Positions 1 to 46,492 of a stretch of DNA of 46,492 nt are shown here, one piece after another. Numbering within the stretch: the stretch's first letter is position 1; each line of letters begins with the position of its first letter. A program made the translations under genes and the position numbers. The stretch is from assembly GCA_029550925.1 (NCBI GenBank), contig JAKPGL010000187.1, forward strand, positions 1 to 46,492. The letters are read 5' to 3'. This DNA is from Planctomycetota bacterium. GTDB taxonomy: Bacteria; Planctomycetota; Planctomycetia; Pirellulales; Thermoguttaceae. The notes beneath the pieces are model-generated. The model saw nothing but the letters and a program-made list of their open reading frames with translations, was not told the origin of the DNA and ran no database searches.

Positions 1-2
1 AT

Positions 3-446
3 CAATCTCCGCCGGTCCAGAAAGTCCGGGGACGAGTCCTCCTGGCCGAGGACGGCCCAGAAAACCAGCGACTGATTAGTTTTATCCTTCGCAAGGCGGG
101 GTTACAAGTCGATATTGCCTCCGACGGCCAGGAGGCGGTGCAACGCGTGCTGCAACAAATGGACGCCGCCGAGCCGCCCTATGATCTTATCCTTATGGAT
201 ATGCTCATGCCGCGGTTGGATGGATTCCAGGCCACGCGACGACTTCGCCAGGCCGGCTATCAAGGCCCCATCCTGGCCATCACAGGGCTTACCGAAAGTT
301 ATTCCTGCCCTAAGTGTCTCGAAGCCGGCTGTAACGAGTACCTGGCTAAACCCCTTGAACGAGAAAAATTGCTAACCGTTCTAGCGAAATATCTTCAGGC
401 CAGCCAGGCGGAGACATTGGAATCCGCAGCGGCGCATCCTTTTTAA
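3..446 (+). CDS. Response regulator receiver domain, C-terminal part of a truncated gene
   Basis: The reading frame is open from the window edge to a TAA at 444-446, so the true start lies outside. It encodes one CheY-like receiver domain. The acidic pair is in LLAEDGPEN, the phospho-acceptor Asp is in LILMDMLMP (Asp codon 198-200), the conserved Thr is in LAITGLT and the conserved Lys is in LAKPLE. The domain ends about 20 residues before the stop, so it is the last domain of its protein. The run-in VRGRVLLAEDG is typical of the receiver attached to the C-terminus of a hybrid histidine kinase, but a stand-alone regulator cannot be excluded because the upstream part is missing. The stop codon lies directly against an inverted repeat at 450-533. 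The next gene, cysA, is convergent. Confidence 0.85.
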   Translation, partial: QSPPVQKVRGRVLLAEDGPENQRLISFILRKAGLQVDIASDGQEAVQRVLQQMDAAEPPYDLILMDMLMPRLDGFQATRRLRQAGYQGPILAITGLTESYSCPKCLEAGCNEYLAKPLEREKLLTVLAKYLQASQAETLESAAAHPF

Positions 447-449
447 GAG

Positions 450-533
450 CCTCTAACAAAATATCTGGCTTCCTCGCCCCTTCGAAGGGCAGGGCGGTTC
501 GCCAATTCTTCCGGGATTTCATTTTGTTAGAGG
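450..533. repeat. 84 bp inverted-repeat element between convergent genes
   Basis: A perfect 13 bp inverted repeat, CCTCTAACAAAAT (450-462) and ATTTTGTTAGAGG (521-533), encloses 58 bp that contain a second palindrome, CCCTTCGAAGGG. The same right arm (CATTTTGTTAGAGG) recurs at 32584-32597, and a left-arm-like sequence is at 20181-20200. This suggests a small dispersed element. It sits between a plus gene ending at 446 and minus gene cysA ending at 629, so it could also act as a bidirectional terminator. The rest of the gap (534-628) holds two further short palindromes, at 570-582 and 593-605. Confidence 0.6.
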
Positions 534-628
534 TTTGAAGCCTTCGGCCAATCGCTTCCTCCCGGGGGTCGTCTGCCAGACGATAGCAACCGAGTCTGAC
601 AGACTGAGGGACAACATAACTGTTTGCT

Positions 629-1705
629 CTATGTACTGTCCGAAGGGTAGGGAAACACCTTGATATTTTGCGGAGTGAGGAAGACCCGGCTGCCGACGGT
701 CAACGGTTCGGTGCGATATTGTTCCTGAGTGATTTCGGCCAGGAGTTTTTGGCCTCCATCGGTCGCCAGCTCCAACCGGACCTTTGGCCCGGCGGAATGG
801 ATATGTTGAACGCAGGCGGATAGGGCGGGCTGTCCGTTCGACGACGCCGCCACTTGAAGGTCATGGGGCCGAATAAATACATGGGCCGGACATGCTTCCG
901 CCTGCTCCCATTCCGGCGTCTCCCACTGCAACGAGGCAAAGTGTACTTTGCCTCGTTCCAATCGGCCATGAAACCGATTGACTTGGCCGAGGAAACTTAT
1001 CACGAATTCCGTTTTCGGTTGATGAAAGACCTCGTCGGGACTGCCAATTTGTTCGATTCTGCCTTCGTTCATCACCACAACCCGATCGGCCAATTCCAAG
1101 GCTTCTTCCTGGTCATGGGTAACAAACACACTGGTCAATCGAATTTCGTCGTGCAGACGGCGCAGCCAACCCCGCAATTCTTGGCGTACTTTGGCGTCCA
1201 GGGACCCGAACGGCTCGTCCAGGAGAAGTACTTTTGGCTCCATAGCCAAGGCCCTTGCCAGGGCCACCCGTTGCCTCTGGCCGCCGGATAGTTGATGCGG
1301 ATACCGATCCGCCAAAAAATCCAACTGGACCAGATGCAGAAGTTGTTCTACTTTTTCCCGTATCTGGCGAGGACTGGGCCGAAGCCGACGGGGTCGGACG
1401 CGCAACCCAAACGCAACATTCTCAAAGACCGTCATATGCCGAAACAGCGCATAGTGCTGAAAGACAAATCCCACCCGTCGGTCGCCCACCCGCTGGTCCG
1501 CCACATCTTCGTCATGGAATAGGATCGGCCCGCTGCCCGCATCCGGCTGCTCCAGGCCGGCAATGATCCGCAACAGCGTCGTCTTCCCCGAACCGGAAGG
1601 TCCCAACAAGGCCACCAACTCGCCGGTCTCCACTCGCAGGCTGACATCCCGCAACACTCGGAATCGACCGAACGTCTTACTCATATGGCGGACTTCAATA
1701 CTCAT
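629..1705 (-). CDS. cysA: Sulfate/thiosulfate ABC transporter ATP-binding protein CysA
   Basis: This 358-residue ATPase drives sulfate or thiosulfate import at the inner face of the cytoplasmic membrane. It has Walker [10 protein letters not shown] (about 35-43), the Q-loop in VFQHYALF, the ABC signature LSGGQRQR (about 139-146), Walker B VLLLDEP (about 159-165) and the switch His in [12 protein letters not shown]-terminal TOBE-like regulatory domain follows, as in CysA. Length matches the family. It is the last gene of the operon sbp-cysT-cysW-cysA, only 25 bp downstream of cysW. The two permeases upstream are clear CysT/CysW types, which makes sulfate the likely substrate rather than another oxyanion. 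Nothing is unusual in the sequence. Confidence 0.96.
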
Positions 1706-1730
1706 GGATTCGATCTCCGCTGAGATAGAT

Positions 1731-2702
1731 TCATCCTCTCATAGGGCGGCTTGCGGGATCACCATAGACGGCGGATGTTTGCTCCGACGTTCCTATTTCG
1801 GCGGTTTCCGGGCCGCTTGCCTGGGCCAAGGCCATCTCGTGGGCCGCTTTGTGTTCCAAAATGGTCTTCAATACAAGCGTCACCAGGGCCAACCCCGCCA
1901 GCACCGACGCCGTCGCAAACGCCCCTACAAAATCGTACTCGTTGTAGAGGATTTCCACCTGGAGCGGCATGGTATTGGTTTTGCCACGGATATGGCCGGA
2001 TACCACAGAAACCGCTCCAAATTCGCCCATGGCGCGGGCGTTGCAAAGGATAATTCCGTACAGCAATCCCCATTTCACCTGCGGCAGGGTAACTCGCCAG
2101 AAGGTCTGCCAGCCGCTCGCCCCCAACACCTGGGCGGCTTCTTCCGCCTCTGTACCTTGGGCATGCATTAGGGGAATTAATTCTCGGGCCACATACGGCG
2201 CCGTTACAAATAGCGTTACCAGCACCACGCCCGGCACGCCGAAGATGATCCGCACCCCGTGGGCTTCCAACCAACCACCCAGCCAACCATGTTGTCCAAA
2301 CACTAAAATAAACATCAACCCCGCCACCACCGGAGAAACCGAAAGCGGCAAATCGAGCATGGCCAAGAACAGCTTTCGCCCCCTAAAATCGAACTTGCCT
2401 AAACACCAGGCCGCCGTCAGACCAAAAACTGTTCCTATCGGTACGCAAATGGCCGTCGTCAGAAGCGTTAGCCAAATGGAACTCAATGTGTCCGGCTCTC
2501 GCAGCGCCGACCAATAGGCGCCCCATCCCTTCGCCAACGCCTGCCCAAACACCGCCGCCAGCGGCAAAACCAAAAACAGCCCTAAAAAAAGCACCGTGCC
2601 TAGGATGAGCGTCAAGCGGATCGGCCAAGGCTCTGTCAAGCAACGGGCCGACGTCCTTCCCCGGAAATCCGTATGGGACTTGGAAACCACCGCCGCAGCC
2701 AT
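1731..2702 (-). CDS. cysW: Sulfate ABC transporter permease CysW
   Basis: This is a 323-residue integral membrane permease of the CysTW type, with about six hydrophobic segments beginning near residue 30 ([19 protein letters not shown]). The EAA loop that contacts CysA is visible as [18 protein letters not shown]. The downstream sequence [20 protein letters not shown] is characteristic of CysW rather than CysT. Family members are usually about 280-300 residues. The extra length is a roughly 25-residue polar N-terminus and a C-terminal tail after the last segment. It lies between cysT (68 bp upstream) and cysA (25 bp downstream) and is presumably co-transcribed with both. It should pair with CysT as the translocation channel. 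Confidence 0.95.
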
Positions 2703-2770
2703 AAAAGACTCCCCAATTTAGTTTCCACAAAGGAAAGACCTACGACAAACAGAAAACGGCCTCGGCCCTT

Positions 2771-3604
2771 TCACCCCCGCAAAAAGGAGTAACTAGTCTG
2801 CAACCGGTGGATCGCCGTCAGCACCAGCAGGGCGACAGCCAACATGACCACAGCAATGGCCGCCGCCCCGGCGTAATCGTACTGTTCCAGTTTCACCACG
2901 ATCAAAAACGGTGCAATTTCGGTCTTCATCGGCAAATTGCCGGAAATGAATACAATCGTGCCGTATTCGCCCACGGCCCGAGCAAACGCCAGGGTGAATC
3001 CCGTCAGGAGTGCAGGGCGAAGCGTGGGCAGAATGACCCGCTGCCAGGTAGCCCATCGCCCCGCCCCCAAACTAGCCGCCGCTTCTTCCAGCTCCGGGTC
3101 CAGGTCCTCTAACGCCGGTTGCAACGTGCGGACCACAAACGGTAACCCGATAAACATTAGCGCGATGACCACCCCAAGCCGACTATACGCCACATGAATC
3201 CCTAACGGTTCTAGCCAGCGGCCTATCCAACCATTTGGTCCATAAAGGCTTGTTAGCGCAATGCCCGAAACCGCTGTGGGCAAGGCAAACGGCAGATCGA
3301 TCATGGCGTCCAACAGGCGTCGGCCTGGAAAACGATACCGCACTAACGCCCAGGCCACTAAAAGGCCGAACATCGTATCCAGTCCCGCCGCCAAAGCCGC
3401 TCCCCCGAAACTTAAGCCCAAAGCGGCCAACACCCGCGGGTCCGTCATCGTCCGGACGATCTGTTCCCAGGGAATCCCCGCCGCCCGCACCACTAGCGCC
3501 GCCACCGGCAGAAAAACAATCAGGCTCCAATAAAGGAGCGTCAGCCCCAGCGTCAATCCAAAACCGGGCAATACCCGTTGCACCGATCGACTCGAAAGGA
3601 ACAT
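2771..3604 (-). CDS. cysT: Sulfate ABC transporter permease CysT
   Basis: This 277-residue membrane permease is the partner of CysW in the sulfate channel. It begins with the usual CysT N-terminus (RSVQRVLPGFGLTLGLTLLY) and has six predicted membrane spans. The EAA loop is EEAAASLGAGRWATWQRV, followed by ARAVGEYGTIVFISGNLP, the CysT counterpart of the CysW motif. Length is normal for the family. It is separated from the binding-protein gene sbp by 260 bp that contain a duplicated hairpin-rich 95 bp unit, unlike the tight spacing of the other genes in the operon. That gap may tune permease expression relative to the binding protein. Confidence 0.95.
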   Translation of the reverse strand: MFLSSRSVQRVLPGFGLTLGLTLLYWSLIVFLPVAALVVRAAGIPWEQIVRTMTDPRVLAALGLSFGGAALAAGLDTMFGLLVAWALVRYRFPGRRLLDAMIDLPFALPTAVSGIALTSLYGPNGWIGRWLEPLGIHVAYSRLGVVIALMFIGLPFVVRTLQPALEDLDPELEEAAASLGAGRWATWQRVILPTLRPALLTGFTLAFARAVGEYGTIVFISGNLPMKTEIAPFLIVVKLEQYDYAGAAAIAVVMLAVALLVLTAIHRLQTSYSFLRG

Positions 3605-3662
3605 CGTCTAACAGTTTCTCCTTTCGCTCCAGAATGGACGCCTCTTTTCTTCGCGGCGTTAT

Positions 3663-3852
3663 GTAACTTAGGCTGTCCAGCCTGAGTAACTTAGGCTGTC
3701 TAGCCTGAGTAGCTTAGCCTCTCCAGCCTGAGCCGCCGCCTAAACAGACGGCGTTACGTAACTTAGGCTGTCCAGCCTGAGTAACTTAGGCTGTCTAGCC
3801 TGAGTAGCTTAGCCTCTCCAGCCTGAACCGCCGCCTAAACAGACGGCGTTAC
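3663..3852. repeat. Two tandem 95 bp units rich in short hairpins, inside the sulfate operon
   Basis: Unit 1 is 3663-3757 and unit 2 is 3758-3852; they differ at one position in my reading (CCTGAGCCG against CCTGAACCG). Each unit is built of three sub-repeats of about 22-23 bp (AACTTAGGCTGTCCAGCCTG and variants). Two of them contain a short palindrome such as AGGCTG-TC-CAGCCT. Each unit ends in a GCCGCC...GGCG segment. The array fills the sbp-cysT gap and would be transcribed as a row of hairpins. Extra partial copies of the GGCGTTAC end flank it at 3655-3661 and 3860-3867, the latter overlapping the 3' end of sbp. Confidence 0.9.
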
Positions 3853-3864
3853 GTTACGACGGCG

Positions 3865-5037
3865 TTACTGTGTTTTTCGACTCTCTACAAGGATTTGATC
3901 GAACAGGCCGCCGTCGTCGAAATGTTCTTTTTGGGCCTTGTCCCAGCCGCCGAAGACTTCCTCGATGGTAAAAAGTTCCAGCTTCGCAAACTGGGCAAGA
4001 TGCTCCGCCGATACATGTTCCGTCCGAACCGGTCGATAAAAATGTTTTGCCGCCAACTGCTGCCCTTGCGGCGAATACAAAAACTCCAAGTACGCCTCGG
4101 CTACCTGCCGGGTTCCAAGCCGATCGGCCACTTTATCCACCAGGGCGACCGGCGGCTCAGCCAAAATGCTGATCGAAGGGGTTACCATTTCTACTTCTTC
4201 GGCGCCCATCTGCTTGACGGCCAAGAGGGCCTCGTTTTCCCACGCCAACAGCACATCGCCGATCTTTCGCTGCACGAAGGTCATCGTCGCCCCACGGGCG
4301 CCGGTATCCAACACCGGCACGCGGCGGAAGAGTTCTTTGACAAACTCGCGGGCCTTTTGTTGGGCCGCCGCCACCTGGGCCGAAAAAGCCGGGTCATGCA
4401 GTTTTTTCCAATCGCCCAACTCTTGTTTCAGCACAGCGCCCCAGGCGGCCAGGTAATTCCACCGGGCGCCGCCGGAGGTCTTAGGATTGGGAGTGATAAC
4501 TTGCACATCGTTTTTTACCAGGTCCGGCCAATCTCGAATCCCCTTGGGATTGCCGCGTCGAACCAAAAACACAATGGTCGAGCGATACGGGCAACTGTTT
4601 TCCGGAAGCCGCCGTTGCCAATCCGACGGCAGTAGCCCGGCCTTTCGGCTGATCGCATCAATGTCATAGGCCAAGGCCAAGGTAACCACGGAGGCTTCCT
4701 GGCCGTCGATGACGGCCCGGGCCTGTTTACCGCTGCCGCCGTGAGACATCCGGACCAGCACCTCTTGGCCGGTCTTCTCTTTCCACATGGCGGCAAAGTC
4801 CTCATTCAGTTCTCGATAAAACTCCCGGGTGGGATCATACGAGACGTTCAGGAATTCGATCGTACCCGGCGCTCCTTCCGCGGTCCCGGACTGCTCCGTC
4901 CCACAACCGATACAAACCAGAAGCAATAAGGCGAGCCAACCCAGCGGCGTCCAGAACGCCATTGCCTGATAAAGGGACGCCGGAGTGTCTAGGAAGCTCT
5001 CCTGATGGTTTTGGGATCGTACTTTCCAGTTACTCAC
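3865..5037 (-). CDS. sbp: Sulfate-binding protein of the ABC transporter (probable lipoprotein)
   Basis: This 390-residue periplasmic binding protein should deliver sulfate to CysTW. The mature part opens with [19 protein letters not shown], and further Sbp/CysP hallmarks are [27 protein letters not shown] and [20 protein letters not shown]. The start is the GTG at 5035-5037, preceded by AAGGAG seven bases upstream. This gives an unusually long polar n-region of about 30 residues before the hydrophobic segment [14 protein letters not shown]. That segment ends in a Cys in a lipobox-like context, so lipid anchoring is likely. An internal ATG at 4960-4962 (MAFWTPLG) would give a standard-length signal but has a weaker ribosome site. 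It is the first gene of the operon. Confidence 0.94.
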
Positions 5038-5263
5038 AACAAAACTCCTTTGTAAAAGATGCGATGGGAAGCTTCATTCCGTTCTGAGGCAACGAGGGGT
5101 CAGAACCCTACGGCGGCCAACGCCCATCCCTGCCGGGGAAAAGCCTGTCGGAGATGGGATGGCCCTTGTTTTGCTTTATGCAATTAAGGTTCCTTTAGAA
5201 GAGGAAAAGGCACTGTTTCGGGCGTGTTGGAAAGGGACGGCGAAGATCAAAGAATAAGGTTTC

Positions 5264-5306
5264 TTTAAGTCCTTTTTTAATAAAGGGTTAGGTTTATGGA
5301 CTTAAA
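5264..5306. promoter_or_regulatory. Perfect 9 bp inverted repeat upstream of the sulfate operon
   Basis: TTTAAGTCC (5264-5272) and GGACTTAAA (5298-5306) form a perfect inverted repeat around a 25 bp AT-rich spacer. A related sequence, AAGGTTCCTTTAG, lies near 5187 and resembles AAGGTTTCTTTAAG at 5256-5269. The repeat lies in the 425 bp divergent region between sbp (minus) and the sigma-54 activator (plus), so it could be a regulator site for either. No regulator can be named from the sequence. A terminator is unlikely because nothing is transcribed into it from either side. Confidence 0.4.
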
Positions 5307-5402
5307 CCGTTCGTAGGGGGAAACATTTTGAATCGAGGGGGCGGGAGATTTTTTGGGAATAAAAATCAGGAAAAACTCGCTTAAAATCTGGTTTTTCCGT
5401 GT

Positions 5403-5408
5403 TATAAT
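5403..5408 (+). promoter_or_regulatory. Probable -10 element upstream of the sigma-54 activator gene
   Basis: A perfect TATAAT lies 55 bp before the start codon at 5463. No good -35 was found at 16-18 bp, the nearest being CTTAAA at 5380-5385. A second TATAA lies almost on the start codon at about 5455 and is too close to serve a leadered transcript. The call rests mainly on the consensus -10 in the correct position. Confidence 0.4.
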
Positions 5409-5462
5409 ATAGACAAGGCCGTGCAAAAAGATAGAATTTCCGTCTTATAATCTGGAATTGAG

Positions 5463-7262
5463 ATGCCAAACCCCATGGGAACAGACCCCCACCGGTTCCT
5501 CCAATTGCAATTGGACCTGTGGCGGGAAGCCTGCCGACATATCGCCCTGGAAGACTCTGCCCTGGCCATTGCCAGCCGGTTGAAAGAGCATCTCCCTTTG
5601 GCCCGGCTTTTCGTGCGGCGGATCGACCTGGGGCGTCGGTGGGTCGAAACCCTCGCCCTTGCCCCCGCCGACGGCCCCCTGCCCGAAGCCCAAGCCGAAT
5701 TGCCAACCCTGCAAGTACCCGCCATCTTGGACTGGCGTCAACAGGACCGTATGGATCGGTTCCTACCCAGTCGATCGAGTCCTGCTCACCTGATCGCTCT
5801 TTTGCCCAAAGGGACCACCGGAGAGGTCCTGATCGCTCCTTTGCCCTGGATGGAGGATCGGTTTGGAATCCTAATCCTGGAGGCCCTCCCGTCGGAGCAG
5901 TTTCGCCCCCCGCATCTGCGAATTGCCCAGACCCTGGTGGAACCTTTCACCACCGCGTTGCGAAACTACGAACACCTTCGGGAACTGGAGCGGCTTCGAG
6001 AGGCGGCCGAGGCGGAACGTCAGTCCTTGCTCACCCGACTGGGTCGGGAAAAGTTGGCCGACACCATTATCGGCGCCCAATCCGGTCTGCGGGCCGTCAT
6101 GGAACGGGTGGAATTGGTGGCCCGCAGTGATGTGCCGGTGCTCCTGCTGGGCGAAACTGGCAGCGGCAAAGAACTAATCGCCCGCACGATCCACCAACGG
6201 TCCCCCCGCGCCGATCGGCCTTTTGTACGCGTCAATTGCGGGGCCATTCCGCCGGAATTGATCGATTCGCAACTGTTCGGCCATGAACGCGGGGCGTTTA
6301 CCGGTGCGGTGGAGACGCATAAAGGCTGGTTTGAGCGGGCCGACGGCGGCACGTTGCTGTTGGACGAAATCGGCGAGTTGCCGCCGGCCGCCCAGGTGCG
6401 GCTCTTGCGGATTTTGCAAGACGGTTGGCTGGAACGAGTGGGCGGCCATCAGCCGATCCATGTCGATGTCCGCATCGTAGCCGCCACACACCGCGATCTG
6501 GCCGCTATGGTCGCTCAGGGCCGATTCCGCGAAGATCTCTGGTATCGGATTGCGGTGTTTCCGATCTTTTTGCCGCCGCTTCGGGACCGACGTGAGGACA
6601 TCGGGCCATTGGCCAGGCATCTTGCCCAGCGAGCAGCCATCCGGTTCGGCCTGCCGCCGGTCATGCCGACCGAGGAGGATATCGCCCTTCTGCAATCCTA
6701 CAATTGGCCGGGCAATGTGCGGGAACTGGCCAGTGTGATCGATCGGGCTGCGATTTTGGGCGAAGGCCGACGTCTGGAAGTGGCTCGCGCGCTGGGCATG
6801 TTCCCCGCGGCGCCGTCCGGGGCCAACCTCTCCGGAGGGGCTGGAACCGTCGGTATGCTTTCGACGGGGCCGACGATCGACTGGAAATCGGGCGCCGCTT
6901 TCTCCCATCGAGTCGGCTTTTCCGGGGAAAGCAGTACGGCGATTCCCCCGCCCTCGCCATCAACGACTTCTTCAGGTCTTAACGAGGGAAACGAGGAGGT
7001 TAGCGTTTCCGGGTTTTTCCCGGCCGGGGCAAGCGACCAGACGATCCTGCCGGGCAATCCTTCTGCCACGAAAACCTTGGCGCCATTAGACGAAGCCATG
7101 CGAAGCCATATCGAACGGGCCTTGGCTGCCTGCAAGGGGCGGATCGAAGGGCCGTTTGGCGCCGCCGCCCTCCTGCGGATCAACCCCCATACCTTACGGG
7201 CCCGAATGCGGAAATTGGGCGTCGATTGGCGCCGATTCCGTCCTAAGTCCCGGGAGAAATAG
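5463..7262 (+). CDS. Sigma-54-dependent transcriptional activator with GAF-like sensor and Fis-type HTH
   Basis: This 599-residue enhancer-binding protein has three parts. Residues 1-180 form a GAF-like sensor region with no receiver domain, so it is probably controlled by a ligand or partner rather than phosphorylation. The AAA+ domain spans about 200-440, with Walker A GETGSGKE (230-237), the sigma-54 contact loop GAFTGA (277-282), Walker B LLLDEIGE (298-305) and the arginine-finger region REDLWYRI. After a poorly conserved linker of about 100 residues comes a C-terminal Fis-like helix-turn-helix (RINPHTLRARMRKLGV). It is divergent from the sulfate operon, which makes sulfur-related control a reasonable guess, but no sigma-54 (-24/-12) promoter was recognised nearby. 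Confidence 0.93.
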   Translation: MPNPMGTDPHRFLQLQLDLWREACRHIALEDSALAIASRLKEHLPLARLFVRRIDLGRRWVETLALAPADGPLPEAQAELPTLQVPAILDWRQQDRMDRFLPSRSSPAHLIALLPKGTTGEVLIAPLPWMEDRFGILILEALPSEQFRPPHLRIAQTLVEPFTTALRNYEHLRELERLREAAEAERQSLLTRLGREKLADTIIGAQSGLRAVMERVELVARSDVPVLLLGETGSGKELIARTIHQRSPRADRPFVRVNCGAIPPELIDSQLFGHERGAFTGAVETHKGWFERADGGTLLLDEIGELPPAAQVRLLRILQDGWLERVGGHQPIHVDVRIVAATHRDLAAMVAQGRFREDLWYRIAVFPIFLPPLRDRREDIGPLARHLAQRAAIRFGLPPVMPTEEDIALLQSYNWPGNVRELASVIDRAAILGEGRRLEVARALGMFPAAPSGANLSGGAGTVGMLSTGPTIDWKSGAAFSHRVGFSGESSTAIPPPSPSTTSSGLNEGNEEVSVSGFFPAGASDQTILPGNPSATKTLAPLDEAMRSHIERALAACKGRIEGPFGAAALLRINPHTLRARMRKLGVDWRRFRPKSREK

Positions 7263-7356
7263 AACGGGAGACGTTTTGACCCCATTTTCATCGTCGCCTC
7301 CAGGAGGTCGAGGTTAAAAACGGCAGGCTTGCCAAGAGGCGTATTGGACGGCATAC

Positions 7357-7362
7357 TATAAT
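7357..7362 (+). promoter_or_regulatory. Probable -10 element of panD
   Basis: A perfect TATAAT lies 47 bp before the panD GTG start, within the 147 bp gap after the sigma-54 activator gene. A TTGCCA at 7329-7334 is the best upstream hexamer, but the spacing is long (22 bp, or 19 bp to the overlapping TACTAT at 7354-7359). The position suggests panD has its own promoter. Confidence 0.45.
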
Positions 7363-7409
7363 ATTTTCCGTCTTTTGCGCTTCGAGAACTTAGAGAGGGA
7401 GTTTCTGTC

Positions 7410-7769
7410 GTGCAGCGATTTATGCTTCGGAGCAAAATCCATCGGGCCACAGTAACCGGGACCGAATTGCATTATGAGGGAAGCATTGCCTTGGACCGGA
7501 ACCTGATCGAGGCGGCTGACCTATTACCCGGCGAAATAGTCCAGGTGTTGAATCTGAATACCGGCGGTCGATTGGAGACCTATGTGATCGAGGCGCCTGC
7601 CGGTTCTGGAGCGGTGGTACTGAATGGTCCGGCGGCTCGCACCGCCCAGCCGGGCGATCTGGTCATCATCTTGGCCTCCTGCGCCGTCTCGGAAGAAGAA
7701 GCCCGACGCCTGAAACCCCGGGTGGTTTATGTCGATGCGGAGAATCGGCCCACCCGGATCGTCCGGTAG
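7410..7769 (+). CDS. panD: Aspartate 1-decarboxylase precursor PanD
   Basis: This 119-residue cytoplasmic enzyme makes beta-alanine from L-aspartate for pantothenate and coenzyme A synthesis. It begins with the family sequence MQRFMLRSKIHRATVT and carries the self-cleavage site Gly24-Ser25 in HYEGSIALD; cleavage leaves Ser25 as the pyruvoyl cofactor. Other family features are IDRNLIEAA-like IALDRNLIEAADLLPGE, NGPAARTAQPGD and the late Tyr of RVVYVD. The start is the GTG at 7410-7412, preceded by AGAGAGGGA. Length agrees with bacterial PanD (about 115-130). No other pantothenate gene is nearby. The next gene lies on the other strand. Confidence 0.97.
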   Translation: MQRFMLRSKIHRATVTGTELHYEGSIALDRNLIEAADLLPGEIVQVLNLNTGGRLETYVIEAPAGSGAVVLNGPAARTAQPGDLVIILASCAVSEEEARRLKPRVVYVDAENRPTRIVR

Positions 7770-7976
7770 GCAATCTCTCGGAAAACCCTCCGGTCGTAGA
7801 GAACCCCCCGGCATTCCCCCACAAGAGAACTTCCTACGGCCCGGCCTCCAAGCGAGGACGGCAGGCCCACAGTACACACTCCGACCGTGGAGAGGAAGGA
7901 TTCTGGGCCGCCGCTTGCGCGGGCAGGACGCCTTCGAAGTCCTGTTTGGCCGACCAATTCCATACGGGAAGAGTTT

Positions 7977-8813
7977 TTACTCCTTTTCGGGAGTTGCTTC
8001 CTTGGCGAGTTTTTTGTTGGAGGATTTTTTGGGCACGGGTTTTTCCGGCTTTTCTTCCGAAGCAGGTTCTTCGGGTTTTTCTGTGGTCTTTTTCTCGATT
8101 TTCTTTTTAGGTCGGCCGCTTTCCGGGGCGCTCAAAGGAGTGGTCAGCTCGACTTCGATCTCTTGGGCCTCGCCCATTCCTTCTCGATAGGCGCCGCCTT
8201 TCACCACAATGCGATCCCCCGCACGCACATAGATCAGGGCCGACAAGTCCACTTTGATTTCCGCGCCCTCTTCCACCTCGAAGAACACGGTCCCGTGAGG
8301 CGTAGTTACGGAGTATTGTCCGTCTTTGACGCTCATAATAGGGCCGATCACGTGGTAGGTGGTTGGGCCGGCGGGTTCCTTCGTTTTCTTTTTACTCGCG
8401 GGATGTCCGGGCTGTCCCGGTTGTTCGGAGATCAGCCCTGTGCCGCCTTCCGGGAATAAACCAGGCAATTTCTGGGGGGAAAGATTACAAATCGCCAATT
8501 TGGCCACTTTCGAGGTGGCATGTCCTTTTTGGTCCACCGTGGCGGTAAACTCCACAACCACTCTCGGTTGCAGGAAACTTTTGTCCGCACTTCCTTTGAC
8601 GTGGATTTTCGTCTGTGGAGAGATACGAAACAGCCAACCTTGCCCTGTCAGAGTCTTCAATTGAACCATCCCGGGACCAATCGCCGCTATGGTCCCCTCC
8701 TGGTCCACTTGTTGGAGCACCTTCGGTTGGGCGCCAAAGAGTTTCCCTCCTACTAGCAGGGAAACTCCCAGCAGACACCCGAATCCCGCCGCCAGGATTT
8801 TCTTCGTGTTCAT
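7977..8813 (-). CDS. Secreted hypothetical protein with a charged Lys/Glu/Pro tail
   Basis: This 278-residue protein has no recognised family. A signal peptide is clear (basic MNTKKI, hydrophobic LAAGFGCLLGVSLLVGG, then a likely cleavage near LFGA-QP), so it should be exported. Two similar beta-rich modules follow. Residues about 38-112 contain IGPGMVQLKTLTGQGWLFRI, and about 150-225 contain IGPIMSVKDGQYSVTTPHGT. In each, a short segment about a property 'at a given setting' resembles OB-like or DUF5666-like repeats, but this is only an impression. The last 50 residues are low complexity (PKKKIEKKT, PEEPASEEKPEKP). The protein is alone between convergent panD and the minus-strand two-component pair. 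Confidence 0.75.
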   Translation of the reverse strand: MNTKKILAAGFGCLLGVSLLVGGKLFGAQPKVLQQVDQEGTIAAIGPGMVQLKTLTGQGWLFRISPQTKIHVKGSADKSFLQPRVVVEFTATVDQKGHATSKVAKLAICNLSPQKLPGLFPEGGTGLISEQPGQPGHPASKKKTKEPAGPTTYHVIGPIMSVKDGQYSVTTPHGTVFFEVEEGAEIKVDLSALIYVRAGDRIVVKGGAYREGMGEAQEIEVELTTPLSAPESGRPKKKIEKKTTEKPEEPASEEKPEKPVPKKSSNKKLAKEATPEKE

Positions 8814-8985
8814 GGTTACACACCTCGTCTATTAAGCCCAAAGCGATTCTCCTAGGCCGCCGCAGCCTGAGGACCCTTCTTTATCCTTCAGCATACTCTC
8901 CCTACCTAGGCCGGGAAAGCCTACCCCTTCGAAATTTTGGAAAATTTAACCGTCTGGCGAGATTTCCCCGGAGTGAAGAAACTGC

Positions 8986-9181
8986 GAAACATTTTAGCCG
9001 AATGCAAAGGGGGTTTATTTTAGAGCGAAATTCGCCCCAGATGGCCATTCCCGCGCAAGCTCTCAATCCAGGCTTCTATGAGGCGGCTACGTTGTTATTC
9101 CTCCCAAGTAGAGGCTACAAGAAGCCTAGATGGGGCGCTTGCGCGGCAGTGGCAAAGTACTGCATTCGGCTAAAAGGTTAC
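8986..9181 (-). mobile_element. Miniature inverted-repeat element, long form, copy 1
   Basis: This 196 bp non-coding element has terminal repeats GAAACATTTTAGCCGAATGC and its inverse GCATTCGGCTAAAAGGTTAC. Its inside matches the copies at 20386 and 20914 in reverse orientation (for example TTCCTCCCAAGTAGAGGC, CCTCATAG-type core and TTCCCGCGCAAGC). The flanks GAAACTGC and AAAACTCC agree at six of eight positions, which fits an old, decayed target duplication. It lies in the gap 8814-9267, downstream of the response regulator gene and upstream of the secreted protein. Apart from it, this gap shows nothing recognisable. Confidence 0.85.
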
Positions 9182-9267
9182 CAAAACTCCAGTTTCAACC
9201 TGGATACTTGCTTTCACGGGGATGAGAATAAGAAGGCCGATCCACTCGGCGGAAGTGTTACAAGGCT

Positions 9268-10734
9268 CTAAGCGCTTTTTTCCAACTCGGCCGTTTGATT
9301 GAGTTTATTATAGAGAGTTTTCAGGCTGATGCCGAGTTCTTCGGCCGCTTTGGCCTTATTGCCGCCGTGGCGTTGGAGGGCCTCGGCAATGGCCTGCATC
9401 TCGATCTCTCGGAGAGTTCGGCCTGATTGGGTTGTCGGGACGGAAGAAGACGCGGTTTTTGCAAGGTGGGTTTCTAAAGGAATGCGTAACGAATCTGTTT
9501 CTGAGCTGCGGAAAGGGGCCGGCAGACGGCGTTTGGGTTCCTGGCCGACGCCCAGTTGAGGCGGCAGGTCTTCGGCCCGAATGGGCAACCCCTGGCCCAG
9601 GATCAGCGCCCGTTCCAGGACGTTGGCCAGTTCCCGGACATTGCCCGGCCAAGAGTGCCGTTGGAGCCGATCCAGGGCCTCCGGCGTCAGCAATTCCGCA
9701 CCCTCCGGCGTTTGAGGTCGAAACCGGCGGATCAAATGGGCCGCCAGAGCCGGGATGTCTTCGATCCGCTCCCGCAGCGGCGGCGCATAGATTTCTACCG
9801 TATTGATCCGAAACAGAAGGTCTTCTCGAAATTCTCCCTGTTGGACCATCTGTTCCAAGTTCCGATGGGTGGCGCAAACCACCCGCACATCGCACCGAAA
9901 GGCCGTATTTTCACCCACCCGGCGAATTTCCCCGCTTTCCAAGAATCGCAATAGTTTCGCCTGCACCGGTTTGGGCAATTCACCGATTTCGTCCAGAAAT
10001 AGGGTGCCGCCGCCGGCCGATTCAAAAAGTCCTTTGCGGGCCCGATCCGCTCCGGTAAATGCTCCCTTACAATGACCGAACAGCTCACTTTCGATCAGGT
10101 GTTCCGGCAGCGCCCCGCAATTGACCGCCACAAAAGGCTTATCCGCCCGTAGGCTTTGGTCGTGCAGCGCCCGAGCCACCAGTTCTTTGCCTGTGCCGGT
10201 CTCGCCGCGCACCAGCACGGTGGAATCGGTCGGGGCCGCCTTGGCGATCAGCTCCCGAACCGCCGCCATGGCGGGAGAATCGCCGATCAATTCCGATTTG
10301 CCTTCCAGCCGCTCCAATCGGGACTCCAGGGCGCGGAGTTTCAGGTTCATGGCGCGTTTGGCCGCCACCCGGGCCAGCACCGCCCGCAATTCGACCCATT
10401 TGCACGGCTTGGTCAGATAATCGAGCGTCCCGTGCCGAAGGGCAGCCACCGCCGTGGCCAACGAGGATTTGCCGGTCAGGATGACCGCCTCCGTATCCGG
10501 ACAAATCTCCTTGGCGCGGGCGATGACCGTAATGCCGTCGGCCCCGGGCATATCCAGATCGACCAGCAGACAATCGTAAGTATCCCGCTCCAAGGCGGCC
10601 AGGGCGCTAGAGCCGTCCGGGCAAACCGTTACCTCATGCCCCAATCGCGGCAACTCGATCCGCATCAACTCCTGGAGCGATTTTTCATCGTCGGCGAAGA
10701 GGATTTTCAGTTTTTCATGCGGCTTGGCGTCGAT
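9268..10734 (-). CDS. NtrC-family response regulator (receiver, AAA+, Fis HTH) with a non-canonical start
   Basis: This is a sigma-54 activator controlled by the kinase encoded upstream. The visible protein has the phospho-acceptor Asp in CLLVDLDMP, the AAA+ domain with [14 protein letters not shown] and LFLDEIGE, and a C-terminal Fis helix-turn-helix ([15 protein letters not shown]). The first ATG/GTG/TTG start is TTG at 10668, but that would remove the beta1 strand and the Asp pair. In-frame sequence upstream reads [15 protein letters not shown], exactly the missing piece. The frame is closed by TAG ten codons further up, and no ATG, GTG or TTG occurs between. An ATC at 10732-10734 has AAAGGAG seven bases before it and is my chosen start (488 residues); CTG at 10708-10710 is the alternative. 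The gene overlaps the kinase gene by 20 bp. Confidence 0.9.
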
Positions 10735-12328
10735 GGCTGATCTCCTTTGCTGCTACAGAAGCATGTTCCGAAAGCGGTAGTCGCACACGAAACACAGCCC
10801 CTTGTCCGGGGCCGTCGCTATGGGCCTCGATCTCCCCGCCATGATCGGCGATGATCCGGTAACTGATCGACAGCCCCAGGCCGGTGCCTTGGCCGGTACG
10901 TTTGCGGGTGAAGAACGGCTCGAAAATATGGGCCAACACGTCGGGCGTCATGCCGCAGCCGTTGTCCTGGAAGGTCATTTCCGCCCACCCGACGCACTGT
11001 TGCAGACCGATCTGCACCAAACCGCCCGAATCTACGCTGTCCAGGGCGTTGGTCAGCAGGTTCAATACCACTTGTTTGATCTCCTGCGGATTGGCCCAAA
11101 CGCGAACGGGCTGCTCATGCTCGAATCGAATCTCCTTGCCCTGATACCGCCCGAGATGGCGTACCATTTCGATGACGTTTTGGATGAGCTCGGCAAGATC
11201 GGTCTCTTGGCGGCGCACCGGGCCGGTGCGGGAAAAATCCAAAAGTTTCTCGGTAATCTCTTTACAGCGAAACGCCTCCGTTTGGATCATCCGCAAATAC
11301 TGGCAGAGGATGTCCCGATCCGGCGACTCCGCCGCGGCAGCCTCCTGAAGACGCTCTTCCATCGACTCGGCGGCCATGGCAATCGAGGCCAAGGGGTTAT
11401 TGATCTCATGGGCCACCCCGGCCGCCAAAAATCCCACACTGGCCAACTGCTCGTTGCGAATCACCTGTCGGGTCCGCTCTCGAACTTGCCGATCCAGATC
11501 GTCCCGGATGGCCTCGAAGCGTTCGGTCATTTGGTTCATGGCCTGGGCCAGCTCGGCCATTTCGTCCTCGGTTTCCAGATAGACCCGATAAGAAAAGTTG
11601 CCCGACGCCACCTCACGGCTGGCTGCAATCAGCCGACGTAATGGTACAAAAATCCACCGATAAAACAGTCGGAGGAAAAGCGTAAAAATCACGGCCGCTC
11701 CGCCGCTGGCCGCCCAGACGCCGACAATCAGGGTGCGATACTGCCCCCGCACCTCCGCCGCAAAACCGGCCAATTTCCGATGCAAATGACTCGGCAACTC
11801 GCCCGCCAGGTTTTCCAGATGTTCCACTTCGGCCTCTAATTGATTGATTTTTACATCGTCCAGCATCCAGTCCGAACGCCGAAATATCTCTTCCAGCCGG
11901 TTGAACGCCCCTTCGATCTCTGAGAGGGTCCGCCATTCCGCGGCGGTATCCGTAATCGGCGAACCGGCCAGATGTTGGTCTTCCAATTGCCAACGATAAA
12001 GCTCCAAGATATGACGGACCTCAGCCAATTCGGCCCCAAACCGCTGTCCCAAGCTCCGAACTAGGATCGGAGGCCGGCCTGGGTCGGCACCCTCGAATCC
12101 CCCCGCCCGCACCCCTCGCAATTCGCCCAGCAGCATCCGGAGGTCATCGACTTGCTGGCCCAATTCCGCCGCCAAGGGCAGTTCCTTCACACGGGCGCTG
12201 AGACTCTTGGCCAACGCCCGGTAGGCATAGGTCGTATATAACCCCCCTCCCGCCAATATCCCTACCACCACCATCAACAGCCCCAACTGGACGGCAAACT
12301 TCACGCGGATCGGACAGTTCACCCACAC
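10715..12328 (-). CDS. Membrane sensor histidine kinase, partner of the downstream NtrC-type regulator
   Basis: This 537-residue kinase autophosphorylates on His and signals to the overlapping response regulator. I chose the GTG at 12326-12328 because AAGGAG lies seven bases upstream; the frame is open further but reads as non-protein. Domains: membrane span 1 at about 10-32; a periplasmic, mostly helical sensor of about 165 residues with no recognised family; span 2 at about 199-222; HAMP at about 225-280; dimerisation domain with the phospho-acceptor His307 in GVAHEINNPLASI; then the ATPase domain with the N box NLLTNALDSV, DNGCGM and GTGLGLSI. The input signal cannot be told from the sequence. 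Kinase and regulator overlap, which implies translational coupling. Confidence 0.94.
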   Translation of the reverse strand: MWVNCPIRVKFAVQLGLLMVVVGILAGGGLYTTYAYRALAKSLSARVKELPLAAELGQQVDDLRMLLGELRGVRAGGFEGADPGRPPILVRSLGQRFGAELAEVRHILELYRWQLEDQHLAGSPITDTAAEWRTLSEIEGAFNRLEEIFRRSDWMLDDVKINQLEAEVEHLENLAGELPSHLHRKLAGFAAEVRGQYRTLIVGVWAASGGAAVIFTLFLRLFYRWIFVPLRRLIAASREVASGNFSYRVYLETEDEMAELAQAMNQMTERFEAIRDDLDRQVRERTRQVIRNEQLASVGFLAAGVAHEINNPLASIAMAAESMEERLQEAAAAESPDRDILCQYLRMIQTEAFRCKEITEKLLDFSRTGPVRRQETDLAELIQNVIEMVRHLGRYQGKEIRFEHEQPVRVWANPQEIKQVVLNLLTNALDSVDSGGLVQIGLQQCVGWAEMTFQDNGCGMTPDVLAHIFEPFFTRKRTGQGTGLGLSISYRIIADHGGEIEAHSDGPGQGAVFRVRLPLSEHASVAAKEISHRRQAA

Positions 12329-12633
12329 AGTTCCGCTCCTTCGAATGCCGTTCCAGGGAAAAACCGAAAAATTCCAGGGCCGCCTGACGCCTGGTTTCCT
12401 GTAAAACTGAAAAAAAGAGGCGTGCTTTTCGGTCAATCCAAGCCGAAAATGAGGGTGCAAGTGTAACAACACCCTTGGGAAAAGAGCAAGATTCTTTTTT
12501 AATACCCCTCTTAAGATGGGGTCGAAACCACACCTTCTTTCGCCTATCCAACCCCTCTGAACCAAAGCATTCGGATAGGCAAACGGAGCCCCCCTATGAG
12601 GTGAAATCACCTCCCTCCTCGGAAAGATTTTAT

Positions 12634-12818
12634 GTAATTATTCAGCCGATGCAGAAGTGCCGGGATTTTCTCGGCAAAAATCCATTCCCGCGAAAGCTCT
12701 CAATCCAGGGTCCTATGAGGAGGTTACGTTGTTATTCCTCCCAAGTAGCGGCTGCAAGAAGCCTAGATGGGGTGCTTGCGCGGCAGTGACAAGGTACTGC
12801 ATTCGGCTAAAATGTTAC
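12634..12818 (-). mobile_element. Miniature inverted-repeat element, long form, copy 2 (most decayed)
   Basis: The 185 bp copy has an intact right end, GCATTCGGCTAAAATGTTAC, and a degenerate left end, GTAATTATTCAGCCGATGCA. The inside (TTCCCGCGAAAGCTCTCAAT, TTCCTCCCAAGTAGCGGC, CCTAGATGGGGTGCTTGCG) matches copy 1 in the same orientation. The flanks GATTTTAT and ATTTTTAT share six of eight bases. It lies upstream of the histidine kinase gene in a long intergenic region. The remaining sequence 12329-12633 shows no gene. Confidence 0.82.
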
Positions 12819-13193
12819 AATTTTTATCTAATAAATAGTAACCCGAGGCCCATAGAGGAAATAAAAGGAGTTTTACCTTCCTCCTTTCCTGGGAGGTATT
12901 GGCACCATCTTTTCCAGTGGAGATTTTTGAGGTTTCTCAAGGAATTCTAGTGAACTATTTTGTTAATTTAGTTAAAATAGGTAATATAGAGAACGCTTTC
13001 TCCTCTTCATTATTTTCCACCTCCCAATGGAAAGGCCGATATAATTTAATTTTCGCTTATCGGCTTTGTGGGAAGATTTTCACGGATTCGGAGCAAGTCG
13101 GGATCGCAAAACTTTTAAATACCGGGTAGTTATTGTTTTTCACCCGATCGATTGCCCACCGATGATTCTGTTTTTGGATAAAAGGTTTGTGTG
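12819..13193. other. AT-rich gap without a gene
   Basis: These 375 bases are clearly richer in A and T than the surrounding genes (for example 12950-13050). No open frame with a ribosome site, tRNA or terminator was recognised. The last 15 bases before the start at 13194 contain AAAAGG, a modest ribosome site for the next gene. The promoter of that gene probably lies here but could not be placed. Confidence 0.5.
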
Positions 13194-14102
13194 ATGAACG
13201 AGTCGGAACTGCGTCAATCGATGATTGAAAAGATTCTTCAATCGCCTTCGTATCGGCTGGCTTTTAGAGATCCGGAGTTTTTGGATAGTCCGGAACTTCG
13301 GCCCAACCGGATGGAACTGGAATTCTTGAAACCGGAATTGGGGTTTCGGGCGAATGGGATTCGATCCACGATCGTTACCTTTGGGAGTACCCGGATTGTG
13401 GATCGCCCTTCGGCCCAAGCCCGGTTGGAGTCGGCGCAAGCCCGGTTGGCCCAGGATCCCGACAACCCGGTTTTGCAGCGGGAGGTAGAACGGGCCAAGC
13501 GGTTACTGGAGAAAAGCCATTACTGGGAGATGGCACGGGAGTTCGCCCGGATTGTTTCCTCGGCCAGCCAGCAGGGAGAAGCCTGCGATTATATCATCCT
13601 GACCGGCGCTGGGCCGGGGATCATGGAAGCAGCCAATCGGGGGGCTTGGGAGGTTGGCGCAAAATCCGCCGGTCTCAACATCCAAATCCCTATGGAACAA
13701 CTCCCCAACCCCTATGTAACGCCGGAACTGTGCTTCCAATTCCAGTATTTTGCCCTGCGAAAGTTTCACTTTTTGCTCCGGGCCAAGGCCCTAGTGGTCT
13801 TTCCGGGCGGTTTCGGCACGATCGACGAGCTGTTCGACGCCCTCACCTTGCGACAGACCCACCGGATGCAAGAAATTCCTATCATCCTTTTTGGCCGGGA
13901 ATACTGGGAAAAGGTGATCAACTTCCAATTCCTGGCCGACCAAGGAATGATCGACGAGGATGATCTGAAACTGTTCTGCTATGCCGAGACTCCCCAGGAG
14001 GCCTGGCAGATCATCCAGAGTTTCTACAATCACGATGGGCGTCGGCGAATCCCCGCTCCCCACATAGCCGCCGAAAACTTGGGCGCCTGGCAAGTGGACT
14101 AG
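13194..14102 (+). CDS. LOG-family protein (Rossmann-fold, cytokinin-activating-enzyme type)
   Basis: This 302-residue protein belongs to the LOG or 'lysine decarboxylase-like' family. The signature PGGFGTIDELFDALTLRQT contains the PGGxGTxxE motif, and a nucleotide-binding loop is seen in ILTGAGPGIMEAANRGA. Characterised members release the base from nucleoside monophosphates, so a phosphoribohydrolase role is likely; older annotations as lysine decarboxylase are wrong. The family core starts near residue 60. The first 60 residues are an extension, and residues about 75-115 (SAQARLESAQARLAQD) look like a helical insertion. I chose ATG 13194 over the adjacent GTG 13191. It appears to be a single-gene unit; lexA follows 550 bp later on the same strand. 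Confidence 0.88.
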   Translation: MNESELRQSMIEKILQSPSYRLAFRDPEFLDSPELRPNRMELEFLKPELGFRANGIRSTIVTFGSTRIVDRPSAQARLESAQARLAQDPDNPVLQREVERAKRLLEKSHYWEMAREFARIVSSASQQGEACDYIILTGAGPGIMEAANRGAWEVGAKSAGLNIQIPMEQLPNPYVTPELCFQFQYFALRKFHFLLRAKALVVFPGGFGTIDELFDALTLRQTHRMQEIPIILFGREYWEKVINFQFLADQGMIDEDDLKLFCYAETPQEAWQIIQSFYNHDGRRRIPAPHIAAENLGAWQVD

Positions 14103-14515
14103 AGGGGGAACGCAACGTCACTCAGTGGCCGTCCATGGGAGCAGAGATTGCGGCCTCTAAGCGGCTGAAAAGGGACAGTAGTCGCCGCTTTTTTCCGAAA
14201 ACTCAGGTGGGGCACGCCCCCCCTCTCCCTGCCGGGTTAAGCCGCAGTCCCGTCCCCCTACCCTCTCTCCAGCGGTGGATAGAGGGAAATACCTGGATTC
14301 AGCTCTTTTTATGGGAATGAGAGAACCATGCTCCTGCCCAGAGAGAAACAACCGCCTCCTTCACCCGGCGGAAGTATTACGAATTTAGTTTCGGTCATAC
14401 TCTCCAGCCAATCGGCAAGGGCTTTTAGAGAAAGCTGGTCCACGGACTGGCCAAGGTGTGCAATTTTTTCCCACTATTTTTCGTGAAAACGTCTTAGGGC
14501 CCCTTGAAAAAAAGG
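14103..14515. other. Gap of about 410 bases without a recognised gene
   Basis: No frame here has protein-like composition or a ribosome site. A weak hairpin followed by purines (GGGCCCCTT...AAAGGGCTC, about 14498-14518) lies near the end and could terminate transcription from the LOG gene, but it lacks a proper T-run. The short segment CGGCGGAAGTATTACGAA near 14366 resembles CGGCGGAAGTGTTACAA near 9248. The significance of this is unclear. Confidence 0.4.
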
Positions 14516-14595
14516 GCTCGTATAGATATTTTTCTAAAAAAAGGGAAAAAAACACCCCCCACTATCTTGCTATATACGAGCGTCTATTGTATGAT
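14516..14595 (+). promoter_or_regulatory. lexA promoter with an overlapping inverted repeat (possible LexA operator)
   Basis: The promoter is TTGCTA (14567-14572), a 17 bp spacer and TATGAT (14590-14595), which puts the transcript start near 14602, about 50 bases before the lexA ATG. A perfect 9 bp inverted repeat, GCTCGTATA (14516-14524) and TATACGAGC (14573-14581), has its second arm exactly in the promoter spacer. LexA usually represses its own gene, so these arms are candidate operator half-sites. They do not match the E. coli (CTGT-N8-ACAG) or Bacillus (GAAC-N4-GTTC) boxes. A second small palindrome, CTAT-N6-ATAG (14584-14597), overlaps the -10 and is an alternative. Confidence 0.6.
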
Positions 14596-14652
14596 AGGAC
14601 ACTGGTTGAGGTGATTTGTTAATTTGACCCTTTTGCAACAAGGAGTTTAGAG

Positions 14653-15261
14653 ATGGACGTGACAGAGCGTCTCACGGAACGCCAGCGGAAAATTTACGAG
14701 TTCATTCGCGACAAGATTCGCAACCGGGGCTACGGCCCGACGGTTCGCGAAATTGGCGACGCCTTCGACATTCGCTCGCCAAACGGAGTGGTAGGGCACT
14801 TGAAAGCCCTGGAACGCAAAGGGCTGATCAAACGCCATCGCTATATGTCCCGGGCGATCGAAATGACGGCCGAACCGATTCATCGGTATGGGCTTCCCCT
14901 GGCCGGCGAGATCGCTGCGGGCGTGCTGCACGAAGCGGTCGAACAGAAAGAGTGGATCGACTTCCGAGAAATGTTCGATCCGGATGCTGAAAATTTGTTT
15001 GCGCTCCGGGTTCGGGGGGATTCGATGATCGAAGAGCAGATTGCCGACGGCGATTACGTGGTGGTCCGTAAACAAAAAACGGCCCGCAAAGGCCAAATTG
15101 TTGTCGCCATTACCGACGACGGCGAAGCTACCCTGAAGCGGTGGATCCCGGAGAAGAATCGCATCCGCCTGGAACCGGCCAATGCAAAGATGAAACCCAT
15201 TTTTGTGAAAAACGCCAAGGTCGTAGGCGTCGTGGTCGGCGTGGTGCGGAAAGTAGCGTAA
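14653..15261 (+). CDS. lexA: SOS repressor LexA
   Basis: This 202-residue repressor of DNA-damage genes inactivates itself when RecA filaments form. The N-terminal winged helix-turn-helix covers about 1-70 (GPTVREIGDAF and SPNGVVGHLKALERKGLI). The cleavage site is Ala89-Gly90 in GEIAAGVL, the catalytic Ser124 is in VRGDSMIEEQI, and the general-base Lys162 is in EATLKRW. All residues needed for self-cleavage are present and the length is standard. The start has AAGGAG nine bases upstream. The gene stands alone, with its own promoter and a strong terminator about 200 bases downstream. No other SOS gene is in the window. Confidence 0.97.
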   Translation: MDVTERLTERQRKIYEFIRDKIRNRGYGPTVREIGDAFDIRSPNGVVGHLKALERKGLIKRHRYMSRAIEMTAEPIHRYGLPLAGEIAAGVLHEAVEQKEWIDFREMFDPDAENLFALRVRGDSMIEEQIADGDYVVVRKQKTARKGQIVVAITDDGEATLKRWIPEKNRIRLEPANAKMKPIFVKNAKVVGVVVGVVRKVA

Positions 15262-15332
15262 TCGTCCAATCAGTGGGGGCCGGGGCAAAAGTGGTCGTGT
15301 GGAATTCCGTACATGCAGGTTTAGGACCGCGG

Positions 15333-15391
15333 TAGGGAGTCTCCGCATGACCCAGGGCCAGATGCAGGCCGCATCTGGGCGTCCCTCCCTA
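15333..15391 (+). ncRNA. Possible small structured RNA downstream of lexA
   Basis: Nested complementary segments are visible: outer stem TAGGGAG (15333-15339) with CTCCCTA (15385-15391), and an inner perfect 8 bp hairpin, CCAGATGC (15358-15365) with GCATCTGG (15371-15378), loop AGGCC. The strong terminator at 15467-15514 lies 75 bases further on. This could be a 3' UTR structure of lexA mRNA or an independent small RNA. It does not match SRP RNA, tmRNA or a tRNA by eye. Confidence 0.3.
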
Positions 15392-15466
15392 GGCCGAAAA
15401 CGGAGACGGCTGTGCGTCAAACCAGAAGGAGCTGAACATTTTCCCCTATTTAAGAAACATCTATTC

Positions 15467-15514
15467 AAGGCCAAGCCGAGGGCGTTCAAAATCGGCTTGG
15501 CCTTTTTCTTTTTC
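15467..15514 (+). terminator. Strong rho-independent terminator after lexA
   Basis: A perfect 13 bp stem, AAGGCCAAGCCGA (15467-15479) and TCGGCTTGGCCTT (15492-15504), has a 12-base loop and is followed by TTTTCTTTTTCT. It sits between lexA and the convergent gene at 15562-17028. The T-rich tail is on the plus strand, so it mainly serves lexA and anything transcribed from 15262-15466. Confidence 0.92.
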
Positions 15515-15561
15515 TGCGTGTCCTAGAGGAGCGATCGACTTCCCCGGCGCAAAGGAGCGTC

Positions 15562-17028
15562 TCAGCGGGCTAAACGATGCCGGGCAAGCCGACTGTCCAT
15601 CTGTCCCCAAACAAATGCCGCTCGGCCCGCCAAGTATGCCCCCAGGGCTTGCACACTGAGCACGCATCCAAACCAGGCGGCGGCCCATTGTCGGATATCT
15701 CCCAATCCGCCAGGCAATGGTTTGGCCGCTGAAGCAACTAGGGTTAACCCGGTTGCCAAAGCGCTCAAAGCAGCCCCCGCCGCAAACACCCCCATGACCA
15801 TCCATATCGCCGTGCGATGCACCGTCAACACCATCCAGGCCACGTAGGCCAGTTGGCATAAACCTCCCAACACCGCCACCCGCGCCCAACCCGGCGCAGT
15901 GCTAAGCACGAGATACCGAAAAGCCGGTCCAATACTAAACACAATGATGACGCTCAACCACAAAGCCAACCATCGGACCTCGTTCCATCGCATAGGGGCC
16001 AGGGGCACGGCTGGTAAGTATCGCGGCTTGGCCGTTCTTCCCTGAGTAGCCCAAGGAAGCCTATCGATGCTTGGACGGGCGGGTGGCGTCGTTTGGACGC
16101 CGGCGGCCTGCATCGGGGCGGTCTCCTTTCCACCTACGCCGCCATCGCCGAGAGAAAAGAACTTTCCCACTTTATTCGCCGCATCCGGCGGCGCCGCCGT
16201 ACTCGGATACCCTCCGATCTCAGGAATCCCTCCGGAAGTCTCCCTCGCCGTTTGCACCAACGCCTCTTCGGCAACCGGCGCCGGCACGTCCAAAGAACCT
16301 CCTATCGGTTCTTTTTGGACCGGGGTATCCAAGATAGGAACAGGGGACGAAAAAGCCGTCGGCAAAGCTTCTTGCGGAACGCCCTCTGCCGATCCTTGGC
16401 CGATCTCATCCAAAACGCTTTCCCACAGCACATTTTCTGAAGGAGCATCCGGGACCTGCTCGGCAAGGAAAAAATCTTCCAAGCAACCCAATTCTCCCTG
16501 ATTCTGTCGGGGCGTCTGGGGGTTTTCCGCCTCCGGCTTGAACGGAACCAACTCGACCAGTGGAAAACGCGAATCGGCCGTGCTGGGGCTTTCCGTGGGC
16601 GTCGCTCCAGCAAGGCCCCTGTTCCCCACCGGCGGCGGCACATCGGCAAAAGAAGATTCCCTGCGTCCCGACCCTTCCGACGCCTCGTGGAGGGATGGAT
16701 TCCTTAGGAAGACTGGCGATTCCGCCTCTGCGGTTGGTTCTAAAAGAAAAACCGGTTCCACAGACCATTCGTGAGAGGATGCTGACGATTTTTGTAGTCC
16801 AGAAGCATCTCTCAGTCCCCACCCGACCGGGTTTTCTGGCGGGGCCGAGGAAGCGGCGGGGCGATCTGGCCCCCCCAGCCCCCATCCACCAGCCGCCGAG
16901 GCCATGCCCAGATCGATCTTAGGTACGATGACCCGCTGTCCACACACAGGACAGTGGACTAGCTTTCCTTGCTGGCTTTCCGGCCCGTGGAGCCGATGCC
17001 CTAACGGACAATAAAACCGAATCGCCAT
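15562..17028 (-). CDS. Zinc-ribbon membrane protein of unknown function
   Basis: This 488-residue protein is not a family I recognise. The start is ATG 17028, preceded by GAGG. Residues 1-40 form a small metal-binding ribbon with a C-x3-H...C-x2-C arrangement (CPLGH and CPVC). Residues about 45-320 are a long Pro/Ser/Glu-rich low-complexity linker. From about 335 to the end there are four hydrophobic segments (for example WLALWLSVIIVFSIGPAF and VFAAGAALSALATGL) that should be membrane spans. The layout 'ribbon, linker, membrane domain' is shared with the gene at 21285-22430 but in different sequence. It is convergent with lexA and 111 bp downstream of the FmdB-like gene. Confidence 0.8.
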   Translation of the reverse strand: MAIRFYCPLGHRLHGPESQQGKLVHCPVCGQRVIVPKIDLGMASAAGGWGLGGPDRPAASSAPPENPVGWGLRDASGLQKSSASSHEWSVEPVFLLEPTAEAESPVFLRNPSLHEASEGSGRRESSFADVPPPVGNRGLAGATPTESPSTADSRFPLVELVPFKPEAENPQTPRQNQGELGCLEDFFLAEQVPDAPSENVLWESVLDEIGQGSAEGVPQEALPTAFSSPVPILDTPVQKEPIGGSLDVPAPVAEEALVQTARETSGGIPEIGGYPSTAAPPDAANKVGKFFSLGDGGVGGKETAPMQAAGVQTTPPARPSIDRLPWATQGRTAKPRYLPAVPLAPMRWNEVRWLALWLSVIIVFSIGPAFRYLVLSTAPGWARVAVLGGLCQLAYVAWMVLTVHRTAIWMVMGVFAAGAALSALATGLTLVASAAKPLPGGLGDIRQWAAAWFGCVLSVQALGAYLAGRAAFVWGQMDSRLARHRLAR

Positions 17029-17151
17029 AACCGGCCTCAAAAATCTTCCGCGTCCCTAGCCAACCGTCGGGGCTTCGGGAAACCGTCCGTTTATTAGCCC
17101 CCTTTGGCAGTCGGTTCGGAGGATTTCTGTCTTGCAAGGAAAATCGGGGCC

Positions 17152-17718
17152 TTACAAATCGTAAAGCGTTTCGTCCACTTCGGGCGGGCGCATTTTTCGC
17201 ACCCAACCTCGTAGGGAGGTCTCTCTTTTTTTACCCGGGGCGTCTTTGCCTCCGCCGGCAGCCTCCCAAGGTGGTTCCAGTTGGTCCAGCTCTTCGCCTA
17301 AGTCCTCTTCGATTTTGTCCGGGTCTTCGCCCGATTCCAGGCGTCGAATCGCCTCGGCCATAGGGCCTTCGATCGGCATCCCGGCTGCCTCGCAAACTTT
17401 TCGCATCATTCGGGCCATTTGCTGGGGATTCTCTTCGTCCAGGCCGTCCGCTTCGGCGGCCAAGTCCTCCATGACCCGTTCGAACTTCTCCTCGTCAAAA
17501 CCGGGCGGCAGATCATCCGTCTGGTCGTCCTCCTCCCCAGCAGATCGTTCCCCGGTCGAACCGGATCGGGCGCTGCCAATGGCAAACCGGGACATACACC
17601 GCTGTAATCTCGGCCTGCCGCACCGGGGGCAATCCGGCTGTTTCTTCGTGTTGATCGTTCGGGAAAAGAAATTGTAAATCCGATGACAGCGGGAGCAGTA
17701 AAATTCATAAATCGGCAT
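17152..17718 (-). CDS. FmdB-type zinc ribbon protein with a long acidic extension
   Basis: The first 42 residues are an FmdB/CxxC zinc ribbon: MPIYEFYCSRCHRIYNFFSR with CSRC and then CPRCGRPRLQRC. FmdB-type proteins are usually about 70-110 residues and of unclear, supposedly regulatory, function. This one is 188 residues because of an acidic, Asp/Glu-rich helical tail (EEDDQTDDLPPGFDEEKFER, later PDKIEEDLGEELDQLEPP) that contains a MARMMRKVCEAAGMP helix. Such tails are common in planctomycete homologues as far as I recall. The start has AAGGAG eight bases upstream. It may be co-transcribed with the membrane protein downstream. Gap 17719-18004 behind it shows nothing recognisable. Confidence 0.85.
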   Translation of the reverse strand: MPIYEFYCSRCHRIYNFFSRTINTKKQPDCPRCGRPRLQRCMSRFAIGSARSGSTGERSAGEEDDQTDDLPPGFDEEKFERVMEDLAAEADGLDEENPQQMARMMRKVCEAAGMPIEGPMAEAIRRLESGEDPDKIEEDLGEELDQLEPPWEAAGGGKDAPGKKRETSLRGWVRKMRPPEVDETLYDL

Positions 17719-18004
17719 ATGCCCACTCCTTGGCCTAAAGAGGAAAACCGTTTCCTCACCCTATCTACCCCACAGACCGGAAACAGGACCGTCGGGCGTC
17801 CATCCGGGTGGGTTCTCCCGGTTTTCGGTCCCTCTTCCTTTGGCGTCAAAGCCCTCCATTGGTTCATTCTAATCGAGAAAAGCCCCCCTGCAAGGGGCAA
17901 TTCACCCGTTGGCCCAGAGAGAGGGCAATCTTGGGAAATCGGCCCCTTCAGGCTACCTGAAGCCAGCAAGATCGGCCAAAGGGGCCTTGGCGACGAACGT
18001 CGGC

Positions 18005-19525
18005 TTAACTTTCATACAGCGGCAGAAACTTCGCTTCCAGATGCCGCAACAACGGTTCCGGCGAAAGCGGTCGGCCCGTAATCTGCTGGACCAACTCGCT
18101 GGCTAAATACCGCTGGCCCTGCTGATGGACTTTTGTTCGGAGCCAGTCCAAAAGCGGACGAAACTCTCCCCGTTCAAACGCCGGCGACAAATCCCCCAAT
18201 TCCGTCTGGGCCTGCTGGAACAGTTGGGCCGCATAAAGATTGCCCAACGCATACGTCGGAAAATAGCCCACCAGCCCGGCAGACCAATGGATGTCCTGAA
18301 GCACCCCGTGGGCGTCGTCCGGCGGTTCGATGCCCAAGTACTGCCGATATTTCTCGTTCCACGCCCCGGGGGCGTCCGCCGCTGGCAAGTCCCCCTCCAA
18401 CAGCGCCTGCTCCAACTCGAAACGGATCAAAATGTGCAGGTTATAGGTGGCCTCGTCCGCTTCGACCCGAATGAGCGACGGTCGCACCTCATTGACGGCA
18501 AAATAAAACGCCTCCAGCCGAACATCGCCCAGCGACTGCGGAAAATACTGCTGAGCCTTAGGAAAGAAGTGCCGCCAGAAGGCCCAGCTTCGGCCTACCA
18601 GGTTCTCCCACATCCGCGACTGCGATTCATGGATACCCAACGAAACCGGCTCTCCCAACGGCAGGCCGTATTGGTCTTCCCGTAGCCCCTGGTCATACAG
18701 GCCGTGCCCCGCCTCGTGCAAAATGCCGAAAAACGCCTCCTGGAAGGCGTGTTCGTTGTACCGGGTCGTAATCCGGCAATCCCGCGGCCCAATGCCCGAA
18801 CAAAACGGATGCACGGTTACATCGAGCCGACCCGCCGTGAAATCAAACCCAATCGCTGCCGCCGCCTCCCGGCCAAACGCCTCCTGGGCGTCCCGGGGAT
18901 AATAGCGCCGGAGCAAAGAGCGATCTGGTTTTCGTCGGCTGCCGACAAGCCGTTGGATGTGCAGCACCAGTCGATCACGAAGTTGGCTCAATACCTGGGC
19001 GACTTCAGCGGTGCGGGCCTCCGGCTCAAAATCGTCCAGCAAGGCGTCGTATCGACAGTCTGGGTACCCAAGGGCCTCGGCCTGCTCTCGTTTGAGTCGA
19101 AAGGTTTTCTCTAACCAAGGGAGGAAGGATTTAAAATCATTCTTTCGCCGGGCCTCCTGCCAGACGTGCTGGGCCAATGAGGCGGTCTGAGCCAGCTCTT
19201 CCACCAGCTTTTGCGGCAATTTCACATCCTTGTCGTATTGCCGTTTGAGACGGCGGATCGTGATGGCCTGGTCCGACTGAGGATCGGCCATCAGAGGGCT
19301 GTCGGCCAGACGGGTTAATTGCTCGCCCCATTGAGGATCGGTCCGCAGCCGATGGACCAGGCCGGCCAGAAAACGGATTTGCTCCGCCCGATACTCGGCC
19401 CCTTGGGGCGGCATCATGGTCCGTTCGTCCCAGCCAAGCAACGCCCCGATCGAGGCGGCCACTGTCGTCTGACGGGCATGAGTACAAACCTGCTCGTACA
19501 ACGATTGCCAATCGTCGCTCCGCAT
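18005..19525 (-). CDS. Metal-dependent carboxypeptidase, peptidase family M32 (carboxypeptidase Taq type)
   Basis: This 506-residue cytoplasmic zinc peptidase removes C-terminal residues from peptides. All M32 hallmarks are present: HPF at 239-241, DCRITTRY at about 249-256, the zinc site HEAGH at 270-274, HESQSRMWEN, and IRVEADEATYNLH near residue 345. Length matches the family (about 500). I chose ATG 19525 (MRSDDWQSLY); the open frame extends 13 codons upstream, but those residues are hydrophobic and do not fit. AAGGG precedes the chosen start. It is transcribed on the same strand as rpsR, 95 bp downstream of it, and may share its transcript. It has no obvious functional link to the neighbours. 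Confidence 0.95.
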   Translation of the reverse strand: MRSDDWQSLYEQVCTHARQTTVAASIGALLGWDERTMMPPQGAEYRAEQIRFLAGLVHRLRTDPQWGEQLTRLADSPLMADPQSDQAITIRRLKRQYDKDVKLPQKLVEELAQTASLAQHVWQEARRKNDFKSFLPWLEKTFRLKREQAEALGYPDCRYDALLDDFEPEARTAEVAQVLSQLRDRLVLHIQRLVGSRRKPDRSLLRRYYPRDAQEAFGREAAAAIGFDFTAGRLDVTVHPFCSGIGPRDCRITTRYNEHAFQEAFFGILHEAGHGLYDQGLREDQYGLPLGEPVSLGIHESQSRMWENLVGRSWAFWRHFFPKAQQYFPQSLGDVRLEAFYFAVNEVRPSLIRVEADEATYNLHILIRFELEQALLEGDLPAADAPGAWNEKYRQYLGIEPPDDAHGVLQDIHWSAGLVGYFPTYALGNLYAAQLFQQAQTELGDLSPAFERGEFRPLLDWLRTKVHQQGQRYLASELVQQITGRPLSPEPLLRHLEAKFLPLYES

Positions 19526-19620
19526 ACCCCGTAACCCTTGGAGAAGACAAAATAAAAGCGGCATACCGCCGCTCTAAAGAATCGGGAACTTTTACGCCAA
19601 AAATGCCTTCTTTGTGGAGT

Positions 19621-19902
19621 TTATTCACCCACAAACGGCAATAAAGCCATGATGCGGGCCCTTTTGATGGCCCGGCTAATGGCGTGCTGACTGGCTGCCG
19701 AACAACCGGTCTTCCGTCGGCTAATGATCTTGCCCTGCCGGTTGATAAACTTCTTGAGCAAATCCACGTCTTTGTAATCGACAAAGAGCGGCCGCGGTCG
19801 AACACCATCGACAAACAACGGATCCCGCTTTTTGGCCCGTGCCCTTGCCCGAGCCCGTTTCCTCGCCGTCTTACTCAATCTGGGGGTTGTGGGTTTCGCC
19901 AT
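19621..19902 (-). CDS. rpsR: 30S ribosomal protein S18
   Basis: This 93-residue ribosomal protein of the small-subunit platform contains the family core [40 protein letters not shown] and [10 protein letters not shown]. The first 33 residues are a strongly basic extension ([17 protein letters not shown]) beyond the 75-residue E. coli form. In many bacteria rpsR lies with rpsF and rplI; here it is alone. AGGAG lies 12 bases before the ATG. The C-terminal VGE is normal. The upstream gap leads into the repeat-rich region. Confidence 0.97.
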
Positions 19903-20251
19903 AGAAAATAATTTCTCCTGTTAGGGTGAGAAACAACCACCTTTTATTCTCGAAAAGTTCCATTATAGAGAAAAAATCCCCTCTCGCCAAGGGCCGCTTG
20001 GAGGACAAGTCCCCTATTCTCCCAAGAAACCCTCCAATACCCCTCTTTGGAGCGGATTCAATTCCCCTTTTTGTGGATCTGTGGCGTCATTTGTCCGAAT
20101 GCTCTGGCTCTTGCCTCTTCTCCACATAGCGAACATGGGTAGAAACCACCTTTGGCACCACCCTAATAAATTTCGATGGCTAAGAGCCTCTGACAAGATC
20201 AAGCCCCAAAAAACCTGACGGGCGTACCACCCACCGTAAGTTGCGAAAAAG
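19903..20251. other. Gene-poor gap upstream of rpsR with a partial repeat
   Basis: No gene was recognised. The segment at 20181-20200, TAAGAGCCTCTGACAAGATC, matches the sequence at 444-463 that carries the left arm of the inverted repeat there in 17 of 20 positions; no matching right arm was found here. The rpsR promoter should lie in this region but could not be placed with confidence. Confidence 0.45.
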
Positions 20252-20340
20252 GCAACATTTTAGCCGAATGAAGAAACCCGCCTCTTTCCCTGTGGGAGAG
20301 GAATAAGGATAGGCCTACTGCATTGGGCTAAAATGTTACC
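20252..20340. mobile_element. Miniature inverted-repeat element, short form, with target duplication
   Basis: The 89 bp element begins GCAACATTTTAGCCGAATG and ends CATTGGGCTAAAATGTTACC. It is flanked by CGAAAAAG on both sides (20244-20251 and 20341-20348); at least seven of these eight bases must be duplicated, depending on where the ends are drawn. It shares only its ends with the long form. Its inside (GAAGAAACCCGCC) resembles the short copy at 30126-30216. It lies 45 bp from a long copy. Confidence 0.85.
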
Positions 20341-20385
20341 CGAAAAAGGTCTTTTTGCTAGAGACTCTCAAGGTTATCGAAAAAC

Positions 20386-20579
20386 GTAACATTTTAGCCA
20401 AATGCAGTACTTTGTCATTCCCGCGCAAGCGGAAATCTAGGCTTCTTGCGGCCTCTACTTGGGAGAAATAACAACGTAGCCGCCTCATAGGCCCTGGATT
20501 GAGAGCTTGCGCGGGAATGACAATCCCGGGCAAGTTTCGCCCTAAAATAAGCCTTCTTTGCATTCGGGTAAAATGTTAC
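20386..20579 (+). mobile_element. Miniature inverted-repeat element, long form, copy 3, with 8 bp target duplication
   Basis: The 194 bp element has ends GTAACATTTTAGCCAAATGC and GCATTCGGGTAAAATGTTAC. It is flanked by an exact 8 bp repeat, CGAAAAAC (20378-20385 and 20580-20587). Inside the ends lie TGTCATTCCCGCGCAAGCGG and its partial inverse, and a core with TCTACTTGGGAGAAATAACA shared by all long copies. It contains no gene; the short frames through it are accidental. Confidence 0.92.
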
Positions 20580-20688
20580 CGAAAAACTTCTTTTCTGAGG
20601 GATTGCCACCTCGTCTATTTTCCCAGAATTTTTCCTTCAGGGAACCGGTTTACCTAGTGTGGGATGATCGCTACATAGCGAATAGAAG

Positions 20689-20826
20689 CTAAGATTCGCT
20701 CGTCTTTCGAGTTACCGCCGGGATGTCGTCCGCGATAGCACTCGACCGGATGGGTACGATCCGAGTCGGGCGGTACAAGGCTGCCAAACCTGGTCCGTCG
20801 CCGTAAGCTCCTGCCAATTCGCACAT
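20689..20826 (-). other. Possible structured RNA or 45-codon frame in the repeat region
   Basis: A closing stem TACCGCC (20713-20719) with GGCGGTA (20769-20775) encloses a hairpin CGACCGGAT (20743-20751) with ATCCG-A-GTCG (20759-20768). Also, GGGATG near 20720 could pair with CATCCC near 20824. On the minus strand the same stretch is an open frame of 45 codons (MCELAGAYGDGP...), 20826 to the stop at 20689-20691, without a ribosome site. The structure argues for an RNA or another repeat, the frame for a small gene; I cannot decide between them. Confidence 0.3.
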
Positions 20827-20913
20827 CCCGACGAAATCAACACTGGGTAAACTTCAGTTTTGGTGGGCTTGTGTCTCTAGGCTGAAAGGACTATCATGGC
20901 TTCCGGAAAAGGG

Positions 20914-21107
20914 GGAACATTTTAGCCGAATGCAGTACTTTGTCATTCCCGCGGAAGCGGGAATCTAGGCTTCTTGCGGCCTCTACTTGGGAGAAATAAC
21001 AACGTAGCCGCCTCATAGGACCCTGGATTCCCGCTTCCGCGGGAATGACAATCCTTAACAAATTTCGTCCTAAAATAAGCCGCATTTGCATTCGGCTGAA
21101 ATGTTAC
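20914..21107 (+). mobile_element. Miniature inverted-repeat element, long form, copy 4, with 8 bp target duplication
   Basis: This 194 bp element is the best preserved copy. Its ends are GGAACATTTTAGCCGAATGC and GCATTCGGCTGAAATGTTAC. It is flanked by an exact 8 bp repeat, GAAAAGGG (20906-20913 and 21108-21115). Inside the ends is a second, perfect inverted repeat of about 25 bp that starts TGTCATTCCCGCGGAAGCGG. Each arm of it is itself a palindrome (ATTCCCGC...GCGGGAAT), so the element can fold extensively. It lies 177 bp upstream of the gene at 21285. Confidence 0.93.
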
Positions 21108-21284
21108 GAAAAGGGAATATGGGGCGTTTCTCAAGGGCGGCAGAAAGGCACGTGGATTTACGGCTGGCGGTAAAAGCCTGGTTGTAAAAAACTACGACGC
21201 TCGGCGGAATGACGGAATGCCTAGAAAGTTTCTAGTGGAAAGGCACTGCTTCTATTTTACACCTTATTGAAGGAGACTCTTTCT

Positions 21285-22430
21285 ATGGCTTTGGAGTTGC
21301 CTTGTCCTGGGTGTGGGCGGCTTTTACGAGTGCCGGATGAAGCCGCTGGCAGACAAGTAAAATGCCCTAAATGTGAAACTGTATTCACTGTTCCGAGCGT
21401 CGGCCCGTTGCCTCCATCAGGCCAGCCAGGTTCCAGTGGGTTCTCTGCTCCTGGTAGTCCGGCCGTTCCTTCTGGTCCGCCGCCAGGGGCGTCGTCTGGC
21501 ATAGAGGGCTATCCACCTTATGGTTTTGCCCCCAGTGGAGCTCCTGCCGGAACCGTTCCCTCGGCTGTCTCTGGTCCGGCAGGAGAGATTCGGCCAAGCC
21601 CCCTTGATCTGGGCGATGTCTTTAACCGCACTTGGAAAATCTTCCAATCTCAGTGGGGCATCTGTGTCGGAGTAGCAGTAATCTTCTGGTTATTGTCTCT
21701 TGCCGTGGGGTTCATCTGTGGGTTTATACCCATTTTGGGGCGACTGCTTGCTTGGGCGTTCGGTATATGGTTGGGCTGTGGTCAGGGGCTGTTTTTCTTA
21801 AAGATAGCTCGGGGCCAACGTGGGGAACTGGGCGATATTTTTACCGGCGCCCCCTACTTCCTTTCCATGCTGGCAGCCAACCTGCTATTGGGACTGATGG
21901 TGTGTGGGATCATTCTTGTTGGCATCAGTCTGCCGGTAGTAATATGGATGGCCATCGGTAGAACGGAGGCGTTGGTCTTGGGCTTCTTGGGCAGCATCCC
22001 TACGGTGATCGTTCTGGTGGTTCTGGGGGTGATCTTTTCCCAGTTTTTCTTTTTGATCCTGGATAGGAATGTGGGGCCGATCGAAGCCCTACGCCTTTCG
22101 GCCCAGATTACCCAAGGCAACCGACTCACCCTATTTCTCCTCTACCTTCTGAGTTCTGGGATTCAACTGCTAGGCGTTTTAGCCTGTTGTATTGGGGTTT
22201 TTGTAACCACCCCCTTTATCATTCTTTTAAGCGCGGTTGCCTATCTGAGGATGACGGGGCAACCAACGGCTGGAATGGAGGTTACCCCCGGCTATCCGGC
22301 GCCGCCCCCTGGTGGTTCCTATCCAGGGTATCCGGGCTATCTGTCTTCTGGTGGTCCGTATCCAGGTTATCCCGCGTTTCCTGGGGGGCCTGGCTTTTCG
22401 GCCCCGCCTTCTTCGCCGGGGCCTCGGTAG
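21285..22430 (+). CDS. Zinc-ribbon protein with a multi-span membrane domain and a Gly/Pro/Tyr tail
   Basis: This 381-residue protein is not assigned to a known function. Residues 1-35 are an MJ0042-like zinc ribbon with CPGC and CPKC. A Pro/Gly/Ser-rich linker runs to about 110. Then a domain starts with PSPLDLGDVFNRTWKIFQSQ and has about six hydrophobic segments (for example GICVGVAVIFWLLSLAVGFI and LGFLGSIPTVIVLVVLGVIF). It resembles the DUF975 or glycerophosphodiesterase-membrane type of domain in layout. The last 50 residues are YPGYP-like repeats. ATG 21285 is preceded by AAGGAG nine bases upstream, better than the TTG at 21267. It lies upstream of argA, but argA has its own promoter. 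Confidence 0.82.
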   Translation: MALELPCPGCGRLLRVPDEAAGRQVKCPKCETVFTVPSVGPLPPSGQPGSSGFSAPGSPAVPSGPPPGASSGIEGYPPYGFAPSGAPAGTVPSAVSGPAGEIRPSPLDLGDVFNRTWKIFQSQWGICVGVAVIFWLLSLAVGFICGFIPILGRLLAWAFGIWLGCGQGLFFLKIARGQRGELGDIFTGAPYFLSMLAANLLLGLMVCGIILVGISLPVVIWMAIGRTEALVLGFLGSIPTVIVLVVLGVIFSQFFFLILDRNVGPIEALRLSAQITQGNRLTLFLLYLLSSGIQLLGVLACCIGVFVTTPFIILLSAVAYLRMTGQPTAGMEVTPGYPAPPPGGSYPGYPGYLSSGGPYPGYPAFPGGPGFSAPPSSPGPR

Positions 22431-22591
22431 CATTCCAGGGGCCCTCGGCGTAGAAAGCAAGCCATTCGCGCGGGAAACAAATCCATCCCTATTGCCAAGC
22501 TGGTTTGCCTTCGGGCACGGCTTCTGATGGAAAAAGCAGAGGGAGTCTCCCCAAGGGGCCCAAGCCCCTGCGATGCACTTGTTATACCCCG

Positions 22592-22619
22592 TTGCAGAGA
22601 GGGCCGAACTGGGTACAAT
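22592..22619 (+). promoter_or_regulatory. argA promoter, apparently giving a leaderless transcript
   Basis: TTGCAG (22592-22597), a 16 bp spacer and TACAAT (22614-22619) form a good housekeeping promoter. Only seven bases separate the -10 from the argA ATG at 22627, so the predicted transcript start is at or next to the A of ATG. No ribosome site precedes the ATG. The sequence is strikingly similar to the promoter at 35259-35286. Confidence 0.65.
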
Positions 22620-22626
22620 CGGCTCT

Positions 22627-23985
22627 ATGAGCGAAGCAAACAGGCCATCCCACTCGGAAGAAGCACCTTTACCTCCGTATTATACGCCGTATTATGCCCA
22701 GTTCCGGGGGCAGACCTTTGTCATTCAGGCCGAGGACCAGGCCGTCGATACGACGCCCAGTATGCGTACGGTCCTGGAGGGTATCCAGGACCTATTGCGG
22801 CATGGGATTCGGGTGGTACTAGTCTTCGGCAAACCGGCCCGATTTTTGGAGGAATTGCAAAGCCAGTACAGCGTACGTCGGCATCCGGAAACCAATCGGC
22901 TGCTGATTCCGGAAAATGCCCTGCCCCGGTTGGCAGAGCAGCGCGGGCGGATTGCCCAGGCGTTGGCCAGCTTGAGCGAGACGATCGGCATGGCGGCTAC
23001 GGTGTTGCCCGTGTCGGTGGTTCGGGCGGAGCGGCGGATCGGCCATCAAAGCACCGGCGTGATTACCGGCCTGGAGCTGGAGGCGATCCGGCAAGTGCTG
23101 GACCGGGGAGAATTGGCCATTTTGGGCTTCGGCGGACAGACGGATCGGGGGGAGTTTTTGCATATCCCGTCGGTGGGTCTGGCGGCGGATTTGGCCGTGG
23201 CGCTGGGGGCGCAAAAATTGCTCCTTTTGGCCCAGACAGATGGCATCTGGATTCCCAGTCGCAAAGGCGGCCAGCAGCAACTCAGCTTTGCCGACCTGGA
23301 GGAACTGCTCTGTCTATTGACCCGGCATCGGCCGGACGGCAGCTCGCTGGTGGCCCCGGAACTGGCGCCGAAGGTTCATGCGGCCATTCGGGCCGTGGCG
23401 GGCGGGGTGCCGCAGGTCCATATCGTCTCCTATAGCCGATTGCTCGAAGAGGTGCTCACCCGCACCGGCGTGGGCACGATGATCGAACGGCTCCAAAGCC
23501 ATCATGTGGAATACGCCCGGCCAGAAGACCTGGACGAAATTCACCGGCTCCATACGGAAGCCCTCCGATACACCACGGCCAGGGGGACTTCGTTTGTCAA
23601 GCCATTGGAGCGGGCGGAATTGGAGCGGCTTTTGCCCTGGACGTTGCTGCTAACGCACCGGGGGGTGCTGATTGGCAAATTGCACGGCCAGGAGGTACTG
23701 GGCGTTCCGGACGCCTTATACATCGGCGGGTTTGTGGTGGGCGAAAACCATCAGGACTCGCAACAGGGGCAATTGCTTCTGTCGGAGGCGTTGGAGCGGT
23801 TTCGGCAGCGGGGGTATCGGCATCTGGCGGCCATTACGGCTTCGCCGCGGGCCAAACGGGCCTTCGAACGGATCGGCGGCCAGACGCCGGAAACACTTTC
23901 CGACTGGCAAGAGCACCTGCTTACCGAAGCCCGAAAGCGGTATCATCCCCAAGAACAGGCCGACGTAGAATTGTTCGTCTTCTGA
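22627..23985 (+). CDS. argA: N-acetylglutamate synthase ArgA (amino-acid kinase fold plus GNAT domain)
   Basis: This 452-residue enzyme transfers acetyl from acetyl-CoA to L-glutamate, the first step of arginine synthesis. Residues about 20-285 form the amino-acid kinase domain (GIRVVLVFGKPARFLEEL, TGVITGLELEAIRQVLDRGE, LGAQKLLLLAQTDGIW), which in this family binds arginine or substrate rather than acting as a kinase. Residues about 300-450 form a GNAT acetyltransferase domain with YIGGFVVGENHQDSQQGQLL as the acetyl-CoA loop region and ASPRAKRAFERIGG near the end. The order matches classical ArgA, not NAGK. ATG 22627 fits the leaderless promoter; an in-frame ATG 18 codons upstream (22573) lies before that promoter and is less likely. 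The neighbours are not arginine genes. Confidence 0.93.
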   Translation: MSEANRPSHSEEAPLPPYYTPYYAQFRGQTFVIQAEDQAVDTTPSMRTVLEGIQDLLRHGIRVVLVFGKPARFLEELQSQYSVRRHPETNRLLIPENALPRLAEQRGRIAQALASLSETIGMAATVLPVSVVRAERRIGHQSTGVITGLELEAIRQVLDRGELAILGFGGQTDRGEFLHIPSVGLAADLAVALGAQKLLLLAQTDGIWIPSRKGGQQQLSFADLEELLCLLTRHRPDGSSLVAPELAPKVHAAIRAVAGGVPQVHIVSYSRLLEEVLTRTGVGTMIERLQSHHVEYARPEDLDEIHRLHTEALRYTTARGTSFVKPLERAELERLLPWTLLLTHRGVLIGKLHGQEVLGVPDALYIGGFVVGENHQDSQQGQLLLSEALERFRQRGYRHLAAITASPRAKRAFERIGGQTPETLSDWQEHLLTEARKRYHPQEQADVELFVF

Positions 23986-24106
23986 TTGCCCTTGGCTATC
24001 CAGCCGCCAAAAAGCCTGGGCTTCCGCCGGTTTGCCGTAGATTGGAATAACCGCTTGCAAGCCGGTCGGCAAAGGATTCCATGAAAAGCGCCGATTCCTG
24101 GTGGGG

Positions 24107-24529
24107 CTACTTGGAGGAGAGTTCAAAATTGGCTGGGCCGCCGGGCGCGGTGTATTTTAAGGGCGACTGTTTCACATTGGCGTATTGGAGCGGGGTCAAC
24201 ATTGCAGGCGGCTTTTCCGGCGCCAGGGAATCTCCCTGGGCTGCTTCGCCGGTTTTTTGGACGGTAACAATATATTCGCCGGGTTTGAGGCCGTGGAGGG
24301 TACCGGTCATGACGGTAAATCGGCCGGAGGCGTCGGTTTTCGCGTGCCCTACTGCCCCGCCTTTGACCGGATGAAAGGTTACCGTGGCCCCGTCCAGCGG
24401 CTTGCCGTCTAAAAGCACCGTGCCGGATACCGGCGTCAAATTCTCTTTTCTGCCACACCCAGCCAGGCAGACCACCACGCCTAAAAGCACAAAAACAATG
24501 CGGATGAAATCCTTATGACGGCAAGTCAT
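24107..24529 (-). CDS. Small lipoprotein with a carboxypeptidase-regulatory-like (transthyretin-like) domain
   Basis: This 140-residue protein has a signal segment (FIRIVFVLLGVVVCLAGC) that ends in the lipobox LAGC, so it should be exported and lipid-anchored. The rest is one beta-sandwich domain of the carboxypeptidase-regulatory-like type: VSGTVLLDGKPLDGATVTFH, GHAKTDASGRFTV and LKPGEYIVTV. Proteins like this are abundant in planctomycetes and often sit beside DUF1559 genes, as here. ATG 24529 (MTCRHKDF) has CCGGAG upstream; the open frame extends 14 codons further without support. It lies 118 bp downstream of the DUF1559 gene and is probably co-transcribed with it. Confidence 0.88.
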   Translation of the reverse strand: MTCRHKDFIRIVFVLLGVVVCLAGCGRKENLTPVSGTVLLDGKPLDGATVTFHPVKGGAVGHAKTDASGRFTVMTGTLHGLKPGEYIVTVQKTGEAAQGDSLAPEKPPAMLTPLQYANVKQSPLKYTAPGGPANFELSSK

Positions 24530-24647
24530 GGGTGTATCTCCGGAGAAAGTTAGAAAAGTTGCTTTCTGCAAATCCCGCTGGAGCGGCTACCGTGCGTTTT
24601 GCCGTAGTTGGGCGTTTGCCTCTCCATCCCCCAGTAAAAGCGAACTA

Positions 24648-25589
24648 TTATTCGATCGATTTAGGGACTTCTTTACCTGCTTTCGTGCAATAGGCCCGAT
24701 ACTGCATCTGGTCGATGACTTCTGAGACAAAGGTAACCGAACCGTCTGCCTTGGCGAAGTTGACGCCGCTCGGATGCAGACTGCGGAACGACATCACATT
24801 CCACCATTGCTGGGGGGTAACAGTGGTTCCATCGGGGAAGAAATTGGGCGGGGCATGGCAACTGGCGTAATCGCCATTAGCATAAAAAGCGGCAGAATGA
24901 TCATTGTAGATTGGAACATCTTCACCGATTAAAAAGGTGTGCGCTGTGCCGTCCAGAATATGAGCGATTTTGACCGGTTCCTGATAGTTGTTTCGATAAA
25001 AGATACCATTACAGCCCACCGTATTATGGCAATCGGGTTCAGTGCCTTGCCACATGCTGGCGCTGCCGCCCATCCGAGTATCCCCGATAACGCCCTTGTA
25101 ATTGGTGGTGGCCACGTCAATGTTATCCCATTGGAATTGCACTTTGGAGATCAGAGGGGCTTTTGGGTCGGAAGGACAAATAAGCACCGGCAAAGGCTCC
25201 TTGACCAAGTCCCGACATTCGGTGCGTCGGATGCCGCCGGTATCACTGAATGTGCCGTTAAAGCCGCCTCTGCTCTTAAATTGTTCGAACAGCGGCTGCT
25301 GTTCGATGTAGGGGAGGATGCTGATGATCCAGCCTTTGCCGTTCGGATTGGCCGTCGGTCGGGGGCCTTCCTGCCACGGGCCGATGCTGATAGGAAAACA
25401 TTTGAATGCGTTTTCGTAGTTATGGCAGGCCAGGGCCAGTTGTTTGAGGTTGTTGACGCATTGGGCGCGGCGGGCTGCTTCACGGGCCGCCTGCACCGCC
25501 GGCAAGAGCAGAGCAATCAAAATCCCAATAATCGCGATCACCACCAACAGTTCCACCAAGGTGAAACCACTGTTTCGAGACCTAGCCAT
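24648..25589 (-). CDS. DUF1559 protein with a prepilin-type N-terminus
   Basis: This 313-residue planctomycete/PVC-type protein begins with a type IV prepilin cleavage motif, SGFTLVELLVVIAIIGILIA, in which the peptidase should cut after Gly and methylate Phe. The sequence NNLKQLALACHNYENAF follows, and the late motif HPSGVNFAKADGS is the H-x9-DG signature of DUF1559. Function is unknown; such proteins are thought to be exported pseudopilin-like surface proteins and occur in dozens of copies per genome. ATG 25589 has AAAGGAA upstream, so the earlier start at 25619 is not used. It leads a two-gene unit with the lipoprotein. Confidence 0.95.
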   Translation of the reverse strand: MARSRNSGFTLVELLVVIAIIGILIALLLPAVQAAREAARRAQCVNNLKQLALACHNYENAFKCFPISIGPWQEGPRPTANPNGKGWIISILPYIEQQPLFEQFKSRGGFNGTFSDTGGIRRTECRDLVKEPLPVLICPSDPKAPLISKVQFQWDNIDVATTNYKGVIGDTRMGGSASMWQGTEPDCHNTVGCNGIFYRNNYQEPVKIAHILDGTAHTFLIGEDVPIYNDHSAAFYANGDYASCHAPPNFFPDGTTVTPQQWWNVMSFRSLHPSGVNFAKADGSVTFVSEVIDQMQYRAYCTKAGKEVPKSIE

Positions 25590-26069
25590 GAGAAGTTCCT
25601 TTGGCGGAAGGAGACGCATTGGAAAAAGCCCTTGGGGACTGGCCCGTGCTGGGAAGACACAGGCTGTGGTTTAGGCCAAGCGACTGTGCATTGTATTTAT
25701 TTTTCCGCCCGCCGTCTAGTACTCAGTCTCCTTCCTTAGTATTTGTTTGTTATTTTCTCCCCCACAAGATAAATTGCAACCCCCCTTTTTTAGGAGAGGA
25801 ACCGGTTGCGTTGTCGCCGCCGACCTACAACCATTTGCCGACAGCCTCATGATGGCAGCTTCAAAACCATAGGGGTTGACGTCCCACAATGTAACCGGCC
25901 CTTCGGGAGAGGACCTGCCTAGGGATGGAATCGGCAGAAGGCTATTCGCCTTTTCCAGAAAGGTTCTCCTGGGGGGCGGGATCTTCCCTGAGGGGAACGA
26001 TTCCGGCTATATTAGCCAATTCTAGGGGTTTTGCGAAAAAAGGCTGTTTTCGGGGGATGGAACACGGTT
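25590..26069. other. Divergent gap of 480 bases, no gene seen
   Basis: This region separates the DUF1559 unit (minus) from the epimerase gene (plus) and must hold both promoters. No clear -35/-10 pair could be placed. It contains no repeat of the families found elsewhere in the window. Confidence 0.5.
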
Positions 26070-27086
26070 ATGGCAAAGGTATTGGTAACCGGGGCGAGCG
26101 GCTTTGTTGGGTCGCATTTGGTGGAGGCGTTGGTAGCGCGAGGAGACACGGTAAGCTGTTTAGTCCGGCGTACTTCCCAGATAGACCTTTTAGAGCGATT
26201 GGGGGTTCGGCTGGTTTATGGAGAGGTGAACGACTGCAAAAGTCTGGCCGATGCCGTCCGAGGGCAGGATGTGGTTTATCATGCGGCCGGGCTGACCCGA
26301 GTCTTGCACTCCCAGGAATTTTATCGGGTCAATGGGGAGGGGGTTAGCGCGGCGGCGGAGGCGTGCGCTAAGGCGGTGGGGGGACCGCCGGTGTTGGTGG
26401 TGGTTTCTTCGCTGGCGGCGGCTGGGCCGGCCCGACAGGGACGTCCCTTAACTGAAGAAGACCAACCGACGCCGATTTCTCATTATGGACGCAGCAAGTT
26501 GGCCGGCGAGGAGGCGGCCCGTCGCTGGGCAGACCGGGTTCCGATCACGATCGTTCGCCCGCCGATTATCTTTGGGCCGAGGGATCGGGCTTGCCTGGAA
26601 TGGTTCAAGTGTATCAAGCGATTTCGGTTACACTTTGTACCGGGCTGGCGTCGGCGGCGATTCTCGTTGATTCACGTGGCGGACCTGGTGCAATTGCTCC
26701 TTCAGGCGGCGGAGCGGGGAGAACGTCTCCAACCATCGGAGGCCCCGGAACATCGCTCCCGAGGCATTTATTTTGCCGATAGCGGCGAGCATCCTACCTT
26801 TGCCGAGATGGGGTGCAAAATAGCCGCCGCCATGGGTTGTGGGGTGGCCGTCTGTTATGTGGCCATGCCCGTATTGTGGACGATCACCGCCGGTGTGGAA
26901 GCGGTGAGCCGACTCCGCGGCAAACCCAACTACGTCAATTTCGACAAGATTCGCGAGGCGACGGCGGGCCACTGGATTTGTTCGGCGGAAAAAGCCGCCG
27001 CCCAATTGGGGTTCGCTCCCGGCGGGACGCTCGATCAGCGGTTCCAAGAGACGGTCGTCTGGTACCGAGAAGCGGGCTGGCTGTAA
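26070..27086 (+). CDS. NAD-dependent epimerase/dehydratase (extended SDR family)
   Basis: This 338-residue Rossmann enzyme has the cofactor motif TGASGFVGSHL (GxxGxxG at residues 8-14), the catalytic YxxxK in HYGRSKLAGEEAA, the preceding active-site Ser region VVSSLAAAGPA and the motif TIVRPPIIFGPRDRA. It belongs to the group of dihydroflavonol-reductase-like and hopanoid- or sugar-associated epimerases; the substrate cannot be told. A hydrophobic stretch near residue 275 (VAVCYVAMPVLWTITAGV) is common in the membrane-associated members. ATG 26070 (MAKVLVTGASG) is chosen over the upstream start at 26031 because it begins the fold. The next gene is on the other strand. Confidence 0.9.
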   Translation: MAKVLVTGASGFVGSHLVEALVARGDTVSCLVRRTSQIDLLERLGVRLVYGEVNDCKSLADAVRGQDVVYHAAGLTRVLHSQEFYRVNGEGVSAAAEACAKAVGGPPVLVVVSSLAAAGPARQGRPLTEEDQPTPISHYGRSKLAGEEAARRWADRVPITIVRPPIIFGPRDRACLEWFKCIKRFRLHFVPGWRRRRFSLIHVADLVQLLLQAAERGERLQPSEAPEHRSRGIYFADSGEHPTFAEMGCKIAAAMGCGVAVCYVAMPVLWTITAGVEAVSRLRGKPNYVNFDKIREATAGHWICSAEKAAAQLGFAPGGTLDQRFQETVVWYREAGWL

Positions 27087-27304
27087 AAGACCCGCCGCTC
27101 CGAGATTTAGGAAGGATGCTCCTGCTCCATTCGGCATGAAAGTGGGGAAAGAAAAAACTGGCTTCTAGATTATTACTTTCCTCCAGAGATTATGGAGGGT
27201 TAAAGGATGCCTCGGAGGGCAACGGAGCGCCCGGGCTTCTCCATGTTTCTGCCCATTCCAGGGGGGGCCGACAGGGATCTTTTCTGAGCTTTTCCCTCTG
27301 CGAA

Positions 27305-27367
27305 CCTCTGCGTTCTCTGCGGTAAGAAAAAAGCATTTTACCGCAGAACGCAGAGAAAACGCAGAGG
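27305..27367. repeat. Inverted repeat built of CTCTGCG/CGCAGAG units
   Basis: CCTCTGCGTTCTCTGCGGTAA (27305-27325) is inverted at 27338-27358 (TTACCGCAGAACGCAGAG), followed by another CGCAGAGG copy ending at 27367. It would form a long hairpin between the epimerase and methyltransferase genes, which are convergent. It may act as a bidirectional terminator, or be a relic of a dispersed repeat. The rest of 27087-27504 shows no gene. Confidence 0.7.
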
Positions 27368-27504
27368 AGATTTTCCGAAAATCGACTCCGTCTTTCAGCG
27401 TGGACACCCGGACTGTCGAATCCCGAAGGAAAATTTTCTTAAAAATCTCTGCGGTCGAATACTATTCCAGAGGAGGAACGTGCGGAGAAAGGCCCGGCGG
27501 ACGA

Positions 27505-28260
27505 TCAACCGTTTTCTTTGACGATTTCTACGCAGATGCCGCCGGCCCGAATCCAGCGGTGCATTTTGCTGAACCAAAGTTCCTGCCGCCATTGCAAGCC
27601 TAGCGATTCACAGGTCTGGCGGAGTTCCTGACGGTTGTAGGTCCGGCAGCACCAGACCCGGCTTGTCCATGCGCCGGAGAAATTATCTTCCGTCGTCAGC
27701 AGTAACATTTTTGCTCCCGGTGCCATCACTCGGGCCAATTCCGCCAGCCCCATCCGAGCGTCCGGCACATGTTCCAGCACATAGCCGCAGGTAACGCAAT
27801 CGAACACCCGGTCAGCAAAAGGCAATCGACACATGTCCGCCACCAGATATTGGGGCCAGTCGCTTCGGAGTCGGCGTCTGGCCCGCCGCAACATCTCCCA
27901 GGAAAGGTCGATGCAGGTGATGCGGGCTTCTGGATCGGCGTATTTGAGGAGGTGTTGGACGATCTGACCAGCGCCGCTGCCCACGTCCAGGATATTCCGG
28001 GCGCCTCGAAGATCGAACCGCCGCTCCCGAATCAGCCGCTCTCCAAAAGCCAAATGCCCCGAAAGCATACTGCAAACCGCCAGCACCGCCCCTCGAGGCC
28101 CATCATAGACATGCCGGACCTTCTCCCGATACTTGTCATAGCTAAGGCGTTCGGCCCATCGGCTCTCCAGAAGCCGATTGAGTACACCCCGCCGTCGCGA
28201 CTGATCGGAGGGAGAGCAATTCTCCGAGGAGGAATGGAAATGCGGCTCGTTGACCGTCAT
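27505..28260 (-). CDS. Class I SAM-dependent methyltransferase
   Basis: This 251-residue enzyme has the SAM-binding motif I ILDVGSGAGQIVQHL at about residues 88-102, acidic loop II ITCIDLSWEMLRRAR, motif III region LVADMCRLPFADRVFDCVT and VLEHVPDARMGLAELARVM, the UbiE/BioC-like pattern. The N-terminal 80 residues include a helical region (RLLESRWAERLSYDKYREKVRH). The substrate is unknown. The neighbours (epimerase, LpxK, glycosyltransferase) suggest small-molecule or envelope glycolipid work, but that is only context. It is a stand-alone minus gene, convergent with the epimerase gene. Confidence 0.87.
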   Translation of the reverse strand: MTVNEPHFHSSSENCSPSDQSRRRGVLNRLLESRWAERLSYDKYREKVRHVYDGPRGAVLAVCSMLSGHLAFGERLIRERRFDLRGARNILDVGSGAGQIVQHLLKYADPEARITCIDLSWEMLRRARRRLRSDWPQYLVADMCRLPFADRVFDCVTCGYVLEHVPDARMGLAELARVMAPGAKMLLLTTEDNFSGAWTSRVWCCRTYNRQELRQTCESLGLQWRQELWFSKMHRWIRAGGICVEIVKENG

Positions 28261-28613
28261 GACTCTGTGCCCTTCTTTGGACGAAAAAATCCTTCAAGCC
28301 AGATGTCTATCGAGTTCGTCGAATTGGAGAAACCCGCAACCCTGAGAGGGAAAACAAACCTAGCGGTGTAGGAAGCCTCTGGGGGAGGAGGATAGTTTTT
28401 CGTATTTTCCCGGCCCTTTTTGACCCATCTGCTAAATATATACACAAAAAGCGTCTGTTTGACCATCCGGGGGCTGACGCAAATGAAAGCCAGGGAAAAT
28501 AGAGAAAATAGGCAACAGAGACACAACGCCAGCGATGTTGCCCCGAAACGCACACTCCAAGGTCGCTCATTCTTGGGCCTACCGGGGGAGAAAGATTCCA
28601 GCGTTGCTTTCCC
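28261..28613. other. Gap of 353 bases between two minus-strand genes
   Basis: No protein-like frame was seen. The stretch 28420-28530 is AT-rich, with TATATAC near 28437, and may contain the promoter of the methyltransferase gene. No inverted repeat long enough to be a terminator was recognised after lpxK. Confidence 0.45.
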
Positions 28614-29666
28614 TCAACGTTCCGGTTGGGACAACAGTCGGCTCAGCAGGTTTTCCAGGGCAGAACATCCTTCCAGTAATTGGAGGCCGATCCGAAGAGC
28701 CAACAAAGGACGCCCCCCCAACTGAGCGTAAGGGATTTTCATCAAGTCCTTCAGGGTACAGACCACGGCCGCCGCATCCCATCGGCTAACCCATTCCGCC
28801 AATTGGGCCGTTTGCCGGGGGCGATAAGCATAATGGTCGGGCAGTTCCCGAAAGGCCGCCACGTGATAGCCGCATTGTTCCAGGGTACGGCGGAAACCCG
28901 CCGGCTGCCCAATCCCACAAAAAGCCACTACCGGTTGCCCCGCCAAACTCTCCACCGAAGCCGACTGCCCCTGTGCATTGACCAGTTCCAACGGGGCATG
29001 AACCGCCTCGACCCAAATAGCCTCTGGCGCCCACCGGAGGACCGCTGCTCGGATCTGGGCGCGCCTTTGCAGTTCCACCATGTCCGATCGGGAAAGCACC
29101 ACCACATGGGCGCGCTGGAGGTTTTGGATCGGCTCCCGCAGAAGACCTCGGGGAAAAAGATATCCATACCCGAATGGTTCTAACGCATCCACCAGGACAA
29201 TATCCAAGTCCCTAGCCAACCGGCGGTGTTGGAATGCATCGTCGGCCACCAGAACCTGGCAGGAGAACTTTTCCACAGCCTGTCGGCCCGCCTGCACCCG
29301 ATCGGGATTGGCCACGTGGATCAAGCCGGGCAATTGGTGCTCCAATTCCAAGGCTTCGTCGCTGCGTTGGGCAGGTTGGGCTTTATATCCTCGGCTAATG
29401 ACCCCGACCCGGAGCCTGTGCCTTTGAAACCATTGGGCCAGCCAGGCTACCATAGGTGTTTTGCCGGTCCCGCCCAGGGTGAGATTGCCCACACTGACCA
29501 CAGGTACTGGGAGCCGATCTACTTTTGCTCGGCCTGTATCAAACCGCCAATTTCGGTACCGCACCCCCCACCCATAAGGGATCGACACGGCATGGAAAAA
29601 ACCCCGGACCATAGCCGATCCCAGCCCAGTACGCTGCCCGCTTATTATCTGTTGGTACCATCCCAC
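28614..29666 (-). CDS. lpxK: Tetraacyldisaccharide 4'-kinase LpxK
   Basis: This 350-residue inner-membrane enzyme phosphorylates the 4' position of the lipid A disaccharide. The P-loop is in VSVGNLTLGGTGKTPMVAWL (about 57-76), the N-terminal membrane-associated helix covers about 18-40, and the family motifs VISRGYK, DDAFQHRRLARDLDIVLVDA, FPRGLLREP and FCGIGQPAGF are all present. Length fits the family. Its presence implies an outer membrane with lipid A, as in other planctomycetes. No other lpx gene is in the window. It reads away from the GT2-TPR gene at 30248, with a 580 bp gap between them. Confidence 0.95.
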   Translation of the reverse strand: MGWYQQIISGQRTGLGSAMVRGFFHAVSIPYGWGVRYRNWRFDTGRAKVDRLPVPVVSVGNLTLGGTGKTPMVAWLAQWFQRHRLRVGVISRGYKAQPAQRSDEALELEHQLPGLIHVANPDRVQAGRQAVEKFSCQVLVADDAFQHRRLARDLDIVLVDALEPFGYGYLFPRGLLREPIQNLQRAHVVVLSRSDMVELQRRAQIRAAVLRWAPEAIWVEAVHAPLELVNAQGQSASVESLAGQPVVAFCGIGQPAGFRRTLEQCGYHVAAFRELPDHYAYRPRQTAQLAEWVSRWDAAAVVCTLKDLMKIPYAQLGGRPLLALRIGLQLLEGCSALENLLSRLLSQPER

Positions 29667-30125
29667 CCTGACATCTCCAAGCGGCCGTCTAAAATCGTCC
29701 TCTCATTATGAAGGTATCCCTACTTCCTTTCATAGGCCGACCGGAGAGAAACCCAGTAAAATCCGGTTGGGTTTTCTGCTGGGGCCTCGTCCATGCTGGC
29801 CTGCATATTACCCAAAATCCTCCCCAGGGGTTCCACCTGAAAGCCAACTGGCCCCCAAAAGAGGGGAACACTATCCTTTTTTGGTGGGCAAGAGTCATCC
29901 CGGCCAAGGAGATGGTAAGCAAGTCTTCCCCACGATGTTCTCAAAAAGCGGCTTTTTTTCAAATCGGGCTTTGAGAAATCGGCTGGAAAAAGTACACTCC
30001 TCCTATTATTCCGGAGGAGATGGCATTCAGGGGGGAGATTGTTCATGTCATAGGCTGCTGCGTTGAAAATTAGGTAAAATGCGGGATTTAGGCAAACCCT
30101 GGTGGAGGGTCATCAATCCTACTCC
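29667..30125. other. Gap of about 460 bases, no gene recognised
   Basis: This lies between divergently transcribed lpxK and the GT2-TPR gene. Open frames here read as low-quality translations with no ribosome site. The promoters of both genes should lie here and in 30217-30247. Confidence 0.45.
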
Positions 30126-30216
30126 ATAACATTTCATCCCCCGAAGGAATCCGCCCTTGCTGTGAAAGCGGGGAAAAATGCCTGAGCCTGGTTCCGCCAT
30201 TCGGCTGAAATGTTAC
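30126..30216. mobile_element. Miniature inverted-repeat element, short form, second copy
   Basis: The 91 bp element has an intact right end, CATTCGGCTGAAATGTTAC, and a decayed left end, ATAACATTTCATCC. The inside (GAAGGAATCCGCC) resembles the short copy at 20252 (GAAGAAACCCGCC). No convincing target duplication remains. It ends 31 bp before the start codon of the GT2-TPR gene, so it may influence that gene's promoter or leader. Confidence 0.65.
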
Positions 30217-30247
30217 CCGCCTTTACTTCTTGGTTAAGGAAGACCTT

Positions 30248-31729
30248 ATGATCAAGCACTCCTTGGTCTCTGGGGATACAGAAAGCTCCCTCCCCACCGG
30301 TTCGGTATTAACCGCCGCCATTTTAGCCCGAGATGAAGAGGCGGTCTTGGCCCCCACTTTGGACTCCGCTCGCCAAGCGGCCGACCAATTGCTTCTTGTG
30401 GATACCGGTTCTCAAGACCGCACCCGGGTGGTCGGTTATCGGTATGGGGTCAAGGTGGTCCAAGTACCGTGGGAAGATGACTTTGCGGCTGCAAGAAACC
30501 GAGCCCTTCAAGAGGTCAGAACACCCTGGATTCTTTGGATAGATGCGGGCGAGCAGTTAGCCCCGGCTACCGTTTCGGAGCTGAAAGAGTTTGTCCGTAC
30601 CCAGGCCGATCCGAGCAAAGTGTATTGTCTGAAAGTGGTCTTGCCGCCGGCTGACCCGAGCGGTTCCACCGCCGAGGTCCTTCAGGCCCGGCTCATGCCC
30701 AATCGTATGGGGCTTCGGTACTACGGCCGAATTCGGGAAACCCTCCAGCAGTCTATGGAGAGTTTAGGAATGCAATGGGCCGAGGCCCCTGGGGTTATCC
30801 TTTGCCATCCCCGTCGGCATCATCCCGACTGGAAAGCCCAACGGGCGGTTCGGAACCTTCGGATCGCCCATCAAGAGAATGCAGGGAGTTCTCGGCCGAC
30901 GGTTCGGCTTTTATTGGCGATGGCCGACAGCCTGGTCGATCTGCGAGATTTAGAACATGCTCGGGCTCTTTACCTTCAGGCGGTGCATCACGCCCAGGTC
31001 GGCTCTGTCGAGCAATTGGAAGCCTATTATGGCCTGCTGACCACCTCGGAGAGTTCCGGCCAAGCAGGCGAAACCCTTTTGACCTACGCCTTACAGGCCG
31101 TGGAGGTCTTTCCGTTGGACGCCCAAGTGCTTTGTCTCTTGGGGCAATTGCTGGCAGTTCAAGGCCAATGGGCGTTGGCAGCCCGAACCTTTGAGCAGGC
31201 GTTCCGGCATGGGCAAGTCTGTGGGCAAGTTTGGCATCTGACCGATCTACGGGCGTTGGCAGGCTGGGGTTGGAGTCTGGCTTTGGATCGTCAAAACCAG
31301 CCGGATCAGGCCTTGGCCGCTTTGGAGGAGGTCGCCGCCCAGACCGAGGCGGCTTGGGTGCGGCGTCGGCTGGTGGAAAAATATGTGCAACTCGGCCGAC
31401 GGGAAGAGGCGATGCAGGCCATCCGTCTGCTCTGGCCCGACGCCAGTGCAGAGGATATTGGCCGACTCCAAAACGTGATTCAAGCCGCTTGCTTGGCTGC
31501 CCAAAAGGATTTTAGAGCTGCTTTGCCGATCTTGGAGGAGGCTTACCAGGCGGGCTGTCGAGAGCCGGTTTGTTTACACTGGCTAGCAGCAGCCCAGATT
31601 GCCACCGGCCAAGTGCAATCCGTTGAGCCGGTCCTCCAAGAATGGCAACGAGTCGATCCTGCCCATCCTGAACTCCGCCGATATGGGGAAATGCTCCGGC
31701 GTGCTTCCCCTCTTCAGTCGGAGAACTAA
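30248..31729 (+). CDS. Family 2 glycosyltransferase with C-terminal TPR-like repeats
   Basis: This 493-residue protein has a GT2 domain at about 15-225 with LTAAILARDEEAVLAPTLDS, LLVDTGSQDRT, VPWEDDFAAARNRAL and the metal-binding region ILWIDAGEQL. The Asp-x-Asp equivalent is DAGE, typical of the 'GT2 TPR' group that is similar to SunS and LPS core enzymes. The rest is helical repeats of the tetratricopeptide type (EHARALYLQAVHHAQ, LAARTFEQAFRHGQ, QALAALEEVAAQTE). The acceptor is unknown; protein or envelope glycans are possible. ATG 30248 has AAGGAAG upstream and is preferred to the TTG at 30230. It is apparently a single gene. Confidence 0.9.
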   Translation: MIKHSLVSGDTESSLPTGSVLTAAILARDEEAVLAPTLDSARQAADQLLLVDTGSQDRTRVVGYRYGVKVVQVPWEDDFAAARNRALQEVRTPWILWIDAGEQLAPATVSELKEFVRTQADPSKVYCLKVVLPPADPSGSTAEVLQARLMPNRMGLRYYGRIRETLQQSMESLGMQWAEAPGVILCHPRRHHPDWKAQRAVRNLRIAHQENAGSSRPTVRLLLAMADSLVDLRDLEHARALYLQAVHHAQVGSVEQLEAYYGLLTTSESSGQAGETLLTYALQAVEVFPLDAQVLCLLGQLLAVQGQWALAARTFEQAFRHGQVCGQVWHLTDLRALAGWGWSLALDRQNQPDQALAALEEVAAQTEAAWVRRRLVEKYVQLGRREEAMQAIRLLWPDASAEDIGRLQNVIQAACLAAQKDFRAALPILEEAYQAGCREPVCLHWLAAAQIATGQVQSVEPVLQEWQRVDPAHPELRRYGEMLRRASPLQSEN

Positions 31730-32089
31730 TACCCTTCTGCGTGGGATGGCCCCAGATACGGAGAGAGAACTGGGGCAATTGCTCTTTTGTTCTTTCCCTT
31801 CCTTTCTATTTTCTCTTGTTTCCATTTTCTCTATTTTTCCATCTATTTTACACAATTCCCTCAATTTGCCCATCTTGCCTTTTAATTCCTCTCCCTATCT
31901 TCATATAAGTTCTAGGAGTGGAGAGATATTCTTTCCCCTTTGGGGTTGGGAGTTCAGCCTTCGGGATATTCTGGCCGTGCGTAAGAAAACTTTGGGGGGG
32001 AGGGGGCTTGTCAGCAGACCCTCTGGGGTGTTAGATTTTCTGCCCGATCCAGTGTGTGATAGGTTTTTTTGATCCAAAAGGATGAAAGA
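31730..32089. other. Gap with a long pyrimidine-rich tract
   Basis: From about 31781 to 31910 the plus strand is strongly T/C-rich (TTCTTTCCCTTCCTTTCTAT and similar) and much lower in GC than the neighbours. No gene was recognised. A G-run (about 31992-32006) follows. The promoter for the acidic-protein gene probably lies near 32040-32075, where TTGATCC... and AT-rich sequence occur, but it cannot be assigned. Confidence 0.45.
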
Positions 32090-32515
32090 ATGTTCCTTAG
32101 GAAATGTTCCGAAGAGTCTTTTTCTGATCCCCTTTTTCTTTTTTCCACAAACGCCCACCTTCCAAACCGAGGTCTTTCCCTAACAGGGCAAAGCGGCGCA
32201 ACGGGAACCCCTAGATGGATTCTCTGCCAGGAGGAAGAAGAGGAATCAGAAGGATTCGAAGACTTCGATGAAGACGATTTCGACGACGAGTTCGACGATG
32301 ATTTCGACGACGACTTCGATGAATTCGACGAAGAACTCGAAGAAAAATTCCGGGAAGAATTCGAGAAAGAGGAAGAAATAGAAGAAGAGGAGGAGGTCGA
32401 ACCCCCTCCTGAACTTCCCGAAGAAGTCGAGGAAGAAGAGGAATTCCCACACCCTGACGAAGAAGAATTCGAAGACCTCGATGAGGACCTCGACGACCTG
32501 GAAGAGGATTTTTAG
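32090..32515 (+). CDS. Highly acidic low-complexity protein of unknown function
   Basis: This 141-residue protein starts at ATG 32090, which has AAAGGA eight bases upstream; the frame is open to a TTG at 32069. The first 45 residues are ordinary and contain two Cys. The rest is almost only Asp, Glu, Phe and Pro: repeats of the FDDDFDDDFDEFDEE type, then an EEE/PPPE stretch. The DNA repeats with a period of roughly 15 bases (GACGATTTCGACGACG), which suggests growth by slippage. The predicted charge is extremely negative. The opposite-strand frame (Phe/Leu-rich) is a shadow. Its stop codon TAG lies just before an inverted-repeat element. Whether it is a real protein is moderately certain because of the ribosome site and codon pattern. 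Confidence 0.6.
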   Translation: MFLRKCSEESFSDPLFLFSTNAHLPNRGLSLTGQSGATGTPRWILCQEEEEESEGFEDFDEDDFDDEFDDDFDDDFDEFDEELEEKFREEFEKEEEIEEEEEVEPPPELPEEVEEEEEFPHPDEEEFEDLDEDLDDLEEDF

Positions 32516-32517
32516 AA

Positions 32518-32597
32518 CCTCTCGTCATGACGACACAAAAGTTTCCACTAGCCCTCTACCTGGTGGAAGCTAGCCGGAAAGGTCATTTTGTTAGAGG
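32518..32597. repeat. 80 bp element sharing an end with the 450-533 repeat
   Basis: The right end CATTTTGTTAGAGG (32584-32597) is identical to the right arm at 520-533. The left end is decayed: CCTCT remains, just after the stop codon of the acidic-protein gene, in the same relation (TTTTTAG then CCTCT) as at 441-454. The total length is close to the other copy (80 against 84 bp). It lies 109 bp before the purine nucleoside phosphorylase start. Confidence 0.5.
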
Positions 32598-32706
32598 CCC
32601 TCTGTTGTTTCTTATATTCCTGGGGAATTCGGAATCGTCCTCTGGGTTTCCTATCGGGAAAAGAAGGCGATTTTCGATTACTCCTTCGATAGACGGTGGA
32701 ACGCTT

Positions 32707-33564
32707 ATGGTTGATCTACATGCGTGCATCGAGGAGGCCGTCGCCGAGGTCCGTCGTCATTGGACCGGCCAGGCGGAGGTAGGAATTATCTTGGGCACAG
32801 GGCTGGGTTCCACGGCCCAGGAGATTTGCCGAGAGGCGGTCCTGCCCTATGAAAGCATTCCGCATTTTCCCCGATCGACGGTCATTGGGCATTCGGGGCA
32901 ATTGGTTTGCGGCCGATTGCAGGGTTTGCCGGTTGCAGCGATGGAAGGCCGATTCCACGCCTACGAGGGTTACTCGTTCCAGCAGATCGCCTTTCCGGTC
33001 CGCGTGATGAAGGCCCTGGGGGCCAAGGTGCTGATTGTCTCCAATGCCTGCGGCGGCCTGAATCCGCAGTTCCGCCAGGGCGACATCGTGGTCATTGAAG
33101 ACCATATCAACCTGTTGCCCGGCAATCCGTTGGTAGGCGTGCATGACGATCGGTTAGGTCCTCGGTTTCCGGATATGTCGGCCCCTTATGATCGGGAGTT
33201 GATCGAAGTAGCCTTAGCCATTGCCCGGCGGGAGGACTTTGTAGCCCATAAGGGGGTTTATGTGGCCGTGTTGGGGCCGAACCTGGAGACCCGGGCGGAG
33301 TATCGTTTTTTGCGGCTGATCGGGGCGGATGTAGTCGGGATGTCCACGGTCCCGGAGGTGATTACCGCAGTACAGTCGGGGATGCGGGTTTTGGGCCTTT
33401 CCGTGGTAACAGACATGTGTTTGCCCGACGCTTTGAAACCGGCCGTTATTGAAGAGATTTTGGAGACGGCCAACCAAGCCGAACCAAAATTACGCAAAAT
33501 CGTGTTGGGTGTGTTGGCCCATTTGGCCTCCCAGCATGGATCTTCTTCCGGCGGAAGTGGATAA
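32707..33564 (+). CDS. Purine nucleoside phosphorylase, trimeric class (PNP/MTAP family)
   Basis: This 285-residue cytoplasmic enzyme splits purine nucleosides with phosphate. Family motifs: ILGTGLGS (28-35), the phosphate loop IGHSGQL (60-66), MEGRFHAYEGYS (79-90), VSNACGGLNPQF (111-122), GPNLETRAEYR (190-200) and VGMSTVPEV (210-218). Position 236, in VVTDMCLPDA, is Asp where human PNP has Asn243, which contacts the 6-oxo group. MTAP also has Asp there and uses 6-aminopurines. An adenosine or methylthioadenosine activity is therefore possible and the usual 'inosine/guanosine' label should be used with care. ATG 32707 begins the fold; the frame is open 60 codons upstream through the repeat, without support. 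Confidence 0.93.
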   Translation: MVDLHACIEEAVAEVRRHWTGQAEVGIILGTGLGSTAQEICREAVLPYESIPHFPRSTVIGHSGQLVCGRLQGLPVAAMEGRFHAYEGYSFQQIAFPVRVMKALGAKVLIVSNACGGLNPQFRQGDIVVIEDHINLLPGNPLVGVHDDRLGPRFPDMSAPYDRELIEVALAIARREDFVAHKGVYVAVLGPNLETRAEYRFLRLIGADVVGMSTVPEVITAVQSGMRVLGLSVVTDMCLPDALKPAVIEEILETANQAEPKLRKIVLGVLAHLASQHGSSSGGSG

Positions 33565-33723
33565 GAGGTTGGGGTTTCCCCAGCATCGCCGGTCGAAAGA
33601 ATCGCCGAAGCGAAGAAAAACCACTTCGCCGCCTTCCTACCCATTGCTTCCCGCTCTGGACGAAGGAAAATGGATGCAGAAGGCAGGTCCATTTTTTGAA
33701 TCGACAGGAAAGGAGAAATCATT

Positions 33724-35187
33724 ATGCCGGTAAGCAGCGGGAAGATGCGGATTGGTTTCATCCCGGCGCATCGGGGTTTTTTTAGTCCCCAGTTGGCCGC
33801 CTCGATGCGGGCCGAGACCATCCAGGCCCTGGAGCGGCAAGGGGTGGAGGTGGTAGTTCCCACGCCGGACCAGACGAAGGTCGGCTGTGTGGAAAATCGC
33901 CGGGAGGCGGAACTGTGTGCGGAGTTGTTTCGTCAGCATCGGGTGCAGGGCATTGTGGTCGGGGCGGTCAATTTCGGGGATGAGCAGTCGGTGGCTTGGA
34001 CGATCCGGTTGGCCCAATTGGATGCGCCCATATTGATTTTTGGCTGCCAAGAGGAAGAGGTGCTCCGGCCAAACACGCCAAGACGGGATTCTTTTTGCGG
34101 GTTGCTTTCGATCGGCGAGGCGTTGCGGCAAATTGGCGCCCGGTATAGTGTGGCACGTCGGCCGATCTGTTATCCCCGGGACGCCGCGTTTACCCAAGAT
34201 TTGGATTGGTTTTTGCGGGTTTGTCGGGTGGTGCAGGGGATTCGCCATGCTCGGTATGGACAGGTGGGTGTCAGGCCGGATGCGTTTTGGACCTGCCGAT
34301 TCGATGAGAAACGACTTCAGCGGCTTGGTCCCACGACGGTGGTGCTGGACCTGTCGGAACTGATTGCCGGGGCGGAGAAGATGTCTGACAGCGACCCGAT
34401 GGTGCAGACCATTGGGCGGCAGCTTCGGGAATATGCGGATACGTCGGCTGTCAGCGAGTCGGCTTTGCTCCGCAGCGCCAAGCTGGAGGCGTTTTTGCGC
34501 CGGTGGGTGGAGGAGAACGGCTTGGACGCCTTGGCCATCCAATGTTGGACTTCTATTCAGCACAACTACGGCGTATGCACCTGTGCGACCATGAGCCGAC
34601 TGGGCGACGAAGGCGTGCCCTGCGCCTGTGAGGCGGATATTCTTGGGACGCTCTCGATGCACGCCTGTTGGTTGGCCAGCGGCAGCCCATCCGCTTTGGC
34701 CGACTGGAACAACCTCCACAACCAGGACGACGAACTGGCCAATCTCTGGCACTGCGGCGTATTTCCCAAAGCGTTTGCCAAGGGCCAACCCCGATACGGT
34801 CGGCACGAAATCATGGTCTCCAGCGGCGGCGCGCCGGAAGAGCTGGCCCAGGGAACCATCGAGTTCGTCGCCAAACCTGGGCCGGTTACTTTGTGTCGGG
34901 TCAATCTGGAGGCCGAAGGACCGTTCCAAGCCGTCTTGGCCGAGGGCCAAATTGAAGATAACCCGGCGCAGACGTTCGGGGCCTACGGCTGGTGTCGGAT
35001 TCCGGGTTTGCAACGGCTTTACCGGGATGTGCTGCTGCGGCATTTCCCCCACCATGTGGCCATGACCCAGGGACAAGTGGGCAATGTCCTTTGGGAAGCC
35101 CTGGGCAATTACCTCCAGATGAACGTGTTTTACGCCGACCAGGTAATCCCCGGCCAATATACCCCCCGGTTGCCCTTTGGAGGGTAG
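33724..35187 (+). CDS. L-fucose/L-arabinose isomerase family protein
   Basis: This 487-residue protein belongs to the FucI/AraA-type sugar isomerase superfamily. It opens with MRIGFIPAHRGFFSPQLA and has the family pattern of an N-terminal Rossmann-like part and a C-terminal part with conserved metal-site acidics and His (PCACEADILGTLSMHACWLA, LANLWHCGVFP). Such enzymes interconvert aldoses and ketoses with a divalent metal. The exact sugar is unknown. The start is preceded by AAAGGAG eight bases upstream; ATG at codon 8 is an alternative. It is the first gene of a cluster of sugar-handling genes that runs to 40445 on the same strand. Confidence 0.87.
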   Translation: MPVSSGKMRIGFIPAHRGFFSPQLAASMRAETIQALERQGVEVVVPTPDQTKVGCVENRREAELCAELFRQHRVQGIVVGAVNFGDEQSVAWTIRLAQLDAPILIFGCQEEEVLRPNTPRRDSFCGLLSIGEALRQIGARYSVARRPICYPRDAAFTQDLDWFLRVCRVVQGIRHARYGQVGVRPDAFWTCRFDEKRLQRLGPTTVVLDLSELIAGAEKMSDSDPMVQTIGRQLREYADTSAVSESALLRSAKLEAFLRRWVEENGLDALAIQCWTSIQHNYGVCTCATMSRLGDEGVPCACEADILGTLSMHACWLASGSPSALADWNNLHNQDDELANLWHCGVFPKAFAKGQPRYGRHEIMVSSGGAPEELAQGTIEFVAKPGPVTLCRVNLEAEGPFQAVLAEGQIEDNPAQTFGAYGWCRIPGLQRLYRDVLLRHFPHHVAMTQGQVGNVLWEALGNYLQMNVFYADQVIPGQYTPRLPFGG

Positions 35188-35258
35188 GTCGGCCGTCAAA
35201 AACCACCCTGGTCCGGAAGGCAGTCGTTTTCGGGGCGGCGATATTCTGGTGGGGGGAG

Positions 35259-35286
35259 TTGCACGACGGGCCGGATTTGGCACAAT
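35259..35286 (+). promoter_or_regulatory. Promoter upstream of the TIM-barrel isomerase gene
   Basis: TTGCAC (35259-35264), a 16 bp spacer and CACAAT (35281-35286). The spacer contains GGGCCGGATTTGG, and the whole 32 bp matches the argA promoter (TTGCA, GGGCCGA, ACAAT, GGC) at the same positions. Unlike argA, the predicted start is about 145 bases before the next start codon, so this message would have a long leader. Confidence 0.5.
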
Positions 35287-35437
35287 AGGCGGCATTACAG
35301 TCCCTTTATAGTCGCTAAGCGTCTAAGGGCGGCGGTTGGGGCTGTCGGAAGCCTTCCAATGGCCGTCCCAAGAAAGGCTCTCAGGAGAATCACCCTCGTC
35401 ATTTGGTCTGATAGTTTGCTAGAGAAGGGAGGAAGCT

Positions 35438-36448
35438 ATGCCGAGACCTGTTACTTTGTGTACTGGACAATGGGCCGATCTGCCTACGGCCGTGTTGGCC
35501 GAAAAAGCCGCTGCGATGGGGTTCGACGGCTTGGAACTGGCCTGCTGGGGCGACCATTTCGAGGTGGACAAGGCCCTGGCGGATCCAAACTATTGTGCGA
35601 ACAAACGGGCGTTATTGGAAAAGTACGGTTTGCAGGTGTTTGCTATTAGCGCCCACTTGGTTGGTCAGGCCGTCTTGGACCGGATCGACGAGCGGCACAA
35701 GGCGATTTTGCCGCCGTATGTCTGGGGCGACGGCGATCCGGCGGGCGTCAACCATCGAGCCGCCGAAGAGTTGAAAAACACCGCCCGCGCCGCCCAACGC
35801 CTGGGCGTGAAGGTGGTCAATGGGTTTACCGGGTCGAGCATCTGGCACCTGATTTACAGTTTTCCGCCGGTGCCGCAGCAGATGATCGACGAAGGTTTTC
35901 GACTCTTTGCCGAGCGGTTCAATCCCATCCTGGACGTTTTCGGCGAATGCGGCGTCAAGTTCGCCCTGGAGGTGCATCCGACGGAAATCGCCTTCGACCT
36001 GTACACCGCCGAACGGGCCTTGGAAGCGATCAACTACCGCGAAGAGTTCGGCTTCAACTTCGATCCAAGCCATCTGATTTGGCAGGGCGTCGATCCGGTC
36101 GAATTCATTCGGAAATTCGGAAATCGGATTTATCACGTCCACATGAAAGACGCCATAGTTACCTTGGACGGTCGAACAGGTATTTTGAGCAGCCATCTCA
36201 ATTTCGGCGATCCGCGGCGGGGTTGGGACTTCCGCTCGCTGGGTCATGGCGCCGTCAAGTTCGGCGAGATCATCCGAGCGTTGAATCAAGTGGGTTATCA
36301 GGGGCCGCTTTCGGTCGAGTGGGAAGACAGCGGTATGGACCGCGAACACGGGGCGAAAGAGGCCCTGGAATATGTCCGCCGGATCGACTTCCCGGCAAGC
36401 GGCCGGGCCTTCGACGCCTCGTTCGACAAGGCGGAACAGGCCCGATAA
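35438..36448 (+). CDS. Sugar phosphate isomerase/epimerase, xylose-isomerase-like TIM barrel
   Basis: This 336-residue protein has an AP-endonuclease-2/xylose-isomerase-like barrel. The probable metal ligands are in [35 protein letters not shown] and [11 protein letters not shown], the usual Glu-Asp-His-Glu set. The N-terminus ([20 protein letters not shown]) and [15 protein letters not shown] are typical of cytoplasmic members that act on keto-sugars or inositol derivatives. There is no signal peptide. AGGGAGGAAGC precedes the ATG. It lies second in the cluster after the FucI-like gene, with its own promoter. Confidence 0.9.
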
Positions 36449-36541
36449 GTCATCTCTCCCTATTGTTTCCAGGCGATGGCTGGGGGTGCATGAATGGATG
36501 CGCCCCCGCCATCGTTCCCTGCTGAAAAAGGCCATTGTCCA

Positions 36542-37258
36542 ATGGATAGTCGCCAAGCGATCTTACAGCGGATTCGGGAGCGCGTTGCCGGGGGACCTGT
36601 GGTTGAACCGCCTCCTGCGCCGCAGGTTTGGCCCGTCGAGAATCCACCGCCGTCCAAAAAAATCGAACGTTTTTTGGCGGAGCTGGCTGCTGTGGCTGGC
36701 CAGGGACGCCATGTCCGGTCCGTGGAGGAGGTTCGTCAGGAATTGACGCGGCTGTTGGCCGAGGAGGGCGTCCGGCGGTTGGGCTGCCAAGATCGACCGT
36801 TGGTGCGGGCAGTTTTTGGGGCGGAGGCCGGTGAAAACGCAACTTCCTCCCCCCAGGAGCTTCCTGCAACCGCCCAGGCCCTAGGCCGACCGGAGGTGCA
36901 GATCGTTTGGCGCGAACCCGATCCCGATCCCAAGGATTTGGAGTCCTTAGGGGCATCGGTCATCGAAGCCGATTTGCTCTTGGCCGATACCGGTAGTGCG
37001 ATGATCGCCTGTCCGACGGCTTACGAACGGCTGTTGTGTTATTTGCCGCCGGTGTGTGTGGTGGTGGGCCGGGTGGATCGGCTCTTTGAGCACTTGCCCG
37101 CGGCCTGGGACGAAATCGCCCGACGCACCGCCGACCCGCAGCTTAGGGGCGAATTCGTCTTCGTTACCGGACCGAGCCGAACCGCCGACATCGAAAAGAT
37201 CCTCATTCTCGGCGTCCACGGCCCGAAGCGTTTGGTGGTCTTCCTGCTGGAAACGTAA
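36542..37258 (+). CDS. LutC/YkgG-family protein (lactate utilisation type)
   Basis: This 238-residue protein matches the LutC (DUF162) family. The N-terminal helix MDSRQAILQRIRERVAGG and the core VIEADLLLADTGSAM, RLLCYLPPVCVVVGRVDRLF and FVTGPSRTADIEKILILGVHGPKRL are diagnostic; the last stretch holds the GPSRTADIE motif. LutC normally works with LutA and LutB in L-lactate oxidation; neither is here, so it may act alone or with partners elsewhere. I start at ATG 36542, where the family begins; ATG 36494 is in frame 16 codons earlier and has no better ribosome site. It is 93 bp downstream of the TIM-barrel gene. Confidence 0.88.
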   Translation: MDSRQAILQRIRERVAGGPVVEPPPAPQVWPVENPPPSKKIERFLAELAAVAGQGRHVRSVEEVRQELTRLLAEEGVRRLGCQDRPLVRAVFGAEAGENATSSPQELPATAQALGRPEVQIVWREPDPDPKDLESLGASVIEADLLLADTGSAMIACPTAYERLLCYLPPVCVVVGRVDRLFEHLPAAWDEIARRTADPQLRGEFVFVTGPSRTADIEKILILGVHGPKRLVVFLLET

Positions 37259-37461
37259 CCCCATCCCTTTGTGTTCCGCCGTTTGCCGAAGGCTGGGGTC
37301 GGCTGGGGCAGAGCTTTTTAGGACGGCGCTGCTTAGGGACCGTGGGCTTTGTTTTCTGGAACGTTTCCTCCGGGGTGTTTTTTCTTGTTCCTTCGTAGGG
37401 TACTATAGAAAGAGCATTGGTCGACGACGAACGATTCCTTCAGCTCGAAAAGGGATACGCC

Positions 37462-38364
37462 ATGAGACGACAAGAAAACCGGGTGTCGGAATATGGTCGG
37501 CGAGGTTTTTTGAAGGCTTTGGGAGGACTTGGGTTGGCCGGAGCGGCTACCTGCTCGGGGGCGATCGGTTGGGCCGAGGACTCCGAACCGGCGGCAAAAA
37601 ATTCTTCGGCGGCTAAAGGCGCCGGTAAAGTGAAGTTTCATCTGGGGATGGCTTCCTATACGCTTAGAAAATTCCCCGCCGAGCAAGCCATTGCCATGAC
37701 CAAACGTCTGGGTCTGGAGTGGATCTGCTTCAAATCGTTCCATCTGCCCTTGGAGGCCAAACCGGAAGAGATTGCCGCCGTCGTCGAGAAGGTCAAAAAG
37801 GCGGGCCTTCGGCTGTATGCAGGCGGCGTGATCAGCATGAGCAAACCGGAACAGGTGCAGCAGGCCTTTGCGTATGCCAAGGCGGCCGGGATGCAAATGA
37901 TCATCGGCTCGCCCAATCCGGACGTGTTGCCGGTGGTGGAGGAGGAGGTCAAGAAGACGGGCGTCGGCCTGGCCATCCATAACCACGGCCCGGGCGACAA
38001 ATGGTGGCCGCTGCCCCAGACCGCCTACGAAAAGATCAAAAATCTCGATCGGCGGATCGGCTTGTGCATCGACATCGGCCATACCGTTCGGTATGGAGGC
38101 GATCTGGTCAAGAGCGTCGAAGAAACCGCTGATCGGATTTTGGATGTGCATGTGAAGGACATTACCGAAGCGACCGCCAAAGGCTATACCTGTCCCGCCG
38201 GGCGAGGAGTACTCGACCTGCCCGCCTTTTTCCAGAAACTGATCGAGGTCGGCTACAGCGGCGTCTGCTCCTTAGAATATGAGTCGGAAGAGAACGATCC
38301 GCTGCCCGGCTCGGCGGAGTCGATCGGCTATTTCCGCGGCATTTTGGCCGTGCTCGGCCGGTAA
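37462..38364 (+). CDS. Exported sugar phosphate isomerase/epimerase with a Tat signal
   Basis: This 300-residue protein has a twin-arginine signal: EYGRRGFLKALGGLGLAGAA near residues 11-30 (RRGFLK). It should be folded in the cytoplasm and exported. The mature part is a small xylose-isomerase-like TIM barrel, with LGMASYTLRKFPAEQAIA, IIGSPNPDVLPVV, GLAIHNHGPGDKWW, LCIDIGHTVRYG, ILDVHVKDIT and VCSLEYESEEN. Periplasmic members of this family are abundant in planctomycetes; the substrate is unknown. ATG 37462 is preceded by AAAGGGA; the open frame begins at 37417 without support. It lies in the sugar cluster. Confidence 0.9.
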   Translation: MRRQENRVSEYGRRGFLKALGGLGLAGAATCSGAIGWAEDSEPAAKNSSAAKGAGKVKFHLGMASYTLRKFPAEQAIAMTKRLGLEWICFKSFHLPLEAKPEEIAAVVEKVKKAGLRLYAGGVISMSKPEQVQQAFAYAKAAGMQMIIGSPNPDVLPVVEEEVKKTGVGLAIHNHGPGDKWWPLPQTAYEKIKNLDRRIGLCIDIGHTVRYGGDLVKSVEETADRILDVHVKDITEATAKGYTCPAGRGVLDLPAFFQKLIEVGYSGVCSLEYESEENDPLPGSAESIGYFRGILAVLGR

Positions 38365-38448
38365 CCGCCGCCTAATGAACATAGCGTTCCGGAAGGGAGT
38401 CCTTCCCTGCGGGGCAAACTCCCTCCAAGCTTATTCAGAGACCTTACT

Positions 38449-39336
38449 GTGTGCCCCCCTATGCACGAGGAAGACTATCGGCCAGTTGTTACAGAGATTC
38501 CGCCGACAGAGTTTTTGCCCGGCACGTCGATCGAGATCGTTCGGCCGGTTCGGCTTTCGGCGCCGCCGGAACATGTGCTTTTTGATTTCGACGGCACGCT
38601 CAGCCTCATCCGCGAAGGATGGGTCGATGTGATGACGCCGATGATGGTCGAGGTGCTCCAAGAGACCGGCACAGACGAAACGCCGGCGCAGTTGGAGGCC
38701 CTGTGCCGAGAGTTTATTACCTATCTCACCGGCAAACAGACGATCTATCAGATGATCCGGTTGGCCGAGGAGGTGCAACGGCGGGGCGGCAAGCCGGAAG
38801 ACCCGCTGGTGTATAAACATCGGTATTTGGATCGGCTGCATCAGCGGATCGCCGACCGACGCGAAGGGCTGCGCACAGGTCGCATCCGGCCCGAAGAAAT
38901 GCTTGTGCCCGGTTCCTTGGACCTTTTGGAGGCCCTTCAGGAGCGAGGGGTCCGGATGTATCTGGCCAGCGGCACCGATGAACCGTGCGTCTGCGAAGAA
39001 GCCCAACTTCTCGGCCTGGACCGATATTTTGGCGCTCATATCTACGGCGCCCTGGACAACTATACCGCCTTTTCCAAGGCTCAGGTCATCGAACGGATTT
39101 TGCAGGAAAACCAGGTGCCCGGCAGCCGACTGCTGGGATTCGGCGACGGATATGTCGAGATTGCCAACGTGAAGAGCGTAGGCGGTACGGCTGTAGCCGT
39201 GGCCAGCGACGAGGCCGGCCGATCCGGCAAACCCGATCCCTGGAAACGCCAACGCCTCATCGGCGCCGGCGCCGACCTAGTGATCCCCGATTACCGCGAT
39301 TGGCGGCCTCTGCTAGACTACCTGTGGGGAAGGTAA
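38449..39336 (+). CDS. HAD-superfamily hydrolase (probable phosphatase)
   Basis: This 295-residue protein has HAD motif I VLFDFDGTLS at about residues 43-52 (nucleophile Asp in DFDGT), motif II VRMYLASGTD at about 167-176, the motif III lysine in YTAFSKAQVIERIL, and motif IV LLGFGDGYVEI at about 225-235. A helical cap domain of about 100 residues (EGWVDVMTPMMVEVLQET, GKQTIYQMIRLAEEVQ) lies between motifs I and II, as in subclass I. The substrate is unknown but the next gene is a sugar kinase. The GTG start at 38449 is given; ATG 38461 (MHEEDYRPV) is an alternative, and neither has a clear ribosome site. Confidence 0.88.
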   Translation: MCPPMHEEDYRPVVTEIPPTEFLPGTSIEIVRPVRLSAPPEHVLFDFDGTLSLIREGWVDVMTPMMVEVLQETGTDETPAQLEALCREFITYLTGKQTIYQMIRLAEEVQRRGGKPEDPLVYKHRYLDRLHQRIADRREGLRTGRIRPEEMLVPGSLDLLEALQERGVRMYLASGTDEPCVCEEAQLLGLDRYFGAHIYGALDNYTAFSKAQVIERILQENQVPGSRLLGFGDGYVEIANVKSVGGTAVAVASDEAGRSGKPDPWKRQRLIGAGADLVIPDYRDWRPLLDYLWGR

Positions 39337-39389
39337 ATCTGTTGTTGTCCGGGAAAATGATTGGCTGTTCTTAAGCGGATGGGCGTCGG

Positions 39390-40445
39390 ATGAACATTCT
39401 CAAAACATTTTCTTCGGATCGGTTGGCCGAGTTGATCCAGCGGTTTCCGAAAATCCGGATTGCCGTGCTGGGGGACTTTTTTCTGGATAAATATCTGGAA
39501 GTAGATCCCCGACTGGCGGAGACAAGTCTGGAGACCGGCAAAATTGCCCATCAGGTGGTGTGCGTGCGGTCGAGTCCGGGAGCCGCGGGAACGATTGTTT
39601 CCAATTTGGCCGCCTTGGGCGCCGGCGCGCTCCACGCCATTGGCCTAACAGGCGACGACGGCGAAGGATACGAATTGCGTCAAGGGTTGTCCGACCTTCG
39701 ATGTTCTACCGACCGCTTGATTTACGCCCCGGATCGAAAAACGCCCACCTATCTGAAACCCCGCGACATTACCGATCCGAGTCTGGCCGGCGAACACAAC
39801 CGGTACGACACGAAAAACCGTACTCCCACGCCGTCGCTGATTCAGGAGCAGATTCTAGCGGCCCTGGACGCCTTGTTGCCCCAGGTGGATGCGGTGATCG
39901 TGCAGGATCAGGTGGAGGAAGAGGACTGCGGCGTGGTTACCGGCCGGGTGATGACGGCCTTGGCCGAGCGGGCCAGCCAGTATCCGAACGTCATCTTCTG
40001 GGCCGATAGCCGACGCCGGATTCGCCGGTTCCGCTCCGTGATCATTAAGCCGAACCAGTTCGAGGCGGTCGGTTGGGAATCTGCGCCACCGGACGCCCGC
40101 GTGCCGATGGACCAATTGGGCGAAGCTACGCTTCAGCTTCGTCGCGAAATCGGCGCCCCGATCTGCACCACGTGCAGTAGCGCCGGGATGCTCGTAAGCG
40201 ATCCGGAGTTGACCTGGGTCCCGGCGGTTCGGGTGGAAGGACCGATTGATCCGACCGGCGCCGGCGATAGCGCCACGGCCGGGGCGGTGTTGGCGCTGGC
40301 GGCAGGGGCTACGTTGCCGGAGGCCGCCTTGGTGGGCAATCTCGTGGCCTCGATCACGATCCAGCAATTGGCCACTACCGGAGTGGCCCGGCCCGAAGAG
40401 CTTCTGCCCCGGCTTGCCCTCTGGCAGAGCCAACAAGGAAAGTAA
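39390..40445 (+). CDS. PfkB-family carbohydrate kinase, most like the HldE/RfaE kinase domain
   Basis: This 351-residue ribokinase-fold enzyme starts with IRIAVLGDFFLDKYLEVDP, has the sugar-binding SSPGAAGTIVSNLAALGAG (compare HldE PGGAANVA) and the catalytic signature PIDPTGAGDSATAGAVLALA near residue 287, where the Asp after GAG is the base. The closest recognisable group is the heptose-phosphate kinase half of HldE, but no nucleotidyl-transferase domain follows and the residue pattern is only partly conserved. The substrate is therefore open. It lies 53 bp after the HAD gene; the pair kinase plus phosphatase is a plausible functional unit. The next gene is convergent. Confidence 0.87.
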   Translation: MNILKTFSSDRLAELIQRFPKIRIAVLGDFFLDKYLEVDPRLAETSLETGKIAHQVVCVRSSPGAAGTIVSNLAALGAGALHAIGLTGDDGEGYELRQGLSDLRCSTDRLIYAPDRKTPTYLKPRDITDPSLAGEHNRYDTKNRTPTPSLIQEQILAALDALLPQVDAVIVQDQVEEEDCGVVTGRVMTALAERASQYPNVIFWADSRRRIRRFRSVIIKPNQFEAVGWESAPPDARVPMDQLGEATLQLRREIGAPICTTCSSAGMLVSDPELTWVPAVRVEGPIDPTGAGDSATAGAVLALAAGATLPEAALVGNLVASITIQQLATTGVARPEELLPRLALWQSQQGK

Positions 40446-40592
40446 GGTGTTGGGGGGCGGGGAGCGGCGAGCCTCGGACGCTAGTGCGGGGGGGCACCGA
40501 AGGCAGAGGCCGAGGGCGAATTACCGAGCCTCGCCCGTTAGGAAGCGGCCCTTCGGGAGATGCGCGCCAGCGGGAGGAGGACAGGCAAAAGA

Positions 40593-41555
40593 TTACAGGT
40601 TGACCACGTTTTGCGGCTTGCCGGCCAGGAAGGCGCGGATATTTTCGGCGGCTGTCTGGAGGAGTCGCTCTCTTGCCGCCTTGGTCGCCCACGCCTGGTG
40701 CGGGGTGATATAACAATTCCGTGCCCCGAGCAGGGGATGATCTGCCGGCGGCGGTTCCACGGATAGGACATCCAGGCCGGCGCCGGCAATCTGTTCGCTA
40801 TTGAGGGCGTCGGCCAAGGCGGCCTCGTCGATCAAGCCGCCGCGGGAGGTGTTGATCAAAAAGGCGGTCGGCTTCATCAGAGCAAGTCGTTTTGCGTTCA
40901 CCAGCCGTTCGTTTTCCGCCGTCAACGGACAGTGCAAGCTCACCACATCGCTCTGACGGAAGAGGGTTTCCAGATCGGCCCATCGGACTCCTTCGGGCAG
41001 GTTCTTTTTTATTTCTTTGTCTGTATCATGGGCGAGCACGTGCATCTGGAAGGCCAGGGCAATGCGGGCCACGGCCTGGCCGATCCGGCCGAACCCCACC
41101 ACACCCATCGTCAGCCCGGCCAGATCGACAAGGGGCCAATCCCAGTAGCAGAAATCCTCGCACGCACTCCATCGGCCCGCCCGTACTCCCTGGGCATGTT
41201 CGCCCGTATGGTGCGTGAGGTTCAATAGATGGGCAAAGACGGCCTGGGCCACACTCTGCGTGGCGTACATCGGGACATTGGTTACCGGAATGCCTCGATC
41301 GCGAGCGGCCTCCACATTGACAATGTTATACCCGGTGGCCAACACGCCGATATATCGTAACCGGTGCAACTGTTCGATGGCCGACCGAGAAAGCACCGTT
41401 TTATTGGTAAGCACAATCTCTGCGTCGGCTGCCCGGAGGATCACCTGCTCCGGCGGAGTGCGATCGTAAACCACCAGTTCGCCCAGTTCTTCGATCGGCG
41501 TCCAACTCAAATCACCCGGATTTAGGGTATAGCCGTCCAAAATGACAATCTTCAT
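40593..41555 (-). CDS. D-2-hydroxyacid dehydrogenase (glycerate/hydroxypyruvate-reductase type)
   Basis: This 320-residue NAD(P)-dependent enzyme reduces a 2-keto acid. The Rossmann motif is GVVGFGRIGQAVARIA at about residues 149-164, the catalytic Arg is in INTSRGGLIDEAAL, the Glu is in LDVLSVEPPPADHPL and the His is in YITPHQAWAT. The N-terminal part (KIVILDGYTLNPGDLSWTPI) resembles HprA-type glycerate dehydrogenases. With SerA 177 bp upstream on the same strand it may belong to a serine/glycerate pathway. GAGGAG lies about 11 bases before the ATG. Length fits the family (about 315-325). Confidence 0.92.
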   Translation of the reverse strand: MKIVILDGYTLNPGDLSWTPIEELGELVVYDRTPPEQVILRAADAEIVLTNKTVLSRSAIEQLHRLRYIGVLATGYNIVNVEAARDRGIPVTNVPMYATQSVAQAVFAHLLNLTHHTGEHAQGVRAGRWSACEDFCYWDWPLVDLAGLTMGVVGFGRIGQAVARIALAFQMHVLAHDTDKEIKKNLPEGVRWADLETLFRQSDVVSLHCPLTAENERLVNAKRLALMKPTAFLINTSRGGLIDEAALADALNSEQIAGAGLDVLSVEPPPADHPLLGARNCYITPHQAWATKAARERLLQTAAENIRAFLAGKPQNVVNL

Positions 41556-41732
41556 CCCTGCCGCTCCTCGCCTTTGGAGAAACTCCGAAGACTTCCGCCT
41601 ATCTTAGAAAGCCCTCCTTTTTCGGAGGGTATCGGAGGCTAAAAGTGTAAAAACCGACATCCTCAAACCGTCGCTTTCCGCTCACAGATATTCGTCCCTT
41701 AGCCCCAAAGGCCGTTTGGGGAGGTGGTATGT

Positions 41733-43358
41733 TCAGCCTCCCAGCCAGGAAGGCATCTGCTCGGCCGGTGGAAGTCGGACGATCCAGGCCCGGGAGACAG
41801 TCTCCAGGGTGAGCAGTTCCGCCATAGCTTCGGCGGGCGGGGTGCTATCGAGGGCAAGGATGCCAATGGCCAAACCGCCCGGTTTCTTGGCGCCTCGGCC
41901 TACCGACATTTGAGCGATATTGACCTGATGGCGGCCGAAAATTGTGCCAACCCGACCAATCACCCCCGGCATGTCCCGATGCTCAAAGATCAACAGGATT
42001 CCATCCAGGGCGGCTTCCACCCGACAGGTCCCTTTCTGCACCAGCCGAGGCTGATCCACACCAAACAAAGTCCCCGCCGCCACCGAAGTCTTTGCCTCGC
42101 TCTGCACTTCGGCGGTGATCAGGGAACTGAATTCGCCCGGTTCTGTAGTCCGCTCTTCGATCAACTCGATGCCGCGTTCCCGGAGAAAAACCGGTGCATT
42201 GACTAGATTGACGTCTTCGACATAACAGTTTAGCAATCCGGCGGCAAAGGCAGCCGAAAGCAACCGAGTGTCCTTCTTGGCCGCCTCGCCCCGATACCGC
42301 AACGTGCAGCGCTCCGGCGGACAATGATCCACCTGCGCCAGCAACATCCCTAACCGATACGCCAGGTTCAAATAGCCGCGAAGGCTTTGCAACGTCTTGG
42401 CGTCCAACGGCGACATGTTGACCGATTGACGGATCGTGCCTGTGGTGAAGAAATCCACCAGGAGTTGGACGGCCTCCAAGGCGACATTGGCCTGGGCCTC
42501 TTCGGTGCTGGCGCCCAGATGAGGCGTGCAAACGACGTTCGGCATTTCAAACAAGGGGCTGGACGTGCAAGGCTCCGTCGTATAGACATCCAACGCCACG
42601 CCGCCAATATGGCCGCTCCGAAGCCCTTCGATCAGCGCTTCTTCATTATAAATCCCGCCGCGAGCGCAGTTGATCAGCCGCACTCCTTTCTTCATCATCT
42701 GGATTTCCGCCGGACCGATCAGGTTCCGCGTCTCATCCGTCAACGGCGTGTGTACCGTGAGAAAATCGACCTGCGGCAAAAGCTCTTTAATAGACGAGCA
42801 CGTGGTAATCCCCAATTCGGCGGCCCGTTGCGCCGAGACGAACGGATCGTAGGCCAAAATCCGCATCTCGAACGCCTTGGCCCGCTGCACCACTGCCTGT
42901 CCCACTCGGCCCAGGCCGATCACGCCCAAAGTCTTCCCGGCCAACTGGGCGCCAACGAATGATTTGCGATCCCATTTGCCTTGTTTGAGACTTTCAAACG
43001 CCGGCGCAATCTTTCGGGCTAACGCCAACATCAGAGCAATCGTATGCTCAGCCGTGGAAATCGTATTGCCGCCCGGCGTGTTCATCACCACAATCCCTTG
43101 CCGAGTGGCCGCCACCGTGTCGATATTGTCCGTGCCCACCCCGGCGCGGGCGATCGCTTTCAGCCGACGGTTGCCTTCCAACACCTCGGCGGTGATTTTC
43201 ACGCCGCTTCGGCAGATGGCCCCGTCGAACTGCATCAAAGCCTCCCGCAACTGGGCGCCCTTCAACCCGGTGCGAACTTCATACTCGATATTCCCGGCCG
43301 ACTCCAAAAGAGCCAACCCTTCCGGCGAAAGATCGTCTAATACAATAATCCGCGGCAT
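41733..43358 (-). CDS. serA: D-3-phosphoglycerate dehydrogenase, long form with ACT domain
   Basis: This 541-residue enzyme oxidises 3-phosphoglycerate in the first step of serine synthesis. N-terminal catalytic halves: IIVLDDLSPEGLALLESAG, ARAGVGTDNID, the Rossmann motif GVIGLGRVGQAV at about 144-155, the catalytic Arg in INCARGGIYNEEAL, Glu in LDVYTTEPCTSSPL and His in CTPHLGASTEEA. After about residue 320 comes the intervening domain of long-form (type I) enzymes, and the last 75 residues are an ACT domain (GILLIFEHRDMPGVIGRVGT), where serine would bind. AAGGAGGG precedes the ATG. It is 60 bp downstream of the DNA methyltransferase gene and probably co-transcribed. Confidence 0.96.
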   Translation of the reverse strand: MPRIIVLDDLSPEGLALLESAGNIEYEVRTGLKGAQLREALMQFDGAICRSGVKITAEVLEGNRRLKAIARAGVGTDNIDTVAATRQGIVVMNTPGGNTISTAEHTIALMLALARKIAPAFESLKQGKWDRKSFVGAQLAGKTLGVIGLGRVGQAVVQRAKAFEMRILAYDPFVSAQRAAELGITTCSSIKELLPQVDFLTVHTPLTDETRNLIGPAEIQMMKKGVRLINCARGGIYNEEALIEGLRSGHIGGVALDVYTTEPCTSSPLFEMPNVVCTPHLGASTEEAQANVALEAVQLLVDFFTTGTIRQSVNMSPLDAKTLQSLRGYLNLAYRLGMLLAQVDHCPPERCTLRYRGEAAKKDTRLLSAAFAAGLLNCYVEDVNLVNAPVFLRERGIELIEERTTEPGEFSSLITAEVQSEAKTSVAAGTLFGVDQPRLVQKGTCRVEAALDGILLIFEHRDMPGVIGRVGTIFGRHQVNIAQMSVGRGAKKPGGLAIGILALDSTPPAEAMAELLTLETVSRAWIVRLPPAEQMPSWLGG

Positions 43359-43417
43359 ACTAGATTATCCCTCCTTACTGTACAAATCCTGATTCTCTGA
43401 TTGAGAACAAAAATTCA

Positions 43418-44395
43418 CTATACCCACGAGGCCAAACGGCTCAGCCTCTTTCCGCCTCGAGAAGTCTCTAAGGAACGGGGCGTTGCGTTCCGCTCCCAGA
43501 AAACTCCTTCCGAATACCCTTGGATACTCTTGTCGTGCTCTGCGATGGCTAGTCGTTTTTCCGCCAGGCAGCAGTATATCAGCTCCCGTTCGACGCCTAC
43601 GTATCTTCTGCCCAACTTTTTGGCGACCACGGAGGTGGTCCCCGAACCCAAAAATGGGTCGAAAACTAAATCCCCAGGCCGGGAACTGGCAAGGATGATT
43701 TTCGCCAGCAGTTTCTCCGGTTTTTGCGTCGGATGGTCGGTATTTTCCGGCATCGACCAGAACGGCACGGTCAAATCGGTCCAAAGATTGGACGGATAGG
43801 TCAAACGAAAATTTCCCTGCGGCGTTCTTTCCCAATCTTTCGGGTTCCCCGCCGAATCCGTGTAAGGGGCGACCACCCGACGCTTGATTTTTACCGCCTC
43901 CACGTCGAAAAAATACTCCTCCGAAACGGTGCAAAACCAAATATCTTCGGAGCAGTTTTTCCAATTGGTTTTGGCCCCTCTGCCTTTTTCCCGTTCCCAG
44001 GTGATCCGATTTCGGACAATAAGATATTTCTCCGCCGCCAGATGCACCGCCGCCGAGGATCGCCAATCCGCACAGAGGTAAACCGATGCGGTCGGTTTAA
44101 GTATCCGCAATAACTTGGGCAACCACGATTCCAACCATGCTCGATATCCGTCGATCGACCGTTCACGAAATACGGTAGAGTTAAAAGTTTTCGTCAGATT
44201 ATAGGGCGGGTCAATAAACAAAAGATCGACAAACGCCGACGGCAACCAGTCCACAATTTCAAACAGGTCTTGCTGAATCGTCCGGTTCTCCAGGTCCTTC
44301 GGCTGTACCGGCCCCGAAAGTCGCAGAAGCCTTTCTTGGTAAACCGCCCTCTCCTCGGGCGAAAGGGTAATGCTTCTGTTTCTGGGCGCTCGCAT
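43418..44395 (-). CDS. Orphan DNA methyltransferase, beta class (motif IV before motif I)
   Basis: This 325-residue DNA-base methylase has DPPY (motif IV) in VDLLFIDPPYNLTKTF at about residue 55 and the SAM loop DPFLGSGTTSVVA (motif I) at about 258. The order IV...TRD...I is that of the beta class (CcrM, HinfI type), mostly N6-adenine methylases; N4-cytosine is less likely because the motif is DPPY rather than SPPY. The target-recognition part lies between (KTNWKNCSEDIWF, NFRLTYPSNLWTDLT). No restriction enzyme gene is adjacent, so it is an orphan with regulatory or housekeeping potential. I start at MRAPRNRSIT; the open frame begins 25 codons earlier, at a TTG, without support. Confidence 0.92.
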   Translation of the reverse strand: MRAPRNRSITLSPEERAVYQERLLRLSGPVQPKDLENRTIQQDLFEIVDWLPSAFVDLLFIDPPYNLTKTFNSTVFRERSIDGYRAWLESWLPKLLRILKPTASVYLCADWRSSAAVHLAAEKYLIVRNRITWEREKGRGAKTNWKNCSEDIWFCTVSEEYFFDVEAVKIKRRVVAPYTDSAGNPKDWERTPQGNFRLTYPSNLWTDLTVPFWSMPENTDHPTQKPEKLLAKIILASSRPGDLVFDPFLGSGTTSVVAKKLGRRYVGVERELIYCCLAEKRLAIAEHDKSIQGYSEGVFWERNATPRSLETSRGGKRLSRLASWV

Positions 44396-44570
44396 GGTTT
44401 TTTCTTTACCGATCGGAAAACGCCGCCGTACCATCTCGGATGAACCAAACGCTTGGCCCCTTCCGGGCAACAGGGCCTAAAGGTTCTATTATATCTCAAC
44501 CGAATTTTCTGAGGACAGGGAGGACAGAAAATAGGCCGCCATTTCCCCTAAAACGCCTATTCTGCGCAAA

Positions 44571-45644
44571 TTACCTTTCCCCCACCGGCTGTTGGGCCAG
44601 AATTCGTTTCCATTCCGAGCGGAGTTCCTCCGGCCTTTCAAACACCTTCCACAGCGGCGGCAATTGGGCGAACGCCTTTTGGTATCGAGGGCCATCTGGC
44701 GGTTCGGAGGTAATCTTCCGAATCCAGATGGCTACCACCTGTTGGGGATACTTTCGGGCCAGTTCTCCGTAAATTTCCGGGTCTTGTTGGCCGGAATCCC
44801 CCACGAGGATAAACCGCCGATGGGGAAAATGTTTGAGAATTTGGGCAATTTGGGCAATCTTGAAGTCCTTAGGACCAGAAAACATCTGAACCAATGCCCC
44901 TGGATCAAACCGAACATGTTGCAGATGGAAAGAACCGGGCGGAAAACGGGCCTTTTGGCGGAATTCTTCCAGGGGGAGCAATAGTTGCCACGGGCTGGCC
45001 GATACATAATGCACCACCCCTTCCCCCTCCACGGCCTCTTGATACACCTCGGCCATCCCTTCCACCGCCCGAAACGGCCGAACCAAACTGTTCAGCAACA
45101 TCTCCCGCGGCTCTAACATCTGGGTATGTTTGATCGTATCATCAATGTCCGAAACGATCGAGAACCCTTTCGGCCCGATGAGCTGCAACCGGCCTTCAAA
45201 CGTTCGGGTGTCCCCGGCTGGAAGCTCCGCCGCATACCGAAGCCAACCTCCGGGCCCTCCACCCCATCGTCGGGCCTCTGCCGCCGAAATCCGCACTACA
45301 CTGCGAAAATATCCATCCGGCCCTGAGGTCCCCGCCAGCACCACCCGCTCACCAAGCCGAACCCTGATCTCTTTGCCCCGCTCCCGATCCACCAGAAACT
45401 CCCGGAGACGTTCCTCAAGAATCTTTGCCTCCGCACTGCCGGCGGGAATGTCCAAACTGCGTCGGACCGCCGCAATCACCCCGGCCCGCCACAAGGAGCC
45501 TTTTTCCCGTTCATATATCACCCCATGCACATAGCCTTCCCAATCTCCGGCGGTCGGGTCTTGGTAGGCATAGCTGGGATAAAATACCACCGTCTCATCC
45601 GACCGAATCTGAGCGGCCAGCCACAGAATCCCTACCAGCCACAT
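44571..45644 (-). CDS. App1/DUF2183-family phosphatase-like protein, exported
   Basis: This 357-residue protein is of the DUF2183 family, named after yeast App1 phosphatidate phosphatase. A hydrophobic N-terminus, MWLVGILWLAAQIRSDE, looks like a signal peptide. The HAD-like DxDxT motif is in IVSDIDDTIKHTQ at about residues 175-187. Further family motifs are VHYVSASPWQLLLPL, FKIAQIAQILKHFP and FILVGDSGQQDPEIYGELA, which hold the Ser, Lys and acidic HAD residues. A phosphatase activity on lipid or other phosphate is expected; the bacterial substrate is unknown. AAGGAG lies about 10 bases before the ATG. It is the first gene of the minus-strand run to 40593. Confidence 0.9.
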   Translation of the reverse strand: MWLVGILWLAAQIRSDETVVFYPSYAYQDPTAGDWEGYVHGVIYEREKGSLWRAGVIAAVRRSLDIPAGSAEAKILEERLREFLVDRERGKEIRVRLGERVVLAGTSGPDGYFRSVVRISAAEARRWGGGPGGWLRYAAELPAGDTRTFEGRLQLIGPKGFSIVSDIDDTIKHTQMLEPREMLLNSLVRPFRAVEGMAEVYQEAVEGEGVVHYVSASPWQLLLPLEEFRQKARFPPGSFHLQHVRFDPGALVQMFSGPKDFKIAQIAQILKHFPHRRFILVGDSGQQDPEIYGELARKYPQQVVAIWIRKITSEPPDGPRYQKAFAQLPPLWKVFERPEELRSEWKRILAQQPVGER

Positions 45645-45784
45645 GATGACGACTCTCCTTCTAGCAACAGATCGCCTCCCGAGGCCCCCGGACTGGTTAG
45701 CCGGAGCAGATCGCCTTTCCCAAAACCTGCTTCCCCGACGTGTTTGGGAAGCCCACCTTGTTTAGGAAGACCACAAAAGTAGAG

Positions 45785-45790
45785 TATAAT
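45785..45790 (+). promoter_or_regulatory. Probable -10 element of the last gene
   Basis: A perfect TATAAT lies about 100 bases before the start at 45889, in the divergent gap after App1. The best -35-like hexamer, TTGTTT (45758-45763), is 21 bp away, which is long. The sequence supports a promoter here but the -35 is weak. Confidence 0.4.
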
Positions 45791-45888
45791 CGATCCCAGG
45801 AAACTTTTCCTGTAGGGCCTGTGGGATATAGAACTGTATGGCCCACCACGGATTCATGGAGGCTTCAATCCCAAAAGGTGCATTCCTG

Positions 45889-46492
45889 ATGACAAACAGT
45901 GCAGGCGATCTACCCCGATTGAATATCATCGGTTGCGGCCGGGTGGGCCGGGCGTTGGCTCGGGTCTGGCTTCGGTGCGGACTGGTTCAGGTGGGCGGGA
46001 TTCTGAATCGCTCTTGGCAAAGCAGCCGGGCCGCGGCGACATTCTTAGGGACAGGACTGCCGATGGAGGATTACCACCAGCTTCCGCCGGCCGAACTGGT
46101 GATGATCGCAGCCGCGGACGAAGCCATCGCCGACTGCGCCGCCCGGTGGGCAGAGGCCCATCTGCAAGCCGACGGGGTGATCGTCTTTCATTGTAGCGGA
46201 GCTTTAGGCGCCGAGATTCTCCAGCCGGCCAAACGGCATGGGGCCTCTGTTGCCAGTTTGCATCCGGTCAAAAGTTTTGCCGACCCCGCCCAAGCCGCCG
46301 AAACTTTCCCCGGCACATGGTGCGGTTTGGAGGGGGATTCTGAGGCAATCTCTCTCCTTCAGAAGATGTTAGAGGCCAGCGGGGCAAGGGTGTTCCTGAT
46401 CTCACCGCGGCAAAAAAGCATCTATCATGCGGGGACGGTGTTTGCTTGTAATTATCTGGTCGCCCTTATGGAGGCGGCTTTGGAATGTTTGA
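45889..46492 (+). CDS. Rossmann-fold DUF2520-type oxidoreductase, truncated at the window end
   Basis: The frame is open from ATG 45889 to the window edge (201 codons) with no stop, so the C-terminus is missing. The dinucleotide-binding loop is LNIIGCGRVGRALARVW at about residues 11-27. The pattern VMIAAADEAIADCA, VIVFHCSGALGAEIL, VASLHPVKSFADP and WCGLEGD is that of the 'Rossmann-like plus DUF2520' proteins, which resemble pyrroline-5-carboxylate reductases and 6-phosphogluconate-dehydrogenase folds; the function is not known. AAAGG eight bases upstream selects 45889. In-frame ATGs at 45838 and 45856 have no ribosome site. The -10 at 45785 fits as its promoter. Confidence 0.9.
   Translation, partial: MTNSAGDLPRLNIIGCGRVGRALARVWLRCGLVQVGGILNRSWQSSRAAATFLGTGLPMEDYHQLPPAELVMIAAADEAIADCAARWAEAHLQADGVIVFHCSGALGAEILQPAKRHGASVASLHPVKSFADPAQAAETFPGTWCGLEGDSEAISLLQKMLEASGARVFLISPRQKSIYHAGTVFACNYLVALMEAALECL

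Follow-up and report, generated by a model that had tools for sequence, protein, structure and literature searches.

Short gene-less elements with IS66-like ends and 8-bp target duplications enclose resident palindrome pairs in a Planctomycetota genome

The 46,492-nt stretch of DNA analysed here (hereafter the window), contig C113 of the 4.9 Mb, 233-contig assembly G000 of a Thermoguttaceae planctomycete, carries five copies of a small gene-less sequence. This raises the questions of whether these copies are mobile elements, what moves them and where their interior came from. A first-pass annotation had described four long copies of a non-autonomous miniature element with terminal inverted repeats, two of them flanked by exact 8-bp repeats. 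All four copies are present, and flank comparison bears out both repeats; a fifth, shorter copy and a solitary end had been overlooked. The features are as follows:

8986..9181, minus strand: decayed copy, 196 bp, orientation opposite to the 20386 copy; ends GAAACATTTTAGCCG / ...AAAAGGTTAC
12634..12818, minus strand: decayed copy, 185 bp; one side with the variant end GTAATTATTCAGCCGATGCAG
20252..20340, plus strand: short copy, 89 bp, with a differing interior; flanked by CGAAAAAG as an exact 8-bp duplication whose boundary is uncertain by 1 bp
20378..20385 (left) and 20580..20587 (right): target duplication CGAAAAAC of the 20386 copy, by flank comparison
20386..20579, plus strand: full copy, 194 bp; ends GTAACATTTTAGCCAAATGCA / TGCATTCGGGTAAAATGTTAC
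20906..20913 (left) and 21108..21115 (right): target duplication GAAAAGGG of the 20914 copy, by flank comparison
20914..21107, plus strand: full copy, 194 bp, 87% identical to 20386-20579; left end mutated to GGAACATT
20942..20964, plus strand: left resident palindrome GTCATTCCCGCGGAAGCGGGAAT within the 20914-21107 copy
21027..21049, minus strand: right resident palindrome of the same copy, inverted, forming a REPIN-like pair with 20942..20964
About 30196..30216, minus strand: solitary end relic GCCATTCGGCTGAAATGTTAC

Three of the five copies thus have exact 8-bp flanking repeats and the two decayed ones do not. With fixed boundaries the flanks of the decayed copies match at 4/8 (8986-9181) and 5/8 (12634-12818) positions; the six of eight reported earlier is reached in both, but only by sliding one boundary by a base, and is therefore a generous reading. 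The copies hold no recognisable gene, as had been claimed: the three open reading frames of at least 80 aa that overlap two of them (8615-9271, 12475-12789 and 12657-12950) gave no Pfam match. The RFRGND frames noted earlier do run through the copies; such peptides are a known artefact of repeats of this kind in annotation. A search of the window against Rfam at gathering thresholds returned no match.

To place these copies in the genome, we scanned it with a 19-mer end motif at up to three mismatches and obtained 181+178 matches (359), against 2+0 for the reversed pattern; at least 20 ends in the genome are solitary. A search with the 194-bp copy gave 40 near-full-length matches, itself included, among the 40 scored of 299 candidates. 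For statistics on insertion we used 81 elements selected solely on their ends, comprising every adjacent inward pair of ends with up to five mismatches lying 60-420 bp apart at the own-genome loci L001-L060, L128-L167 and L236, which were drawn from the listed matches to the 194-bp copy and to the end motif and do not cover all 359 end matches. A separate pairing, which admitted poor second ends only where a duplication of at least 7/8 was present, is biased and did not enter these counts. Mismatched flank pairs served as the control for duplications, as the reversed pattern did for ends and letter shuffles for palindromes.

The 81 elements measure 88-357 bp, and 32 of them are flanked by exact 8-bp repeats, compared with 2/6,480 mismatched flank pairs, which upholds the reading of them as miniature elements that have terminal inverted repeats and duplicate 8 bp of target. 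A further eight have repeats matching at seven of eight positions (control 28/6,480) and the remaining 41 fall below that; contrary to the possibility, raised at first pass, that further copies would lack target duplications, 40 of the 81 keep seven or eight of the eight bases. The duplication is specifically of 8 bp, since exact repeats of 6, 7, 9 and 10 bp were found at 0, 0, 1 and 0 elements. A smaller, earlier set of elements, in which sliding of the boundary was allowed, gave exact duplications at 22/41 (control 8/1,640). The preference for A-rich targets, which had been suggested from three sites, holds as a preference for AT-rich ones: AAAA or TTTT occurs in 16/40 of the duplications (7 or 8 of 8) versus 705/6,932 flanking 8-mers, and AT content falls from 62.5% in the 40 duplications to 51% in the surrounding 50 bp and 46% in the surrounding 300 bp. 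The copies at L016 (contig C182) and L032 (contig C8) share the duplication TATTTTTC and resemble each other in their flanks; a segmental duplication or strain-mixture redundancy is a possible reason. An exact scan of a collection of 84,980 species, from which the own and near genomes may be absent, for the MITE end plus AGTAC returned 0 matches.

The sequence CAAAACTCCAGTTT was considered as a preferred target and dropped, as it turned out to lead to a second element family. Five genomic copies represent this family; they measure 122-126 bp, have CTGGAGTTTTGCAAA ends and are flanked by 6-bp duplications, four of which are exact (ATGTTA, TTATTA, TTAGCA, TAACAT), the one in L153 matching at 5 of 6:

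Second-family copies: L033:1521-1645; L139:145-270; L153:811-934; L164:1085-1210; L165:475-596

Three of these (in L033, L153 and L165) are embedded in first-family copies or ends, and in a hybrid at L161:626-821 a second-family end abuts the GTAAC end externally on either side, an exact 6-bp duplication, TTAGAA, lying beyond. The right flank CAAAACTCCAG of the window copy 8986-9181 (window 9182-9192) resembles the end of this second family, and the same CAAAACTCCAG is found on one side of an IS66 3' end in contig C232 (L084:215-246).

Nesting and synteny bear on insertion as well. At L054 a copy with the duplication AAATCTTA lies inside the end of another copy, and omitting the inner copy restores an end sequence. 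In the congener G001, the stretch syntenic to copies 8986-9181 and 12634-12818 (L185) contains no end at up to three mismatches. At a second site, about 290 bp of G001 separate a conserved stretch (window 19597-19971) from the gene at 22573-23985, versus about 2.6 kb in the window, where the interval 19971-22573 holds three copies and one more gene. At the level of species, the window copies are thus absent at two syntenic stretches of this one congener. The region of copies 8986-9181 and 12634-12818 in a second congener, G002, contains different elements, or ends, of this type. The intergenic DNA of the sister genomes is too diverged for reliable alignment, and empty sites could not be read there to the exact base. 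The additional gene in the 19971-22573 block (21267-22430) has a sub-threshold match to DUF975 and was not found in the G001 and G002 stretches compared.

The elements fold strongly, and a conceivable alternative is that they are selected regulatory or terminator hairpins, akin to REP or BIME sequences, spread by conversion rather than by transposition. The hairpin of copy 20386-20579 has a minimum free energy of -90.5 kcal/mol (z -9.05 versus shuffles), as this alternative would have it, and the interior palindromes are REP-like and also occur free-standing (see below). Against it, exact 8-bp duplications lie at the outer ends, and the gene arrangement is mixed: among the 43/81 elements that have 700 bp on both sides, rough ORF calls place 7 between convergent, 12 between divergent and 24 between tandem genes, the same calls giving 2,240, 4,016 and 2,979 intergenic bases of these kinds in the window. 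A fixed relation to genes, such as the terminator role entertained at first pass, is not supported by these counts. Covariation is also slight. A similarity filter retained 37 of the 41 elements measuring 190-198 bp, and 34 of these were aligned (L032, L035 and L040 being left out), and the whole-element alignment fold has two-sided changes in just 5/41 pairs and a covariation term of -0.8 kcal/mol; because of this weakness, we do not argue for a selected RNA. Taken with the duplications, these data make hairpins spread by conversion a very improbable account. The 37 copies average 83% pairwise identity and 90% identity to their consensus, which suggests an old spread.

The elements are short and gene-less, with terminal inverted repeats, a duplication of fixed length and ends matching those of an insertion sequence (IS), and their standing as a genuine MITE family is well supported. 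As to what moves them, the first-pass annotation had supposed a transposase encoded elsewhere. We searched with a single transposase family, the profile PF03050 (DDE_Tnp_IS66), and found three places in the own genome. The best, C224:3958-4623, sits behind an exact end at C224:3389, which is of the GTAAC type, agrees with the MITE consensus at all 21 bp and lies just upstream of a tnpC ORF of 396 codons that stays open to the contig end. This ORF scores 91.7 bits against Pfam PF03050 (cut-off 23.1, E=6.8e-26) and 196.3 bits against NCBIfam NF033517 (cut-off 180). The first start codon comes about 90 bp after the end, too close for tnpA or tnpB to fit upstream, and the 3' side is on another contig. 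Contig C232 begins with an IS66 C-terminal stretch and ends in CTGCAAACGGCTAAAATATTAC, its flanks being unmatched, and contig C149 has an IS66 copy with the same end that bears an internal deletion and a stop. The supposition of a transposase elsewhere is thus probably borne out by an IS66 tnpC behind an identical end, with the reservation that the copy is split, its 5' part meeting a contig end and its 3' part lying elsewhere, and no complete copy is assembled. The tnpC on C224 is probably the mobilising partner; its IS would be the one whose ends match those of the MITEs, the split copy may be autonomous, and a complete partner would be bounded by GTAACATTTTAGCC ends.

Relatives of this IS66 element were identified at 81-82% identity in L106/G064 (a Pirellulales MAG), 67% in L107 (a MAG labelled Candidatus Binatia), 60% in L108 (a Planctomycetota MAG) and 59% in Singulisphaera acidiphila. 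L107 is bounded by GTAACACGTTAGCCGTATGCA and GTAACACGTTAGCCATTTGCA, 1,507 bp end to end, which agree with the ends here at 18 and 16 of 21 positions, and it has an exact 8-bp duplication, GGCTTCGC. Related ends without a duplication are present at L108, L095 and L091, and no convincing ends were recognised at 6/10 of the IS66 relative loci tested. In the parts of the literature available to us, an 8-bp repeat is given for ISDge4 of the ISBst12 group of IS66, together with the ends GTGACTACTCAGCA/GTAACTGCTCAGCA (PMC12898284), and IS66 elements with GTAA-type ends are likewise on record (PMC12888890). We accordingly regard the elements as a MITE family whose members an IS66-family transposase very probably moves in trans; the enzyme probably belongs to the ISBst12 (tnpC-only) group. 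Such a transposase would recognise the 20-21 bp ends (GTAACATTTYAGCCGAATGCA) and move the short element, and insertion at AT-rich 8-bp targets would leave the target duplicated.

The distribution of the ends bears on a different possibility, namely that the elements are mobile by the transposase of another IS, unassembled or unsearched, and that the IS66 copies share or have borrowed its ends. The core GTAACATTTYAGCCGA, at up to one mismatch, occurs in 37/147 genomes, with reversed controls reaching at most 3 in one genome. The counts are 172+170 in the own genome, 66+70 and 77+62 in the congeners G001 and G002, 20+22 in G047 (from another family), 8+17 in G034, 9+9 in G101, 8+7 in G033, 6+7 in G079 and up to 7 in others. 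G001, G002 and G047, with 136, 139 and 42 end matches, are draft assemblies among the seven genomes searched for PF03050, and all three lack a match. This could speak for another IS, the more so as the own genome is a draft of 233 contigs and the transposase search covered PF03050 alone. On the other side stand the identical 21-bp end correctly placed just upstream of tnpC, the same end pattern and 8-bp duplication in the relative L107, and the occurrence of such ends and 8-bp repeats in ISBst12-group elements, as given in the portion of PMC12898284 consulted. We hence consider mobilisation by another IS improbable and favour the IS66-family transposase. On that reading the ends appear to outlast the IS66 gene, because G001, G002 and G047 keep them without a PF03050 match. 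The six end pairs examined in G001/G002 complicate this picture, since only one (L227) has an exact duplication, and L170, L171, L230, L172 and L233 match at 3-6 of 8.

What the elements have in common with the IS66 element is confined to their ends, about 22 bp; the interior is something other than IS66 DNA. Its usual content is an inverted pair of the palindrome GTCATTCCCGCGNAAGCGGGAAT, at least one of which is found in 58/81 elements at up to five mismatches and 33/81 at up to two, compared with 0/1,620 letter shuffles at up to five. Counts of the palindrome at up to two mismatches are 182 in G000, 164 in G001, 131 in G002, 2 in G047 and 0 in G034, G064 and G033. It is also a resident outside the elements. 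Among 31 exact palindromes at 29 sampled G000 loci, 20 of which were picked away from known MITE places, loose ends (up to 4 of 16 positions mismatched, within 250 bp) were found on both sides of 8, on one side of 13 and on neither side of 10, and a free-standing pair is seen at L313. At L031 and L048, the starts of contigs C4 and C35, the same sequence runs into a copy at the copy's TTGTCATTCCC palindrome, which suggests that another repeat or IS in that palindrome breaks the assembly there.

In two other genera these ends surround different resident repeats. G034 has two 159-bp MITEs, with the duplications GATTTTTT and GAAATTTT, around a different inverted pair; exact 8-bp duplications are present in 2/3 of the complete elements examined there, the third, L225, being without one. 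The corresponding pattern, CGCCGGGATAAACCCGGCGGCTCGCTGAT, is found 44 times in G034 and 0 times in five other genomes at up to three mismatches, and its 12 loci comprise four free of ends (L288-L291), four enclosed and four cut or half. In G047, eight MITEs of 206-306 bp, five with exact 8-bp duplications, surround repeats of the TTTGTTTCGGATTTCGTGCTTCGGATTT type, which number 58 in that genome and 0 in five others; by the rule used, five of its 12 repeat loci are enclosed, five free and two half. As both patterns were derived from the MITEs of the respective genome, their presence there is by construction, and it is the free copies and the zeros elsewhere that are informative. With a different resident repeat in each of G000, G034 and G047, the same ends therefore enclose, in three genera, the repeat native to each genome.

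These interiors have the form of REPINs, being two inverted short palindromes that form a hairpin and are also found free-standing (G034, G000). How they came to lie within the ends can be read in two ways. Most likely, two IS66 ends came to flank a resident palindrome pair, and the resulting unit then multiplied. Alternatively, and with respect to the interior alone, the pair could be a mobile REPIN, moved by a RAYT-type transposase, which jumped into a pre-existing MITE with IS66 ends. The free units of G034, with sharp boundaries and differing flanks, would fit such a jump, as would the proposal of REP doublets as mobile units in the part of PMC3116915 consulted; against this, an unsystematic look noticed no short duplication at the palindrome boundary within the MITE. 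We take a REPIN jump to be rather unlikely, and it is in any case compatible with IS66-driven spread and does not compete with it. Returning to enclosure of a resident pair by IS66 ends, we advance tentatively, at somewhat under even chances, that Pirellulales IS66-type ends are a general carrier that enclosed and amplified the hosts' own REPIN-like pairs independently in at least three genera, yielding chimeric MITE-REPINs that outlive the IS66 gene. If so, two hairpin-dispersal systems would feed each other, and the MITE interiors would be acquired cargo, not IS remnants.

MITEs are usually regarded as remnants of insertion sequences. In the present family the resemblance to an IS stops at the ends, and what they carry is a repeat of the host; as this cargo differs from genus to genus, the origin of the MITE interiors can be read by comparison. 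The family also ties IS66 to MITEs with 359 end matches in one genome and is a source of RFRGND-type peptides in automatic annotation. Our literature search, which left most subscription journals and ISfinder aside, found no IS66-driven MITE, which does not prove the absence of one; none appears in the parts consulted of PMC3733652, PMC3189936, PMC9769881, PMC12898284, PMC3281130, PMC11578231, PMC12888890 and PMC3116915.

The comparisons that follow draw on partial views of the sources. The ISDge4/ISBst12 group resembles the present system in its IS66-type transposase, ends beginning GTRAC..CAGC and 8-bp direct repeat; ISDge4, however, is an autonomous IS with a 449-aa transposase, whereas the elements here are gene-less and of 88-357 bp, and the portion of the source consulted mentions no MITE linked to ISDge4 or the ISBst12 group (PMC12898284). 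tIS66 (ISPa75) likewise has IS66 ends with cargo unneeded for transposition, but it retains the transposase together with tnpA and tnpB and has a gene as its cargo, in contrast to the ends and palindrome pair found here (PMC12888890). MITEPsy1 and MITEPye1 are similarly short and gene-less, with IS-like terminal inverted repeats and direct repeats, and MITEPye1 is also mostly intergenic with a long stem-loop. MITEPye1, however, is tied to IS1182 at 1-3 per chromosome, compared with 359 occurrences of the motif of the IS66-type ends here; MITEPsy1, which probably derives from ISPsy2, has a repeat of 4 nt, as against an 8-bp repeat and an interior that is usually a resident palindrome pair. REPINs share the inverted doublet of short palindromes, the hairpin and the many copies (Bertels and Rainey, PMC3116915); the likeness is one of form, as the doublet here often lies inside IS66-like ends with 8-bp duplications. 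The family is thus an ordinary one in kind as MITEs go, and what is unusual about it is its IS66 partner, its scale and the use of host repeats as its body.
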